The notes under the pieces: generated by a model | What the model was told of the DNA's origin: nothing | The model's database searches: none | Seen by the model: only the letters and a program-made list of their open reading frames with translations | DNA from: Myxococcales bacterium | GTDB lineage: Bacteria; Myxococcota_A; Polyangia; Palsa-1104; JAEUJZ01 | NCBI GenBank assembly: GCA_016794365.1 | Contig: JAEUKB010000093.1 | Coordinates: forward strand, 1-64,000 | DNA length: 64,000 bases | Direction of reading: 5' to 3' | Made by a program: the position numbers and the translations under genes | Shown here: positions 1 through 64,000 of the stretch, piece by piece | How positions within the stretch are numbered: position 1 is the first letter of the stretch | How the letters are laid out: each line of letters starts with the position of its first letter

Positions 1-70
1 CTGCATGCGCTGGCGCTGCCAGCAGCGCGAGGGCCCCAAACGACAAGATGATTCGCATGTGCGTTCGCAT
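1..70 (-). CDS. Partial exported protein (signal peptide only)
   Basis: Only the first 23 codons lie in the window; the gene runs off the left edge on the minus strand. They read MRTHMRIILSFGALALLAAP followed by AHA, a basic start, a hydrophobic core and an AHA-type signal peptidase I site, so the product should be exported. The ATG at 70 is preceded by GGAG and GAGGG sequences within about 16 bases. A second in-frame ATG at 58 is possible. It begins 17 bases after the stop of the upstream outer-membrane protein gene, so the two are probably co-transcribed. The function cannot be read; a second outer-membrane protein is a reasonable guess only. Confidence 0.6.
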   Translation of the reverse strand, partial: MRTHMRIILSFGALALLAAPAHA

Positions 71-87
71 GTAATCCCTCGCTCCTC

Positions 88-1107
88 TTACCGAGCCATC
101 TTGTATTCAAACTTCGGCGGCAGGAAGATCGACAAGCCCAGACCGAACTGCACGTCCATCACCAGGGTGGTGCTTCCGTTGTCCTTGCGGCACTGGGTAT
201 ACGCGTCTTCAAACGCCTGAGTTCCAGCAGACTGACCGGCTAGGTACGAGCTGCAACCAGCACCACTCCTCGTGAACGAGGCGTTGGCAACCGGCTCAAA
301 CTTGTCGGGGTAACCGTACAGCTTGAGGAACGCGTTAAGGGCCAGCCAGCGAGTCAGGAACAGGCGCGAGCCCACACCGATGTCGAAGATGGCGCTAATC
401 GTGTTGAAAGCCGGATCCGACCGCTTGACCGGGATGACCTGGCTCATGAAGGCACCGACACCCAAGGTGACGTAGCCTTCCCAGTGAACAATCGCGCGGT
501 TGAACAGCGCGAACTTACCGGCCACCGGCACGTATCCGAAGTCCAGCAAAGCCGAGAAGATCAGCTTGTTCACCGCTGGCAGCGCCTTGTCCTGCGAGCC
601 GATGAGGAAGTACGTCCCCGTCACGTCCGAAGACTGCTGCGGGAAGTAGTACTGTCCCTCGACGCCCAGCCACAAGGCTTCGCTCAGGAAGTAGTTGATC
701 TGCGCGCCGACCGCATGGTGCCGGATCAGCGGGTTGTTGAGGGTGAAGTGGTACGAGGGAGAAATCTCGACCCGCTTCGCCTTCAGTGTGTAACGTCGGG
801 GCAGAACTGCTATGTCGTCCCAACGCGTCTTGACTCTCACGTCGTCGGTCGGAGTCTTTGCACCCGAAACCTCGGATGAAGTCGTCTCGCCCGATGGCGG
901 CAGGGCGGCGGCTGGTGGCTCTGCAGCGGGCGGCTCTGCTGCCGGTGGCTCAGCGGCTGGAGCGGGTGCTGCTGCCGCTGGTGGGCTCGCCGGTTGTGCT
1001 GCTGCTGCGGCCGGCTTGTTCGCCTGCCCGTATGCCGTTCCGCCTGCGCCAGAGAGCGTGAGCGCCGACGCTGTCACCATGCACAGGCTTATTGCCAATC
1101 TCCTCAT
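88..1107 (-). CDS. Outer membrane beta-barrel domain protein
   Basis: A 339-residue protein with a signal peptide (MRRLAISLCMV..., cleavage near AYGQA). An Ala/Pro-rich linker with three AEPPA repeats covers roughly residues 30-70. The C-terminal two thirds have alternating hydrophobic and aromatic strands (YHFTLNNPLIRHHAVGAQINY, LWLGVEGQYYFP), as expected of an outer-membrane barrel. It resembles the myxobacterial outer-membrane beta-barrel family; that family assignment is from memory of its style and not a search. The ATG at 1107 was chosen because a signal peptide follows and GAGG sits just upstream; the frame extends further upstream but that part looks non-coding. The flexible linker could span or contact peptidoglycan. 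Confidence 0.75.
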   Translation of the reverse strand: MRRLAISLCMVTASALTLSGAGGTAYGQANKPAAAAAQPASPPAAAAPAPAAEPPAAEPPAAEPPAAALPPSGETTSSEVSGAKTPTDDVRVKTRWDDIAVLPRRYTLKAKRVEISPSYHFTLNNPLIRHHAVGAQINYFLSEALWLGVEGQYYFPQQSSDVTGTYFLIGSQDKALPAVNKLIFSALLDFGYVPVAGKFALFNRAIVHWEGYVTLGVGAFMSQVIPVKRSDPAFNTISAIFDIGVGSRLFLTRWLALNAFLKLYGYPDKFEPVANASFTRSGAGCSSYLAGQSAGTQAFEDAYTQCRKDNGSTTLVMDVQFGLGLSIFLPPKFEYKMAR

Positions 1108-1495
1108 GCTTACCTCGCGTAACGCCTTGTGGGGCTGGCATCCTCTGATATCGAGGGGAAACGATATCATGCGCCTTTTATCGCAATCAAGCTGCTTTCG
1201 GGACTCATTTCGAGTTTGCGTCCCGAGCTTACACTTGTCGTCGCTGGTCGTTTCGTGCTTGCCAAGACCAGAAGCGGGGCTGTATGGCCCGGGCGCGAAA
1301 ACAGCAGCGGCGGGGTGGATGCCCTGGCCCCGTGAGCGCTCAACCTGCTGATTTTCGACAAGGAACTGTCTGTTCCGCACGCTATCGCTTCCTAACTTGA
1401 CCTGTTTGTCACGACTACGAACCGAATCACTGACTGAACAACCGTCACCACCTGGGCCTACGCGCTCGCCACCTACGAATCGGCACGCACGTCGG
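1108..1495. other. Intergenic region with one inverted repeat
   Basis: 388 bases between the start of the outer-membrane protein gene and the end of ftsY. Apart from the inverted repeat at 1146-1169 I see no convincing gene, RNA or terminator. It presumably holds the promoter of the outer-membrane protein gene. Confidence 0.6.
1146..1169. promoter_or_regulatory. Inverted repeat upstream of the OMP gene
   Basis: TGATATCG and CGATATCA are perfect 8-base arms separated by 8 bases (AGGGGAAA). The repeat is centred about 50 bases upstream of the ATG at 1107. It could be an operator for a dimeric regulator or a hairpin in the 5' leader. The symmetry is seen directly; the role is inferred. Confidence 0.4.
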
Positions 1496-2662
1496 TTAGG
1501 TAGAACGGTCATATAACACATCGACAAAATCTTCTGCGTCAAAAGCACGCAGGTCACCAATTTTTTCGCCGACTCCGATGTAGCGAACCGGCACGCTGAG
1601 CTCGTGGGTGATGCCCAAGATCACGCCGCCTTTGGCTGTTCCATCCAGCTTGGTGAGCACGATCCCAGAGATCTCCATCGCTTCCTTGAAAGTCCGCGCC
1701 TGCGCAATCGTATTTTGCCCCTGCGTGGAATCAAGCACCAGCCACGTTTCATGCGGAGCCGATGGATCGGCCTTCTTGATGACGCGCCGAACCTTTTGCA
1801 GCTCGGCCATGAGCTGTTCTTTGACGTGCAGCCGACCGGCGGTGTCCGCGATCACCAGGTCAAACCCTTCGCGCTGCGCACGCTTGATCGCTTCAAAGAT
1901 GACCGACGAAGGATCGCCGCCTTCTTTGCCTCGGACCACTGGAACGCCTGCGCGCTGGCCCCAGATCTCTAGCTGCTCGACCGCTGCGGCGCGGAACGTG
2001 TCACCGGCAGCCAGCAGCACCTTGCGACCCGCTTCGACATGCTGCGCCGCGAGCTTGCCAATGGTTGTGGTCTTGCCGACGCCGTTTACGCCAATCACCA
2101 GCAGCACAAACGGCTTGTGCGCGCTGAAGTCCACCGGCGGTGAGTCTACTTGCAGCAGCCGTCGCGACTCTTCTTTGATCACCGACCAGACTGCTGCGGG
2201 ATCTTTGAGCTCGGACCGCGACAGCGTCGCCCGAACCTGGGAAAACAGGTGCTCGGCGGTCTTCGGTCCAATGTCGGCGGTGAGCAACACTTCTTCAAGC
2301 TGCGGCAGCAGATCGTCAGCGATCTGTTTTTTCGACAGCAGCTCGGCGATCCGCGCGATAAAGCCCGAGCGTGTCTTCGCCAGGCCCGCGCGCAGCTCGT
2401 CTCGTCCCGCCCGCGCTGGCTTGGCTGAAGTCGCCGCTGGAACCGGGTCCGCAGATGGTGAATCGGTGGTCGCACGACTCGGCAGCGCAGGTGTCGATGG
2501 ATCGGCTGCGGGCTGGCTCGGCAGGGCTTTGTGCCGCAGTCGCCAGACCACCAGCAGGATCACCACCACGACGGCCAGCCCCACCGCGACCAGCAGCGAG
2601 GTTTGGTCTGTAGAAGGCGCAGAGCCGATTGCTTGCGCCAAGGGCATCGTCACGGAAAACAT
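1496..2662 (-). CDS. ftsY: Signal recognition particle receptor FtsY
   Basis: SRP receptor GTPase that docks SRP-ribosome complexes at the inner membrane for co-translational insertion. The 388-residue product begins with a transmembrane segment ([18 protein letters not shown]), then an Ala/Ser/Pro-rich acidic linker, an NG N-domain and the GTPase domain. Visible motifs are P-loop [26 protein letters not shown] and [10 protein letters not shown]. The true membrane anchor replaces the amphipathic acidic A-domain of E. coli FtsY. The ATG at 2662 was preferred to upstream codons; 2647 is an alternative. It is divergent from the short-chain dehydrogenase gene. Confidence 0.95.
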
Positions 2663-2754
2663 GTGGTGCCCCGGTACTATAAGCGGAAGGCGTCGCAAGT
2701 GGCTCAGCGTTTTTTCTTGCCGATCGAACCGGGCCCGCGATTAGGTGCCACGAC

Positions 2755-3492
2755 ATGTGGACTTCTCAGGCGCACAAGCCGCGCTCGCTCACCGGACAGG
2801 TCGTCGTGGTCACCGGCGGAGCGCGTCGCGTCGGACAAGCGATCTGCGAAGCACTGTGGTCAAGCGGCGCGCACGTTGTCATTCACCATCACGCATCGCA
2901 CGAGGCGGCAAAGGCGCTCGGCGATCGGCTCGGATCACGGGTGACGCTGGCGCGCGCGGATCTGCGCGATCGCGATCAGACCCGAGCGATGTTTGCCGAT
3001 CTGGCGACGCAGCTTGGCCGCATTGATGGGCTGGTGAACAGCGCAGCGGTGTTTGAAAAGACGCCGCTAGAGACGCTCCGCGATGAAGCGTGGGACGAGA
3101 TCTTGGCCGTGAACCTGACCGCCCCCAGGCGCTGTATGCAGCTTGCGATCGAGCACGGAGCCCAAGCGATCGTGAACATTGTCGATCTTGCGGCGCTGGC
3201 TCCGTGGCGAGGCTATGCGGCCTATGGCGTCGCCAAAGCGGGACTTTTGCAGCTAACCAAGATCGCCGCCAAAGAGCTGGCAGGTCGGGTTCGGGTGAGC
3301 GCGGTGGCACCAGGACTTGTGCTGCTGCCCGACGATGTCTCTGCGCAAGAGAGAGCCAGGCTGCTCGCCAAGCTACCGAACGGTCAGCCGGGATCGCCGC
3401 ACGATGTCGCGCGCGCGGTGCATTACCTGCTGACCGAGCCCTTTGTCACCGGCGTGTGTCTGCCGATCGATGGCGGCCAGAGCCTGGGCTAG
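2755..3492 (+). CDS. Short-chain dehydrogenase/reductase (pteridine reductase-like)
   Basis: A 245-residue classical SDR. It has a Rossmann TGGARRVG nucleotide-binding motif, a NSA motif (GLVNSAAVF) in place of NNAG, and the YGVAK catalytic pair. The C-terminal PIDGGQSLG is usual for the family. The arginines after TGG and the NSA motif recall pteridine/dihydromonapterin reductases (FolM, PTR1), which use NADPH, but substrate is not fixed by these motifs. Its stop lies about 40 bases from the convergent polB stop; the gap holds a 12-base tandem duplication (CAAGGCAGCTAC). Confidence 0.85.
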   Translation: MWTSQAHKPRSLTGQVVVVTGGARRVGQAICEALWSSGAHVVIHHHASHEAAKALGDRLGSRVTLARADLRDRDQTRAMFADLATQLGRIDGLVNSAAVFEKTPLETLRDEAWDEILAVNLTAPRRCMQLAIEHGAQAIVNIVDLAALAPWRGYAAYGVAKAGLLQLTKIAAKELAGRVRVSAVAPGLVLLPDDVSAQERARLLAKLPNGQPGSPHDVARAVHYLLTEPFVTGVCLPIDGGQSLG

Positions 3493-3534
3493 CGACAGCG
3501 AAAACGACAGCGACCAAGGCAGCTACCAAGGCAG

Positions 3535-5859
3535 CTACAGCAGGCGAAGCTGCGGACTCGGCTTTTCCAAGCGCGAAAACGGCACGCCATGGTGCTGAAG
3601 GACCGGCTCGGCCACCGCGCGAACCTGCTTTTCAAGGTAGTGCGCGTAGTCGATCGGCTGCTGGCGGTGCTCGGGATGCTCGGGACCAGCGGTCGTGATC
3701 ACAAACGGAACCACACTGCCCGGCCACAGCCCATGACGCGCACCGACCACGACATGCGGCGCGTGCTTGGCCACATAGTCGCCGGGATCGCGGTGCAGGG
3801 TCTTGCGATACACCAGCTGGGCATCGAGCTTGCCCGCCAACAGCTCGGCGATCGTGCGCTCCAGGTACAGCGTGACCTGATCGACGGGCGCATTGGCAAA
3901 CAGCAGCGCATACAGGTGCTGCTGAACCCGCTTGCTCAGCTCGCTGACATCGCGTCGCACCGCTTCCAGGCCGACAAAGTGCAGCTTCCACTCGCCACTT
4001 TTCCAGATCATGCCCGCGTAGCGCTTGGCCGCGCCCTGTTCTTTGCCGCGCTGACGATGAAGCAAAAGCTGCTGATAGACCGAGTGCAGCGCCAGCTCGA
4101 TCCGGCTCTCGACGCGCCAGGTTTCGGCAATGTAGGACGACAGCTCGGCATTGAGCCGATTCAAAAGGGACTGACCAACGCGAAACAGCGACTCCGGGTC
4201 CGCGTGCTCATCCGGGCTGGCCAAGACAAACAAGCTGTCGGTGTCCCCGTACAAGACCCGATGTCCAGCGCGCTCGAGCCAGGCCTGCGACCACTTGAGC
4301 AGCTCACGACCGAAGCTGGTGACGGCATTGGCCAATTCGGGACGATGAAACCGACACGACGGACTCCCGAGCACTCCGTATAACGAGTTCATGAGCAGCT
4401 TGATTGCCTGGCTCTGCGCTTCGTGACCCTGGCTCTTGGCGGCGCTGCGCAGCGGCAGTAGCTGATCCAAGATGACGGTCAAGATGCCCCGCTGACGACG
4501 AAAGCGCGCGCCACTGGGGGCCACGATCGGATCGGACTCCCGATCGTCATCGGCAGCCATCAGCCCGAGCGGATCGATCTGAAAGGTCCGAATCACGCTT
4601 GGATACAGGCTGCGAAAGTCGAAGACCAAGACGTTGCGATGCAGACCGGGCAGAGGCGGCAGGATCTGACCGCCGACCACCGGCTCACCCGCTTCACTCC
4701 GCCTGTCAAAAGTCGGAGCCACATGGCCGCGCCGTCCCAGCTCGGTCAGATACAGGAAGTCAAAGGCCGCCACGCTCGCGGTGGCCCGATCGATCGGCAA
4801 GCCGGTCAGGCGACTGCGCTGCATGGCCAGATCGACCAGACCCGCCGTCTGAACCAGCCGCCAAAGCGCCCCGGCTTCGCGACCACAGCGCGCGATGACA
4901 TCATCACTTGGTGCGCTGGCTTCGCCGCGTGCCGCACCGCGCTCTCCTTCTAATGATGCAAGCAGGGCTTCATCGCCCCCGGTCCCTTTGATCAGTCGCC
5001 ACAGCGGTGCCACATCAAACAGCACCCGCCCCGCCAAGGAAGCCCGAGGAAGCGGACCGCGACCGGCGCTCGGCTGATAGTGAAGATCGCCCGGACCCCG
5101 CGCGAGCGGCAGCGACATCCGACAGCGCCGTGCCGACTCGCGCAGCAGCAGCAGATCTTCGCCCAGCAAGTTCCACCCCACGATGAGGTCTGGATCTTTG
5201 GTCACCAGCCGCTGAATCAGGCCCGAAAGGAGCGCGCGCTCATCGGCAAAGACGGTCGCATCGGGCACGTCCGCCACAGCCGGAGGTCCCAGCTGCCTGC
5301 GCAACAGCACCACGCCGTGGGCATCCGCAAGCGCCGCCGCCAGCAAGGTTCCATCGGGGGCCGCCTGGAGCCGCAGGGTCAGGTACGACAGCACCGGCAA
5401 GGCCGATCCGGGGGTCAGCTCTGGGTTTTCAAAGACCAGCGCCACACCGTCTTCAGCCACCCGTCCGCGCCGCTCGGGTCCGTGGATTTCGACGCTGGCA
5501 AACAGGCCGCGATCGATCAGGTAGCGCATGACCATGCTGACATCGGCCTCGAAGGTCACAAGCCCCGCCGCGTGCAGCCGATGGACAAGCGCCGCCGCTG
5601 CCGCCGGGGTTGCCAGCTCGACCCGACTGAGCGGCTCTCCCGCAAGCGATCGCCGGGTGGTGGGAAACAGCGTGGCACTCCCCGCCGCGATGCCGAGCAG
5701 CGCGTCCTTGTCATCCGATCGCACATAAAAGCAGGCGCGCTCCCGATCGTCTCGGACCAGGAACGTCTCACCCGTCACCAGCCGCCCGTACAGCAGCAGC
5801 ACAGGTCGCCCAGCCCAAAGACGCATGCTGGCCTGCAAGATAAAGCCTTGTCTGCTCAT
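3535..5859 (-). CDS. polB: DNA polymerase II (family B) with degraded exonuclease motifs
   Basis: A 774-residue family B polymerase, near the length of E. coli Pol II (783). The N-terminus MSRQGFILQ matches the MAQAGFIL start of Pol II, and a G-rich stretch precedes the ATG at 5859. Polymerase motifs are intact: DFRSLYPS (Asp414), KLLMNSLYGVLGSP, YGDTDS (Asp539, Asp541) and KRYAG. The 3'-5' exonuclease motifs are not. The place of the Exo I DIE triad, near residue 160, reads SYLTLRL. Exo II is GWNLLGEDL (Phe replaced by Glu), and the Exo III YxxxD region reads RCGREAG. In E. coli Pol II acts in SOS-linked bypass and fork restart. This version should polymerise without proofreading. Confidence 0.93.
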   Translation of the reverse strand: MSRQGFILQASMRLWAGRPVLLLYGRLVTGETFLVRDDRERACFYVRSDDKDALLGIAAGSATLFPTTRRSLAGEPLSRVELATPAAAAALVHRLHAAGLVTFEADVSMVMRYLIDRGLFASVEIHGPERRGRVAEDGVALVFENPELTPGSALPVLSYLTLRLQAAPDGTLLAAALADAHGVVLLRRQLGPPAVADVPDATVFADERALLSGLIQRLVTKDPDLIVGWNLLGEDLLLLRESARRCRMSLPLARGPGDLHYQPSAGRGPLPRASLAGRVLFDVAPLWRLIKGTGGDEALLASLEGERGAARGEASAPSDDVIARCGREAGALWRLVQTAGLVDLAMQRSRLTGLPIDRATASVAAFDFLYLTELGRRGHVAPTFDRRSEAGEPVVGGQILPPLPGLHRNVLVFDFRSLYPSVIRTFQIDPLGLMAADDDRESDPIVAPSGARFRRQRGILTVILDQLLPLRSAAKSQGHEAQSQAIKLLMNSLYGVLGSPSCRFHRPELANAVTSFGRELLKWSQAWLERAGHRVLYGDTDSLFVLASPDEHADPESLFRVGQSLLNRLNAELSSYIAETWRVESRIELALHSVYQQLLLHRQRGKEQGAAKRYAGMIWKSGEWKLHFVGLEAVRRDVSELSKRVQQHLYALLFANAPVDQVTLYLERTIAELLAGKLDAQLVYRKTLHRDPGDYVAKHAPHVVVGARHGLWPGSVVPFVITTAGPEHPEHRQQPIDYAHYLEKQVRAVAEPVLQHHGVPFSRLEKPSPQLRLL

Positions 5860-5966
5860 GGCCCCCCAGCCCCAGGCAAGTCGCCCCACGGACTCGCCCA
5901 CGTCACATGGTATCGCGACTTTGCGTCCGCTTGTCAGGCGCTACAGCTTGGCGCACAGTCTGCGCC

Positions 5967-6707
5967 ATGGACGCCGCCGCCGCGCAAAACCAAGAGCGCA
6001 ACCACGCCATCTACGAAGACCTGTGGACCCACTACGAGCTGTTCCCACACAGCGGCTGGACACACGCCTGGGCCGAGATCGAGCCGCTCTATCAGCCCAA
6101 CCGCACGCTGGAGATCGGACCGGGCATGTTCCCGCACGTTCCGATCGCCGGAACGCACTTTGTCGATCTGTCTCGTCATGCGCTGCGGGCGCTGTCCGAA
6201 CAAGGCGGCCTGTGCGCGGTGGCGACCACGCCCCTGCCCTACGAAAACGAGCGCTTCGATCTGGTCTGCTTGTTTGAAGTGCTCGAGCACGTCACCGAAG
6301 ACGAAGCGCTGCTCGTGGAGATCGCGCGGGTGATGTCGCCCGGCGGCCACCTGTTTATGTCGTGCCCGTGCAATCCCGACTACTTTACGTATTACGACAA
6401 GGTGATGGGCCACGAGCGCCGCTACCGTGCCGACGAGCTATCGGAGCGCCTGACGCGCGCGGGCTTCGTGATCGAAAAGGTCTGTCCTCGGCACGACCGG
6501 ATGGACGGCTGGTTTGGCGCGGTGTTCGGCTTCGGCACCAAGTTCCTCCCAGGCTTTACGGCGAGCATCGTGCGTCGCTATCTCCCCAAGGTCGCGGCCC
6601 TGCCCTGGCAGTGGTACGACGGGAACGATCTGTCGAAAGCGGAGTCGATGGGCGGGGTCACGCTGCGCGCCCGCAAGCTGCTTCCCGGTGAGCGGGCGAT
6701 GAAATAA
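5967..6707 (+). CDS. Class I SAM-dependent methyltransferase
   Basis: A 246-residue Methyltransf_11/23-type protein. Motif I is the variant LEIGPGMFP. FDLVCLFEVLEHV is the motif IV region, and MSPGGHLFMSCP the post-motif strand. Such enzymes transfer methyl groups from SAM to small molecules, lipids or sugars; the acceptor is not evident. The ATG at 5967 (MDAAAAQNQ) was chosen over 5907, which would sit only about 48 bases from the divergent polB start and adds an unlikely leader. A cupredoxin lipoprotein follows 9 bases downstream, suggesting co-transcription. Confidence 0.85.
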   Translation: MDAAAAQNQERNHAIYEDLWTHYELFPHSGWTHAWAEIEPLYQPNRTLEIGPGMFPHVPIAGTHFVDLSRHALRALSEQGGLCAVATTPLPYENERFDLVCLFEVLEHVTEDEALLVEIARVMSPGGHLFMSCPCNPDYFTYYDKVMGHERRYRADELSERLTRAGFVIEKVCPRHDRMDGWFGAVFGFGTKFLPGFTASIVRRYLPKVAALPWQWYDGNDLSKAESMGGVTLRARKLLPGERAMK

Positions 6708-6716
6708 GCTTTCATC

Positions 6717-7106
6717 ATGCAAAAATTCGGCGCGCTCTTTGTGATGACCGTGGGGGTGACTGCGGTGTGGCTGTCTTGCTCGGACCCACAGCCAAGCGAT
6801 CCAGGCGCAGACATGACGGTCCGCGACCTGCGTCCGGTCATCACCGATCTGACTCCCTCGGCGGTCATCACGGTGCAGGACGACTACTACTCGCCCAAGG
6901 AAGTGACGATTCCGGTGGGCGGCAAGGTGCGGTGGGTGTTCCGGGCGGCGTCTCAGCACGGCGTGTTCCCGTGGGACATGGGCTTTCCGGGCAGCGACAC
7001 GATGTCGCAAGGCACGTTCGAGCACACCTTCAACCAAGCGGGAACCTTCGACTACGGCTGCGCGATCCACGGTCGCGCCATGCCCGGCACGATCATCGTG
7101 AAGTAA
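6717..7106 (+). CDS. Cupredoxin (plastocyanin-like) lipoprotein
   Basis: A 129-residue exported blue-copper-type protein. A signal peptide ends in the lipobox-like VWLSC, followed by a short Asp/Pro linker containing DMTVRDLRP. The mature domain carries plausible type 1 copper ligands: His in SQHGVF and Cys, His and Met in YGCAIHGRAMPG. Such proteins shuttle electrons or bind copper in the periplasm. No dedicated partner is adjacent. The stop is followed after about 50 bases by a strong hairpin with a T-run that begins a repeat array. Confidence 0.88.
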   Translation: MQKFGALFVMTVGVTAVWLSCSDPQPSDPGADMTVRDLRPVITDLTPSAVITVQDDYYSPKEVTIPVGGKVRWVFRAASQHGVFPWDMGFPGSDTMSQGTFEHTFNQAGTFDYGCAIHGRAMPGTIIVK

Positions 7107-7159
7107 CCGGACCGGCCCGGAGCCGCTCTCCCGCACCTTTTTCACTTTTCAAACGCCTA

Positions 7160-7186
7160 CGGAGCGGCGCTCCGCAGCGTTTTTTT
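7160..7186 (+). terminator. Intrinsic terminator after the cupredoxin gene
   Basis: A perfect stem CGGAGC / GCTCCG with a three-base loop (GGC) at 7160-7174, followed after five bases by seven T at 7180-7186. It lies 53 bases past the cupredoxin stop on the same strand. It is also the first unit of the repeat array. Confidence 0.7.
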
Positions 7187-7475
7187 GGGGGGAAACCAGC
7201 GGAGTCGCTCCACCGCACCGTTTTTTTTCGGGGGAAACTGGCGGAGTCGCTCCACCGCACCGTTTTTTTTCGGGGGAAACCGGCGGAGTCGCTCCACCGC
7301 ATCGGTTTTTTTCGGGGGAAACCGGCGGAGTCGCTCCACCGCATCGTTTTTTTTTCGGGGGAAACCGGCGGAGTGGCGCTCCGGCTGCGTTTTTTTGGGG
7401 GGAAACCTGCGGAGTCGCGCTACGGCATCGATTTTTTTCGGGGGAAACCGGCGGAGTGGCGCTACGGCATCGGTT
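7161..7475 (+). repeat. Tandem array of eight terminator-like units
   Basis: Units start at 7161, 7201, 7243, 7285, 7327, 7370, 7411 and 7453 (last partial), with lengths 40, 42, 42, 42, 43, 41 and 42. Each reads roughly GGAGTCGCTCCACCGCACCG, then 7-9 T, then CGGGGGAAACCGGC. The GC-rich head can fold (GGAG/CTCC, or CGGAG/CTCCG in the unit at 7370), so each unit looks like a hairpin plus T-run on the plus strand. The length changes are not multiples of three, which argues against coding. Confidence 0.9.
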
Positions 7476-7513
7476 TGAAGGGTTCGTGCGGGGGATGGTT
7501 TGGTGGGGGTCTT

Positions 7514-7622
7514 GGGGATCTTTGGGGAGAAGTCACGGCGCGGGTCCCCCTTCCCTGCGACGCTTTTTCCATCGGCCCTTACGGCCCGCTGAAAAAAGGT
7601 CTCCGGTCGGCCCACGCCTAAT
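7514..7622 (+). repeat. 109-base dispersed repeat, copy A
   Basis: Nearly identical to 7851-7959. It carries CTTTTTC ... GAAAAAAG arms flanking GGCCCTTACGGCC, so it can form a hairpin with T-rich and A-rich sides, like a bidirectional terminator. Only a few bases differ between copies A and B, mainly around the C-rich stretch. Confidence 0.9.
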
Positions 7623-7689
7623 GTGTGCGCATACAGATCGCTGCGTCGTCGGCCCACGCCTAATGTGTGCGCATACAGATCGCTGCGTC
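7606..7689 (+). repeat. Exact 42-base tandem duplication
   Basis: The units 7606-7647 and 7648-7689 begin GTCGGCCCACGCCTAATGTG and are identical by eye. A third partial unit (GTCGGCCCACGACCAAT) follows at 7690. The first unit overlaps the end of repeat copy A. Perfect identity suggests recent slippage. Confidence 0.9.
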
Positions 7690-7717
7690 GTCGGCCCACG
7701 ACCAATCTGTGTAAGCA

Positions 7718-7799
7718 ATTAGCCTGGGGGCGACCGAAGACCTTTATTTTCGCGAAGCCTGCTGAGCGAAAAAAAGGTCGCAGGGTAGCGGGGCCCCAG
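7718..7799 (-). repeat. Diverged inverted copy of the dispersed repeat
   Basis: Reading the minus strand gives a sequence like copies A and B: shared blocks are GGGGCCCC, CTACCCTGCGAC and GGTCTTCGGTCG. Its own arms ACCTTTATTTTCGC and GCGAAAAAAAGGT form a 13-base-pair stem with one bulged base. It therefore also looks like a bidirectional terminator hairpin. Confidence 0.7.
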
Positions 7800-7850
7800 G
7801 CGCGACGCCCTTGCAAGCGCCAGACCCCCAATGACCGAAGCGTTCATCGG

Positions 7851-7959
7851 GGGGATCTTTGGGGAGAAGTCACGGCGCGGGGCCCCCTACCCTGCGACGC
7901 TTTTTCCATCGGCCCTTACGGCCCGCTGAAAAAAGGTCTCCGGTCGGCCCACGCCTAAT
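7851..7959 (+). repeat. 109-base dispersed repeat, copy B
   Basis: Second direct copy of the element at 7514-7622. It ends 28 bases before the macroglobulin stop codon, on the side where minus-strand transcription would leave that gene, so it may terminate that transcript. Confidence 0.9.
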
Positions 7960-7986
7960 TGGTGTGCAAATAGGCTGGGGTCGGGG

Positions 7987-10900
7987 TTATTCGATGGAGA
8001 TCTTGGTGCCGGGGACCCAGGCTTTGTGTTCGCTGGTGTAGTACAGGTACGCGGTCGAGGCCTGGGCGGTGAACTCACCTGGGACGGCGGCGATGAGGTC
8101 GAGCGGCAGCTTCACTTCTTGCTTCGGCTGCATCTGGCGCAGGTACAGGTTCACCTGGCGCGGGCGGGTTTCGTAAAAGCCAATCAGGCCCTTTTCGCGC
8201 AGCTCTTTGAGCTGCCAGGTCTGAAACTGGAGCCCGCCGGGAATCTCGATCCGCGCCAGCGTCATCGGCAGCCCTTGATCGGTCTTGTTCGTCAGCGTGA
8301 CATCGAGCCGGACCGACTCTCCTTGCTTGACCTGCGTGCGCTGAAGCGCCGTCACAAGCTGCACTTTGGTGTCCGGGCTGGTCGCAGGCTGATCGGAGCG
8401 ATAGGTCACGCCCAAGCTGTACGGCAGCGGCGTCTGCCCGGAGTGTCGCAGCTCGATGCGGTTTTTGCCGGGGACCAGGTACTTGTGAAGGCCCGCGAAG
8501 GTGAGCGGCTCGCGATCGCCCGGCTGGTAGCCAAGCTGACCCGCTTCTTTGCCGTTCACGAGGAGCGTCACCGTGCCCGGCGTCATCGCGCGCGCCCGTG
8601 CCGACGAATAGGTTGTAATCGCCTTGAGCGCCAGCACGGTCGCCTGGGTGCCACCAAACGAGCCTTGTCCGCGTCGCTGCTGCATCAGCCATTCCATTGC
8701 GCGCTCGATCGGATCGTCGAACTGACCGCTCTTGAGCAGGCCGAGCAGCGCCAGCGAGGTCGTCTCGACGTGCAGATCGTGTCCGCCCGATCGTGTGATG
8801 CTGTGGCTGGCACCCTTCCACGCGCCCGAGGCATCTTGCAGCGACGCCAGGCGCTTGGCCGCCGCGTAGCCTGCGTCTTTGCGTCCGCTGTTGAGCAGCG
8901 TATTGACCGACAGCGCCAAGATGTACGGATCTTGGGTGTCGCGCGCGACGGACTCTTGGGCGTCTAGCTCGCGCTCGAAGCCGGACTGCTTGGCTTCGCT
9001 GATGCTGTAGACGATGTAGGCGTCGGTGACGGCCTTGCTGGCTGCGCCGAAGCTGTCGAGCGCTTGCGGATTGCGCGCAAAGCCGCCCTTGCCGTCGCGT
9101 CTCGCGTGCAAAAAGTCCGCTGTGCGCTTGATCATCGCGCCGCTCACCTCGGGGAAGACCTGCTTCATGTCGGTGAACTCGACCAGACCGTAGGCCGTCA
9201 GCGCTTCGTGGCCCGGTGTCGAGCCAAACCACTCGTAGCCCCGGGTCGGCGTCTCGTAGCCGGTGAGCAGCTTGTAGCCACTGCCGAGCAGCGAGGTCGC
9301 CCGCGACATGACCCGAGGTGCCGCAATCTGCGCCGTCTTCAGGTAGCGCAGGATCATCACGTTGGGATAGTTGGTCGAAGAAGCCTGCTCGAAGCAGCCG
9401 CCCGGTTCGCTGAGCATGCCGTCGAGTCCCGCAATCAGGGTCGAGACTTGGCTGACGTAGATCTTCAGGTGTGCGTCTGCGGTTCCGTCGATCATCCCGG
9501 CCAGCTCAAGGTCATGACCGACCACGTCTTTGAGCCGACCGGACTTCGAGACGGACTGCGGGAAGCCGCGCGGGGCGACGGCGATCTCTCGCACGAACTC
9601 ATCGCGCAGGCCACTGGCATCGGCGACGAAGCGGACCTCGGTCTTGCCTTTTTTGCCGGTGACGGTCAGCGGATAAAACAGCGCATCGCGCGCCATCGGT
9701 GCCAGCGTCCCTTGCGAGCGCTCGACCGGACGTTCCAGCTTGAGCAGGTTGCCAAACTGCGCCGACAGGTTGACCTGGACTGCGCGATCGCGCTCGTTGA
9801 CCAGCAACAGCGGCAGTGCGATCCGATCGCCTTCGCTGACCTCGACGGGCAGCTTGACGGCCATGCTAAACGGCAGGCTCGCCTTGATGACGGTTTCCTG
9901 ACGACCCGCCGCGCCCCCACCGAGCGCTTCGGTCTGCACGCGGAAGCTGGTCACTGCGTCGGTCAGCGTAAATGAAACCTGCGCTTTGCCGTCCTGGCCA
10001 GTCTGGACCGAGGGAGCCCAGAACACCGTCTCACGAAAGTCGGTACGCGGTCCGCTGTAGTCGGGCTGGTAGCTCGGCACCGGGAAGACCCGCACGGGTG
10101 CCCACGGCTCGACGGGACGCGGTCGCGGACGAGGCCGAAACATCATGTCACCATGCGGGGCACGCAAGCGCTCGCCAAAGCCAGGCGCAGGCAGACCGCC
10201 CACGTCGAGATCATCCATGGCCATCGCGCGTCCACCGCCAGCGGCCATTTTCTTGGGAAACGCCCTGGGCTCTGCGGCGGCCATCATCTTGTCGGCAGCA
10301 GCGGGCGCTTCTTCATCCTTGGCTCGCGCGGGACCGGCGGCGGGCCTGGGTGCAGCCATTGCCGCCGCTTCCATCGCAGGCTGCGCAGGCACCGTCGCCA
10401 TCGGAGCCCCCATCGCCACGGCCATCGGTCGCTGCGCCGCAGCCCCGAGCGCAGCCTTGGCCTTGGGCGCGTCCGCTTTGCGCTCATCCCGAGGCGGTGC
10501 AGGGGGCAGATCCTGCGGCTTGGGCGCCTTGGCGAGCAGCACCGGCTGCACGGTCTTGTTCTTTTCCACAGGCGGCGGAAGCTGGCGCGTACCCCGACGA
10601 AGATCGGCAAAGCGCGTCACCACCTGGGCCTGACCATCGGTCGCCTTGCCCTGGTTTTGCGCCACAAGTCCCCCGAGCACGGGCCGCCACTCAAAGCGCC
10701 GATAGCCGCGCGTGCCCATCAGCAGATCGAGCGCCATCGCGCTCTTTTTTTCCGACAGATCGAAGTAAAAGTTCGGCTCCTCGACCTTGCCGGTGAGCTC
10801 GGGCTCTAGGTACAGACGGCTCAGCATGTGGCCGGTCTTGTCGTCGGCAAAGCTGAGCACCGTGTCATCGACGACCGACAGCGCCAGATCCGCCGGAACC

Positions 10901-12558
10901 GGGTTGCCCAGGGCATCGCGCGTCGTCACATCAAGCGTGACCTTTTCGCGCGGCACGAAGCTCTTTTTCTGCGGCTCAACCTGAACTTGCAGGCGAGAGC
11001 GTCGCTGCCGATAGACCAAGCGCTCGGCCAGCGGCAGATACGATTCATCAAACACCGTCACACGAACCGCACCTTGGGCCCGCCCAAGCGCTTCCGAGCC
11101 TTGACCACGCGGCTCCAGATAGACCGTCGCTGGCTCGTGATCGGCTTCAACGGCGGCCACATCCAGCAGGTTTTCACGCAGCGTCGCAGCGACCACGACC
11201 TTGCGGCGCTCGGTACAGCGGACGCTCACCCGGGTGGCACCAAGCTGTCCGTCGAGATCATCGATGCTGCGCAGGACACAGCCTTGCTCTTGCGGCGTCG
11301 GCAGGACAAAGCGATCGACGATTCCAACGGGCTGATCGACCGTGACGGTGTAGCGATGGCCCGGCTGCGGCGTAAAGTCCACGCGGCCCAGGCCGTCGCG
11401 CACGCTCTCGAAGGAAGCAACGGTCTGCTCACTTTCATCGAGGATGCGTCCCGAGATGTCAGCGGGCTTGCCGATCGGGTTTTTCGCCTCGAAGTAGACA
11501 CGGCCCGGCAGTCCGTAGACCAAGTCGCCGCCTTCGGGATAGAGCGCCAGGTTGAGCTTCTTTACGACGATCGGTACGCGCTTGGCGATCGATTCGGTGA
11601 TGCCGCTGTCGTCGGCCATGACGGTCAACAGTCCGTCGCCCTGGCTGATCTCTTGGGGCAGCGTAAAGCGGACCAGACCTTCGCCTTCTTCGTCGGTCCG
11701 AAGCTGGACTTGCGGCAGCGCTTGGCCATCGAGCATCACCGTCGCGCTCAGGCCATGGTTGCGCAGCGGCTCGCCGGTGTTGCGCTTGACGGCAATCGTC
11801 GCGGACACCTCGTCGCCGGGACCGTAAGCTTTGCGCACAAACTCGAGCTTGAGCTTGAGCTTGGGCGGATCGTAGGTCGAGACAATGATCGGTCGCTCTT
11901 CCTGCACTCCGTCGAAGGTCTTGACCTTGAGCTTGTACTCGCCACCAACGATGCCTGCGTCGAGCGCGAAGTCGGTCTGACCGGCACCGCTCTGCTCGCG
12001 CACCTTGCGCTTGGCAACCTGTGCGCCGCGCGGGCTGATCAGCTCGACGTGCATGCCAGCGGTTGGATGCTGTCCCGATAGACCCTTGGTGGTGACATCC
12101 CAGATGCGCACCCAGATCGTCTCACCGGGCTTGTAGAGCGGCTTGTCGGTCTGGATGTGAATGCGTCGTCCGGTCTTGCCTGAAAAGAAGCTCTCGACCT
12201 TGGTCTTGACGACATCGGCGGCGCTGACACCGGACAGACGCGGCGACGCGGGCGGGGCCAGCTCTGCCGGAAGTGGAGGCAGCGGCGGCTTCGGTCCAGC
12301 GGGTCCAGGATCGACGGGCGGACTGTCGGTGTTTTCGACGGGCACAAGCGGCGAAGGGCTTAAGACTTTGTCGCTGGCCAGCGGCGGCGGATCGGCAGGA
12401 TTTTGCGAAGGCTGACTGGCTTCCGGTGTCGCAGCGTGAGTCTCAGCCGGTTTGGGGACAACCGCAGGCTTCGGCGTTTGATCGCAGAAGGACGTGGTCG
12501 TAAGCAGGAAACAAGCGGTCAGCGCGGGCAGCGCTCTGTGTTGTGGTCTCGATCGCAT
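7987..12558 (-). CDS. Bacterial alpha-2-macroglobulin-like protein
   Basis: A 1523-residue exported protein of the alpha-2-macroglobulin family, which traps proteases by thioester chemistry. The ATG at 12558 has GGAG 8 bases upstream and starts a signal peptide; Cys follows SF, so a lipobox is weak. A Pro/Ala linker leads to MG-type domains (KPGETIWVRIWD). An Ala/Met/Pro-rich segment (about residues 660-790) lies where the bait region sits, just before the A2M domain (FRETVFWAPSVQT). The thioester motif GGCFEQ is present (Cys1055, Gln1058), followed by the alpha-helical complement-like domain and a C-terminal receptor-like domain. The penicillin-binding protein gene pbpC, a usual partner, is absent. 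An HtrA-type protease gene lies upstream. Confidence 0.93.
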   Translation of the reverse strand: MRSRPQHRALPALTACFLLTTTSFCDQTPKPAVVPKPAETHAATPEASQPSQNPADPPPLASDKVLSPSPLVPVENTDSPPVDPGPAGPKPPLPPLPAELAPPASPRLSGVSAADVVKTKVESFFSGKTGRRIHIQTDKPLYKPGETIWVRIWDVTTKGLSGQHPTAGMHVELISPRGAQVAKRKVREQSGAGQTDFALDAGIVGGEYKLKVKTFDGVQEERPIIVSTYDPPKLKLKLEFVRKAYGPGDEVSATIAVKRNTGEPLRNHGLSATVMLDGQALPQVQLRTDEEGEGLVRFTLPQEISQGDGLLTVMADDSGITESIAKRVPIVVKKLNLALYPEGGDLVYGLPGRVYFEAKNPIGKPADISGRILDESEQTVASFESVRDGLGRVDFTPQPGHRYTVTVDQPVGIVDRFVLPTPQEQGCVLRSIDDLDGQLGATRVSVRCTERRKVVVAATLRENLLDVAAVEADHEPATVYLEPRGQGSEALGRAQGAVRVTVFDESYLPLAERLVYRQRRSRLQVQVEPQKKSFVPREKVTLDVTTRDALGNPVPADLALSVVDDTVLSFADDKTGHMLSRLYLEPELTGKVEEPNFYFDLSEKKSAMALDLLMGTRGYRRFEWRPVLGGLVAQNQGKATDGQAQVVTRFADLRRGTRQLPPPVEKNKTVQPVLLAKAPKPQDLPPAPPRDERKADAPKAKAALGAAAQRPMAVAMGAPMATVPAQPAMEAAAMAAPRPAAGPARAKDEEAPAAADKMMAAAEPRAFPKKMAAGGGRAMAMDDLDVGGLPAPGFGERLRAPHGDMMFRPRPRPRPVEPWAPVRVFPVPSYQPDYSGPRTDFRETVFWAPSVQTGQDGKAQVSFTLTDAVTSFRVQTEALGGGAAGRQETVIKASLPFSMAVKLPVEVSEGDRIALPLLLVNERDRAVQVNLSAQFGNLLKLERPVERSQGTLAPMARDALFYPLTVTGKKGKTEVRFVADASGLRDEFVREIAVAPRGFPQSVSKSGRLKDVVGHDLELAGMIDGTADAHLKIYVSQVSTLIAGLDGMLSEPGGCFEQASSTNYPNVMILRYLKTAQIAAPRVMSRATSLLGSGYKLLTGYETPTRGYEWFGSTPGHEALTAYGLVEFTDMKQVFPEVSGAMIKRTADFLHARRDGKGGFARNPQALDSFGAASKAVTDAYIVYSISEAKQSGFERELDAQESVARDTQDPYILALSVNTLLNSGRKDAGYAAAKRLASLQDASGAWKGASHSITRSGGHDLHVETTSLALLGLLKSGQFDDPIERAMEWLMQQRRGQGSFGGTQATVLALKAITTYSSARARAMTPGTVTLLVNGKEAGQLGYQPGDREPLTFAGLHKYLVPGKNRIELRHSGQTPLPYSLGVTYRSDQPATSPDTKVQLVTALQRTQVKQGESVRLDVTLTNKTDQGLPMTLARIEIPGGLQFQTWQLKELREKGLIGFYETRPRQVNLYLRQMQPKQEVKLPLDLIAAVPGEFTAQASTAYLYYTSEHKAWVPGTKISIE

Positions 12559-12784
12559 GCTGTTCTCCAAGCTTCCCCGACAAACGCAGCGGCACGTCCG
12601 GCGATCTACTGCTTGACCCACCAAGGGCCGAAACCGCACACCACAGGACAGCGGAACATCATCCCACGTAACGCGCTGGCGTTGGAATGGTCAGCGGATG
12701 TCCCTGCGACCAGACCGCCACGCAAGCGCGGACCAAGCGGCGGGAAACCGAGCGGCGGAAGGCGATGGAGCGGTGAGCGGGCGC

Positions 12785-14287
12785 TTAGAACGGCACGGTG
12801 ACGTAGTAGGAAGTCTGCCCGCGTACCACCAGCATGACGGTGTCGGTGCCGGGTCGCAGCTCGCCGAGTGCGCCGTAGAAGTCGGTCGCCGAGCGAATCT
12901 GACGCGCGCCGATCTGCAAGATGGCGTCGCCGGGCTGAAAGCCGATGCGATCCGCGATGGAGCCCTGGTTTACGCGAGAGACGAGCGCGGCGCGACCTTG
13001 GGCATCGACGACCTCAAGCCCGAGTCGCTTGCGCGCACGCTGTGACATCTCTTTGGCATCCAGCGCGGTGGTGCGTAGGGAAACTTCCCCGCGAGTGAGA
13101 CGGACGCGAACTTCTTCTCCGGCGAGGATGCGATGGACGCGATCCCAGAATCGCTCGACGGTAACGGTTGCTTCATCGCCCAGGTGGGTGACGACATCGC
13201 CGGGCTGAATGCCGGCTTTTTCGGCGGGACTTCCGGCATCGACCTCGGTGACAATAACGCCGGTGGCTTGCCGACGACGCTCGTGAATCGGTGCGACGCG
13301 CAGTCCGATGAAGCCGTAGCGCACGCGCCCAAACTGAAGCAGATCGTTGACGATGGTGCGGGCTCGATCGATCGGGATCGCGAAGCCAATGCCGGGTCCG
13401 CCCGAGTGAACAGCGGTGTTGATGCCGATGAGCTCACCGTTGACGTTGAGCAGCGGTCCGCCGGAGTTGCCGGGATTGATCTGTGCGTCGATCTGAATGA
13501 AGTCTTCGTAGGTGCGGTTTTTGGCGCGGACCACACGATGCAGCGCCGAGATCACGCCGGAGGTGACGGTGTGCGATAGGCCAAACGGGTTGCCGATCGC
13601 GATGACGGTCTCGCCGATCATCAGGTCACTCGCGGTGCCAATCTTGAGCGACGGAAGATCTTTGATGTCTTTGCTGTCTTTGGCGTCTTTGGCGTCTTTG
13701 CTGGCTCGCTCGCTCGACTCGATCTTCAAGACGGCCAGGTCGAAGGACTGATCGGCTCCGACGAGGGTAGCGGGAAGCTCTCGGCCATCGGCGAGCAAGA
13801 CCCGAATGCGTGCGGCTCCAGCGACGACGTGCTCGTTGGTGACAACCAAGCCACGCGGATCGACGATGACGCCAGAACCGAGTGAGGTGCGACCGCTGTC
13901 GTCGTCTTCTTCCAGTCCAAAAAAGCCAAACGGGTTGTACTGCGGGTGCGGCTTTTGCTCGGAAAAGATCGAAACCACCGACGGAGCGGCGCGATGAACG
14001 GCATCGACGACGGGTGTGCGACGACTCTGCTGATTGGGTGTCAGCGCAGCGGGCAAGCTGGCGGCGGCCAGATCAATTCCCCCGGAAGGCTTGGTCGCAG
14101 TCGCCGGATCGCTTGGGCCAGCCAAGACCGGCGGAGCGCTCGTCGCTGGGTTCGACGCTGGACTTGACGCTGGAGCCTTTCGCGCCGAAGGAGAGCGAGT
14201 CCCTTTGCAGGCCGGAAGCACGCCGACTGCAAGCACGCAGAGCGCGACCGAAAAGGCGAACGAAGCAGGCTGTAGGCGGATGCGCAT
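12785..14287 (-). CDS. HtrA/DegQ-type serine protease lipoprotein with two PDZ domains
   Basis: A 500-residue periplasmic quality-control protease. The signal sequence ends in the lipobox LPAC, so it is probably lipid-anchored, unlike soluble DegP/DegQ. A Pro/Ser/Ala linker precedes the trypsin-like domain. The triad is visible: His153 (TNEHVV), Asp183 (SFDLAVL) and Ser275 (NPGNSGGPLLN). His-Asp spacing is 30 as in DegP, but Asp-Ser is 92 rather than 75 because of a charged insertion with KDA/KDS/KDI repeats. Two PDZ domains follow, starting near GFIGLRVAPI and KRLGLEVVDA. The ATG at 14287 was chosen because the lipoprotein signal starts there. Confidence 0.92.
   Translation of the reverse strand: MRIRLQPASFAFSVALCVLAVGVLPACKGTRSPSARKAPASSPASNPATSAPPVLAGPSDPATATKPSGGIDLAAASLPAALTPNQQSRRTPVVDAVHRAAPSVVSIFSEQKPHPQYNPFGFFGLEEDDDSGRTSLGSGVIVDPRGLVVTNEHVVAGAARIRVLLADGRELPATLVGADQSFDLAVLKIESSERASKDAKDAKDSKDIKDLPSLKIGTASDLMIGETVIAIGNPFGLSHTVTSGVISALHRVVRAKNRTYEDFIQIDAQINPGNSGGPLLNVNGELIGINTAVHSGGPGIGFAIPIDRARTIVNDLLQFGRVRYGFIGLRVAPIHERRRQATGVIVTEVDAGSPAEKAGIQPGDVVTHLGDEATVTVERFWDRVHRILAGEEVRVRLTRGEVSLRTTALDAKEMSQRARKRLGLEVVDAQGRAALVSRVNQGSIADRIGFQPGDAILQIGARQIRSATDFYGALGELRPGTDTVMLVVRGQTSYYVTVPF
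13659..13704 (-). repeat. 9-base tandem repeat inside the htrA-like gene
   Basis: The plus strand shows repeated GTCTTTGGC/GTCTTTGAT/GTCTTTGCT units that encode KDAKDAKDSKDIKD. They fall between the catalytic Asp and Ser and account for the extra length there. The units vary slightly, so the tract is probably not purely slippage-maintained. Confidence 0.8.
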
Positions 14288-14319
14288 GATCGATAAGGTT
14301 TGGCGAGGCCGCGCGGCTG

Positions 14320-15423
14320 TCAAGCAGAAGGAAAGAAGGTGGAGTCGCTGCGCGAGCGTCCATCGAGATCGTCCCCAAGCCAGGCACCAAAGGCGGCAAG
14401 TGGTTCGATGTGGTCGCAGATGATCTTGAGGGCGGCGGCGATCGGCACCGCGAGCAGCAGCCCGACTCCGCCCCAGAGCATGCCCCACAAAAGCAGGGAC
14501 AGCGTCGCGGCAAGCGGGTTGACCTGCACGCGCTGACCGATGAACTTGGGCACAAGCAGGTTGATCGCAGCAAGGTGAATCACGAGCACTCCGACGATGA
14601 GCACGATCAGCCCGGTTCCGCTCATCTTGCCGACGCCAATCAGCAGCGGTGGCACCAGCGCCAGCACAACACCGAGATACGGAACCATGCTGAGCATGCC
14701 GCTGAGCATCCCGATGACGTAAAAGTACGGGACGTGAATCAGCGCAAACAGGATCGCGCTGATCACTCCGATGCCGAGACCGATGAGCACGTTGCCGATG
14801 AGCACGCTACGCAGCATCGCCGCGATCTGGCCGAGTGACTTTTTGACCGTCATCTGACGCTCGAGCGCAAACAAGCGTACCGACGCGCGATACAGGTAGT
14901 CTTCCCAGGTCAGCAAAAAGTACGTGATAAACGGCACAAACGACGACGGAAACAGGAACTCGCTGAGCGATCCCGCACCGCCGATGAGCAGCTTGGGCCA
15001 GTCGATCGGATGGCTCTTGGTCAGCGCTTGATCCGTCGGCTGCGCAAAAATCTTCGTCGAGTTTAAGACGTGATTGATGCGATCCAGCAGGCTCTGGAAA
15101 AAGCCGTCGATCTTGGCGGAGTGAGAGGGAAGCTCTTCGACAAAATCGATCGCCAGATCGTAGAGCAGCCGCATGCCTCCGTAGAGCAGCGTCAGCGTGA
15201 TCGTGATCAGCACAAACGCGGACAGCGGACGCGGAACTCGATAGCGAGCCAGAAAATCCACCGATGGAGCGAGCGCGAGCGCGACCGCGACACCAAGCAG
15301 CGTCGGAATCAGCACGAGTCGTCCGTAGTAACAGAGCGCAAGGAGCGCAGCCCCGGCAATCACCGACTGGGTAAAGTGCAAAAGTCGCGGTGCTTGACTT
15401 GTCGTCGCAGCAGGCTCGGTCAT
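14320..15423 (-). CDS. AI-2E family transporter (PerM-like)
   Basis: A 367-residue inner-membrane permease of the AI-2E/PerM family. It has an N-terminal pair of transmembrane segments (SVIAGAALLALCYYG, LVLIPTLLGVAVALALAPSV) and a third after about residue 50. A large soluble segment follows, then a C-terminal bundle (VLIGLGIGVISAILFALI, YLGVVLALVPPLLIGVG). Family members export small molecules or ions; the substrate is unknown here. Its stop is 32 bases before the htrA-like start on the same strand, so the two may be co-transcribed. Confidence 0.88.
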   Translation of the reverse strand: MTEPAATTSQAPRLLHFTQSVIAGAALLALCYYGRLVLIPTLLGVAVALALAPSVDFLARYRVPRPLSAFVLITITLTLLYGGMRLLYDLAIDFVEELPSHSAKIDGFFQSLLDRINHVLNSTKIFAQPTDQALTKSHPIDWPKLLIGGAGSLSEFLFPSSFVPFITYFLLTWEDYLYRASVRLFALERQMTVKKSLGQIAAMLRSVLIGNVLIGLGIGVISAILFALIHVPYFYVIGMLSGMLSMVPYLGVVLALVPPLLIGVGKMSGTGLIVLIVGVLVIHLAAINLLVPKFIGQRVQVNPLAATLSLLLWGMLWGGVGLLLAVPIAAALKIICDHIEPLAAFGAWLGDDLDGRSRSDSTFFPSA

Positions 15424-15534
15424 CAGGTCGCCAGCCTAGCCCGATGCGCGCGGTTTCATCAAAGTTTCTTCGCGGAGGCCGGTCGTCCACTGCAAAGCTT
15501 GCGGAGCTTTCTCATCCCGCGCTACAAGCGGTCG

Positions 15535-18354
15535 ATGTCTGCTCGCTGCTTGAGTTGCCACGCGCCTGTTTCCGACGGAGCCGAGATTTGTGAAAGCTGT
15601 CGTACGACGCTGCTTCCGCGAATCGATTCGTTCAGCCTATCGGGAGACGAAACCGGGCAACACTACACGCTGACCGAGGAAGATCTGATTCAGCCCGAAT
15701 CGAGCGACGCGGAGGTTCCGTTCAGCGGTCGAAAAGAAGAGCTGGGCAAGCTGCTTGGGCTGATCGAGCAGAGCATCAAGTCACACAGCCTGCGCAGCTT
15801 TTTGCTCTTGGCAGCGACGGGACAAGGCAAGACGCGACTGCTGCTGGAAATGGGTCGAGCGGCGAGCAGTTACTTTGCGGTGTCGCCCGATCGCGTGCTG
15901 ACCGCGACGGTGCCCGGTGAAGGTGCAGCGCCGCTGGCGGTGTTCGTCGAGCTGCTGCGTAGGCGCTGTGATCTCCGTCAGGGTGAACCGATTGGTGCGG
16001 CGAGAGACAAGCTGCTGCGGCTGTGTCGTGTACTGCTTCCAGCAGTGCGAGCGACGGAAGTGGCCCATGTGCTCGGCGATCTGCTCGGGATTCCATTTCC
16101 CGACGGACACAGCAACAGCGCGTCGGGTCCAGTGCTGGGCGTGCGCAGTGAGTCGCGGATGTACTCGGCGATCAAGCGCTTTTTCGTCGCGGATGCTCGA
16201 CGTGGACCGCTGCTGATCTTGATCGACGACATGGATCAAGCCAGCCCCGAGACGGTCAACTTGGTCAACTACTTGCTCGACGGGCTGTCGGATCTGCCGG
16301 TGGTGCTGGGTCTGGCCGCTCGTCACGAGTTCGTCGAGATCTTCCCCGACTTTGGCGCGACGAGCACACCGCCGCTCAAGATGAAGCTGGCGCAGCTTGA
16401 TCACGACGAAAAGCTGAACCTGATTGGCTCGATTGTCGGTGCAGAACCCGAAGAGCTTCCGTCGTGGGTGGTGACGCTGGTCGAGCGCTTTTCGGAAAGC
16501 TCGCCGCGCGCGATGGTGGAGCTGCTAAGGCTGCTCGTCGAGACGCAGGTTTTGTCCTGGCAGCCGGGGGAAGGTGAGCGATCGCTTGTGCCTTTGTGGG
16601 ACGAAGATCGGCTGGCGGATCTGAATCTGCCGTCGTCGCTGCCCGCAGTGGTGGAAGCGCGTCTGGCGGCGATGGCGGATGGCTCGCGACGACTGCTGGA
16701 ACAGGCGGCGGTCGCGGGTGAAAACTTTCACTTGGGCTCGCTGCTGACGCTGACCCGCTGTGAAGCGACGGGACTTCTTGAGCCGGGAACGGCTGACATC
16801 GACGGACCTTCGCTCTCGGACGTTCAAGACGGCGACGCGGATCGTCTGGCACAGCTGAGCGAGCTGCTCGAGCAGCTGATCGGTCAAGGCGTGCTGATGC
16901 CGGTTCCGACGAGCCAGCTTGGCAGTGAGCGCGAGCTACGGTTTGCCTACGCGCCGTGGCAGTCCACGATTTACAAACAGATCGATCCCGATAGAAAGCG
17001 TCGCTATCACCTGCTGCTCGCGCAGTTTCTACAGCTTCAGCCGACGAGCGATCGCGAAGACATTCAGCAGCGAATCGCCCGTCACTTCGAGAGAGCCGGA
17101 GAAGGACGACTGGCAGCCGAAGCGTATCAGCGCGCGGCGGAGCTTTCGGTGGCACACGGAGCGACGGGACGAGCGCCACGGCTGCTGCTGCGCGGGCTGG
17201 CTTGTCTGTCGGCGGAACACCTGGCGGAACGGCTGCGGATGTGGCAGTCGCTCGGGCGGGTGCTGTCGCAGCTTGGCGATCTGGAAGCAGCGATGTCCGC
17301 GTGGGAAAAGGTAGTTCGGCTGTCGTTTGTGCTGGCGTCTCGTCGGCAGCGCGCGCAGGCCTTCTTGGAAATGGCTCGCATCGTCGCACACGATCCGGCG
17401 CGAGCGCTCGGGCTGATTCAGCAGTCGCTGGAGCTGTTTCAGCAGCTTCAGGATCAAGTCGGAATCGCGGATGCTCTCGACGAAGAAGGTCAAGCGCTGG
17501 TCTGGCTGGGAAAGAGCAGCGACGGAATGGATCGCTTGGCCCGCGCGCTGGAGATGCGACGACGACTGCTCGATCGCAAGAAGGTGGCGCAGTCGCTGCT
17601 TCACGTCGGACAGGTGGAATATCAGCGGGGTGCGCTCGACGCGGCGATGGGCTGTTTCGAGGAAGCGCTGCGCAAGCACGAAGACGATCCGGTCCTGCAA
17701 GCAGCGGCGATGACCGCGATTGGCAGCGTCGATCTGGCCAGGGGACTTGTCGCTGCGGCGCGCGCTCGCTTCGAGGAAGCACTGCCGCTGTGCGAAAAAG
17801 CGGGCCCGTCGAAAGAACAGGTGACGCTGCTGTGCTTACTCGGGGAATCGCTGCTACTCGACGGACTACTGAGTGAATCGGAGTCGCGTCTCATCCAAGC
17901 CAAAGATCTGGCGGCGCGGCTGCTTGATCATCGCGGCATGGCAGAGAGCAAACGACTGCTCGGACTGATCAATCTGCGACGGGGCGACAAACAAAAAGCG
18001 CTGGAACTGTGTCAGCGAGCGCTGGAGCGGGCGCAGCAGTCGGGACTGCGCAGCTTGATTGCGCGCGGGCTGCTGTCGCTCGGCGAGATTCATGCTTCGA
18101 CGCTGTTCGACGAAACAGTCGAAGGCGAGCATCCGGCGTGGGATTACCTCAAGCGCTCGGTGGCGCTGCTGCGCGAAGGCGGCGATCAGATTGAGCTGGC
18201 GCAAGGGCTGGCAGCCTTCGGTAAACTGCTCGTAGAACGACGTAAGCTGGGCCCAGGCAAGGCTGCGCTGCGAGAAGCGAGTCAGCTGGCGGGTCGGCTG
18301 AAAATGCGGCTCCACGATGATTTGGCGCCGCTTTTGAGCGATCTGGGAGGCTAA
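15535..18354 (+). CDS. Zinc-ribbon, AAA-type ATPase and TPR protein
   Basis: A 939-residue protein. Residues 5-22 form a zinc ribbon (CLSC ... CESC). An ATPase module follows with a P-loop-like AATGQGKTRLLLEM (the first Gly of GxxxxGKT is replaced) and Walker B ILIDDMDQASPE. It resembles the predicted ATPases of signalling proteins and STAND regulators. From about residue 520 onward many 40-residue helical repeats of TPR type appear (for example ALDAAMGCFEEALRKHEDDP). No output domain, kinase or HTH is visible. The ATG at 15535 was chosen because the zinc ribbon starts there and upstream sequence overlaps the divergent permease gene. A role in sensing or complex assembly is inference. Confidence 0.8.
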   Translation: MSARCLSCHAPVSDGAEICESCRTTLLPRIDSFSLSGDETGQHYTLTEEDLIQPESSDAEVPFSGRKEELGKLLGLIEQSIKSHSLRSFLLLAATGQGKTRLLLEMGRAASSYFAVSPDRVLTATVPGEGAAPLAVFVELLRRRCDLRQGEPIGAARDKLLRLCRVLLPAVRATEVAHVLGDLLGIPFPDGHSNSASGPVLGVRSESRMYSAIKRFFVADARRGPLLILIDDMDQASPETVNLVNYLLDGLSDLPVVLGLAARHEFVEIFPDFGATSTPPLKMKLAQLDHDEKLNLIGSIVGAEPEELPSWVVTLVERFSESSPRAMVELLRLLVETQVLSWQPGEGERSLVPLWDEDRLADLNLPSSLPAVVEARLAAMADGSRRLLEQAAVAGENFHLGSLLTLTRCEATGLLEPGTADIDGPSLSDVQDGDADRLAQLSELLEQLIGQGVLMPVPTSQLGSERELRFAYAPWQSTIYKQIDPDRKRRYHLLLAQFLQLQPTSDREDIQQRIARHFERAGEGRLAAEAYQRAAELSVAHGATGRAPRLLLRGLACLSAEHLAERLRMWQSLGRVLSQLGDLEAAMSAWEKVVRLSFVLASRRQRAQAFLEMARIVAHDPARALGLIQQSLELFQQLQDQVGIADALDEEGQALVWLGKSSDGMDRLARALEMRRRLLDRKKVAQSLLHVGQVEYQRGALDAAMGCFEEALRKHEDDPVLQAAAMTAIGSVDLARGLVAAARARFEEALPLCEKAGPSKEQVTLLCLLGESLLLDGLLSESESRLIQAKDLAARLLDHRGMAESKRLLGLINLRRGDKQKALELCQRALERAQQSGLRSLIARGLLSLGEIHASTLFDETVEGEHPAWDYLKRSVALLREGGDQIELAQGLAAFGKLLVERRKLGPGKAALREASQLAGRLKMRLHDDLAPLLSDLGG

Positions 18355-18363
18355 CGCGAAGCG

Positions 18364-19155
18364 ATGGACAAGCCCAACGCCGGACACACGAGGCACTGGC
18401 TCAGGTGGCTTTTGGGCTGTGTTATGTTCGGTTTCATGCTTCTGTCCGTCGTGATGCAGGGCTGCGCCGGTCACTTAGAAGTCAAGCAGCCCGTCGCAGA
18501 GCCTTTTGATGCGGTGATCGTGCCGGGCTGTCCAACGCTTGCCGACGGAGCCCTGACGCGATGTCTTCAGCGACGAGCTGTCTGGGCCGCGATGCTGTGG
18601 GAGCGAGGCCAAGCAGCGCACTTTATTACCTCGGGATCGGCGGTGTATACGCCGTTTGTCGAGGCAGAAGCGCTGGCTGCGGCGATGCACTCGATGGGCG
18701 TTCCGGCGGAGCGGATTTATCTGGAACCGCACGCGCTGCACACCGACGAAAACATCTACAACTCGCTGCGCATTGCCCAAAAAAAGGGCTGGTCGCGGCT
18801 CGGGGTGGCGTCGGAGCGCGGTCAAGCCATCGGCGCGTGTCGAATGTTGGAACACTGGCACAAGCAGTGCGCCGCGTTTTCGATGGAACTCGACGTGGTG
18901 GAAAAGCGACGAACCGAACTTGATGCGCTGTGGTCGTCGCTGCGTGCGCCTGCGGCGACGGAATTTCAGCCGCTAAAGACGCGGGAAAAAGAGCGGGCTC
19001 GACGGGCTCAGCGCCCCGAGCGGCCTCCGTCGTTTGTGCTGTATCCGATGATGATGCTGCGACAAGCGCTGGGCAAACCGCAGCTTCCCCCGTTTCATCC
19101 CGAAGAGACGCCGCTGATTACGTGGGCAGAAAAGTCGTTGCAGCAGCGCAGCTAG
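18364..19155 (+). CDS. YdcF/SanA-family (DUF218) protein, probable lipoprotein
   Basis: A 263-residue DUF218 protein. An N-terminal hydrophobic segment ends in MQGCAG, a lipobox-like site. The domain shows DAVIVPGCP, an aligned Arg-rich helix, FITSGSAVYTPFVEAEAL and LEPHALHTDENIYNS, all typical of the YdcF/SanA fold. E. coli members affect envelope integrity, but the biochemical activity is unsettled. The start lies 9 bases after the ATPase/TPR gene stop, with GGGAGG within that gene's end. It converges with glmM. Confidence 0.82.
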   Translation: MDKPNAGHTRHWLRWLLGCVMFGFMLLSVVMQGCAGHLEVKQPVAEPFDAVIVPGCPTLADGALTRCLQRRAVWAAMLWERGQAAHFITSGSAVYTPFVEAEALAAAMHSMGVPAERIYLEPHALHTDENIYNSLRIAQKKGWSRLGVASERGQAIGACRMLEHWHKQCAAFSMELDVVEKRRTELDALWSSLRAPAATEFQPLKTREKERARRAQRPERPPSFVLYPMMMLRQALGKPQLPPFHPEETPLITWAEKSLQQRS

Positions 19156-19164
19156 CGACGGAGC

Positions 19165-20538
19165 TTACGAGCACGCACGCACCAGCTCCGACGCGATCTC
19201 TTGGGCGTAGCGCTCGATCAGCGCGGGCTCTGGACCTTCGATCATGACGCGCGCTTTGGGCTCGGTTCCCGAATAGCGAACCAGGACTCGTCCGTCGCTG
19301 CCAAGCTGCTGCTCGATGCCAGAAATCAGCGACTGCACCGATCCCAGATCTCTGAGCGGCAACCGTCGCGCCACTTTCACCGACAACAGCACTTGCGGAT
19401 ACGGCTTGAGCACGCTCGCCAGCGTCGAGAGCGGCTGGTTTTCTTCCAGCATCGTCGCCAAGACCTGAAGCGCAGCGATGATTCCGTCGCCGGTGGTCAT
19501 GTGATCCAGGAACACGAGGTGTCCGCTCTGCTCACCGCCGAGGTTCAGGTCGTGCTGGCGCATGGCCTCGACGACGTAGCGATCACCGACGGCGGTTCGT
19601 AACAGCTTCCCGCCCATGTCTGCAATCGCACGCTCCAGACCCAGGTTCGACATCACCGTCGCAACCAGCGTGTTTTTGTGCAGCTCTCCGCGTGCCAACA
19701 GTCGCCGGGCACACAGCGCCATGATTGCATCGCCATCGACGATCTGTCCGCGCTCGTCGGCAAAAATCACGCGATCTGCGTCTCCGTCGAGTGCAATGCC
19801 AACGTGGGCACCTTGCGCGACGACGGCTTTGCACATCGCTTCGGGATGCAGCGCGCCGGACTGCTCGTTGATGTTCTTTCCGTCGGGCGCAACCGCCAGC
19901 GAGGTCACCGTCGCACCCAGCTCGGCCAGAACGTTCGGCGCGACGCGATACGCGGCACCGTGCGCACAATCGACCACGATCTTCAGCCCGTCGAGAGACA
20001 GTCGCCGAGGAAACGAGTTCTTCAAGAACACAATGTAGCGGCCTCGGGCGTCGTCGATGCGCTGTGCGCGGCCAATGTCGTCGGGAGCAGGCAGCGGCTG
20101 CGCATCTTCACGTTCGGACATCAGCTCTTCGAGCTTCGCTTCCGTCGCATCGGGCAGCTTGAATCCGTCGGCAGCGAAGATCTTGATGCCGTTATCGTAG
20201 TACGGGTTGTGGCTCGCGGAAATGACGACGCCAGCGTCGGCGCGCATGGATGAAGTCAGAAACGCGATGCCCGGCGTCGGCAGCGGTCCGCACAGCATGA
20301 CATCAGCGCCCATCGAGCAGATTCCGGCGGCCATCGCTTGCTCGAACATGTAGCCCGACAGTCGAGTGTCTTTGCCGATGATGATGCGACCGCGATGTCC
20401 GGGTCGGTGATACAGCCGAGCGACGGCGCGTCCGAGCCGCATCGCCGTCTCGATGGTCATGGGTGGAACATTGGCTACGCCGCGAATGCCGTCGGTGCCG
20501 AACAGCTTGCGGTCAGGTGTCTTGTTGGCGCTTTGCAT
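19165..20538 (-). CDS. glmM: Phosphoglucosamine mutase GlmM
   Basis: Converts glucosamine-6-phosphate to glucosamine-1-phosphate, the step towards UDP-GlcNAc for peptidoglycan and LPS. The 457-residue length is standard. The N-terminal [11 protein letters not shown], the phosphoserine loop [14 protein letters not shown], the metal loop DGDADR and the phosphate-binding [12 protein letters not shown] are all present. Its ATG lies 26 bases inside the end of the hydrogenase alpha-subunit gene, so an essential cell-wall gene sits as the last cistron of a hydrogenase operon. Confidence 0.97.
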
Positions 20539-21886
20539 CGTCCTCGATCTCCAGGCGCAAAAAGTGGGTTGCGCACGAGATGCAGGGGTCGTGGTTGCGA
20601 ATCGTCTGCTCGCAGCGAGCGGTCAGCTCGGCGGTGGGCAGCCGAATGTTCGCCGCCACCACCGCGCGCAGATCGTCTTCGATCGTTCGTTGGTTTTGAG
20701 AAGTCGGCGGCACAATCTTGCACTCAGCGATCGTTCCGTCGGCATCGAGTCGGTATCGCTGATACAAAAGCCCGCGCGGCGCACAGGTGATCGCGGCTCC
20801 TTCGCACGCCTCGTACGCAGCGGAAACAAACGGTGGCCCGTCAGCGCGATAGTCGGAAATGATGCGCAGCGCTTCGTCACAAGCAAAGACCAGCTCGACG
20901 GCGCGCACAATGATGCTCTGAAACGGATTCAGACAGCGCACCGGCAGCTTGGCGTCGCGAGCCGCTTGCTGAGCAATCGTCGGGAGCTTGTCTCCACACA
21001 GGTTGTAGCGCGCCAGCGGTCCGACGAGATACGCCGCGCCGTCAGAGCGCCGAAAGGCATGCAGCGCATTCGAGTGCTCGACGTGAGACTCGCCAAAGTG
21101 CTGCTCAAATTCGCTTGGATGAATACACAGTCCCGACGAAGAAACCAGCATGCCTTCGTTCAGCGGATATTCGTCGGGATGCCGCAGGCTGACGAAATCA
21201 TAGTCGCGCTGTACGTCGGGAAACGGAAAGCCCGAAACCCAGCGCACCGTCGCCAAGGCATGATCTCGCGCTCGCAGCAGCGGTTCCCGAAGCGAAGCAA
21301 GCTCTGTCACCGTCGGAAGTTTGTAAAAGCCTCCGACGCGGATGTTGATCGGATGAATCTCGCGGCCTCCGAGGACGCGCAGGATTTCATTGCCGGTTTT
21401 TTTGAGAAAAAGGCCACCGCGCACCACGTCGGGAAAGGCTTTGGCCAGCGACATCACGTCGGTGTAGCCCAGAAAGTCCGGCGCATGCAGCATGTAGACG
21501 TGAAGGCCGTGGCTCTCGATCCACTCACCGCAGTAGAGCAGCCGTCGCAGCGCCCGAATCGTCGGCGTGATCGCAATGCCGAGCGAGCGCTCGATCGCAT
21601 GCGACGAGCTCATCTGATACGCGACGGGACAGATGCCGCAGATGCGTGCGGTGATGTCCGGGGCTTCGCTCGCCAGGCGACCGCGCAAAAACGCTTCAAA
21701 AAAACGCGGCGGCTCGAAGATCTTCAGCTTCACATCTTCGACGACATCACCGCGCGTTTTGACAAACAGCGCACCTTCGCCCTCGACGCGCGCCAAGTAA
21801 TCGACGCTGATCGTGCGGCTCTTGGCGCCAGCGCGTACACGCAGCTCGCTTTCCGTCGGTGAAAGTGTGTCGTTCGCGTCGCTCAT
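20513..21886 (-). CDS. hydA: [NiFe] hydrogenase large (alpha) subunit, group 3b-like
   Basis: Catalytic subunit of a soluble NAD(P)-linked [NiFe] hydrogenase (sulfhydrogenase type). The 457-residue protein contains both nickel-binding motifs: RICGICP near the N-terminus and DPCISCATH near the C-terminus. A 16-residue tail follows the last His; a maturation endopeptidase normally removes such a tail, and none is encoded in the window. Gene order beta-gamma-delta-alpha matches the Pyrococcus-type HydBGDA complex. It starts 53 bases after the delta gene. Confidence 0.93.
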
Positions 21887-21939
21887 GATCGCTCAGCAAG
21901 AAGTTGGCAAAGGAAAAGTGTCAGTCGCGATGCAGCTTA

Positions 21940-22728
21940 TCAAGTCCCGGGCGGAAAGCGCTTGCGAGCCTCCACAAACGGCGCAGCTTGCGTCGTAAAC
22001 GAAGACAGCAGTCGGCGAAGCTCGACGAACGGAACCCCGAGATGCTCGTGAAGATGACTGACCAGCGACGAAGGATTGCTCGATTCTTTCGGTCCGTAGC
22101 AGCCAAAACAGCCGCGACCGTAGCTTGGACACAGCGCCTCACAGCCTGCGTGCGTCACCGGACCCAGGCACGTCAGCCCGCGCGTCACCGTCAGACACGG
22201 CGTTCCACGCAGCTTACAATCGACGCAGACCGAGTGAGAAAACACGCGCGGCTTGCGACCTTGTAGCAGCGCCGAGATGACCTCGAGAAGCTGCGTCTTG
22301 TTAATCGGACAGCCGTACAGCTCGTAATCGACGGAGACATGCGCAGACATCGGGGTGCTATCGCGCAGCGTCGAGATGTATTCGGGATGCGCGTAGACCT
22401 GACGGATGAAGTCTTCGACGCTGGCACCGTTTCGCAGCGCTTGAATCCCTCCAGAGGTCGCACACGCACCGATCGCGATCAGATACTTCGACTGACGACG
22501 CACTTCGAGGATGCGCTCGCGATCATGCTCGGTCGTAATCGATCCTTCGACGAGCGAGACATCGTACGGTCCCGACTCGACGCGGCTCGACGCTTCCAAA
22601 AAGTTTGCGATGTGAACAAGCTCCGCAAGCTGAAGCAGCTCATCTTCGCAGTCGAGAAGACTCAGCTGACAGCCGTCGCACGACGCAAACTTCCACACCG
22701 CAATTTTGGGCACCGGGCTCGCCTTCAC
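21940..22728 (-). CDS. hydD: [NiFe] hydrogenase small (delta) subunit
   Basis: A 262-residue electron-transfer subunit. It has the proximal-cluster motif [11 protein letters not shown] near the N-terminus, IGACATSGG, and multiple Cys ([34 protein letters not shown]) for additional FeS clusters. It lacks a Tat signal and membrane anchor, consistent with a cytoplasmic group 3 enzyme. The start is GTG at 22728, directly after the gamma-subunit TAG, with AGGAG located in the last codons of that gene. Confidence 0.93.
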
Positions 22729-23589
22729 CTACAGCTCCTTGACCGAAAACACCGACGCGATGCGTGGATACTCGAACACCGGACCGTCTTTGCAGATGAA
22801 AAACGGTCCAAGCTGACAGTGACCACAGCTTCCGACGCCACACTTCATGTTGCGCTCCATCGATAGATACATCTGCGACGACGGAACACCGCGCTTCGAC
22901 AGCGCCAGCCTCGTAAAGTGCATCATCACTTCGGGACCACAGACCATCGCGCAGGTCTGTAGCGGAGAAAGCTCGATTCGATCGAGAAGCTGAGTCACCA
23001 CACCGACGTGACCGTGCCAGCTTGCATCGCTGCGATCGACGGTGACTTCAAAGCGCAGATCGCTGCGAGCTTGCCACTTTGCGATCTCTTGACGAAACAG
23101 GATGTCGCTCGGCGTCCGCGCGCCGTATAGAACGGTCAAGCTGCGATATCGTCGTCGGTGTTTTAGGACGTGATACAGCACCGGACGCAGCGGCGCGAGC
23201 CCGATTCCGCCCGCGACGAGCAGCACATCTTGACCTTCGGCATTCGCGATGGGCCACGGAACACCAAAAGGACCGCGCACCAGCACCGAGTCACCTCGCT
23301 GAAGCTGCGCCAGCGTCTTCGTCACAGGACCGACGGCCCGAATCGTGTGAATCAGCACATCTTTTCGCCACGTCGGACCGCTGACAGAGATCGGTACATC
23401 TCCCGCCGGAAACCCGTACAGCATGTTGAACTGCCCGGGCGCAAAGCGCAGCGCGTCGCCACCCGCCGAAGGAGCCAGCGTCAGCGTAAAGGTGTCATCG
23501 GTTTCACAGACGAAGCGCTTCACGACATACGGTGACGGAACCAGCGCGGAATCCGTCGCATCCGGTGCCGTCCCAGCCAGCGCAATCAT
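22729..23589 (-). CDS. hydG: Hydrogenase FAD/NAD(P)-binding (gamma) subunit
   Basis: A 286-residue ferredoxin reductase-like flavoprotein. The FAD domain includes RFAPGQFNMLYGFPAG and PISVSG. The nucleotide-binding domain includes VAGGIGLAPLRP and MVCGPEVMM. A C-terminal Cys cluster (CGVGSCGHCQLG ... C) binds a [2Fe-2S] as in dihydroorotate dehydrogenase electron-transfer subunits. It links the hydrogenase to NAD(P)H. It overlaps the cNMP-binding protein gene by 4 bases (ATGA). Confidence 0.93.
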   Translation of the reverse strand: MIALAGTAPDATDSALVPSPYVVKRFVCETDDTFTLTLAPSAGGDALRFAPGQFNMLYGFPAGDVPISVSGPTWRKDVLIHTIRAVGPVTKTLAQLQRGDSVLVRGPFGVPWPIANAEGQDVLLVAGGIGLAPLRPVLYHVLKHRRRYRSLTVLYGARTPSDILFRQEIAKWQARSDLRFEVTVDRSDASWHGHVGVVTQLLDRIELSPLQTCAMVCGPEVMMHFTRLALSKRGVPSSQMYLSMERNMKCGVGSCGHCQLGPFFICKDGPVFEYPRIASVFSVKEL

Positions 23590-24089
23590 CGCTTCCTCAG
23601 CGCCTGAAACGAACCACTCGTCCGAGGCGGAGCATACAAATCCAAGACCTGAAGTCGGGTGTGCCGCAGCCGATCGCTCATCACCAGCGCAAACCGTCGC
23701 ATCAGCAGGTAACCGAGTCGCGGATGCTGCTCACACTCGCGCAGCAGCGCCGTCCCGTCAAACGACAGCGCCGACGCTGGCAGGATCGTGCGCGCCGAAA
23801 ATGAATAGCTCGCATTCGGGGTCAGCCACGACCAGCCGAGGATGTCTCCACGCACCAGCGTCTGAAGGGTCACGTCGCCGCGTCCCGGGACACTCGTCTG
23901 AACCTGAATTCGTCCGTCGAGGATCAGGAAAAACTCCGTCGCAACTTGTCCTTCGCGAATCACCTCGAACTCCGTCGGCCAGTTCACCGGACGACAGTGC
24001 TTGCTCAGAATCTGAAGGTCTTCGCGTCCATAGCCCGCAAAAAATGGCAGCGCCAGCATCTGTGGCGTCAGTGTTTGATCCGAGTTCAT
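23586..24089 (-). CDS. Cyclic nucleotide-binding domain protein without DNA-binding domain
   Basis: A 167-residue single-domain cNMP-binding protein (VIREGQVATEFFLILDGRIQV ... LVRGDILGWSWL). Compared with CRP/FNR it stops after the C helix and has no helix-turn-helix, so it probably acts by protein contact. It sits between the beta and gamma hydrogenase genes with ATGA overlaps on both sides, which suggests a regulatory or assembly role in that enzyme. The ATG at 24089 is chosen because of the overlap with the upstream stop; a GTG at 24116 would also be in frame. The second messenger, if any, is unknown. Confidence 0.85.
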   Translation of the reverse strand: MNSDQTLTPQMLALPFFAGYGREDLQILSKHCRPVNWPTEFEVIREGQVATEFFLILDGRIQVQTSVPGRGDVTLQTLVRGDILGWSWLTPNASYSFSARTILPASALSFDGTALLRECEQHPRLGYLLMRRFALVMSDRLRHTRLQVLDLYAPPRTSGSFQALRKR

Positions 24090-25225
24090 GGATGTCTCGC
24101 TTGGAGTGTCGCGCACTCCGCCGTCAGATCAATTCCGACGGGACAGAACGTGATACAGCGGCCACAGCCGACGCAGCCCGAGCGCCCAAACTGATCAATC
24201 CACGTTGACAGCTTGTGGGAAAGCCACTGTCGATAGCGCGACTTGACCGACTGACGGACTGCACCGCCGTGCAAATAAGAAAAGTCTTCGTGAAAGCAAG
24301 AGTCCCAGCGTCGCCAGCGCTCGGAGTGTTCGCCCGCCAAGTCCGTCACATCTTCGACGGTATTGCAGAAGCAAGTGGGACAGACCAGCGTGCAGTTGGC
24401 ACACGACAGACAGCGCGTCGCGACGGAATCCCAGTGCGAGCTATCCATCGCTTGCGCAATCAGCTCTTTGAGTCCGTCGGTGACAAGCGTTCGTCCCATC
24501 TGCTTGGCGGCTGCCGCCACTTGCTGCGCTGCGATCTGCTGTTCCGACGAGCTTGCCGACGGTAAGCGCAGCGGAGAAAGCAGCTCTGCACCGCGCGACG
24601 ACTTGGCTTCGACGATGAAGTGATGCGTCGATTCCGAGATCACTTCTGTCAGCGCCACGTCGGCACCTTCCCCGACCGAAGGACCGCTGCCCATCGACGT
24701 ACAGAAGCACGTTCCGCCCGCTGACGTACAGCTTGTGCCGATGATCAGCAGGTTTCTTCGTCGCGCCAGGTACTGCACATCGGGATGATGTCCGCCGAGC
24801 AGCACCTGATCTTGCGTCAGCATCGCCTGAATTTCGCAGGCTTTGGCACCCAAAAACGCGATCTTTTCCGTCGGAATTTGCTCGGGAACCACCGTCAGAG
24901 CGGGCCCTTTGCGAATCGTCGTAAACAAGCGCTCTTTCGGGGGCAACAGCAGCCGCTTGAGCGAGTGCGGACCGACGTGAAACCCAAACAGCGCGTCATC
25001 GTTTCGACGCACCAGCCGATACTGTCCCGCTTCCTGCTGATCGGTGAGCCCTTGCGGTAGGTCCGACAGGGACCGCACCTCGCCGTACACGATCGCACCA
25101 TCGCCTACTGTGGGGCCGATCACCCGATAGCCAGCCGACCACAGCGCAGCGACGAAATCAGCCAGTCCCGCCAGATCCATCCGAAGCGGTGCTGCAGAAG
25201 CAAAATCGGACTGTGTCGCAGTCAT
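24086..25225 (-). CDS. hydB: Hydrogenase 4Fe-4S ferredoxin-type (beta) subunit
   Basis: A 379-residue iron-sulfur subunit that passes electrons between the flavin subunit and the [NiFe] module. Two ferredoxin-type clusters are visible near the C-terminus (CLSCANCTLVCPTC and CVGCGRCITFCPVGID). Additional Cys occur in GTSCTSAGGTCFC. It matches the sulfhydrogenase beta family. ATG 25225 was chosen over an in-frame TTG at 25234. It is the first gene of the operon and is divergent from ppdK, with 135 bases between. Confidence 0.92.
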   Translation of the reverse strand: MTATQSDFASAAPLRMDLAGLADFVAALWSAGYRVIGPTVGDGAIVYGEVRSLSDLPQGLTDQQEAGQYRLVRRNDDALFGFHVGPHSLKRLLLPPKERLFTTIRKGPALTVVPEQIPTEKIAFLGAKACEIQAMLTQDQVLLGGHHPDVQYLARRRNLLIIGTSCTSAGGTCFCTSMGSGPSVGEGADVALTEVISESTHHFIVEAKSSRGAELLSPLRLPSASSSEQQIAAQQVAAAAKQMGRTLVTDGLKELIAQAMDSSHWDSVATRCLSCANCTLVCPTCFCNTVEDVTDLAGEHSERWRRWDSCFHEDFSYLHGGAVRQSVKSRYRQWLSHKLSTWIDQFGRSGCVGCGRCITFCPVGIDLTAECATLQARHP

Positions 25226-25360
25226 CGTCTGCAAAGTGTCCCTCTTTCGCTGCCTGCTCTACTCGAATCCGAGCACGGCTTTTGCTACCCTGCGCGCGTA
25301 CTCAAGTTACTCGATAGAGACTCAAACTCTTCACTTAAGGCCGCTAGGAGGTATCTCATC

Positions 25361-28122
<2,762 letters not shown>

Positions 28123-28126
<4 letters not shown>

Positions 28127-29178
28127 CCCGTCACTTCCGTCAGAAAGCCGAGGAGCCGTTCACGAAACTCCGTCGGCTTTTCCAGGTGCGGCGAGTGTCC
28201 ACAGTCGGACAGCACCACTTCTTCATACGAGCCACCGTTTGTCCGATAGTCATTGAGCAGCGCCCGCATCTGCGAAACCATCGGCTGCGGCGGATACGCT
28301 TCGTCGCCCGGCCAGCCTGGAATCACACCCAGCTTGCCCAGGAATCCGAAGCAAAACAGCGAGGTATCCGACACGATCTGATCGTCGGTGCCGCGAATCC
28401 ACAACACCTTCGGACGCGACGACAGCTTGGCAAAGTCGGTCAGGTTCACATACTTGGCCGAGATCGCGTTGTTCATGCCGCGCGTGCCCGGAGCCAGCGT
28501 CGGCCAGTTCGTCGATCCCGACGCATCACCGGGATAGTGATCAGCACCAAGCTGCGTCTTTAGAATTTCATCGACATAGCGATCTTCTTCCTCGGCGGGA
28601 AGCTGATAGCCCGACTTGAAGAAGAAGCTGCGGACGATCTTGCGCGGCGAAAAGTCGCTGTCGGCGCTGCGATCTTTTTTGGCCAGACACTCGACAAAGC
28701 CAGGGCTGGCGGTTCCTGCGCCCGAGCCTGCGAAGTCGGTAAAGCAAGGTGTTCCGACGCTGTCGCGCGTGCCACCGAAGCCAAACGGCGACATCGGCGC
28801 TTCCAAAACGAGCCCAGCGACCAGCTCGGGATACTTCATCGCAAAGCGCAGCACAACGGCACCACCGACGGACCAGCCACACAGGACCACTCGCTGTCCG
28901 GCGATTCCTTCGATCGTCGTGAGCAAGCTGTGGATGTCATCGACGAAGTCATCGAGCCCGCGCGTCGCATCGATTGGCTTCGGCTCGGTGTCTCCAAAGC
29001 CGCGCAGATCCGGTGCGATGCCACGATACTGCGCAGGCAGCTTCAGCAGCAGGTCCGAAAAGAACTCTCCCGTCGAGATGTTGCCGTGGATGAACACCAC
29101 GGGCTTGCCGTTTCCGCCGGTGTCCAAGAACTTGATGTCGAGCCGTGGGGTCACAAGGTGTCGGGATACGATGCTCAT
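28123..29178 (-). CDS. Alpha/beta hydrolase
   Basis: A 351-residue alpha/beta hydrolase fold protein. The oxyanion FIHGNIS, nucleophile elbow GWSVGG, acidic residue in RGTDDQIV and C-terminal His in SDCGHSPHLEKP form a complete triad. There is a large cap domain insertion around residues 130-230. No signal peptide is visible. Substrate unknown; esterase, epoxide hydrolase and C-C hydrolase relatives look similar. ATG 29178 was chosen as the frame upstream overlaps the divergent ridA leader. Confidence 0.85.
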
Positions 29179-29256
29179 GACCGACGATCTTACCGCTTTG
29201 CGCCGCGCCCTGACCAGCACGTTCAAGGGCCCAAAAACTGTGCTACAAGCGCGACC

Positions 29257-29649
29257 ATGAGTGAAGGACGCACCGTCATTTCGACCAGCTCGGCTCCGGC
29301 TGCGATCGGACCGTATTCCCAAGCGATCGTGGTGGGAAACCTTGTGTTTTGCTCGGGTCAGATTCCGCTGTCGCCAGAGACCGGACTCATCGTCGGTGCC
29401 GGGGACATCGCAGCGCAGACCGAGCAGGTGATGAAGAACCTCCACGCGGTGCTTCAGGCGGCGGGCTGCGGCTTCGAGCACGTCGCGCGCTGCACCATCT
29501 ACCTAAGCAACATGAGCGACTTTGCGACGGTCAACGGCATCTACGGACGGTTCTTTCCCAGCAGTCCGCCCGCGCGCACCACGATCCAAGCCGCTGGACT
29601 GCCGCGCGGAGCCTTGGTCGAAATCGACGCCATCGCGGTCCGCACCTAA
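29257..29649 (+). CDS. ridA: RidA family enamine/imine deaminase
   Basis: A 130-residue Rid protein. It hydrolyses reactive 2-aminoacrylate-type enamines made by PLP enzymes. Conserved features seen are GPYSQAIVVG, FCSGQIPL, the helix VMKNLHAVLQAAGCG, and PPARTTIQ, which carries the substrate-carboxylate Arg. Length is standard. The ATG at 29257 was chosen by homology; the frame is open upstream but reads antisense to the neighbouring hydrolase. Confidence 0.93.
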   Translation: MSEGRTVISTSSAPAAIGPYSQAIVVGNLVFCSGQIPLSPETGLIVGAGDIAAQTEQVMKNLHAVLQAAGCGFEHVARCTIYLSNMSDFATVNGIYGRFFPSSPPARTTIQAAGLPRGALVEIDAIAVRT

Positions 29650-29794
29650 CGAACCCGCACACGTTGACGCAGCCCTGCCCACGCGCTCGCGAGAGGCTGT
29701 CGTCTTCACACCACGACCCTGTTGAAAATCGTCGTCCAAATGCGTCAAGTTTGTAGTGCGTATAACTGAATCTGGCGCAAGGAGACCGTTCCCA

Positions 29795-30316
29795 ATGGCT
29801 ATCGAATACACACTCGCGATGGTCAAGCCCGATGCGGTGAGCAAAGGCTCTACCTGGCACATCATCCAAGACATTGCTTCGTCGGGACTTAAGCCGGTTG
29901 CGGTGCGAATGACCAGGCTCTCGAAGGAACAAGCCAAGACGTTCTACGCGGTCCATGCCGGAAAGAAGTTCTTCGAGGGTCTGACCGACTTTATGTCGTC
30001 GGGACCGATCGTCGCGCTGGTGCTCGAAGGGGAAAGCGCGATTCCGAAGTACCGAGAGCTGATGGGCTCGACGGATTCCAAAAAGGCCGCGCCCGGTACG
30101 CTGCGTCAGAAGTTCGGCACCGATGTCAGCCAAAACGCGGTTCACGGCAGCGACTCTCCCGAAAATGTCCGACGGGAAGCGGGCTTTTTCTTTTCGGGCA
30201 CAGAGCTGGCTGTTCTGGGCATCAGCATCGATGCGATCGGAGCGACGGTTCCGCCAGCAGCTCCCAGCGCACCAGCAGCCCCCGCAGCGACGCCAGCGAA
30301 TCCGGTCAAGCGATAG
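29795..30316 (+). CDS. ndk: Nucleoside diphosphate kinase with Ala/Pro tail
   Basis: Transfers phosphate from ATP to other NDPs. The core is a standard Ndk (MVKPDAV, catalytic His117 in NAVHGSD). The protein is 173 residues, about 30 longer than usual, because of an Ala/Pro-rich C-terminal tail (VPPAAPSAPAAPAATPANP). The ATG at 29795 follows AAGGAGA at good spacing. A TATAAC sequence at 29761 could be the -10 element, without a clear -35. Confidence 0.96.
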   Translation: MAIEYTLAMVKPDAVSKGSTWHIIQDIASSGLKPVAVRMTRLSKEQAKTFYAVHAGKKFFEGLTDFMSSGPIVALVLEGESAIPKYRELMGSTDSKKAAPGTLRQKFGTDVSQNAVHGSDSPENVRREAGFFFSGTELAVLGISIDAIGATVPPAAPSAPAAPAATPANPVKR

Positions 30317-30366
30317 CCAGCCGCCGCCATTGACAGAAGGGCGCGCGTTGGTACGCTCCGCGAGCC

Positions 30367-30774
30367 ATGACACAAGTACGCACATCCACCCTCCTCGCTC
30401 TCGCCTCTTTCAGTCTGCTGTCCGTCGCTGTCGTCGCGTGTACCAAAGAAGAAGCCGCGATGGACGCTGGCGATATGACCGTTCGTTCCTGCTGTGGCAA
30501 GCCCGGCGATCCCGGCAACAGCCTCGGCGTCGGCAAATACTGCTCTAGCTCGGCGGGCGCAGAGTGCCGCACCAACTCCTCGGCGACGGTCTGCTCGCAG
30601 CTGCTGGGCGATCCAACCCGACCGACGTTTTTCTGTACCCAGCCGTGCGTTCCTGACGGTGGAACCAACTCCTGCGGCGACAATGCGAAGTGTACCCAAG
30701 ACTCTGCGACGCAGCAGTGGGGCTGTGTTCCGTCGGTGTGCGTCGATAGTCCGCTGCCCGGCTGTAAGCTGTGA
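30367..30774 (+). CDS. Cys-rich lipoprotein
   Basis: A 135-residue lipoprotein with signal peptide and lipobox VVAC. A short linker DAGDMTVRSC precedes a mature domain with a dozen or so Cys (GKYCSSSAGAECRT, VCSQLL, FFCTQPCVPDGG, SCGDNAKC), likely disulfide-bonded like small EGF-like or stigma-type myxobacterial lipoproteins. No family recognised. Its TGA overlaps the GTG start of coaE, so the two are translationally coupled. Confidence 0.75.
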   Translation: MTQVRTSTLLALASFSLLSVAVVACTKEEAAMDAGDMTVRSCCGKPGDPGNSLGVGKYCSSSAGAECRTNSSATVCSQLLGDPTRPTFFCTQPCVPDGGTNSCGDNAKCTQDSATQQWGCVPSVCVDSPLPGCKL

Positions 30775-31424
30775 TCGATCGCAGACCGTTTGTGATCGGG
30801 CTGACCGGCGGAATTGCGTCGGGAAAGAGCACGATTGGCCGACAGCTCCGCGAGCTGGGCGCAATCGTCATCGACGCCGATGAAGTCGCGCGCGACGTGG
30901 TAAAGCCCGGTCAGCCTGCGTATCGACAGCTTGTGGATGCATTTGGCGCAGACATCTTGAGCGCTTCTACCGACGAAGCAGAGCCTGCGCTCGATCGCAA
31001 AAAGCTCGCGGCGCGGGTCTTTGGCGACGAATCAGCGCGGCAAAAGCTCAACCAGATCACGCATCCCGCGATTGCCAAAGAGAGTGCGCGACGGATGCAG
31101 CAAGCAATGCTGGCGGGCGCGCAGGTGATCGTCTACGAAGCGGCGCTGATCGTCGAAAACAACCTGTATCAAGGAATGGATGGGCTGATCGTCGTCGATC
31201 TTCCGGAAGAAGAGCAGGTCCGACGCGCGGTCTCACGCGGTGGGCTCAGCGAGGCCGAAGCGAACGCACGGATTCGCTCGCAAGCGTCGCGACAGCAGCG
31301 GAAGGAGGCAGCGACTTGGATCATCGACAACCAAGGCAGCCTCGATGACACGCGCAGCCAGATCCTGACGCTATGGAACGAGCTGGCCGCCGGACGACTG
31401 CCAGCGGCACAGCCAAAGAGCTAG
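30771..31424 (+). CDS. coaE: Dephospho-CoA kinase
   Basis: Phosphorylates the 3' hydroxyl of dephospho-CoA, the last step of CoA synthesis. The 217-residue protein has the P-loop GLTGGIASGKST, DADEVARDVV and HPAIAKESARRM, all typical. The start is a GTG at 30771 overlapping the upstream TGA (GTGA). Confidence 0.95.
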   Translation: MIDRRPFVIGLTGGIASGKSTIGRQLRELGAIVIDADEVARDVVKPGQPAYRQLVDAFGADILSASTDEAEPALDRKKLAARVFGDESARQKLNQITHPAIAKESARRMQQAMLAGAQVIVYEAALIVENNLYQGMDGLIVVDLPEEEQVRRAVSRGGLSEAEANARIRSQASRQQRKEAATWIIDNQGSLDDTRSQILTLWNELAAGRLPAAQPKS

Positions 31425-31434
31425 CGCAGACGAG

Positions 31435-31665
31435 CTATTCCTCGTCGGAATCGTCGTCGCACAGGCTCACAACGATCACGCACGAGCCTGCGGGCTTTTC
31501 ACAAGGAGCCGCCGATGAAGTCTTTTCAAGCCGCGCCAGCAGATCTGGATGAGGCAGCTCTAACGCAAGCTGCGCCAGTTCCAGCGAACCGCGCTGCGCA
31601 GCAGATGAAATCGAAGCCTGATGGCGGAGGTTCTTGCTCTGGCGGCTGCGTGGATGGTGCAACAT
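31435..31665 (-). CDS. Small peptide with Cys and an acidic C-terminus
   Basis: A 76-residue open frame starting at ATG 31665 with AGAGG 5 bases upstream. The first half is basic and polar. A helix-like middle (LELAQLALELPHPDLLARLE) is followed by a short C-terminal segment containing three Cys and ending in DDDSDEE. This leader-plus-core look recalls RiPP precursor peptides, but no modifying enzyme is adjacent. Its upstream region is clearly richer in A/T than the surroundings. It converges with coaE, 10 bases apart. No family recognised; it may also be a small regulatory protein. Confidence 0.5.
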   Translation of the reverse strand: MLHHPRSRQSKNLRHQASISSAAQRGSLELAQLALELPHPDLLARLEKTSSAAPCEKPAGSCVIVVSLCDDDSDEE

Positions 31666-31861
31666 GGCGACCTCTCTAATGAAAAATGTTGCCTGTTCTT
31701 ACAATAACATAGCGAATAGAAAGTGGGAACCGGCGCACTCCAAGTCTGTGCGATCACGGTAGTTGAGACGAATTTCGCGGTTGTGCTACCTTGTATCGTC
31801 TTGCTTTCAAACAGCCCAAAAATGGCAATGTTGGGCACATTCTTGCGCAGTCGAGGATCAA

Positions 31862-33226
31862 ATGTCTGACCAGTTCACATCGGTAGAAGAAAAAGGGCTT
31901 GGCACGAACCTGATCGACTCGATCAAGGGAGTTGCCGTCGGCGGTTTGCTGTTCATCTGCTCGTTTGTCGTGCTGTGGATGAACGAAGGCCGCGTCGATC
32001 TGTCTGAGGTCGCCAAAAAGTCCGTGGTGGCCAACCCTGCCAGCGTCGATAGTGGACTCAACGGCAAGTTTGTGTCCGTCACGGGAGAGCTAAAGACCGA
32101 CGAAAAGATTGGCGATCCCGAGCTGCTCAGGCCAGGCAACTACGTCCGTCTGCACCGTAACGTGCAGATGTTCGCGTGGGTCGAAAACGTCAAGACCACG
32201 ACGGAAAAGAAGACGGGCGGCAAGAAGGTCGAGACGCGGACGGTGACCTACACCAAAGACTGGACCAACAAGCCGAAGCTCCCGACGGAGATGGAGAACC
32301 CGAAAGGGCACGAAAACATCCCGCTGACGATCAAAGACGAGACGTTTTCGGCACAAAAAGCGATGGTCGCGGCGTATCCGTTCGATCCGCAAGATGCCAG
32401 CTTGCCGAGCGCTGAACCGCTCAAGCTGACGCAGGACATGGTGAAGCTCGCGGAAGAAGCCAAGCCGGAAGCGACGACGGACGGTGCAGCAGGCGGCGAA
32501 GCCAAGCCAGCGGGCGACGAAGCCAAGCCCGAAGGTGACGCGGTCAAGCCAGCCGAAGAAAAGGCCGAAGAGCCTGCGAGCGACGACAAAAAGAGCAAGA
32601 AGAAGAAGCGCAAGGGTCGCTCGGTGAAGAAGCCGCGTCCGACCGTCGCTGAAGTGGGCAAAGCAGAGCGCAAAGCCGACGCCATCGCAGCGCGCAAGCC
32701 GCAGAGCTTTTCGCTGGCCGACGACAAGTATCTGTTCAAAGGCTCGGGAACGCTGAGCCAGCCGGAAGTGGGCGACGTGCGCATCTCGTATACCGCGCTG
32801 GTTCCGGGCGCGAAGGTGACGCTGTTTGGCAAGCTCGACGGCGGATCGGTGCAGGCGTACAAGGACAAGGACTCGTCGCTGTTCCGTGCAGTGCCGGGCT
32901 CTCGCGAGGAAGCGATTCAGACGCTGGCTGACGAGCACAAGACGGTCGGCTGGGTGCTGCGCATCGTCGGATTCCTGATGATGTGGTTCGGTCTGATCCT
33001 GTTCTTTGGACCGATCAACACGCTGCTCGACATCCTGCCGTTCCTGGGCTCGGCGGGTCGCTTCTTGGTGAGCGTGGTGATGTTCCCGATCGCGCTGGTG
33101 CTGTCGCTGGTGACGGTGATCCTATCGATCATCGCGCACAGCCCGATCCTTTTGACGCTGGTCTTCGTCGCGATGGGCGCTGGCGGCTACTTCCTGTATC
33201 AGAAGAAAAAGAAGAAGGCCGCGTAG
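31862..33226 (+). CDS. TMEM43-family membrane protein
   Basis: A 454-residue membrane protein related to eukaryotic TMEM43 (LUMA). One transmembrane segment lies near the N-terminus (GVAVGGLLFICSFVVLWMNEG). It is followed by a large soluble domain with ELLRPGNYVRLHRNVQMFAWVE. At the C-terminus there are about four hydrophobic segments (WVLRIVGFLMMWFGLILFFG, FLVSVVMFPIALVLSLVTVI, PILLTLVFVAMGAGGYFL). An insertion of roughly 60 residues rich in Glu/Ala/Pro then Lys (EAKPAGDEAKPEGDAVKPAE) interrupts the soluble domain. Bacterial function is unknown. The ATG at 31862 is preceded by GAGGAT. Confidence 0.85.
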   Translation: MSDQFTSVEEKGLGTNLIDSIKGVAVGGLLFICSFVVLWMNEGRVDLSEVAKKSVVANPASVDSGLNGKFVSVTGELKTDEKIGDPELLRPGNYVRLHRNVQMFAWVENVKTTTEKKTGGKKVETRTVTYTKDWTNKPKLPTEMENPKGHENIPLTIKDETFSAQKAMVAAYPFDPQDASLPSAEPLKLTQDMVKLAEEAKPEATTDGAAGGEAKPAGDEAKPEGDAVKPAEEKAEEPASDDKKSKKKKRKGRSVKKPRPTVAEVGKAERKADAIAARKPQSFSLADDKYLFKGSGTLSQPEVGDVRISYTALVPGAKVTLFGKLDGGSVQAYKDKDSSLFRAVPGSREEAIQTLADEHKTVGWVLRIVGFLMMWFGLILFFGPINTLLDILPFLGSAGRFLVSVVMFPIALVLSLVTVILSIIAHSPILLTLVFVAMGAGGYFLYQKKKKKAA

Positions 33227-33337
33227 CGAACGCTTCGGCTCTGTTTGCAAACGTCCCGCCCGCTCGTAGTTCGCTAGACAACGCTGCCGCGCCGCGCTAT
33301 ACCGCCCGCCCGGCGGTGCCTATTTCCGCCCGACAAC

Positions 33338-34360
33338 ATGCCAGTCTTTGCCAGCTACGAGGAGTTCGCGGCTTCCGTCTCACCACTGGAAGCGTGCGCG
33401 CTGGTGATCGGAAACTTCGATGGAGTTCATCGCGGTCACCAAGCGCTGATTGCGTCGGCTCGCGAGCGTGTGGGCGCAGCCGGGAAAGTGGTTGCACTGA
33501 CGTTTTCGCCGCATCCAGCGACGGTGCTTTCCCCGCAACATGCGCCTTCGCTGCTTCTGTCGGCGCGTCGCAAGCGCGAGCTGCTGCTGCAAGCCGGTGC
33601 GGACTTTGTCGTCGAGCAGCGCTTCGATCATGCGTTTGCTCAGCTGGACGCGCAGGCTTTTGTCGAGCGAATCATCTTGGCCGGTCCGACGCTGCGTGCG
33701 GTCTGTGTCGGGCATGACTTCCGCTTCGGTCGTGGTCGCGCGGGCGACGGAGCACTGCTCGATCAGCTGCTCGGGACGACACAAGGCACCCAAGTTACGG
33801 TGCTCTCGGCGGTCTCGGTCACGACGCCAAGCGGAGAGCAAGTAACCTGTTCTTCGACGCTGGTTCGGCGGGCTCTGTCGGATGGCGAGCTGTCCCGCGC
33901 CGAGCTGATTCTGGGCCGACCCGCTGAGCTAGAAGGAACGGTTGTCCACGGTGCAGGCCGAGGCCGAACCATCTCGGTCCCGACCGCCAATCTGCACTGT
34001 CACACCGACATCAAGCTTCGACCTGGCGTGTATGCCGCGTGGGCCGAAATCCTCTCTGAATCTGCGGCTTCTTCGTCTGGAATTTCCCAGGTAGAAGCCC
34101 GCCACCCTGCCGCCGTCAACGTTGGATATAATCCAACATTCCAGGGCCCCACTGTTGGCACCGTGCCGCCACTATCGGTGGAAGCGCACTTGCTGGTCGC
34201 TGATGGTGTCGAGCTACCGTCGCTGTACGATCGAGAGCTGCGACTGTGCTTTGTGGCCCGGCTGCGTGATGAGCGGAAGTTTCCGTCGGTGGCAGAGCTG
34301 ATTGCGCAGATCCGAAGCGACATCGCCACCGTCAGACAGATCACTGGGGAACGACGCTAG
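33338..34360 (+). CDS. ribF: Riboflavin kinase / FAD synthetase
   Basis: Bifunctional enzyme converting riboflavin to FMN and FAD. The 340-residue protein has the adenylyltransferase domain first (VIGNFDGVHRGHQAL, VCVGHDFRFGRGRAGD) and the kinase domain second (RTISVPTANL, GVYAAWAE, NVGYNPTF). Length slightly exceeds the usual 310. The ATG at 33338 lacks a strong ribosome site. A DUF4912 gene follows after 42 bases. Confidence 0.95.
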   Translation: MPVFASYEEFAASVSPLEACALVIGNFDGVHRGHQALIASARERVGAAGKVVALTFSPHPATVLSPQHAPSLLLSARRKRELLLQAGADFVVEQRFDHAFAQLDAQAFVERIILAGPTLRAVCVGHDFRFGRGRAGDGALLDQLLGTTQGTQVTVLSAVSVTTPSGEQVTCSSTLVRRALSDGELSRAELILGRPAELEGTVVHGAGRGRTISVPTANLHCHTDIKLRPGVYAAWAEILSESAASSSGISQVEARHPAAVNVGYNPTFQGPTVGTVPPLSVEAHLLVADGVELPSLYDRELRLCFVARLRDERKFPSVAELIAQIRSDIATVRQITGERR

Positions 34361-34402
34361 GCCGCGCGACAAAAAGGCCCAAGCGGCGGAGATGGAGTTG
34401 CC

Positions 34403-35149
34403 ATGGTTTCCAGCAAAGACACGGAAGCACACACGTTCACGGGCGCGACCGAAGCGGATGCAGCGACGGCTCAGCCAACGGACGCTTCTGCTGACGAGCA
34501 AGCCAGACTCAAGCGGCGATTGGGCCATGAGCGCTCTCACGACGGAGATCTGCCCGAGACGTACGGTCGCGACGAAGTAGAAATCCTGCCCAAAGATCCG
34601 CACTGGTACTTCATCTACTGGGAAGTCACCGATGCAGGACTGAAGGCAGCCGAGCAGCAGCTTGGACTCAGCGACGGGGACGGCAAGCTGGTGCTGCGCG
34701 TGTTTGTCACGACTTACACGACGCCGGGCGGAAAAGATCACCGCGAGATCCGCGATCTGCACCTTCACGCTCGGCACGGAAAAAAATATCTGGAGTCCCC
34801 GCGCGCGGGTGCGCATCTCCGGGCTGCCGTCGGACTTCTGACGACAGAAGGACTGTTTGCTCCGATTGCTCAGTCGCAGCCGCTACGGCTTCCTCCGACG
34901 CAGCCATCGACGGATACAGCGGTCGAGTGGGCGCATGTTCAGCCCGGACAGCTCGACGGAAAACAGCGCGAACACATTCTCATTTCTCGACCAGAGCGGG
35001 CTCACAAAGAGCGCGCCCTGCCCTGGCGCACCGGCAGCGCACCGCACGCAAGTCAGCTGCCTGTCTCTGAATCCGAGTGGATCGTCGATGCTCCGACTGG
35101 CCAGACCAGCAGCGGCAACCGACCACCGGGGAAAAGCGGAGGGCTGTGA
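34403..35149 (+). CDS. DUF4912 domain protein
   Basis: A 248-residue protein with an N-terminal Ser/Thr/Ala-rich stretch and a central DUF4912 domain (EILPKDPHWYFIYWEVTD ... LRVFVTTY). The fold is thought to be a carbohydrate-binding-like sandwich. The stop TGA overlaps the ATG of the GH57 branching-enzyme gene (TGATG), implying a linked role in alpha-glucan metabolism. ATG 34403 has GGAG about 8 bases upstream. The molecular function is unknown. Confidence 0.82.
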   Translation: MVSSKDTEAHTFTGATEADAATAQPTDASADEQARLKRRLGHERSHDGDLPETYGRDEVEILPKDPHWYFIYWEVTDAGLKAAEQQLGLSDGDGKLVLRVFVTTYTTPGGKDHREIRDLHLHARHGKKYLESPRAGAHLRAAVGLLTTEGLFAPIAQSQPLRLPPTQPSTDTAVEWAHVQPGQLDGKQREHILISRPERAHKERALPWRTGSAPHASQLPVSESEWIVDAPTGQTSSGNRPPGKSGGL

Positions 35150-36759
35150 TGTCCGCTCGAGTGCGGGGTGACTTGCTGCTGCTTCTGCACGCGCACCTGC
35201 CTTATGTGCGTCACCCCGAAAATCCGTACCATCTCGAAGAAAACTGGCTGTACGAGGCCATCACCGCCACGTATTTGCCGCTCATCGTCGAGTTGCGTGC
35301 GCTGCAAGTGCCCGAAAAGGGCTCGTCGGCGCGCCTGACGATCTCGCTGTCACCGACGCTGTGCTCGATGCTGCGCGACAAGCTGCTCAGCGAGCGCTAT
35401 CGCGCGTATCTGGATCGCCTGCTGCGACTCGGTGAAGAAGAGCTGACGCGAGCCAAGCACAACCCGACGCAGACCGAGCTGGTTCGCTTCTATCTGTCGC
35501 GGTTTACCGAGCTGCGCGCGCTGTATCGTTCCATTGGTGGGGACATCGTCGGAGCGTTTGCCGAGCTGCAAGATCGCGGCGTGCTGGAAATCATCACGAC
35601 CTGCGCGACGCACGCGTATCTTCCGGTGGTGCGAGAGCCGTCGGCTCGTCGAGCGCAGCTTCTCATCGCGGTTCGTCATCATCGTGAGTGCTTCGGTCGC
35701 TATCCGCGCGGAATCTGGCTGCCCGAGTGTGGCTATTTCGACGGGCTCGATCAGCTGCTGGCAGAGCTGGATCTGCGCTACTTCTTCCTCGACGCACACG
35801 GGCTGACCTATGCTCGGCCCAGGCCGCCGCTCGGACTGCATGCGCCGATCTTTACCCGCGCTGGCGTCGCTGCGTTTGGTCGCGATCTGATGTCGTCGAA
35901 GCAGGTCTGGTCTTCGACGGAAGGCTATCCCGCCGACGGTGTGTATCGCGACTTCTATCGCGACATCGGCTTCGATCGTCCGCTGTCCGAGATCGGTCCG
36001 TACATTCATCCCGACGGAATCCGCGTTCACACCGGCTACAAGTATCATCGCGTCACCGGGCCACGCGTCGATTTGCAGGACAAAGCGCTCTATTCTCCCG
36101 AGGCTGCGCGCATCAAAGCCCGAGAGCACGCACGCGACTTTGTCGAAAAGCGCGTCGCACAGATCGCGTGGCTGTCTCAGCGCATGGATCGTCGTCCGGT
36201 GATCGTCTCGCCGTATGATGCCGAGCTGTTTGGTCACTGGTGGTTCGAGGGACCGACGTTCCTCGGCGAAGTGCTGCGACTGTGTAGCCTGCCTGACAGC
36301 GACGTGCAGCTTCAGACCGCATCGGGCTATCTGGCGGATCATCCGGTGAACGCAGTGTGTGATCCAGCGCCGTCGTCGTGGGGCGAAGGTGGCTATTCTG
36401 CGGTGTGGCTCGATCTCAGCAACGACTGGATTTACCGTCACATCCATCACGCAGAGACGAAGCTGCACGAGCTGGTTTCTCGTCTGGGCAGCAAAGCCAG
36501 CGATGCAGAACCGACGCTGCTAGAGCGAGCGCTGACCCAAGCGGGACGAGAGCTGCTGCTCGCGCAGTCATCCGACTGGGCGTTCATCATGAAGACCGGC
36601 ACAGCGGTGTCGTACGCCGAGTCGCGCGTTCGCACACACCTTCAGCGCTTCAACCGCCTGGCCGACGGAATCGAGACAGCAGCCATCGACGAAGCATTTT
36701 TGGCCGACTGCGAAGCGCGGGACAACCTGTTCCCGTCGCTCGATCCACGTCTGTTTTAG
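35149..36759 (+). CDS. GH57 1,4-alpha-glucan branching enzyme-like
   Basis: A 536-residue family 57 glycoside hydrolase of the Thermococcus TK1436 branching-enzyme type. It makes alpha-1,6 branches in glycogen-like polymers. Conserved regions seen are LLLHAHLPYVRHPE, GIWLPECGY (nucleophile Glu) and SPYDAELFGHWWFEGPTFL (acid Asp), plus a helical C-terminal domain (DWAFIMKTGTAVSYAESR). The ATG at 35149 overlaps the DUF4912 stop. It converges with the M18 peptidase gene with a 4-base overlap of ends. Confidence 0.92.
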   Translation: MSARVRGDLLLLLHAHLPYVRHPENPYHLEENWLYEAITATYLPLIVELRALQVPEKGSSARLTISLSPTLCSMLRDKLLSERYRAYLDRLLRLGEEELTRAKHNPTQTELVRFYLSRFTELRALYRSIGGDIVGAFAELQDRGVLEIITTCATHAYLPVVREPSARRAQLLIAVRHHRECFGRYPRGIWLPECGYFDGLDQLLAELDLRYFFLDAHGLTYARPRPPLGLHAPIFTRAGVAAFGRDLMSSKQVWSSTEGYPADGVYRDFYRDIGFDRPLSEIGPYIHPDGIRVHTGYKYHRVTGPRVDLQDKALYSPEAARIKAREHARDFVEKRVAQIAWLSQRMDRRPVIVSPYDAELFGHWWFEGPTFLGEVLRLCSLPDSDVQLQTASGYLADHPVNAVCDPAPSSWGEGGYSAVWLDLSNDWIYRHIHHAETKLHELVSRLGSKASDAEPTLLERALTQAGRELLLAQSSDWAFIMKTGTAVSYAESRVRTHLQRFNRLADGIETAAIDEAFLADCEARDNLFPSLDPRLF

Positions 36760-38120
36760 CGCGCCGCTTCGACCTGCGCTCGACTTACCAAAAAGTGCGC
36801 GAGCAGCCGTGACATCTGTTCGGGATCAGCGGCTCCACACAGCTCGCGCGCGGAGTGCATGCTCAGCATCGGGTTGCCCAGATCCACCGTCGGAATTCCC
36901 AGCAGCGTCGAGACAATCGGACCGATCGTGCTGCCACACGGCAAGTCGGTTCGATGAACGTACTGTTGCAGCTCGATGCCCGCTTGCTGACCCAGCGCAA
37001 TCATCAGCGCCGCCGTCGGTAACGATGTCGCGTAACGCTGCTGTGCGTTGTACTTGATGACCGGCCCGCCGTTGAGCAGCGGTCGGTGATTGGCTTCGTG
37101 TCGATCAACGTAGTTCGGATGCACCGCGTGAGACATGTCCGTCGATGCACACAGCGAGCGCGCGAGCGCCTGATGATAGCTTTCTCGACTGCCGCCCGTC
37201 GAAACAACCAAGCGCTCGAGCACCTGCGGCAGCAGCGCCGACTGAGCACCGTGATCGCTCGACGAGCCGACCTCTTCGTGATCGAACAGCGCCACGACTG
37301 GCACCACACCGCTGTCATCGTCGAACGAGTGCGCACGCAGCAGCGCCGAGAGAGCCGCGTGACACATTCCCAGGTTGTCGAGCCGAGGCGCAAACACCAG
37401 CTCACGCGAAAGACCCGCACGCACCGACGGAACGCTGTCGTGAAGATGCAGCTCCCAGCTTACGATCTGACTTGGACGCAGTCCCAGCGTGTGCGCACAA
37501 AGCTCTTGCACAAGCTGCGAGTCCCCGACTTTGGGCTTCTTTGCGTCGGACAGCCCGAGGATCGGAACCATGTGCTCCTGACGATTGAGCACGAGACCCT
37601 TTTCATGAACATCCCGATCGAGATGAATCGCCAGCTGCGGCACGCGCACGATCGGCTCGGTCAGCGAAACCAGCCGTGCTTTCAAGCGTCCATCGTCGTC
37701 ACGCACCACCACACGTCCGGCCAAGCGCAGATCGCGATCGAGCCAGCTATTGAGCAGCACACCACCGTAGACCTCGACGCCAAGCTGCAAATAGCCGGCT
37801 TTTTCGTACAGCGCGCGCGGCTTCAGTCGCAGGTTCGGGCTGTCGGTGTGCGCACCAATGATGCGAAAGCCCGTCACGGTCCGTCGAGGACGCACAAACG
37901 CCACAATCGTTCCGTCGCTGGCCGTCACAAAATATCCGCCCGGAACCAGCGCAGCGAAGTCGCTTGAAAGCGAAACCTCGGTAAATCCGACGGACGAAAG
38001 TCGGGCCGCACTGCTGGCGACTGCGTGATACGGCGTCGGTGATTCGTCGATATAGCGCAGCAGATCGGCGCAGGTCTGGTCGGGATCGTGTTCAAACGTC
38101 ACAGGGCTCGAAGTCGTCAT
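36756..38120 (-). CDS. apeB: M18 family aminopeptidase
   Basis: A 454-residue dodecameric-type zinc aminopeptidase (aspartyl aminopeptidase family) that removes N-terminal, often acidic, residues in the cytoplasm. Metal-site motifs are GAHTDSPNLRLKP, FDHEEVGSSSDHGA and the C-terminal HAVHPNYVDRHE. The ATG at 38120 starts 8 bases after the tldD stop, with no strong ribosome site between; an in-frame GTG at 38132 overlapping that stop is an alternative. The operon pairs two peptidases, one cytoplasmic and one apparently exported. Confidence 0.93.
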   Translation of the reverse strand: MTTSSPVTFEHDPDQTCADLLRYIDESPTPYHAVASSAARLSSVGFTEVSLSSDFAALVPGGYFVTASDGTIVAFVRPRRTVTGFRIIGAHTDSPNLRLKPRALYEKAGYLQLGVEVYGGVLLNSWLDRDLRLAGRVVVRDDDGRLKARLVSLTEPIVRVPQLAIHLDRDVHEKGLVLNRQEHMVPILGLSDAKKPKVGDSQLVQELCAHTLGLRPSQIVSWELHLHDSVPSVRAGLSRELVFAPRLDNLGMCHAALSALLRAHSFDDDSGVVPVVALFDHEEVGSSSDHGAQSALLPQVLERLVVSTGGSRESYHQALARSLCASTDMSHAVHPNYVDRHEANHRPLLNGGPVIKYNAQQRYATSLPTAALMIALGQQAGIELQQYVHRTDLPCGSTIGPIVSTLLGIPTVDLGNPMLSMHSARELCGAADPEQMSRLLAHFLVSRAQVEAAR

Positions 38121-38128
38121 CAGGATGC

Positions 38129-39964
38129 TCACTTGCGGGAAGGCGTTGCGTCGTCGCGCCACGGCGGCGGCAAAATCGGAGGTCGCTCGGACACATGCTG
38201 GGCGCGCTGAAGCTCGATCTCGGTAAACAGCACAGCCGGAGCCACCGTCGAAACAGGTGCCATTCCACTCTCGGCACCACAATAGCCATTGAATACTCCG
38301 ACGGTGTCCGACGCAGCGACGATCTTGGCCATGCTCGACAGCGGAGTTCCCACCATCTCGACGCCACGCACCAAGGTCTCTTCGCCGGTCTTGGCATCGA
38401 CGCGATACACCATCGTCGGCTGGCCTCGGAAAGTCTGGCTGCCAAAGCTCATCGTGTTCGTCGAGCCACCGAGGATGTCGCGAATGATCAGACCGTACGG
38501 CTTGCCTTGCCGATGGACTTCCGCCAGAAGCTGCGCCTTCAGATCACCGAGCGGCACCGTCTGTTCGGCCCGCACCACCAAGTTCGCCATCCGTCCGATC
38601 GGATCGCTGGTTCCCTCGGCGCGACCGTGACCATTTGAGCGCAGCGAGCCCAGCACCGGCGTCCGCGACTTCAAGTAATCGCGCAGCACACCTTTTTCGA
38701 TGAGCGTCACCGGACGCGCGGGAACTCCTTCGTCGTCGAAGCGATAAAAACCGTTCAGCGGAATCCCGCCCACCGCCGTCTGAAGCGTCGGATCGTCGAG
38801 CACCGAGAGAAACGTCGGCAGCACTTTGTGGCCAATCTGACCCTTGAACGTGCGGCCTTCCTGTTCGCTCACCTGACGTTCCCCTTCGAGCCGATGTCCG
38901 ATCGTCTCGTGGAAAAACACCCCCGCCGCTTCTTCCATCAAGATCGCCGGTCCGTTGTAGGGATCCGCCGCCGGAGCCGCCTGAAGCAGCGCCAGATCGC
39001 GAACCAGTCCATCGACCGCCGAAGCCAGCGCTTGTGCCGTCGGGAGCTGCTCTGCCGATCGTCCATAGAAGTCGCGCGCGTTCGACAGCAGCATGCCATC
39101 TTTGGCCCGCGCTTCCGCCGAGACATGCGCCGCAAAAATCGTCCGATGCTCGATCGTTTCGGCGCCTTCACTGCTGACGAAATAGCGACTGACGCGATCG
39201 GCGTTTAGCTTCACTTCTCCGTCGAGAACTGGCGCTTGTTTGAGCCGCGCACCCGCCACACGAACCGACTCCGCCATCTGATCCAAGCTCACGTCGTAGC
39301 GAGGCGGATCTCCGACGAACTTGTTCGGCTTTTCTTTGGAAAAGCTCGGCAGCTTGTCTTCGGGTTCCACGTCGCGCACACCACGCGCTTTTTTGCGTGC
39401 ATACGAAGCCAGCGCCGCTTTGTATTTCTGATCGGTCAGCAGCCACAGCGATCCACGCAGCGCATCCAAGTCATCGTCGAGCGGCGCATCTTTGGACACC
39501 TCCGAAAGGCTCAGCGCCAGATCGGCATCGCCTTCGGATTCGCCCGCTGAGGTGTTGTCTAGTTCATAGCTTCCGACGCGAACCTCGACGTGAAGAACGC
39601 GCCGACGATCCCGCGACTTGCCGTAGACCGCGCCGTTTTTGCCAATCACCTCGGCTTCCTCGATGTCGCGCAAGGTGTAGCTGATGAAATACGGCGCTTC
39701 GTAGCCTTTGAGCCGCAGTCGCTTCATCGAGCGATCCAGTTCCTGACGCAGCGCGACGAGCAGCGGCGAAGCACTTTGCGCGTCGGATCCCACCGTCGGA
39801 CTCGCTATCGGGGCACTCTGCGTGATGGGAGCCTTGTTCTGCGCCGGAGCCTGCGCAAGTGGCAGCCCGCCCAGCAGCGAGAGCAGCCCAAAGCGAAACA
39901 GCTTCCGACGGAAAGAAAGCGATTTTGCGACGGAACATTGAGAAAATGAAAAGATGCGCGTCAT
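38129..39964 (-). CDS. Exported TldD/PmbA-family metalloprotease
   Basis: A 611-residue TldD-like protein. It carries the zinc motif HETIGH inside ILMEEAAGVFFHETIGHRLE, and the C-terminal TldD features (GHGRAEGTSDPIGRM, GLIIRDILGGSTNT). It starts with a signal-like sequence (RKLFRFGLLSLLGGLPLAQA), so it may work in the periplasm, unlike E. coli TldD. Cytoplasmic TldD acts as a TldD-TldE pair; no TldE homologue is in the window. The ATG at 39964 was chosen for the signal sequence. Confidence 0.88.
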   Translation of the reverse strand: MTRIFSFSQCSVAKSLSFRRKLFRFGLLSLLGGLPLAQAPAQNKAPITQSAPIASPTVGSDAQSASPLLVALRQELDRSMKRLRLKGYEAPYFISYTLRDIEEAEVIGKNGAVYGKSRDRRRVLHVEVRVGSYELDNTSAGESEGDADLALSLSEVSKDAPLDDDLDALRGSLWLLTDQKYKAALASYARKKARGVRDVEPEDKLPSFSKEKPNKFVGDPPRYDVSLDQMAESVRVAGARLKQAPVLDGEVKLNADRVSRYFVSSEGAETIEHRTIFAAHVSAEARAKDGMLLSNARDFYGRSAEQLPTAQALASAVDGLVRDLALLQAAPAADPYNGPAILMEEAAGVFFHETIGHRLEGERQVSEQEGRTFKGQIGHKVLPTFLSVLDDPTLQTAVGGIPLNGFYRFDDEGVPARPVTLIEKGVLRDYLKSRTPVLGSLRSNGHGRAEGTSDPIGRMANLVVRAEQTVPLGDLKAQLLAEVHRQGKPYGLIIRDILGGSTNTMSFGSQTFRGQPTMVYRVDAKTGEETLVRGVEMVGTPLSSMAKIVAASDTVGVFNGYCGAESGMAPVSTVAPAVLFTEIELQRAQHVSERPPILPPPWRDDATPSRK

Positions 39965-40133
39965 CGAGTATTGGCGACCTAAGGGATCATCATAGCGCAG
40001 GCGATTCCGTCGAGTCGGAGCTTTGTCACCGTCGGTTTCACTTCTGTATGGGAAAAGTTGCCGCAGACGACGACCCCGTGTGATAAGAAGGCCGCGCTGG
40101 TTCCCTACCAGCTCTCCTCGAAGGAAGCTCGTG

Positions 40134-43031
40134 ATGAAGGAAGTCTCGCTGGCCAAGGCCTACGACCCGGCTCAAGTCGAATCGAAGTGGTACAAGGTGT
40201 GGGAAGAACAAGGCTACTTCCACGCCTCGGCAACGACGCCAAAGACCCCGTTTACCATCGTGATCCCGCCGCCGAACGTCACGGGTTCGCTGCACATGGG
40301 ACACGCGATGTATGTCGTCCAAGACGTGCTGGTGCGCTGGCGTCGCATGCAGGGCTATAACGCACTGTGGCTGCCGGGCACCGATCACGCAGGCATCGCG
40401 ACGCAGCTCGTCGTCGAGCGCATGCTCATGAAAGAAGAAGGCAAGAGCCGCCACGATCTGGGCCGCGAGGAGTTTACGTCGCGCGTCTGGCAGTGGAAGG
40501 AAAAGTACGGCAGCCGCATCATCGAGCAGCTTCGCGTACTCGGCTTTTCGCTCGACTGGCAGCGCTGTCGCTTCACGATGGATGAAGGGCTGTCCCGCGC
40601 GGTCCTGGAAGCGTTTGTGCGGCTCTACGAAGACGGGCTGATCTATCGAGCGCGACGGCTCATCAACTGGTGTACGCGCTGCTATACCGCGCTGTCGGAC
40701 CTGGAAGTCGAAGCGGAAGAGACGGACGGCAAGCTGTGGCACATCGCGTATCCCGTCGTTGGTTCGACGGAGCGTTTGGTGGTTGCAACGACTCGTCCAG
40801 AGACGCTGCTCGGTGACACCGCTGTGGCCGTTCATCCCGACGATCCACGCTTTGCGCACCTGATTGGCCAGAGGCTTCACGTTCCGCTCACCGATCGCAC
40901 AATTCCGGTCGTCGCTGATCCGGTGCTGGTGTCGATGGAGTTTGGAACCGGCGCCGTCAAGGTCACACCGGGCCACGACTTCAACGACTTCGAGACGGGA
41001 CTTCGTCACAACCTCGAGCAGATCTCGGTGTTCGATCTGACGGGCAAGCTCAATGACAATGCGCCCGAGCGATTCCGAGGTCTGACGATTGCCGACGCAC
41101 GCAAAGCGGTGCTCGAAGCACTGACGGAAGCGGGTCTGCTCGTCGAGGAAAAAGCGCACAAGCTCAACCTCGGACGCTGTCAGCGCTGCGACACGGTGAT
41201 CGAGCCGATGCTGTCGCTTCAGTGGTTCGTCAAGACCGAGCCGCTCGCCAAGCCCGCGATTGAAGCCGTCGAGCAAGGCAAGACTCGCTTCGTTCCCGAG
41301 CACTACACCGACGATTACTTCCGCTGGATGCGCAACATCCGCGACTGGTGCATCTCTCGGCAGCTATGGTGGGGACATCGCATTCCGGCGTGGTACGACC
41401 CGCAAGGCAACGTCTATGTCGCGCGATCCTTCGAGGAAGCCTGTCAGCGAGCCGGGCGAAACGATCTGACGCAAGACGAAGACGTGCTGGATACTTGGTT
41501 TTCGTCCGCGCTGTGGCCGTTTTCGACGCTGGGCTGGCCGGATCAGACGCGCGATCTCAAGACCTTCTATCCCACGTCGGTGATGGAGACAGGCCACGAC
41601 ATCCTGTTCTTCTGGGTCGCGCGCATGATGATGATGGGACTGCACTTTATGAAAAAAGTGCCGTTCCGAACCGTGCTCCTTCACGCGCTGGTCGTCGATG
41701 AAAACGGCGAAAAGATGTCGAAGGTGAAGGGCAACGTGCTCGATCCGCTGCATCTGGTCTATGGCGCGAAGACCGAAGAAGTGCTCGGCTTTGGCAAAGA
41801 CAAGGCTCCGACGAAAAAAGAGCTGGATGAAGCGCTGGCCAAGTTCAAGAAAGCGTTTCCGTCTGCTGCGGCTGCGTATCCGACGGGATTTCCCCGGCAA
41901 GGGGCCGATGCGCTGCGCTTCTTCCTGCTCGTCATGGGCGCGCAAGGTCGCAACATCCGTCTGTCGGTTCCGCGCATCGACGGATATCGCCACTTCCTGA
42001 ACAAGATCTGGAGCGCGACGCGCTTCTTCCTGATGAACGTCGATGACAGCGAGTTCGAGTCGCTGGGACAGTTCCGCGAAGCGCTCTTGCATCAGCGTGG
42101 CGCGCTGGAGCTGGAATCGACGCCCGCGTCGGCTCCGATTGAGCTGGGACTCGCCGAGCGCTACATCTTGTCGCGGCTTTTTGCCGTCACCGAAGAAGTC
42201 GATCAAGCGTTTGCTGCTTCTAAGTTTTCCGACGGTGCGCAAGCGCTATATCGCTTCTTCTGGAACGAGCTGTGCGACTGGTACATCGAGCTGGCGAAGC
42301 CGAACCTGTCCGCGCAAGCGACGCCAGCGCAGCGACGAGCAGCTCTCGGAACGCTGACGATGTGTCTGGAAACCTCGCTGCGGCTGCTTCACCCGATCAT
42401 TCCGTTTATCACCGAGGAGCTGTGGCTTCGTCTGCCGCGACCGCTCGGGAGCCCGCAGAGCATCATGATCACGCTCTATCCGACGGGCGATGCGGCGCTC
42501 AAAGACGCACAAGCCGAACAGCAGATGGCGATCGTCCAGAGCGCGGTCTCAGCGATCCGCACCATCAAGTCCACCTACAACCTCCGCGCGCAGAAAGCCG
42601 ACGACGGCAGCGAGCCGAGCAAGGTCCAGTTCGCGGTCAAGTGCAGTGACGCAGACACGCGCGCTGTTCTGACGGAAAACCGAGCGATCATCGAGCTGCT
42701 CACGCGCGCAGAGCTTCACAGCATCGTCGAGGATCTGCCCGATCAAAAGGGAACCATCGCCGAGGTTGTCCCCGGTATGACAGTGCTGCTGCTACACGCG
42801 GATCAGCTCATCGACGCGGCGGCAGAGCTTGTCCGTCTGGAAAAAGAAGCGCAGAAGGTCGAAAAAGAGCTTCAGACGGTCCAAGGCCGAATGGCCAACC
42901 CGGACTTCGTCGCACGCGCCAAGCCAGAAGTGGTCGAACAGAACCGCGCTCGCATCGAGGAGCTGACCCAGCGACTCACCGAGCTGCACAAGCACAAGCA
43001 AGCCATCGCCGAGATGGCCACCGCGCACTAA
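40134..43031 (+). CDS. valS: Valyl-tRNA synthetase
   Basis: Charges tRNA-Val. A 965-residue class I enzyme with HIGH-type motif PPPNVTGSLHMGHA, the editing (CP1) domain, NWCTRCYTALSDLEVE, and the KMSKS motif in ENGEKMSKVKGN. The C-terminal coiled coil (LVRLEKEAQKVEKELQTVQG) is complete. ATG 40134 has AGGAAG upstream. It is divergent from the exported TldD gene. Confidence 0.98.
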   Translation: MKEVSLAKAYDPAQVESKWYKVWEEQGYFHASATTPKTPFTIVIPPPNVTGSLHMGHAMYVVQDVLVRWRRMQGYNALWLPGTDHAGIATQLVVERMLMKEEGKSRHDLGREEFTSRVWQWKEKYGSRIIEQLRVLGFSLDWQRCRFTMDEGLSRAVLEAFVRLYEDGLIYRARRLINWCTRCYTALSDLEVEAEETDGKLWHIAYPVVGSTERLVVATTRPETLLGDTAVAVHPDDPRFAHLIGQRLHVPLTDRTIPVVADPVLVSMEFGTGAVKVTPGHDFNDFETGLRHNLEQISVFDLTGKLNDNAPERFRGLTIADARKAVLEALTEAGLLVEEKAHKLNLGRCQRCDTVIEPMLSLQWFVKTEPLAKPAIEAVEQGKTRFVPEHYTDDYFRWMRNIRDWCISRQLWWGHRIPAWYDPQGNVYVARSFEEACQRAGRNDLTQDEDVLDTWFSSALWPFSTLGWPDQTRDLKTFYPTSVMETGHDILFFWVARMMMMGLHFMKKVPFRTVLLHALVVDENGEKMSKVKGNVLDPLHLVYGAKTEEVLGFGKDKAPTKKELDEALAKFKKAFPSAAAAYPTGFPRQGADALRFFLLVMGAQGRNIRLSVPRIDGYRHFLNKIWSATRFFLMNVDDSEFESLGQFREALLHQRGALELESTPASAPIELGLAERYILSRLFAVTEEVDQAFAASKFSDGAQALYRFFWNELCDWYIELAKPNLSAQATPAQRRAALGTLTMCLETSLRLLHPIIPFITEELWLRLPRPLGSPQSIMITLYPTGDAALKDAQAEQQMAIVQSAVSAIRTIKSTYNLRAQKADDGSEPSKVQFAVKCSDADTRAVLTENRAIIELLTRAELHSIVEDLPDQKGTIAEVVPGMTVLLLHADQLIDAAAELVRLEKEAQKVEKELQTVQGRMANPDFVARAKPEVVEQNRARIEELTQRLTELHKHKQAIAEMATAH

Positions 43032-43093
43032 CCACCGTCAGCGCAGCACTGGCCAGCCACGCTTGCTCGGCTGCGCCAGCGCACTGGCTATCC

Positions 43094-44692
43094 CTAACGC
43101 TGAATCACCCACAGAGGCTTCGCCCAGGCAGGCAGCGGAGGAATTCGATGCGACGGCGGCGGCGCTTTTTTGGGCAGCTTGGGCGATCCGGTACCGACGC
43201 GAACGATCTGCGAAGTCGCCGGATAGCTTACGTCCCACTCTCGCTTGCTGATCAGCTCGTCGGGATTGCCTCGGTTTTCATCTTTGGGATCGGTCTTCCA
43301 CTGACCCTGGAAAATGTACCGTCGCCGCTTGATGCGATACCCGGGATAGCCGTCTTGATCGATGATCTGCTGCCCGACGGGCATCTCTGGGTCGGGACGA
43401 GTGACAGTAGCGAATGGAGTTTCGACGAGGACTTCCCGCTCGAAGGCGACTTTGAAGACACGTTCTTTTCCGAGTAGCTCGACGCGCACCACACCCTGAT
43501 GGACGACGAAGTGAATCACCACCGGGAAGTCGAACGGGTTCTTCAGCTTCAGATCCACCGACGGATAGACCACCGTTGAATCGAGCCCCATCGGGATGTA
43601 CGTGCTTGGCCGAGAGTGCGGCGTCGATCGAACGATCTCTAGCCCGGCAAAGAACGCAGCCGCGTGCAGCGTCGAAGCAATCTGACACATTCCGCCCGCC
43701 AGCCCGTCGATCAGCTCGCCTCCCGAGATCACCGGAGCGACGCGATAGCCTTCTTTTTCAGTCCGATCTCCGACGGCAGCATTAAACGAAAAGACCTGTC
43801 CCGGCGACAGCACGTAGCCATTGAGCTTGTCCGCGCCGACCTTCAGGTTGTACGTCCGATCGCTGTCGATCGCTGCGGTGGAATAGCGCGTCTCCCACGC
43901 AGCCAGCACCGTCGAGACATCCAGCTTGGTCAGGCTCTCTTTGCGAACCTGCGGCTGCGACTCCGCCACCGCCAAGCGCAGCTCTGGAAGCGGCTGTCCC
44001 GTCGATAGAGCCCGCGCCGCATATTCCAGGCTCACCAGCGAGTCATAGACCCGCAGAAGATATCCCGAGCGCTCCGACGCGATCGTGTGCTTTTCCAGGT
44101 CCAATCGCGCATCCACAGCGACGCGATCGACCTGATCTTTTAGCTCTATCAAGAACTGGTGCGAGCGGCTCACGTCGAGCTGCACCGCAAACTGCAAGCG
44201 ATAGCCCGTTCGCAGCCCTCGCAGATAGCTCGTCAGATCCCCGAGCGGCTCCCCGCTGTGTCCCAGGCTCTGACAGTCGCGCAGCATCGCTGCTTCATCG
44301 ACGCGCAAGCCCAGCTCTCGCAGCCGCGCCGAGATCTTGTCTTGTCCGATGAGCAGCCGAATGCGCTGATCCAAAAAGCGCTCGCCCAGCTCGTGAATGC
44401 GCTTCGGAAGCTCGTCGAGCGACACCGCACCAAGCGGCACCACACCTTGCGCGCCAAAGCCCGTCACAACAATTCCTGGCATCACTTGACGAGCATGCTG
44501 ACGCGACACCACCACCGCCGACACCGCAATCGCCAGCGACGACAAGATCAGCACGATCGCCAGCGCAAGCAGCACAAAGCGACGAATCCCAGACGGACGC
44601 GGACCTTGCGGAGACGGACTTGGCGACGGTGACTCGCTATGAGCCAGCTCGCTATGAGCCAGCTCGCTATGAGGAAGAACGGTAAACAGCAT
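43094..44692 (-). CDS. VanW family protein
   Basis: A 532-residue envelope protein. A cytoplasmic Ser/Pro-rich N-terminus is followed by one transmembrane segment (FVLLALAIVLILSSLAIAVSAV), a peptidoglycan-binding-like region near residues 90-230, and the VanW domain (NGYVLSPGQVFSFNAAVG, GGGMCQ-like GLAGGMCQIAST, PHSRPSTYIPMGLDSTVVYP). VanW domains occur in glycopeptide-resistance operons but also widely alone; biochemical role unclear. No van genes are nearby. The first codons contain a 15-base tandem repeat (SELAH). Confidence 0.9.
   Translation of the reverse strand: MLFTVLPHSELAHSELAHSESPSPSPSPQGPRPSGIRRFVLLALAIVLILSSLAIAVSAVVVSRQHARQVMPGIVVTGFGAQGVVPLGAVSLDELPKRIHELGERFLDQRIRLLIGQDKISARLRELGLRVDEAAMLRDCQSLGHSGEPLGDLTSYLRGLRTGYRLQFAVQLDVSRSHQFLIELKDQVDRVAVDARLDLEKHTIASERSGYLLRVYDSLVSLEYAARALSTGQPLPELRLAVAESQPQVRKESLTKLDVSTVLAAWETRYSTAAIDSDRTYNLKVGADKLNGYVLSPGQVFSFNAAVGDRTEKEGYRVAPVISGGELIDGLAGGMCQIASTLHAAAFFAGLEIVRSTPHSRPSTYIPMGLDSTVVYPSVDLKLKNPFDFPVVIHFVVHQGVVRVELLGKERVFKVAFEREVLVETPFATVTRPDPEMPVGQQIIDQDGYPGYRIKRRRYIFQGQWKTDPKDENRGNPDELISKREWDVSYPATSQIVRVGTGSPKLPKKAPPPSHRIPPLPAWAKPLWVIQR
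44636..44674 (-). repeat. 15-base tandem repeat in the VanW gene start
   Basis: CGCTATGAGCCAGCT repeats about 2.6 times and encodes SELAHSELAHSE in the cytoplasmic tail. The unit is a multiple of three, so copy changes would stay in frame. Confidence 0.85.
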
Positions 44693-44813
44693 CGAGCCTT
44701 CGCTTCATAGCGCGACTTGTCCGAAAAGGGAATGCGAGTTCACGACGCAGCGACGACAAGGAAGACGCAGGCAGGCTTGCTCAAGCTGGGCTGCGACTGC
44801 CAAGATCACGGAC

Positions 44814-45917
44814 ATGCGGAAGATCGTCTGGATGTTGCTGACTTGGCTGCTGGGTGCGCTCGGTCTTTTGTTCCCGCACGCTGCCGTCGCTCAGACGCAA
44901 CCTTCCGTCGATGTTTACACGATGGGCCCCGGCGACGATCTGTTTTCCCGCTTCGGTCACGCTGCGATCTGTGTCACCGACGACGAAAGCCCGCTTGGAC
45001 GCTGCTACAACTACGGAACGGCGGACTTTTCGACGCCGGGACCGCTCACCTGGGGCGTGCTGCGTGGACACGGTCGCTTTTGGGTGTCGGTGCTCAGTCA
45101 GCCGCGCATGATGGCGATCTATCGCTTCGAGGATCGCACCGTCTACCGTCAGAGGCTGCGCTTGCCGCCCGCGCAGATCGATCAGCTGATCGCCGCGCTC
45201 CACTTGGCCGATCGTCCCGAGCAGACGCTCTACAACTATCGGCACTTCGACGATAACTGCACCACTCGCATCCGCGACTTGATCGATCACGTCACCGCCG
45301 GAGCGCTGCGCAGAGACAACCTTGCGCTCACCCATCCGTCGCTCCGGCAGCGTGTTGAGACGGGCTTTGCCACCGCGCCGCTGCTAACCGCGCTTGCGCA
45401 GGTGGTGCTCGGTCGTCGCGTCGATGCAGCGACGAGCGGCTGGGACAGCATGTTCTTGCCCGAAGTCCTGCGCAGCGAGCTACTAAAGCGCCTGCACGCC
45501 GAGCCTGAGATCCTGTCTGCGCGCCGTCAGCCGCTTGATCCGCCTTCGCGTCTGCGTCCGCTTTCGCTGTGGCTGCTTGCGACGAGCGTGCTGCTGCTTC
45601 TTATCGGCCTGGGCGGTCGCATCGGTCTGACGCTGACCGTCGGGCTGTGGTCGCTGCTCGCACTGCTGCCCTGGACGATGCTCCTTATCGCCAAGCTGCC
45701 CGAGCTGCGAGTAAACGAAGCGCTGCTGGTCCTGTGGCCGACGGACTTTTTGCTGCTGCACCCCGCGACGAAGCGACACTATCGACGGCTGCGACTGGCG
45801 GTGCTTGGGCTTCTGGGAATCGGAAAGCTCGTCGGACTGCTGACGCAGCCGCTGTGGGGACTGATGGCGCTCGTCGGATTGCCGCTTTTGTACTGGCAAG
45901 CGACGACGGAAGCGTAG
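44814..45917 (+). CDS. Lnb/DUF4105-family membrane protein
   Basis: A 367-residue protein. A signal/anchor segment (MLLTWLLGALGLLFPHAAVA) is followed by a periplasmic DUF4105 domain to about residue 215. The domain shows FSRFGHAAI (His) and FDDNCTTRIRD (Cys), likely catalytic. Four or so C-terminal transmembrane segments follow (LWLLATSVLLLLIGLGG, LTLTVGLWSLLALLPWTMLL). From memory, this family includes the Bacteroides lipoprotein N-acyltransferase Lnb, which also pairs this domain with membrane helices. It is therefore a candidate for acylating lipoprotein N-termini. Confidence 0.78.
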   Translation: MRKIVWMLLTWLLGALGLLFPHAAVAQTQPSVDVYTMGPGDDLFSRFGHAAICVTDDESPLGRCYNYGTADFSTPGPLTWGVLRGHGRFWVSVLSQPRMMAIYRFEDRTVYRQRLRLPPAQIDQLIAALHLADRPEQTLYNYRHFDDNCTTRIRDLIDHVTAGALRRDNLALTHPSLRQRVETGFATAPLLTALAQVVLGRRVDAATSGWDSMFLPEVLRSELLKRLHAEPEILSARRQPLDPPSRLRPLSLWLLATSVLLLLIGLGGRIGLTLTVGLWSLLALLPWTMLLIAKLPELRVNEALLVLWPTDFLLLHPATKRHYRRLRLAVLGLLGIGKLVGLLTQPLWGLMALVGLPLLYWQATTEA

Positions 45918-45920
45918 CGG

Positions 45921-46199
45921 CTACTGATATTCGGTGATTTCGACTTCTTTGTAGCCGTTCGCGCTCATGCACAGCGACGAAAACTTGGCAACCTGACCCT
46001 TGCGCGACTCCTTGGCATCACCCGAAAGTCCCGCCGGCGAGCCCGCATCCAGCTCTGCCTTGTAATCGCACAGCGCCTTCTGACGCTTGACGATGTCTTT
46101 GGGAACGCCGTCCTTGCGCCACTCTTTCTTGGTTTCCGTGCAACCACCGAGGGCAATCACCGACAACGCCAGGGCGCACAGCAAGCGATAGCTCATCAT
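45921..46199 (-). CDS. Small lipoprotein of unknown function
   Basis: A 92-residue lipoprotein with signal peptide and lipobox ALGGC. The mature part is charged and helical (TKKEWRKDG, KRQKALCDYKAELDAG) with two more Cys. Two adjacent ATG codons (46199, 46196) follow GGGAG at good spacing; an ATG at 46223 lacks one. The 3' end is 3 bases from the convergent Lnb-like gene. No family recognised. Confidence 0.7.
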   Translation of the reverse strand: MMSYRLLCALALSVIALGGCTETKKEWRKDGVPKDIVKRQKALCDYKAELDAGSPAGLSGDAKESRKGQVAKFSSLCMSANGYKEVEITEYQ

Positions 46200-46239
46200 C
46201 AATCTCCCGTTGGAGCCCAGCATAGCCGATGCATTTCGT

Positions 46240-46269
46240 AATTTACAGCACGTTTTTAACTAGTTACAA
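46240..46269 (-). promoter_or_regulatory. Possible sigma-70 type promoter for the small lipoprotein
   Basis: On the minus strand TTGTAA (46269-46264) and TAAATT (46245-46240) are separated by 18 bases, in an unusually A/T-rich stretch 40-70 bases upstream of the ATG. Plausible but unsupported by other evidence. Confidence 0.35.
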
Positions 46270-46388
46270 AGGCTCAGCCTTCTGGCGAACCGAGGCAAGC
46301 GCCGCGAACCACGCGCCCATGAAGCCGCCCACCCGCGCAGGACAAAGCGACCCGCGCGCGGAAAAAACGGACGTTTCAGTAGCTTGGA

Positions 46389-47792
46389 CTACAGAATGTA
46401 CTTCGATAAGTCGGGATTGCTGAGCACGCTCTCGACCCGCTGACGGACGTAATCAGCGGTGATCTCGACAGCCCAGTCGCCGTGACGACCGACTTCCGGC
46501 GCTTCAAAGGAAAGCTCGTCGAGAACGCGCTCCAAGATCGTCTGAAGCCGTCGCGCACCGATGTCTTCGAGCATGCGATTGGCGTCGGTAGCAATCCGGG
46601 CAATCTCGGCCACCGCGCTGTCATGAAAGTGCAGCTTGACGCCTTCCGTCTGAAGCAGCGCCGCGTACTGACGACACAGCGAGTTTTCCGGCTCGCTCAA
46701 GATCCGCACCAGATCCGCTTGCGTCAGCGGCTGTAGCTCGACGCGAATCGGGAAGCGACCTTGCAGCTCTGGAATCAGGTCCGACGGCTTGCTGACGTGA
46801 AACGCCCCCGCTGCGATGAACAAGATGTGATCGGTCTTCACCGGCCCATACTTGGTTGTCACCGTCGAGCCTTCCACAATCGGCAGCAGATCGCGCTGCA
46901 CCCCTTCGCGTGAGATATCGGGTCCACTTGCGCGCTCTCGTCCGGCCACCTTGTCGATCTCGTCGATGAAGATGATTCCGGCCTGCTCGGCCCGATGAAC
47001 CGCCTCGCGCTGGACCTTGTCCATGTCGATCAGCTTCTGCGCTTCTTCGCTCGCGAGCAGCTCTTTGGCCTCGGGAATCTTGACCTTTCGCTTCTTTTTG
47101 CGCTGGCCGCCAAACAGGTTCTGAAGCTGCGACATGTCAAAGCCGAGCTGCTCCAGGTTCGTTCCCGCCAGCGCTTCGGCACCGCCTTGCTGCTCGCTCA
47201 CTTCTAGCTCGACTTCGCGACTGTCGAGCTTGCCTTGACGCAGCAGCTCTCGCAGCTTTTCGCGCGTCGCGGACTGGCTGCTATCGCGCAGCTCTTCACT
47301 TGAGACATCCACCGCTTGGGACGCAGGCCGACTGACCACACCACCGGCATTTCGCGACGGTGGCGGCAACAGGACATCGAGCAGTCGTTCCTCTGCCGCT
47401 TCACGCGCCCGTCCCTGCACCGTCGATCGCTCTTCATCTTTGACCAGCTTCACCGACACTTCGATCAGATCGCGCACCATCGACTCGACATCGCGACCGA
47501 CGTAACCGACCTCGGTGAACTTGCTGGCTTCGACTTTGACAAACGGCGCACCGACGAGCTTTGCGAGTCTCCGAGCGATCTCGGTCTTGCCCACGCCCGT
47601 CGGACCGATGAGGATGATGTTCTTCGGCGTGATCTCGTCGCGCAGGTGTCCGTCCACTTGCTGTCGTCGCCAGCGATTGCGCAGCGCGATCGCCACCGCA
47701 CGCTTGGCATCTTTTTGACCGACGATGTAACGATCCAGCTCCTCGACAATCGCACGCGGCGTCAGGGATCGAAAAGCGATGCGCTCGCTCAT
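46389..47792 (-). CDS. hslU: HslU ATPase of the HslUV protease
   Basis: AAA+ unfoldase that feeds proteins to HslV. The 467-residue protein has P-loop [13 protein letters not shown], Walker [11 protein letters not shown], the large intermediate (I) domain between them, and the C-terminal SKYIL tail that inserts into HslV. It overlaps hslV by 4 bases (ATGA). Confidence 0.98.
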
Positions 47793-48328
47793 GACAGCTC
47801 CTCCAGCGCGAGCTGGGTGTTGGTGTAGATGCAGATCTCTCCGGCGATGCGCAGCGATCGCTCGGTCACTTCTTTCGGGCTCAGCGTCGTGGCTTCACAC
47901 AGCGCCCGCGCCGCAGCCAGCGCAAACGGTCCGCCCGAGCCAATCGCCGCGATGCCGTTTTCCGGTTCAATCACGTCGCCGCTCCCCGACAAGAGCAGCG
48001 TTCGCTCACGATCTGCGACGATGATCATCGCTTCCAGCCTGCGCATCGCACGATCGGTTCGCCAGTCTTTGGCCAGCTCCACCGCCGCACGCAGGAGCTG
48101 CTGATTGTGCTCTTTGAGCTTCGCTTCCAGCCGTTCAAACAGAGCAATTCCGTCGGCAGCGCTGCCCGCAAAGCCACCGAGCACTCGTCCTTCGGCCATC
48201 TTCCGAACCTTGCGCGCCTGTGACTTGACGACGGTGTTGCCGAGCGTCACCTGTCCGTCAGAGCCCATCGCAACCACAGCGCCACGTCGCACACACAGCA
48301 CGGTCGTGGCATGAAAGATCTCGCTCAT
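47789..48328 (-). CDS. hslV: HslV protease subunit
   Basis: Threonine peptidase core of HslUV, 179 residues. After a short propeptide (MSEIFHA) the mature N-terminus TTVLCVRRG carries the catalytic Thr; [14 protein letters not shown] is typical. Overlaps xerC and hslU by 4 bases each, the classic codW-hslV-hslU-like arrangement. Confidence 0.98.
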
Positions 48329-49404
48329 CGTGAAGAGTCCTTGCGACCCGTGCGCTCACTCGACGACGAGACAAGCGCATGCGGGTGATGCTGATATTGG
48401 TCCCAAAGATACTGCAAATCGACGTGGGCATAGCGCGCCGTGGTCGAGAGGTTTTGATGTCCAAGCAGCTCTTGAATCGATCGCAGATCCGCACCTGAGC
48501 CAAGCAGGTGCGTCGCGTAGCTGTGACGAAGCGCGTGCGGATGACTCGGGGAAAGCCCGCTCTGCTGCGTCGCCCGATCAAGGATTCGTCGCACTTCCCG
48601 CACCCCGAGCCGCTGACCGCGCACCGACAGAAACAGCGCACTTGGATGCATGTTTTCCGTCGCTGGATGAGCCAGGATGTGACGTACGCTTAGGTATTCC
48701 GACAGCGCCGCTTTGGCCTTCGCGCCCGCCGGAACCAGTCGATCTTTGCGACCTTTGCCGTGGAGAACCCGCACAAGCAAGATCGGCTCCCCGCTCGCCA
48801 GCGCTGGATCTTCGTCGCTGATATGACCCAAATCAAGCGAAACAGCCTCGCTCACACGCAGCCCGGCACCGTAGATCAGCTCCAAGATGGCCCGATCGCG
48901 CAGCGTCACCGCGCGTCGTCGCGGCTCGTCGCCATCACACGGAGCCAGCTGCTCGAGCAGCGCAGTCGCTTGCTCCGGCGTAAAAAACTCGGGCAGCGGC
49001 AGCTCTGCTTTGCGACGCTGAAGCAGCTTCGCGACGTTCTCTTCGATCAGCTTGTTGCGTCGCAGAAACTCGAAAAACGATCGCAGTGCCGACAGCTTTC
49101 GACTCGTCGTCAGCGGCTTTTCCTGACCGTGTCGCTGCGCCAAAAAACCACGCACCGCCCACAGATCCAGATCGGCCAGCCCGATTGTGCGCTGCCTTCG
49201 CTGGGCGACGAAACGCAGAAACTCTGCGACGTTGCAGTGATAGGCGCGCACCGTCTCTTTTGACACCCGACGGACATCGCGCAGCTCGGTCAGATACGCA
49301 GCCAGCTGCGACGCAAGCGGCTCCGAACATTCAGCAGAAGATTCACGGGAAGCTTTGCCAAAAGATTTGCCAGAAGATGTAGCAGATGGCTCGTCGGTAG
49401 ACAC
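48325..49404 (-). CDS. xerC: Tyrosine recombinase XerC
   Basis: Site-specific recombinase that resolves chromosome dimers at dif. The 359-residue protein has the N-terminal SAM-like core-binding domain and catalytic residues in GAGLRVSE (Arg), [11 protein letters not shown] (Lys), [12 protein letters not shown] (His, Arg), LLGHQ (His) and ARYAHV (Tyr). The start is GTG at 49404. Lying in front of hslVU with overlaps marks it as housekeeping, not a mobile-element integrase. It has a Ser-rich N-terminal extension. Confidence 0.92.
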
Positions 49405-49478
49405 GACGGCAGCATACTCCGCGACGCGCAGCGGTCAAACCGTCCGTGCGATCCGACAAGCCACGCTGCGCAAACAGG

Positions 49479-50381
49479 CTACGGCAGTCCGAAGCGCTGA
49501 AGCTCTCCGCCGCGCAAGGTCAGGTGTTCTACCGAATACGTTCCGTCGCTGATCTGAACCATGCAGATGTTGGTCTTGTCCGCTTGCTGACGCGTGCCCG
49601 GATCGAGCGCAAACCGTCGCCCGTTATACGGCAGCGTCCCTTCGTTTCCCGCGCAGTGCTTGTCGTAGGTGGCTCGACTGAGCGGAAAGTGATAGGTGCC
49701 GCTGCCGGTTCCAACGTGAATGTGATGCAGATCGCCCGACGGAAAGCTCAGCAACTGTTCCCACACCAGGTGTTCGTGCCCGGCGAAGAACGCGGAATGC
49801 CCAGTCTCGACGAGCAGCGGTCCGAGCGCATCACGATACGACTCGCTGGTCCTGCCCATCATCGACACGAGCGGAACGTGACCAATGCACAGCTTCAGCG
49901 AGCCTTCCGGTGTCTCGACGGCATCTTGACGGACAAACTGCGCGACCTCACTCGGCAGCGCTTGATCGACGACGTGCAGCATCGTAAGACGCAGCTCATC
50001 GACTTGCAGCGCGTAGTACAGCGGCGGACGACCCGACAGGATGAAGCGATCGCTCACATCTTCGCCAAGCGACGACCACGCCGCCAAGTATCCGTCGCGC
50101 TGCGCCTGCGTGTAGTAGTCGTGATTGCCCGCAATCGGCAGCAGCGGAATGTCACGCTCGACGAGCGGCTGACACGCAGCCCGAAACGAGCGCCACCACA
50201 GCGCGACCTTGTCTCGACTTGCTCCATCGTCGGGATTTCCGCTGGTTCCGTCGCCACTTAGCACCACAAAGCGCGGCGAAAGCCCAGCAAGCTGCGCGAT
50301 CACCTTGGTGAAGTTCGAGGGAACGCTGCCGCTCACGTACACATGAATGTCCGAGACGATCGCGAAGCTGAAAGTGCTCAT
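49479..50381 (-). CDS. Calcineurin-like metallophosphoesterase
   Basis: A 300-residue metallophosphoesterase with the full metal-binding set: SDIHV, GDG..., GNHDYY, GHVP and GHEHLVWE. No signal peptide is visible. Substrate unknown; phosphodiesterases and protein phosphatases look alike. It is divergent from the mobB-like gene, with 45 bases between starts. Confidence 0.88.
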   Translation of the reverse strand: MSTFSFAIVSDIHVYVSGSVPSNFTKVIAQLAGLSPRFVVLSGDGTSGNPDDGASRDKVALWWRSFRAACQPLVERDIPLLPIAGNHDYYTQAQRDGYLAAWSSLGEDVSDRFILSGRPPLYYALQVDELRLTMLHVVDQALPSEVAQFVRQDAVETPEGSLKLCIGHVPLVSMMGRTSESYRDALGPLLVETGHSAFFAGHEHLVWEQLLSFPSGDLHHIHVGTGSGTYHFPLSRATYDKHCAGNEGTLPYNGRRFALDPGTRQQADKTNICMVQISDGTYSVEHLTLRGGELQRFGLP

Positions 50382-50426
50382 ACAACCTTCTTAGCAGCAG
50401 AGCGCCGTCCGTGGCAAAGTCTGCGC

Positions 50427-51380
50427 ATGAAGGTGCTCGGGATCGTCGGATACAGCGGCGCGGGCAAGACCACGCTGGCGGAAGCGCTCATCGCTGCACT
50501 GTCGGCACGCGGCCTGCGCATCGCCGCGATCAAGCATGCACACCACGGCTTTGAGCCCGATGTACGCGGCAAAGACTCTGATCGTTTGCGACGGGCCGGA
50601 GCGCGGAAAACCTTGGTCTTTTCGTCGCAGCGCTGGGCCCTGTTTGGCGAAGAGCCGCTGTCCGATCCACCGTCGCTCGATGCGCTGCTAGAGCGACTGG
50701 ATCCGCGACAGATCGATCTGGTGCTGATTGAAGGGCTGCGCACTGTCAGCCATCCTCGACTCGACAAGCTGGAAGTGCATCGGACGCAGCTTGGGCATCC
50801 GCTGCTCGCGCCGTCCGATCCGCGCATCATGGCCGTGGTCACCGATCAGCCCGCGCAGCTTGCGACGCGAGGTCTGGCCTGTCCGGTCTTGCCGCTCAAT
50901 CAGACCCTTGCGGTACTCGATTTCGTGGAAAGATTCGTAATCGGAGGTACAAAACCAATGAGTGAATCCAGTTCTCAGAGCGAGGGCGCAGGCCGTCCCC
51001 AGATCGATGATCTGCGACGCAAGTTTGAAGAACGCATCGGTCAGCTGAGCAAGCAAATCGACGAGCTATCGGAGCGCTTCCAGCAGAGCGCCAACGACGC
51101 CAAAGCGCAGGTCGAAGCCGATCTAAACAAGCTCAAAGCCGAGCACCAGGCCGAATACGAGCAGTTTCAGAAGCTGCAAAAAGTCGCCGAAGAGAGCTGG
51201 GGACTGCTGCAAAAGCGGCTCGATACCGTCGCCAGTCAGATGCGAACGGTCGTCGGTCAAGCCGTCGATCAGGCCGCGAGCGTGCTCGGTTTTGCCGGTG
51301 AAGCCAAAACGGAAGCCAAAGCGGAAACAAAGTCCGACGCAGCTCCGCCCGCCGATTCCCAACCGCCCAGCGACAAGTAG
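50427..51380 (+). CDS. MobB domain fused to a coiled-coil domain
   Basis: A 317-residue protein. Residues 1-176 are a MobB-like GTP-binding domain (P-loop GYSGAGKTTL, KHAHHGFE, LVLIEGL), which assists molybdenum guanine dinucleotide cofactor formation in E. coli. Residues 178-317 are unrelated: a Lys/Glu-rich coiled coil (RRKFEERIGQLSKQIDELSE) and an Ala/Lys/Pro tail. At the junction an excellent GGAGG (50943-50947) and ATG (50958) lie in frame. The second part may therefore also be made alone. ATG 50427 starts the domain; upstream codons overlap the divergent gene. Confidence 0.87.
   Translation: MKVLGIVGYSGAGKTTLAEALIAALSARGLRIAAIKHAHHGFEPDVRGKDSDRLRRAGARKTLVFSSQRWALFGEEPLSDPPSLDALLERLDPRQIDLVLIEGLRTVSHPRLDKLEVHRTQLGHPLLAPSDPRIMAVVTDQPAQLATRGLACPVLPLNQTLAVLDFVERFVIGGTKPMSESSSQSEGAGRPQIDDLRRKFEERIGQLSKQIDELSERFQQSANDAKAQVEADLNKLKAEHQAEYEQFQKLQKVAEESWGLLQKRLDTVASQMRTVVGQAVDQAASVLGFAGEAKTEAKAETKSDAAPPADSQPPSDK
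50943..50960 (+). promoter_or_regulatory. Internal ribosome binding site and ATG within mobB fusion
   Basis: GGAGG at 50943-50947 is 10 bases before ATG 50958, in frame with the mobB-like gene. It would yield a separate 140-residue coiled-coil protein. The site is seen directly; use is inferred. Confidence 0.5.
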
Positions 51381-51429
51381 CGCCAAATACGCTAAAACCC
51401 CGGCAGCCCTTCTACTTTCGAGGAGAGTT

Positions 51430-52926
51430 ATGTCGGTTTCCTTGTCCCGAGCTACTCACGTCGTTCGTTCCGTCGCGGTCTGTTCTGCGCTGTGTGCTGC
51501 GCTGACTGGCTGCGTCGAGCAAAGCGGAGATTCGGCCCCGAGCGAAGAAGCGCTCAAAGCGGCCCGCGAGCACATCTTGTCCGTCGCTCCGACGCCGCAG
51601 TATCCAAGCGGAGCGGTGCTGGAACACGCCAAGGGCGGCAAGGTGGTGTACCTCGGTGCGGATGTCGATGTCAGCGAGGTCGTTCCCGGCCAGACCTTCA
51701 CCGTCACCCACTATTTTCGCGTAGAAAAAGCGCTGGGCGACGGCTGGAAGCAGTTTGTTCACATCGCGACGCCGGATCGCAGGCTGCATCACAACGCGGA
51801 TCACGTTCCCGTCGGTGGAAAGTATCCGGTGGCGATGTGGAAAGACGGCGAGATCATCCGCGACATCCAGCGCATTCCGCTGCCCTCGACGTTTACGGCG
51901 GAAAAGCTGGCGCTGTTCGTCGGGTTTTATAAGAAAAACGAGCGCCTGCCGGTCAAGAGCGGTCGTCAAGACGGTCAAAACCGCGTGATTGCGCTCGAGC
52001 TTCCGGTCAAAGGCGGCGTTCCCTTGTCTGCGCCGCGAAAGCTGCAAGTGCGACGGCTGCCCGCAGGTCAGAGCCTGACGATCGACGGCAAGCTCGACGA
52101 GACGGCCTGGAAAAACGCAGTCTCGACGGGACCGTTTGTTCACACCATGACCGGCGAACCGGCAGCGCAGCCTGCGTCGGCAAAGCTTCTGTGGGACGAT
52201 CAAAACCTCTACATCGCGTTCGAGTTCGTCGATACCGATGTGTGGGGATCGCTCGAAAAGCACGACGACAAGCTGTGGACGGAAGAAGCAGCGGAAGTGT
52301 TTCTCGATCCAGATGGCGATGCGAAGACCTACGTCGAGCTACAGGTCAGCCCGCGCAACACCACGTTCGATTCCTGGCTGCCCGCATATCGACAAAACGA
52401 CAACGCGTGGGACTCGGGGATGCAGACGGCAGTGCAGGTTCACGGAACGCTGAATCAGCGCGACGATCGTGACTCGGGCTGGACAGTGGAAATGCGCGTC
52501 CCGCTGAGCGCAGTCAAAGGTCGGCTGGAAGCGGTCAAAGGCGTGCCGCCGCAGGTTGGAACCGAGTGGCGCGCGAACTTTTTCCGTTTGGATCGACCCA
52601 ATGGCAAGCCGCAGACTGGCTCGTCTTGGTCGCCACCGCTGGTCGGGGACTTCCACGCGCTGGATAAGTTCGGTACGCTGCTGTTTACGGACGCGGAGGG
52701 AAAGACCGCCGCAGCACCGGCTGCGATTCAGGCTCCGACCCAGGTTGCACCTGCACCCGCGCTTGGCGTGCCAGCCAAAGTGGTTGCGGATCCACCTGGA
52801 GGTCCACACCGGCTCAACCCGATGCTTGAGCAAGCCATGAAAGGCGACGACGCCCCAGCACCGGCCAAAGCGCCCGAACAAAACCCAGCGCCTGTCCAAA
52901 AGCAGGCAAGTCCAAAGCCCAAGTAG
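51430..52926 (+). CDS. Lipoprotein with C-terminal CBM9-like domain
   Basis: A 498-residue lipoprotein (lipobox LTGC). The N-terminal half (about 40-210) is a beta-rich domain (VSEVVPGQTFTVTHYFRV). The second half resembles the carbohydrate-binding module family 9 fold found in xylanases and in DUF1083-type proteins (LTIDGKLDETAWKNAV, LWDDQNLYIAFEFVDTDVWGS, WTEEAAEVFLDPDGD). A Pro/Ala/Gln-rich tail ends the protein. It likely sits at the envelope and binds a glycan or other surface ligand. ATG 51430 has AGGAGAG upstream. Confidence 0.8.
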   Translation: MSVSLSRATHVVRSVAVCSALCAALTGCVEQSGDSAPSEEALKAAREHILSVAPTPQYPSGAVLEHAKGGKVVYLGADVDVSEVVPGQTFTVTHYFRVEKALGDGWKQFVHIATPDRRLHHNADHVPVGGKYPVAMWKDGEIIRDIQRIPLPSTFTAEKLALFVGFYKKNERLPVKSGRQDGQNRVIALELPVKGGVPLSAPRKLQVRRLPAGQSLTIDGKLDETAWKNAVSTGPFVHTMTGEPAAQPASAKLLWDDQNLYIAFEFVDTDVWGSLEKHDDKLWTEEAAEVFLDPDGDAKTYVELQVSPRNTTFDSWLPAYRQNDNAWDSGMQTAVQVHGTLNQRDDRDSGWTVEMRVPLSAVKGRLEAVKGVPPQVGTEWRANFFRLDRPNGKPQTGSSWSPPLVGDFHALDKFGTLLFTDAEGKTAAAPAAIQAPTQVAPAPALGVPAKVVADPPGGPHRLNPMLEQAMKGDDAPAPAKAPEQNPAPVQKQASPKPK

Positions 52927-52951
52927 CCATCACGTTGGAGGATTTGGTTCC

Positions 52952-53599
52952 ATGACCCAGAGCACCCTGCCCACTTTCGAGCTGATCTACTTTCCGATCC
53001 ATGGCCGCGCCGAGATGCTGCGGCTTACGTTTGCACTTGGCCAGGCACCGTTTACCGATGTGGCCGTGACGGACTGGGCGACTCTCAAGCCGCAGATGCC
53101 GCTGGGCCAGCTGCCCGTGCTCAAGGAAACGCACGGCGACAAGTCCTGTCTGATCCCACAGTCGGGCGCGATCATCCGTCACTTGGGCCGGGTGCTGAAC
53201 CTGTACGGTCAGACGGAAATCGAGCACACCGTGGTGGACTACGTGCTCGAGACAGCGATGGACTGGCGCGCGAAGTTCATGCCGGTGGCCTACGCCCGGA
53301 TGTTCGGCACCGCGCAAGAGCTGGTCGATAAGTACTGGAGCGAGGGCCTGGATCATCACCTGCGTGTGATGGAAAAGCTGCTGGCCAGCCCAAGCAAGTC
53401 CGGTCCGTGGTTTGCTGGTGAGTCGCCGACCATCGCCGATGTGGCTGTGTGGGAAACGATAGACAGCAACCTCACCAAGCGCGCGGATCTGCTCGATCGT
53501 TATCCGACGCTGCGTGCGTTCTACGACCGCTTTGCTGCGATTCCCAGCGTCGCGGCTCACCTGTCGAGCCGTCGCCCCTCTGAGCACCGCCAGGCGTAG
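52952..53599 (+). CDS. Glutathione S-transferase family protein
   Basis: A 215-residue GST of the eukaryote-like sigma/alpha type. The N-terminal thioredoxin-like domain includes FELIYFPIHGRAEMLRL and GQLPVLKE; QSGAIIRHLGR is the glutathione-contact region. The helical C-terminal domain includes ESPTIADVAVWETI. The catalytic Tyr of sigma-class enzymes corresponds to YFPIHGRAE. Substrate unknown. Confidence 0.9.
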   Translation: MTQSTLPTFELIYFPIHGRAEMLRLTFALGQAPFTDVAVTDWATLKPQMPLGQLPVLKETHGDKSCLIPQSGAIIRHLGRVLNLYGQTEIEHTVVDYVLETAMDWRAKFMPVAYARMFGTAQELVDKYWSEGLDHHLRVMEKLLASPSKSGPWFAGESPTIADVAVWETIDSNLTKRADLLDRYPTLRAFYDRFAAIPSVAAHLSSRRPSEHRQA

Positions 53600-53689
53600 T
53601 CGTCGCCGCACATTCCCCCACAATCGCTAGGTCGAGCGGCGCGCTGTCAGACCTAGCTCTCGCTTGTTACAAAGCCACTTTCAACCGCA

Positions 53690-53708
53690 CTGGCTCCGTC
53701 AGAGCCAG
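53690..53708. terminator. Hairpin between convergent genes
   Basis: CTGGCTC and GAGCCAG form a perfect 7-base stem with a 5-base loop. It lies between the GST gene and the small basic protein gene, which converge. Neither side has a proper T-run, so the terminator role is uncertain. Confidence 0.3.
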
Positions 53709-53713
53709 CCGCT

Positions 53714-53869
53714 TTACTTCTTCGCAGCCAGCCGACGCAGACGACGAGCACGGCGCGTGTTGACGTTGCGCGCTCCACCCGCTGCGGTGATGCGACGCTT
53801 GCGGCGGGCCTTGACGCCTGCGATGTGGGACTTGGCTCGAGTGCTGGTTTTGCGCTTGGTACGGCTCAT
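53714..53869 (-). CDS. 51-residue highly basic protein
   Basis: ATG 53869 to TAA 53714 encodes MSRTKRKTSTRAKSHIAGVK and ends RRLRRLAAKK. About 40 percent of residues are Arg or Lys and there is no acidic residue. AGAGG lies 7 bases before the ATG, and an extended -10 (TGGTATAGC on the minus strand) lies farther upstream. Composition suggests a small ribosomal or nucleoid-associated protein; the sequence does not match bL34, bTHX or bS21 as I recall them. The frame is intact and well initiated, so I call it a gene. Confidence 0.75.
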   Translation of the reverse strand: MSRTKRKTSTRAKSHIAGVKARRKRRITAAGGARNVNTRRARRLRRLAAKK

Positions 53870-53901
53870 GGATAAACCTCTTCGGTTAGAGTGAAGTACT
53901 C

Positions 53902-53910
53902 GCTATACCA
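53902..53910 (-). promoter_or_regulatory. Possible extended -10 promoter for the basic protein
   Basis: On the minus strand TGGTATAGC is an extended -10 type sequence (TGn-TATAAT), located 33-41 bases before the ATG at 53869. No clear -35 is visible, as is common for extended -10 promoters. Confidence 0.35.
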
Positions 53911-53969
53911 CGCGAGCCTACTCGATTCCTGGGGCGTGCGAGAAGGCCCAAATTCCCGCCGCGCCGCGA

Positions 53970-53975
53970 TAAAAT
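53970..53975 (+). promoter_or_regulatory. -10-like TAAAAT ahead of the HEAT gene
   Basis: TAAAAT lies 25 bases upstream of ATG 54001 in an otherwise GC-rich gap. No good -35 is seen at 16-18 bases. Confidence 0.25.
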
Positions 53976-54000
53976 AGCCAAGCCTTCTGGGGGGATGTGC

Positions 54001-57000
54001 ATGGCCAAGCTGCAAGCAGTGGAGCTTTGCGGGTCAGAGCGCTTCATCGAGCGACTGTCCACGCAGGTTCATGATGAGCGAGTGCGAACAATGGTCGCGC
54101 TCGGAGTGATGGCAAAAAGCGATGCGCGCGCCAACGCGCTCCTGCGCGAGCTGTGGAATGGGCCGGTGTTTGTGCGGCGCTTGGTGCTCAAGAGCTGCCA
54201 AGGCAGTCGCGATGGTGCGCAGGTGCTGCTTGGGCTGGACGATGCGTCTCGGCTGGTTCGCGGACAGGCACGCAAGCTGGTGGCGCTGTGCTGTAGCGAT
54301 GCGCAGGCCGCGCAGGCGCTCATCCAAGCGTTTTCGACCGGCTGGCACCTGTGGCTGGCACAGCAGCTTCGTCAAGCGGGCCGCACCGCACCGATTGATG
54401 CGCTGGCCGATCACATTGCGCAAGGTCGTGAGCAGCGCCTGCTCGCTGAAGTGGTGCCGCTGTGTAGCGATGCAGGGCTGCTGCGACACCTGCCGCTTGC
54501 GCTCGCGCAGCCAACCCTGGCGTTTTTTTCGCGCTTTGCGCTGCATCATCCACTGCGCTTTGCGCAGGCCGCGCAGGCAGAGCTTTTGAAAGGTCCGCTG
54601 CTTGGGCCGTGGAAGCTTGCGGTCGCGAGCGCGCTGCATGGACTGTCGGTGCGTACGCCGGATGCAGCGCTTCAGATCCTGCACGCGCGGCTTCGTCATG
54701 GCGAAGGAATGCCGTCGCAAGTGATTCGACCGCTGTCGGAGCGCAAACCAAACGAGCTGGTCGCGCTGTGCCAAGCGCACAAGCTGTCGCTGCCCGATAG
54801 ACTGTTTGCCACGAAGGTTCAGCGCCTTTCGCCCGCGTCGCTGCGCTATCTGGTGGCGATGTGTCGGCAGTCGCTCGGTAGTCCTCGGCACTTTTTCCGC
54901 AAGCTGTCGTCTGATCAAAAAGACGCGGTGGTGCAGTCGTTTGTGTCGAGCAAGCTCCGTGATCCAAGCTGGGGCGCGTCGCTGCTCCGCGAAATTCCCG
55001 TCTCAACAGCCGAGCGTGAAACGATCTATCAAGCGTGGTCCGCAGCCAGCCAAAATCGCGATGGTGTCATCGAGCTACCGTCGGTTGATCAGCTTCCGAA
55101 CGATCTGGCCGCGAGAGAAGCGCGACGACACTTGCACGAAGTCACGGCGCTCAAGACCCGGCCCGAGGTGCGGATTCAGTACGCGCAGTTTCTGTCGTGG
55201 GACGAAGCGCTTGAGCAGATCCGCGCGTATCTGGGACATCCCGAAGGAGACATGCGCGGCACAGCCTTGACGACGCTGCTCGGGGTGGCGGGACGGCTGC
55301 CGGTCAAGCCCGATCGCATCGACGAAGCGCTGAAGCTGTGCGTCGGTAAAAAGTTCGAGCAAGATCCGGTGCGGCAGCGAATGCTGATGGCGCTCGCGGC
55401 GTGGCCTCGGCAAGTGTGGGACAAAAAGCACCTTCCGATCGTCGGACAGCTTGTACGCGATGCGCTCGATGCAGCGGATCTGTCACATGCGACGGCGCAG
55501 GCGGCAGAGCGGCTGGTCGTTCGGCTGTTTTTCCTCGACGGAGCACATGGAGCAAAGTGGCTCGCGACGCTGCTAAAAGAGCGAGGAACGATCTACGCGC
55601 CGGGACTCGGTGACATGCTGAGCGATGCCGAGGTCGAAGCGCTGGCTCCGTCGCTGATGCTGATCGCAAACTCGTGGGCCAGCAAAGAGCGCGAAGGACA
55701 GCTGTGGACGCTGGTGGAAAGCCTGGGCCGTCGGATTCGCTTGGTCAAAGGGCTGCCCGAGCTGCTCGAAAAGACGATGGCGCAGACAGCCAACGCGACG
55801 GTGTCGTGGGGCATTTTGCAGCTGTTTTATCTGCACCTGCGTCCGCACTTCGATCGCTGTGTGGTGGCGATTTGTCGTCGCTGGGTCGAAAAAGGCTGGG
55901 ATGCGCAGCTGGCCGCGCTGATTCGGTCGGTCGAAACGCTGCCGCCGGAAGTGGAAGACAGCGTCGAGACAGCGCTGCTGCGGACCACCTATCCACATCA
56001 AGCGGAAGTGCTGCTGTCGGCGGTTCGACACGCGCACGCTCCGCTGTTAGAGAAGCTGATTCCCAAGGCGCTCAAGCGCGATCGCAGCTTCATCTGCGTG
56101 CCGATGGTGTGGGGTTATCTGCATCGCAAGCGACAAGATCTGCTCGATCCGTATCTCGCCGGAGAGGTTGTCACCGGACGTTTTGCGACGGGAAAGACGC
56201 GCTGGCTGCTGCCGTTTCACGATGGCTTTTTCCGCTGGAATCCGCAGCAGCAGCAGACCTTTACCGGGACGCTGCGCGGGCTGTACGGCGACGGAGATCG
56301 CGACACTCCGTCGGTGCTGTGGGCGATGGATCGGCTGTATCGGCTGGCGTATACCGCCGGGGAAGCGCTGATTACGCTGTGCGACGACAAGCGAGCGGCG
56401 ATCAGCGAGCGGGCGGTGCGAACGCTGTCGCGGCTCGACGCGGGACAAGGCATTCCGAAGCTGCTTTCGTGCCTGGAAGATCAGCGCGCGCGCTTTGCGA
56501 TTTATGGACTTCGCCTGTCGCTCAGTGAGATGCCAGCGACGCAAGCCGTGACGATCTTGCGCGGGGTTTCGCTCAAGAAAGTGACCGTCGCCAAAGAAGT
56601 GGTGCGACTGCTCGGAGAGCTGCGCAGCGACGAAGCGTACAAGCTGCTTTTGTCTTTGGATAAGCCAGAGCTACATCGCGACATTCGGATCGCGCTGTGT
56701 CGAGCGCTGTGGGATCACCTGCATCGCGACGAAACTTGGCAAATTTTGCGACAAGCAGCGACGGGACCGGACTTTATCTTGGCAACCCGAATCGGTGACA
56801 TTCCGGCGGAACGACTGACGGTGGAAAGCGATGCGAAGCTGGCGCAGATCCTGACGCTGGTGCTGTCTCGTCCCGAACCGGAAGCGCGTCGAGAGCTGCT
56901 GCAAAAAGCACCGTCGCTGCCGCTGCGAGATCACAGTCGTGGCTTTCTGGCTGCGTGTCTGTCTCGGCTTGATTCGCGCTACTACGACGAAGTGGAGTCC

Positions 57001-57585
57001 GCGATGCGAGCGATTCTGTTGCGCGCGATTCCGTCGGATGTGCCGGCATTTGAAGCGCAGCTGCGACGCACGAAGCCAAATCGACGCGCGCTGGCCATTG
57101 CCATCGATCAGCTCGGTGCGACGTTCGATCGCAAGAGCACGCTGCATGTCAGGCTCGGGGAAGCGATTGCTAACGTGCTGTCTAGCGATTCGATCCTGAC
57201 GACGCTGCACCTACGCGCGATGGCCAAGCTGCTGCTGCCCGACGCGCTCGCGAGTGAGCTCAACCGACTTGCACAGGCCAAGCTGCTCGATGCAGAGACG
57301 ATCTTGGCAGCCAGCGACGCAGTCTCGACGATGCCAGGAAACGATCTGGAGCCGCTCGAAGAACAGCTTCTGAACAGCTCGTTTGCGACGCTGCGACTGC
57401 TGGGTGTGCGCGCGCTGCAAGCGGCGGCGGTCAAAGGCCAAGGCTTTACGACCGCGCGACGACAGCGACTGGAGCGTGCCCAGCAAGACACCGATCGGAT
57501 GGTCGCAGCGGCGGCGCAGCTGGTGTTTCCTCCGCTACAAGATCCAGCACCGCTCGACGGGACCAAAGGTTCGCTACCAAACTAG
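54001..57585 (+). CDS. Very large HEAT-repeat-like protein
   Basis: A 1194-residue soluble protein made of repeating amphipathic helix pairs (for example DDASRLVRGQARKLVALCCSD and DKRAAISERAVRTLSRLDAG), an alpha-solenoid of HEAT/ARM type. No signal peptide, transmembrane segment or enzyme motif is visible. Such scaffolds bind proteins or nucleic acids. ATG 54001 was preferred to 53995 because the GGGGGG upstream fits its spacing. It lies alone, upstream of a YgfK-like oxidoreductase gene. Function unknown. Confidence 0.85.
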   Translation: MAKLQAVELCGSERFIERLSTQVHDERVRTMVALGVMAKSDARANALLRELWNGPVFVRRLVLKSCQGSRDGAQVLLGLDDASRLVRGQARKLVALCCSDAQAAQALIQAFSTGWHLWLAQQLRQAGRTAPIDALADHIAQGREQRLLAEVVPLCSDAGLLRHLPLALAQPTLAFFSRFALHHPLRFAQAAQAELLKGPLLGPWKLAVASALHGLSVRTPDAALQILHARLRHGEGMPSQVIRPLSERKPNELVALCQAHKLSLPDRLFATKVQRLSPASLRYLVAMCRQSLGSPRHFFRKLSSDQKDAVVQSFVSSKLRDPSWGASLLREIPVSTAERETIYQAWSAASQNRDGVIELPSVDQLPNDLAAREARRHLHEVTALKTRPEVRIQYAQFLSWDEALEQIRAYLGHPEGDMRGTALTTLLGVAGRLPVKPDRIDEALKLCVGKKFEQDPVRQRMLMALAAWPRQVWDKKHLPIVGQLVRDALDAADLSHATAQAAERLVVRLFFLDGAHGAKWLATLLKERGTIYAPGLGDMLSDAEVEALAPSLMLIANSWASKEREGQLWTLVESLGRRIRLVKGLPELLEKTMAQTANATVSWGILQLFYLHLRPHFDRCVVAICRRWVEKGWDAQLAALIRSVETLPPEVEDSVETALLRTTYPHQAEVLLSAVRHAHAPLLEKLIPKALKRDRSFICVPMVWGYLHRKRQDLLDPYLAGEVVTGRFATGKTRWLLPFHDGFFRWNPQQQQTFTGTLRGLYGDGDRDTPSVLWAMDRLYRLAYTAGEALITLCDDKRAAISERAVRTLSRLDAGQGIPKLLSCLEDQRARFAIYGLRLSLSEMPATQAVTILRGVSLKKVTVAKEVVRLLGELRSDEAYKLLLSLDKPELHRDIRIALCRALWDHLHRDETWQILRQAATGPDFILATRIGDIPAERLTVESDAKLAQILTLVLSRPEPEARRELLQKAPSLPLRDHSRGFLAACLSRLDSRYYDEVESAMRAILLRAIPSDVPAFEAQLRRTKPNRRALAIAIDQLGATFDRKSTLHVRLGEAIANVLSSDSILTTLHLRAMAKLLLPDALASELNRLAQAKLLDAETILAASDAVSTMPGNDLEPLEEQLLNSSFATLRLLGVRALQAAAVKGQGFTTARRQRLERAQQDTDRMVAAAAQLVFPPLQDPAPLDGTKGSLPN

Positions 57586-57654
57586 GCAGCGCTCCGCCCA
57601 CCACATCGCCATTTTCGCTTGATTGGGGACGCGGCTTGAGAACATACCCTCTCA

Positions 57655-59577
57655 ATGCACCTGGTTCCCCAGCCCCTTTCGCATCTGCTTGCGCGCCTGC
57701 GCCACGAGGTCGAACAGCGAGGCCCGATCTTCGATCTGCCTCGGCATCGCTTCTATCCAGGCTCGGCGGTGGATCTGTCGGTGCTGCTGCATGGACGACG
57801 CGCATCAAGCCCGATTGGACCGGCTGCGGGACCGCACACACAGCTTGCGCAGAACTTGGTGCTGTCGTGGCTCGGGGGCGCGCGCGTGATGGAGCTAAAA
57901 ACGGTTCAGGTCAACGACACGCTGACGATTCCGCGTCCGTGCATTGATGTCGAAAACGTCGGCTACAACGTCGAGTGGTCGCAAGAGCTTCGGCTCGAAG
58001 AGTCGCTGACGGAATACGCGAAAGGCTGGCTGCTGGTTCATGCGCTGCGAAAGCTAAACCCACAGCAGCTTCGCTCAGACGAGCTGGACACGCTGTTTGA
58101 TATCTCGGTGGGCTATTCACTCGACGGAATTCGTAGTCCGCAGGTGGCTTCGTGGCTGGACATGATGCGCGATGCGTCGCCGCTCCTCGACAAGCTGCGT
58201 GCCGAGCTGCCCACGTCGCTGAAATCCTGTCTTCCCGACGAAATTCCGTCTGAGATTTCGGGCTGTGTGACGCTTTCGACATTCCACGGCTGTCCACCCG
58301 ACGAGATCGAGCGCATCGTCGAGCACTTGTTTGCGCGTCACCAGATGGACGTGGTCGTGAAGCTCAATCCGACGCTGCTTGGCTTTGCGGAAGTCGAAGA
58401 TCTGCTGTGTCAGCGACTCGGGTATGGCGATCTGCGGCTGGTGAAGCAATCGTTCGATAGCGATCTGCGCTTTGATGAAGCGCTGGCGATGATCGCGCGA
58501 CTTCAGCGCTCAGCGACGAGAGCAGGCTGTCGGCTCGGGGTGAAGTTTTCGAACACGCTGGTGGTGAAAAATCACAAGCGTTTTTTCCCACAGAGCGAGG
58601 AGCTGATGTACCTGTCGGGACAGCCTCTGCATGTGCTGGCCAGCTCGCTGGCGGCGCGCTTTGCCGAAGCGACGGATGGACAGGTTCCGATCTCGTTTTC
58701 GGGAGGCATTGACCAAAAAAACTGCGCCGATGTGGTGGCTTGTGGGCTGCTTCCGGTGACTGTGTGTACGGACCTGCTTCGTCCCGGCGGATACGGTCGA
58801 ATGGCCAAGTATTTGGAATCGATGCCCGCGCGCTTTGCCGAAGCGAACGTCCACAGCTTGGCAGATCTCGTCGCTGCGCAAGGTGGAATGGTACACGCGC
58901 TGCGCAGCTATGCCGCCAAAGTCGTCAGCGATCCGCGCTATGCCGCAGCCAAAAACAGCAGCTCTCCGCGTCGGGTCAGCAGCACGCTGGCACTGTTTGA
59001 CTGTCTGAGCTGCGACAAGTGCATCGCCGTCTGTCCCAACGATGCAAACTTCGCGATCTCGACGCCAGCGATCGAAGGCGTTGCGCTACGCGATCTGATC
59101 ATCGACGACAGTGGACAGCTTGCGCAGGTCGATGGCGGAACCTTTTCACTGCGCGAAAACATCCAGATCGCCAACTTCGCCGACGCATGCAACGAGTGCG
59201 GCAACTGTGACATCTTCTGTCCCGAGTGGGGCGGACCTTACAAGCTCAAGCCGCGCTTCTTTTCGTCGGCGATCAGCTACCAAGCCGGGCAAAAGCTCGA
59301 TGGCTTCGTCGTCACGCCGGGCCGCATGGTGGGTCGCATCGACGGAATCGAGCACACGATCACGCTGGACGACGATGAAACGCACTTTGACGACGGAACG
59401 ATCTCGGTTCGGATTGGACGCGATGGACAGCCAACCGATGCGCGCGTCTTAACCCACGCGAGCGTCGGACATCGGCTCAAGCTGTGGAACTATCACGCGA
59501 TGCGCACGCTCTACGACGGACTGTGGAAGACCAGCAACTACGTGTCGGCGAGCACGCTGCCGCAAGGTGACTGCTAA
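57655..59577 (+). CDS. YgfK-like iron-sulfur oxidoreductase lacking the FAD/NAD(P) module
   Basis: A 640-residue relative of E. coli YgfK (about 1030 residues, a predicted selenate-reductase-linked protein). Residues 1-420 match its dihydroorotate-dehydrogenase-like part (GPAAGPHTQLAQNLVLSWL, STFHGCPPDEIE, VKLNPTLLG, ISFSGGIDQKN, TDLLRPGGYGRMAK). The C-terminal ferredoxin part follows directly (CLSCDKCIAVCPNDANF from Cys450, CNECGNCDIFCPEWGG from Cys512). The glutamate-synthase-like FAD/NAD(P)H module between them in YgfK is missing. Redox partner and substrate are unknown. ATG 57655 starts the matched region. Confidence 0.85.
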   Translation: MHLVPQPLSHLLARLRHEVEQRGPIFDLPRHRFYPGSAVDLSVLLHGRRASSPIGPAAGPHTQLAQNLVLSWLGGARVMELKTVQVNDTLTIPRPCIDVENVGYNVEWSQELRLEESLTEYAKGWLLVHALRKLNPQQLRSDELDTLFDISVGYSLDGIRSPQVASWLDMMRDASPLLDKLRAELPTSLKSCLPDEIPSEISGCVTLSTFHGCPPDEIERIVEHLFARHQMDVVVKLNPTLLGFAEVEDLLCQRLGYGDLRLVKQSFDSDLRFDEALAMIARLQRSATRAGCRLGVKFSNTLVVKNHKRFFPQSEELMYLSGQPLHVLASSLAARFAEATDGQVPISFSGGIDQKNCADVVACGLLPVTVCTDLLRPGGYGRMAKYLESMPARFAEANVHSLADLVAAQGGMVHALRSYAAKVVSDPRYAAAKNSSSPRRVSSTLALFDCLSCDKCIAVCPNDANFAISTPAIEGVALRDLIIDDSGQLAQVDGGTFSLRENIQIANFADACNECGNCDIFCPEWGGPYKLKPRFFSSAISYQAGQKLDGFVVTPGRMVGRIDGIEHTITLDDDETHFDDGTISVRIGRDGQPTDARVLTHASVGHRLKLWNYHAMRTLYDGLWKTSNYVSASTLPQGDC

Positions 59578-59635
59578 AACGGGCTGCTGATATGGGAAAA
59601 TCAAGTCGCGATCGATAACAAAAGGTTCCCGCAGC

Positions 59636-60688
59636 GTGCCGTCGCAACGATTTGGCTTTATTGACTGGTTCCGAGGCCTGGCCTGCATCCTGATGATCCA
59701 GACCCACGCCTACGACGCGTGGACGACGGAACCATATCGTCAGGGAACGTGGTGGATTTGGGCGAGGCTGCATCTTGGCGGCTTGCCCGCGCGGATGTTT
59801 CTGTTTTTGGCCGGTGTGTCGCTCGCGATGCGCTTTGCCAGTGATGTCCGTCGCAGCGTCCCGATCGCGGAAGCCAGGCTCGGGGCTTTGTGGCGCGGTC
59901 TGGAAGTCTTTTTGCTTGGCTACGGCTTTCGCATCGTCGAGTGGCTGATCGGCGGCGGTCAGACCAAAGACGCGATGTCGATGTGGAAGGTCGATGTGCT
60001 CCAGTGCATCGGGCTGTCGCTGATGGTGACGGCGTATGTGGCGTCGCCGACAGATTTGGAAGATCGACGCATTCCGTGGCGACCGCTGCTCGTCGCGGTG
60101 CTGGTCGCGGCAGTCACACCGTCGCTGCAAAAGCTGGGATCTCCAAGTGGTCCGGGTCCGCTCGTCGCCTATTTATGGCCGGGAGCCAATCCGCTCGGGC
60201 AGTTTCCGATCTTTCCGTGGCTGGCGTACACGCTTACCGGCGCGGCGGTCGGTTCCTGGTGGCTGCGAGCGGCGCGTCACAATCGCTTGTCGCAGGTCAT
60301 GTGGTGGTCGGTTGCCATCGGGCTGCTCGTCTGGCTGGCGGGCTACGGGCTGGAAAAGCTGCACTTGCCGGTGTTTTCATCGACGAAGACCATCAAAGTC
60401 GATCCGCCGTTTATCTTCTGCAACCGCATCGCGTTCTGTCTGATGGGCACTGCGGTGTCGTACTGGATCGAGCAGCTTGGGCTCACGGATGGATTTTCTC
60501 CGACGAGGATCATGGGCCAAGCGTCGCTGACGGTGTACATGGTTCACTTGGACATCGTCTACAACAGCGCGCCGTACACGATAAAGCAGAAGCTCGATCC
60601 AATCACAGCGACGATGCTGTGGCTGGTCTTGACGGTGCTGATGGTGGTGGTGGCGTGGTTTCGGATCGACGGCGATCGCAAGACGTAG
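59636..60688 (+). CDS. Heparan-alpha-glucosaminide N-acetyltransferase-like membrane protein (DUF1624)
   Basis: A 350-residue polytopic membrane protein of about ten hydrophobic segments. The N-terminal IDWFRGLACILMIQTHAYDA is the signature of DUF1624/HGSNAT-like acyltransferases, which acetylate sugars across a membrane. LGGLPARMFLFLAGVSLA and WKVDVLQCIGLSLMV also fit. The start is a GTG at 59636 with AAAAGG upstream. Acceptor unknown. Confidence 0.8.
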   Translation: MPSQRFGFIDWFRGLACILMIQTHAYDAWTTEPYRQGTWWIWARLHLGGLPARMFLFLAGVSLAMRFASDVRRSVPIAEARLGALWRGLEVFLLGYGFRIVEWLIGGGQTKDAMSMWKVDVLQCIGLSLMVTAYVASPTDLEDRRIPWRPLLVAVLVAAVTPSLQKLGSPSGPGPLVAYLWPGANPLGQFPIFPWLAYTLTGAAVGSWWLRAARHNRLSQVMWWSVAIGLLVWLAGYGLEKLHLPVFSSTKTIKVDPPFIFCNRIAFCLMGTAVSYWIEQLGLTDGFSPTRIMGQASLTVYMVHLDIVYNSAPYTIKQKLDPITATMLWLVLTVLMVVVAWFRIDGDRKT

Positions 60689-60702
60689 CGCGACGAATCG
60701 AT

Positions 60703-61536
60703 CTACTTGGCGGGCGAAACGGTCATTTCTCCGTCGTCCAGCGAGCCAGCGGAACCAGCGGGCTTGGTCGGACTGAGTCCTTTGCAGTTTGCGGTGTCCG
60801 GCGCAAAGCGCGGCGCGAACTTGTAGACGTTTAGAACAAACTGAAGGTTGAAGTCTCCGACGGAAACATCGGCTTCGCGATCGGTCGAAAAGCGCAGGCC
60901 TTGGACTTTGGTCGATCCGCACGGATCAAACTTTCCGTCGGTCTGCTTGGCGAGCCGCTCGAACTCATCGCGAGCCAAGTCCTTGGTGCAAGGCTGCGAT
61001 CCGTCGGTGCAGCGAAACGAAAAGGTGCGATACCAGCGCTTAAACTTTTCACCGTATTCGCTCACGCGGAGCCGAGGCTCTGAACCTTGCGTCGGATTGG
61101 CGGCGATGACGTGATAGCGAATGCGATGTGCGCCCGACGGAAGGTCCACGTAGATGCAGCGAGCGTCCGGCGTCGGACCGCTCTTGACGAATGTGCCGAC
61201 ACCTTCGACGGTGATGCGCATGGTGTCGTCGCCGCGTCCGGTGCGTAGCTCAAAGCGCTTGAAGCCAGGAGCAGGCGGGCTCGACTCCGCGTCGGTTTCC
61301 GCTGCGCCACGACCGGCGGCATCGATCTCGCGACACGCACAGAAGCCATTTTGGCAGCGCGGCGACGAGCCGGACAGCGAGCCGATCATTTCCTGGACAT
61401 CCGAAGGATCCAGCACCTGCGGCGGCAGCTTGCCCGAGCCTCCACCCGACTTTTCGGCAGCGGGACCGGCACACGCGGACCAAGCAAGCAGACAGACAGC
61501 GGCCAAGTCTCGATAAACGCGCAAAGAATCCCCCAT
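60703..61536 (-). CDS. Exported protein, probable lipoprotein, unknown function
   Basis: A 277-residue exported protein: signal peptide ending in WSACAG, a lipobox-like site. The mature part has a Gly/Ser-rich linker, a segment with spaced Cys (RCQNGFCACREID), and a beta-rich domain (RITVEGVGTFVKSG, RIRYHVIAANPTQGSEPRL). It ends in DDGEMTVSPAK. No family recognised. Its stop is 15 bases from the convergent acyltransferase gene. Confidence 0.72.
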   Translation of the reverse strand: MGDSLRVYRDLAAVCLLAWSACAGPAAEKSGGGSGKLPPQVLDPSDVQEMIGSLSGSSPRCQNGFCACREIDAAGRGAAETDAESSPPAPGFKRFELRTGRGDDTMRITVEGVGTFVKSGPTPDARCIYVDLPSGAHRIRYHVIAANPTQGSEPRLRVSEYGEKFKRWYRTFSFRCTDGSQPCTKDLARDEFERLAKQTDGKFDPCGSTKVQGLRFSTDREADVSVGDFNLQFVLNVYKFAPRFAPDTANCKGLSPTKPAGSAGSLDDGEMTVSPAK

Positions 61537-61624
61537 GACGTCATCGTACCACGGCGTCCGGCTGGGACGGGCCGCGCGTCAGCCACGATGTTGCGCGTTC
61601 GTCGCTACGGATTGGCGTTCGTCG

Positions 61625-62194
61625 CTATCGAGCGAACTTTCCTTTGAAGATCAGCTCTGCGACGGGACGACGAGCGCTCTGGATCTCTCGCTCACGCAGC
61701 CGTTCGGGTAGATCTTCGACGCGACCTGGATGACCAACGGCGATCATGACGTTCACCGCGAAGTTGTCTGGCACAGCAAGGCTTGTACGCGCGCGATCGG
61801 CATCAAATCCGCCCATCGTGTGAACGTACAGGCCCATCGCGTTGCCTTGCAGCGCCAAGCTCATCGTCGCTGCGCCCGCGTCAAAAGCATGGGTTGGATT
61901 GGGCCGACCGCCATCGAGCACCGTCTGCGACAGCACCACGATCAGCGCACCAGCGCGCTGGCACCAGATCTTGTTTCCGTCAGCGAGCAGATCGAACAGC
62001 GGCGCAAACTCGGGCTGTCCAGCGATGCCATAAACAAAGCGCCAGCCTTGCGAGTTTCCGCCCGACGGAGCCCAGTGCGCAGCCTCAAACAGACGCAGCA
62101 GCGACTCTTCAGCGACGGGCTCACCGCTCATGGCGCGCGGCGACCAGCGGGACAAAAACTGCGGCTCAACGGGATACTGTGCGACTCGGGTCAT
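61625..62194 (-). CDS. Nitroreductase family protein
   Basis: A 189-residue FMN-dependent nitroreductase-fold protein. FLSRWSPRAMSGEPV (the Arg-Ser-x-Arg type start), AAHWAPSGGNSQGWRFVY and the C-terminal VMIAVGHPG match the family. Substrate unknown. It is divergent from the UbiA gene, with 42 bases between starts. Confidence 0.88.
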   Translation of the reverse strand: MTRVAQYPVEPQFLSRWSPRAMSGEPVAEESLLRLFEAAHWAPSGGNSQGWRFVYGIAGQPEFAPLFDLLADGNKIWCQRAGALIVVLSQTVLDGGRPNPTHAFDAGAATMSLALQGNAMGLYVHTMGGFDADRARTSLAVPDNFAVNVMIAVGHPGRVEDLPERLREREIQSARRPVAELIFKGKFAR

Positions 62195-62236
62195 GGTGTT
62201 TCCTTGTGCGAAGCATTGTCGCTATGATGCCGCGCC

Positions 62237-63178
62237 GTGACTAGAAGTGAAAAATCGTCGTCTGGACCCAGCTTGCCGGTGGCGCTCTTCAAAGCGCTGC
62301 GTCCCAAGCAGTGGACCAAGAACGTGCTGCTGTACACCGGCGTGCTGTTTACGCTGAACAAGACCTGGTTTTTGCTCCAGCCGAGCATGTGGCATGTGTT
62401 GTCGCGCGCGACGCTGGCGATGCTGGTGTTTACGGCGCTGGCATCGGGAATTTATCTGCTCAACGATGTGCGCGATCTGCCGCACGATCGGCTGCATCCG
62501 AAAAAGAAGAGTCGTCCGATCGCGGCGGGTCACGTTCCGGTCGGGCTGGCGCTTGTGACGACGGTGATTCTCGAAGCAGTGGGACTGTGGGGTGCGTTTT
62601 CGCTGGCACCGAGCTTTGGCTGGGTCGGGCTCGCGTATGTGCTGATGCAGCTCGCGTACACGTACTGGCTCAAGCACTTGGTGATCATCGATGTGTTCGT
62701 GCTGGCGTCGGGCTTTGTGCTGCGCGCGGTCAGCGGAGTGCTGGTCCTGTCAGCCTACATTTCCCCGTGGCTGTACATCGTGACGTTTCTGGGATCGCTG
62801 TTCTTGGGTCTATGCAAGCGTCGTCACGAGCTGTCGCTGCTGGCCGAAGATGCCGGGCGTCACCGTCAGAGCCTGTCGCACTACTCGCTGGAACTGCTGG
62901 ATCAGATGATCAGCATCGTCACCGCGAGCACGATCATGGCGTATTCGCTGTACACGTTTTCGGCACACGGGCTGCCGTCAAATCACTTGATGATGCTGAC
63001 GATTCCGTATGTGCTCTATGGAATGCTGCGCTACCTGTACTTGGTTCATATGCACAAGCTCGGCGGCAGTCCCGAAGAGATCCTGCTGCGTGATCGCCCG
63101 ATCTTGGTGGTGCTGCTCTTGTGGGCAACCACAGCGACGGCGATTCTTGCGTATGGACGAACGCTGTCCACAAGCTAA
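62237..63178 (+). CDS. UbiA-family prenyltransferase, DPPR-synthase-like
   Basis: A 313-residue polytopic UbiA-superfamily enzyme. The aspartate-rich motif is NDVRDLPHDRLHPKKKSRPI, close to the NDVRDVEADRxHPxK of mycobacterial decaprenyl-phosphate phosphoribosyltransferase (Rv3806c type), and RPKQWTKNVLLYTGVLF matches the same group. It would transfer phosphoribose to a polyprenyl phosphate for arabinose-type sugar donors. GTG start at 62237. No DprE1/DprE2 is in the window. Confidence 0.85.
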   Translation: MTRSEKSSSGPSLPVALFKALRPKQWTKNVLLYTGVLFTLNKTWFLLQPSMWHVLSRATLAMLVFTALASGIYLLNDVRDLPHDRLHPKKKSRPIAAGHVPVGLALVTTVILEAVGLWGAFSLAPSFGWVGLAYVLMQLAYTYWLKHLVIIDVFVLASGFVLRAVSGVLVLSAYISPWLYIVTFLGSLFLGLCKRRHELSLLAEDAGRHRQSLSHYSLELLDQMISIVTASTIMAYSLYTFSAHGLPSNHLMMLTIPYVLYGMLRYLYLVHMHKLGGSPEEILLRDRPILVVLLLWATTATAILAYGRTLSTS

Positions 63179-63220
63179 CCGCAGCGACATCGAACCTTTT
63201 TGCGAGATCCTCACGTAGCG

Positions 63221-64000
63221 ATGGCCAAGCAGGGACTCTTACTCATCAACCTGGGAACTCCAGAGGCACCGACGACGGATGCTGTGCGTCGCTATCTACG
63301 GGAGTTTCTCTCTGACCCTCGGGTCATCGACATTCATCCGCTCGGACGCTGGCTGCTGCTAAACCTGATCATCTTGCCGTTTCGTCCGTCGAAGAGCGCG
63401 GCAGCGTATCGCAAGGTCTGGACCCAGCAAGGCTCGCCGCTGCTCTCTCACGGTCTGGCGCTGGAACAAGCGGTTCAGAAACAGCTCGGTCCGACGTGGC
63501 TGGTCAAGCTTGGGATGCGCTACGGACAGCCTGCGCTCGGAGAATCGCTGCGCGCGCTGCAAGACTGTGAGCGCGTGGTGATCTTGCCGCTCTATCCGCA
63601 GTACTCAGCGGCTTCGACAGGATCGTCGCTGGAGCTGCTCTATTCCGAGGCTGGCAAGTATTGGGTGACGCCCAACCTGTCGGTGATTCCGCCGTTTTAT
63701 CGCGATCCTGGCTTTTTGGATTGCATGGCTCGTCGCGGACGCTCGCTCATCGAGCAGGACAAGCCCGATCACATCCTGTTTTCGTATCACGGCCTGCCCG
63801 AGCGACAGATCAAGAAGTGCGATCGCACAAATGAACACTGTCTGCAAAAGCCCGACTGCTGCGACCGCATCGAGACGGTGAATCAGTTCTGTTATCGCGC
63901 GCAGTGCTACGACACGACGCGCTCGCTGGCGAAGCTGCTTGGGCTTTCCGACGATCGCTACTCGGTGTGCTTTCAGTCGCGGCTCGGACGAACGCCTTGG
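63221..64000 (+). CDS. hemH: Ferrochelatase, truncated by the window end
   Basis: Inserts ferrous iron into protoporphyrin IX. The first 260 residues are present; the frame is open to the right edge. LLLINLGTPEAPT, LPLYPQYSAASTGSS and FSYHGLPERQIKKCD (with the iron-binding His) are typical. A Cys cluster follows at once (KKCDRTNEHCLQKPDCCD), consistent with the internal [2Fe-2S] class reported from Myxococcus-type ferrochelatases. ATG 63221; ribosome site weak. Confidence 0.95.
   Translation, partial: MAKQGLLLINLGTPEAPTTDAVRRYLREFLSDPRVIDIHPLGRWLLLNLIILPFRPSKSAAAYRKVWTQQGSPLLSHGLALEQAVQKQLGPTWLVKLGMRYGQPALGESLRALQDCERVVILPLYPQYSAASTGSSLELLYSEAGKYWVTPNLSVIPPFYRDPGFLDCMARRGRSLIEQDKPDHILFSYHGLPERQIKKCDRTNEHCLQKPDCCDRIETVNQFCYRAQCYDTTRSLAKLLGLSDDRYSVCFQSRLGRTPW

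Follow-up and report, generated by a model that had tools for sequence, protein, structure and literature searches.

The Pol II group of B-family DNA polymerases (bacterial PolB G1) has been described as having conserved exonuclease sites, with inactive ones placed in G2/PolB2 (Timinskas et al. 2026; PMC12926913), and a 2020 survey likewise reported loss of ExoI and ExoIII for B2/G2 (PMC7544198). A gene from a Myxococcales bacterium raises the question of whether a Pol II lineage has lost proofreading while keeping its polymerase and, if so, what the resulting enzyme might do. The gene lies within the first 64,000 nucleotides of contig JAEUKB010000093.1 (assembly GCA_016794365.1), a stretch referred to here as the window. 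It occupies positions 3535 to 5859 of the reverse strand, starts with an ATG at 5859, and encodes a full-length Pol II-type B-family polymerase of 774 amino acids, the sole PF00136 protein of the genome. The coordinates, strand, and Pol II identity given in an earlier note on this DNA were confirmed; the best sequence match was E. coli DNA polymerase II (phmmer E value of ~1e-92), with an identity of ~31%. The architecture of N-terminal domain, DnaQ-like exonuclease domain, and B-family polymerase domain is present. The polymerase domain (residues 363 to 774; positions 3538 to 4773, reverse strand, as are all features of the gene given below) has a strong Pfam match (139 bits), and its catalytic motifs are all intact, as had been claimed: motif A DFRSLYPS (D414; 4597 to 4620), motif B KLLMNSLYG (residues 487 to 495; 4375 to 4401), motif C YGDTDS (residues 537 to 542; 4234 to 4251), and KRY are each found in the MAFFT alignment. 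At the C terminus, QLRLL (residues 770 to 774; 3538 to 3552) aligns with QLGLF of E. coli and, by sequence, is a beta-clamp-type motif through which the protein may bind the clamp.

A MAFFT alignment that included E. coli Pol II and relatives allowed a residue-by-residue comparison of the exonuclease site, for which E. coli numbering is used. The region holding the exonuclease motifs (E. coli 147 to 367) spans positions 4774 to 5400, and conserved residues flank each motif in the alignment. At ExoI (5362 to 5382), L160-T-L-R163-L-Q165-A166 replaces (V/L)S(I/L)D(I/L)ET, such that the DIE of E. coli (D156 to E158) is R163-L164-Q165, amounting to D156R and E158Q. The earlier note had recognized the ExoI loss but had taken LTL for the aligned residues; that reading is three residues out of register, LTL corresponding to the preceding VSI/LSI stretch and RLQ being the true counterpart. 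At ExoII (5155 to 5178; G228-WNLLGED235), FD has become ED, with the Phe-to-Glu change correctly identified (F228 = E234) and the catalytic D229 retained as D235. At ExoIII (4846 to 4908; helix of residues 318 to 338), a deletion of 11 residues leaves the Tyr of YxxxD without a counterpart, and D335 is replaced by Glu (E328); the motif, thought to have been lost entirely, has lost its Tyr and still carries one acidic residue. Acidic residues at ExoI and ExoIII had been named beforehand as what would argue against a dead site, and the alignment contains none at ExoI and this one Glu at ExoIII. In the exonuclease-deficient mutant of E. coli Pol II, both ExoI acids are reported to be changed (D155A/E157A, numbered without the first Met), and both of these acids are absent here by nature. 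The remaining ExoII Asp and the Glu at the ExoIII position mean that residual metal binding is possible in principle, but we are nearly certain that exonuclease activity has been lost. The Pfam exonuclease domain match is below threshold (17.1 bits versus a cutoff of 23). The earlier note judged the exonuclease scaffold to be still present, and its core strands and helices are found in a confident AlphaFold2 model of the protein (pLDDT, 90.4; pTM, 0.87), for which the best PDB matches in Foldseek were E. coli Pol II ternary complexes (TM, 0.87 to 0.88).

The same changes are found in a second species of the genus (locus L002, genome G002), whose protein is 74% identical, has R, Q, E, and E at the same exonuclease positions, and also lacks the ExoIII Tyr. 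Pol II proteins were sampled from the Myxococcota (284 genomes, 47 with a match) and from the phyla to which L008 (398 genomes, 77 with a match) and L007 (396 genomes, 39 with a match) belong, together with pattern matches, and the comparison set comprised 157 usable Pol II proteins from the three phyla, with the window and L002 pair not counted. D156, E158, D229, and D335 are all kept in 156 of these 157. The exception (L172, genome G1011) is an otherwise intact Pol II in which only D335 is changed, to Ala (ExoIII, YDFTAARL). Because the changes recur in the second species and nearly all other Pol II proteins keep the four acids, the loss of the site is neither chance nor a reading error. Of the columns that are at least 95% conserved among the other Pol II sequences, 28 lie in the exonuclease domain and 76 in the polymerase domain; 13 and 8 of these, respectively, are broken in the pair, the polymerase departures being mostly mild. 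No other sequence has more than 5 exonuclease columns broken. We found no report of an exonuclease-dead Pol II in the literature searched, and one may still exist.

FastTree was used for phylogeny. With the exonuclease domain left out, the pair was nested in an enclosing clade (support of 0.998) that contains 26 Pol II proteins, chiefly from Acidobacteriota and gammaproteobacterial metagenome-assembled genomes (MAGs), and was separate from the remaining Myxococcota copies. D156, E158, D229, and D335 are kept in all other members of this clade. Since the pair nests among exonuclease-intact Pol II proteins even when the exonuclease domain is omitted, the loss is derived; it is best placed in the common ancestor of a single myxobacterial genus, and the position of the pair suggests that the gene was likely acquired horizontally. 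When the tree was fixed, the stem leading to the pair was 2.39 substitutions per site long in the exonuclease domain, 0.88 in the polymerase domain, and 0.52 in the N-terminal domain. Its exonuclease/polymerase ratio of 2.72 ranks third among 82 branches, for which the median is 0.97. Between the window protein and L002, which form a single species pair with a dS of ~1, dN/dS is 0.26 for the exonuclease domain, 0.15 for the polymerase domain, and 0.19 for the N-terminal domain; in exonuclease-intact pairs, exonuclease dN/dS is mostly about equal to or below that of the polymerase domain. These values indicate that the exonuclease domain changed rapidly on the stem and is now somewhat relaxed and that all domains are still constrained by purifying selection. 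A long stem burst followed by constraint, with an intact polymerase, therefore points to a Pol II lineage that lost proofreading and kept its polymerase. The dead proofreading site proposed in the earlier note is well supported by the sequence, the independent second species, fast evolution restricted mainly to the exonuclease domain, and the confident model, which retains the exonuclease fold.

The window protein shares the domain order of E. coli Pol II (polB; G1) and has the same fold (TM, 0.87), polymerase motifs, and C-terminal clamp-type motif, and the tree places it among Pol II sequences, but it differs in its lost exonuclease active site, in that no LexA box was found, and in its low identity. 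The closest proteins are the exonuclease-intact Pol II proteins of Acidobacteriota and gammaproteobacterial MAGs (L003 to L014 and others), which are 41 to 45% identical and share the N terminus and a C-terminal QL motif but keep DIET, FD, and YxxxD. PolB2 (G2; e.g., Sulfolobus Dpo2) is a B-family polymerase in which ExoI is likewise not conserved and ExoIII is missing (PMC7544198). Motif C of PolB2, however, carries a single conserved Asp, and PolB2 belongs to a different clade, whereas the window protein has a complete YGDTDS and, in a tree that contained no B2 sequences, Pol II ancestry. The best matches of the window protein are all Pol II, and its likeness to PolB2 is at most functional. 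One stated feature of G1, a conserved 3'-5' exonuclease active site (PMC12926913), is absent from the window protein, which nevertheless descends from G1 and is therefore an exonuclease-dead variant of Pol II rather than a PolB2. Eukaryotic Pol zeta is also a B-family polymerase with an inactive exonuclease domain and extends past lesions (PMC7544198); it is multisubunit and of another subfamily, and the comparison is one of analogy.

We consider it probable, though well short of certain, that the gene descends from a proofreading Pol II that lost its exonuclease in the genus ancestor, that its polymerase is under selection, and that it now serves as a non-proofreading polymerase in gap filling or in translesion synthesis or extension. 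The description of the enzyme in the earlier note as naturally error prone or bypass specialized appears to be a reasonable one; what speaks against it is that neither an SOS box nor an adjoining mutasome partner or repair gene was found and that DinB and ImuA-ImuB-DnaE2 are encoded elsewhere in the genome. E. coli Pol II holds the primer near the polymerase site, which favors lesion bypass (PMC6153641). It bypasses abasic sites and AAF adducts, its proofreading corrects replicase errors, and its exonuclease-deficient form produces a distinct mutational signature in vivo (PMC11253446). In the proposed scheme, which starts from the replacement of the ExoI metal ligands by Arg and Gln and the disappearance of the ExoIII Tyr, the exonuclease fold would remain as a scaffold, and the clamp would load the polymerase at a stalled or gapped primer end. 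As nothing would be excised, this end would remain at the polymerase site, and the enzyme would extend mismatched or lesion-facing termini rather than idle in cycles of insertion and excision. Greater extension of such ends is what would be expected from the lack of an exonuclease, and the protein probably makes more errors in copying or elongates ends that are mispaired or damaged. More specifically, though only tentatively, the lineage may have become a dedicated extender polymerase without proofreading, a Pol II parallel to PolB2 in archaea and Pol zeta in eukaryotes, whose mutagenic role would lie outside the LexA regulon. PolB2 has been shown or proposed to act as an extender in translesion synthesis (PMC7544198), and exonuclease-dead archaeal PolB2 is described as a translesion extender (PMC8764526). 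If the extender role is correct, the window protein would join PolB2 and Pol zeta as another B-family example of exonuclease loss giving rise to a damage-tolerant polymerase. A natural Pol II lineage without proofreading but with its polymerase kept is also a ready-made experiment on the purpose of Pol II proofreading.

The putative role would be exercised beside DinB and ImuA-ImuB-DnaE2 of the same genome, which encodes, in addition to DinB, DnaE1, LexA, and an ImuA-ImuB-DnaE2 cassette (ImuA being named by its place before ImuB and by its own sequence). LexA sites, through which Pol II is under SOS control in E. coli, were searched using the M. xanthus SOS box consensus CTRHAMRYBYGTTCAGS (PMC9705874). 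A perfect Myxococcus-type box lies across the imuA start codon of the cassette (L101:3257-3274; G000 contig 56), and lexA itself has a site with 3 mismatches. No box with 3 or fewer mismatches was found near the polymerase gene in either species, although the M. xanthus consensus, with 3 mismatches even at lexA, may not fully fit. The order OMP-FtsY-SDR-Pol-methyltransferase-cupredoxin-macroglobulin is common to the window and L002; the immediate neighbors are a pteridine reductase-like SDR oxidoreductase (2755 to 3492, forward strand) and a divergently transcribed class I methyltransferase (5907 to 6707, forward strand), both syntenic in L002, and no repair gene or mutasome partner is present among the adjoining genes. 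The polymerase gene is absent from a third genome of the genus (G001), but this was rejected as a loss and is uninformative, since the contig there breaks within the adjacent SDR gene, and orthologs of the methyltransferase and of the macroglobulin are missing as well. The interval between the cupredoxin and macroglobulin genes of the window contains repeats: a tandem array with a 42-base period at 7172 to 7476 (7.3 copies, 88% matches), a second with the same period but a different unit at 7606 to 7711 (2.5 copies, 95%), and a 109-base direct repeat (7514 to 7622 and 7851 to 7959, 98%).

The main alternative is that proofreading was lost without any bypass role, the enzyme performing gap filling or ordinary repair in which proofreading is dispensable and the loss reflecting neutral drift. 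We regard this as rather unlikely. The lack of a detected SOS box and of neighboring repair genes is consistent with it, as are the exonuclease dN/dS, which is only mildly raised, and the finding that exonuclease sites are altered in about half of the bacterial Pol I enzymes (PMC12926913). However, the near-universal retention of the site in Pol II, with one partial exception in 157, suggests that proofreading normally matters in this group, and the stem burst followed by constraint looks more like changed function than slow drift. Gene decay, in which the exonuclease would degenerate first and the polymerase next, is improbable. The scores of the window protein and its counterpart in the other species on the NCBIfam Pol II equivalog model (544 and 557 bits) could be read as decay, as both fall under the cutoff of 570 while two exonuclease-intact relatives score 738 and 941 bits, but the frame is open throughout in both species (>770 codons), all polymerase catalytic residues are kept, the polymerase dN/dS is low, and synteny is complete. 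Annotation by whole-protein cutoffs can overlook such variants. Still less probable is a remodeled exonuclease that is active through other residues; D235 of ExoII and E328 are present in both species and could be candidates, but both ExoI ligands are gone (one to Arg), the ExoIII Tyr is deleted, and nearly half of the conserved exonuclease positions are changed. An assembly, frame, or alignment artifact, conceivable because these are metagenome-assembled genomes and an apparent ExoI loss elsewhere proved to be a frameshift, is very improbable given two separate assemblies of different species that agree at all sites, open frames, and conserved motif flanks.

That frameshift concerns L068 (G017), which was rejected as a second ExoI loss because ALDLETD is present in another frame. 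Loci L179 and L231 (G1058) were rejected as exonuclease dead because of a scaffold fault, the open reading frame containing a stretch of N and the N-terminal half being located elsewhere; in L231 (G1058:C1), the Pol II gene is split by the N run with its N-terminal half ~3 Mb off on the opposite strand, which may reflect faulty scaffolding or an inversion breakpoint. L004 has His for the ExoIII Tyr and is missing ~30 residues before ExoIII, with all four acids retained. Three proteins from the phylum of L007 (L232, L233, and L234; genomes G776, G763, and G735) were rejected as exonuclease-dead Pol II and excluded from the count of 157 because they are distant PolB (254 bits to NF004421) rather than Pol II of this group. 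They have a complete motif C, no acidic ExoI residues, and no aligned ExoIII Asp and possibly represent another exonuclease-dead PolB group.
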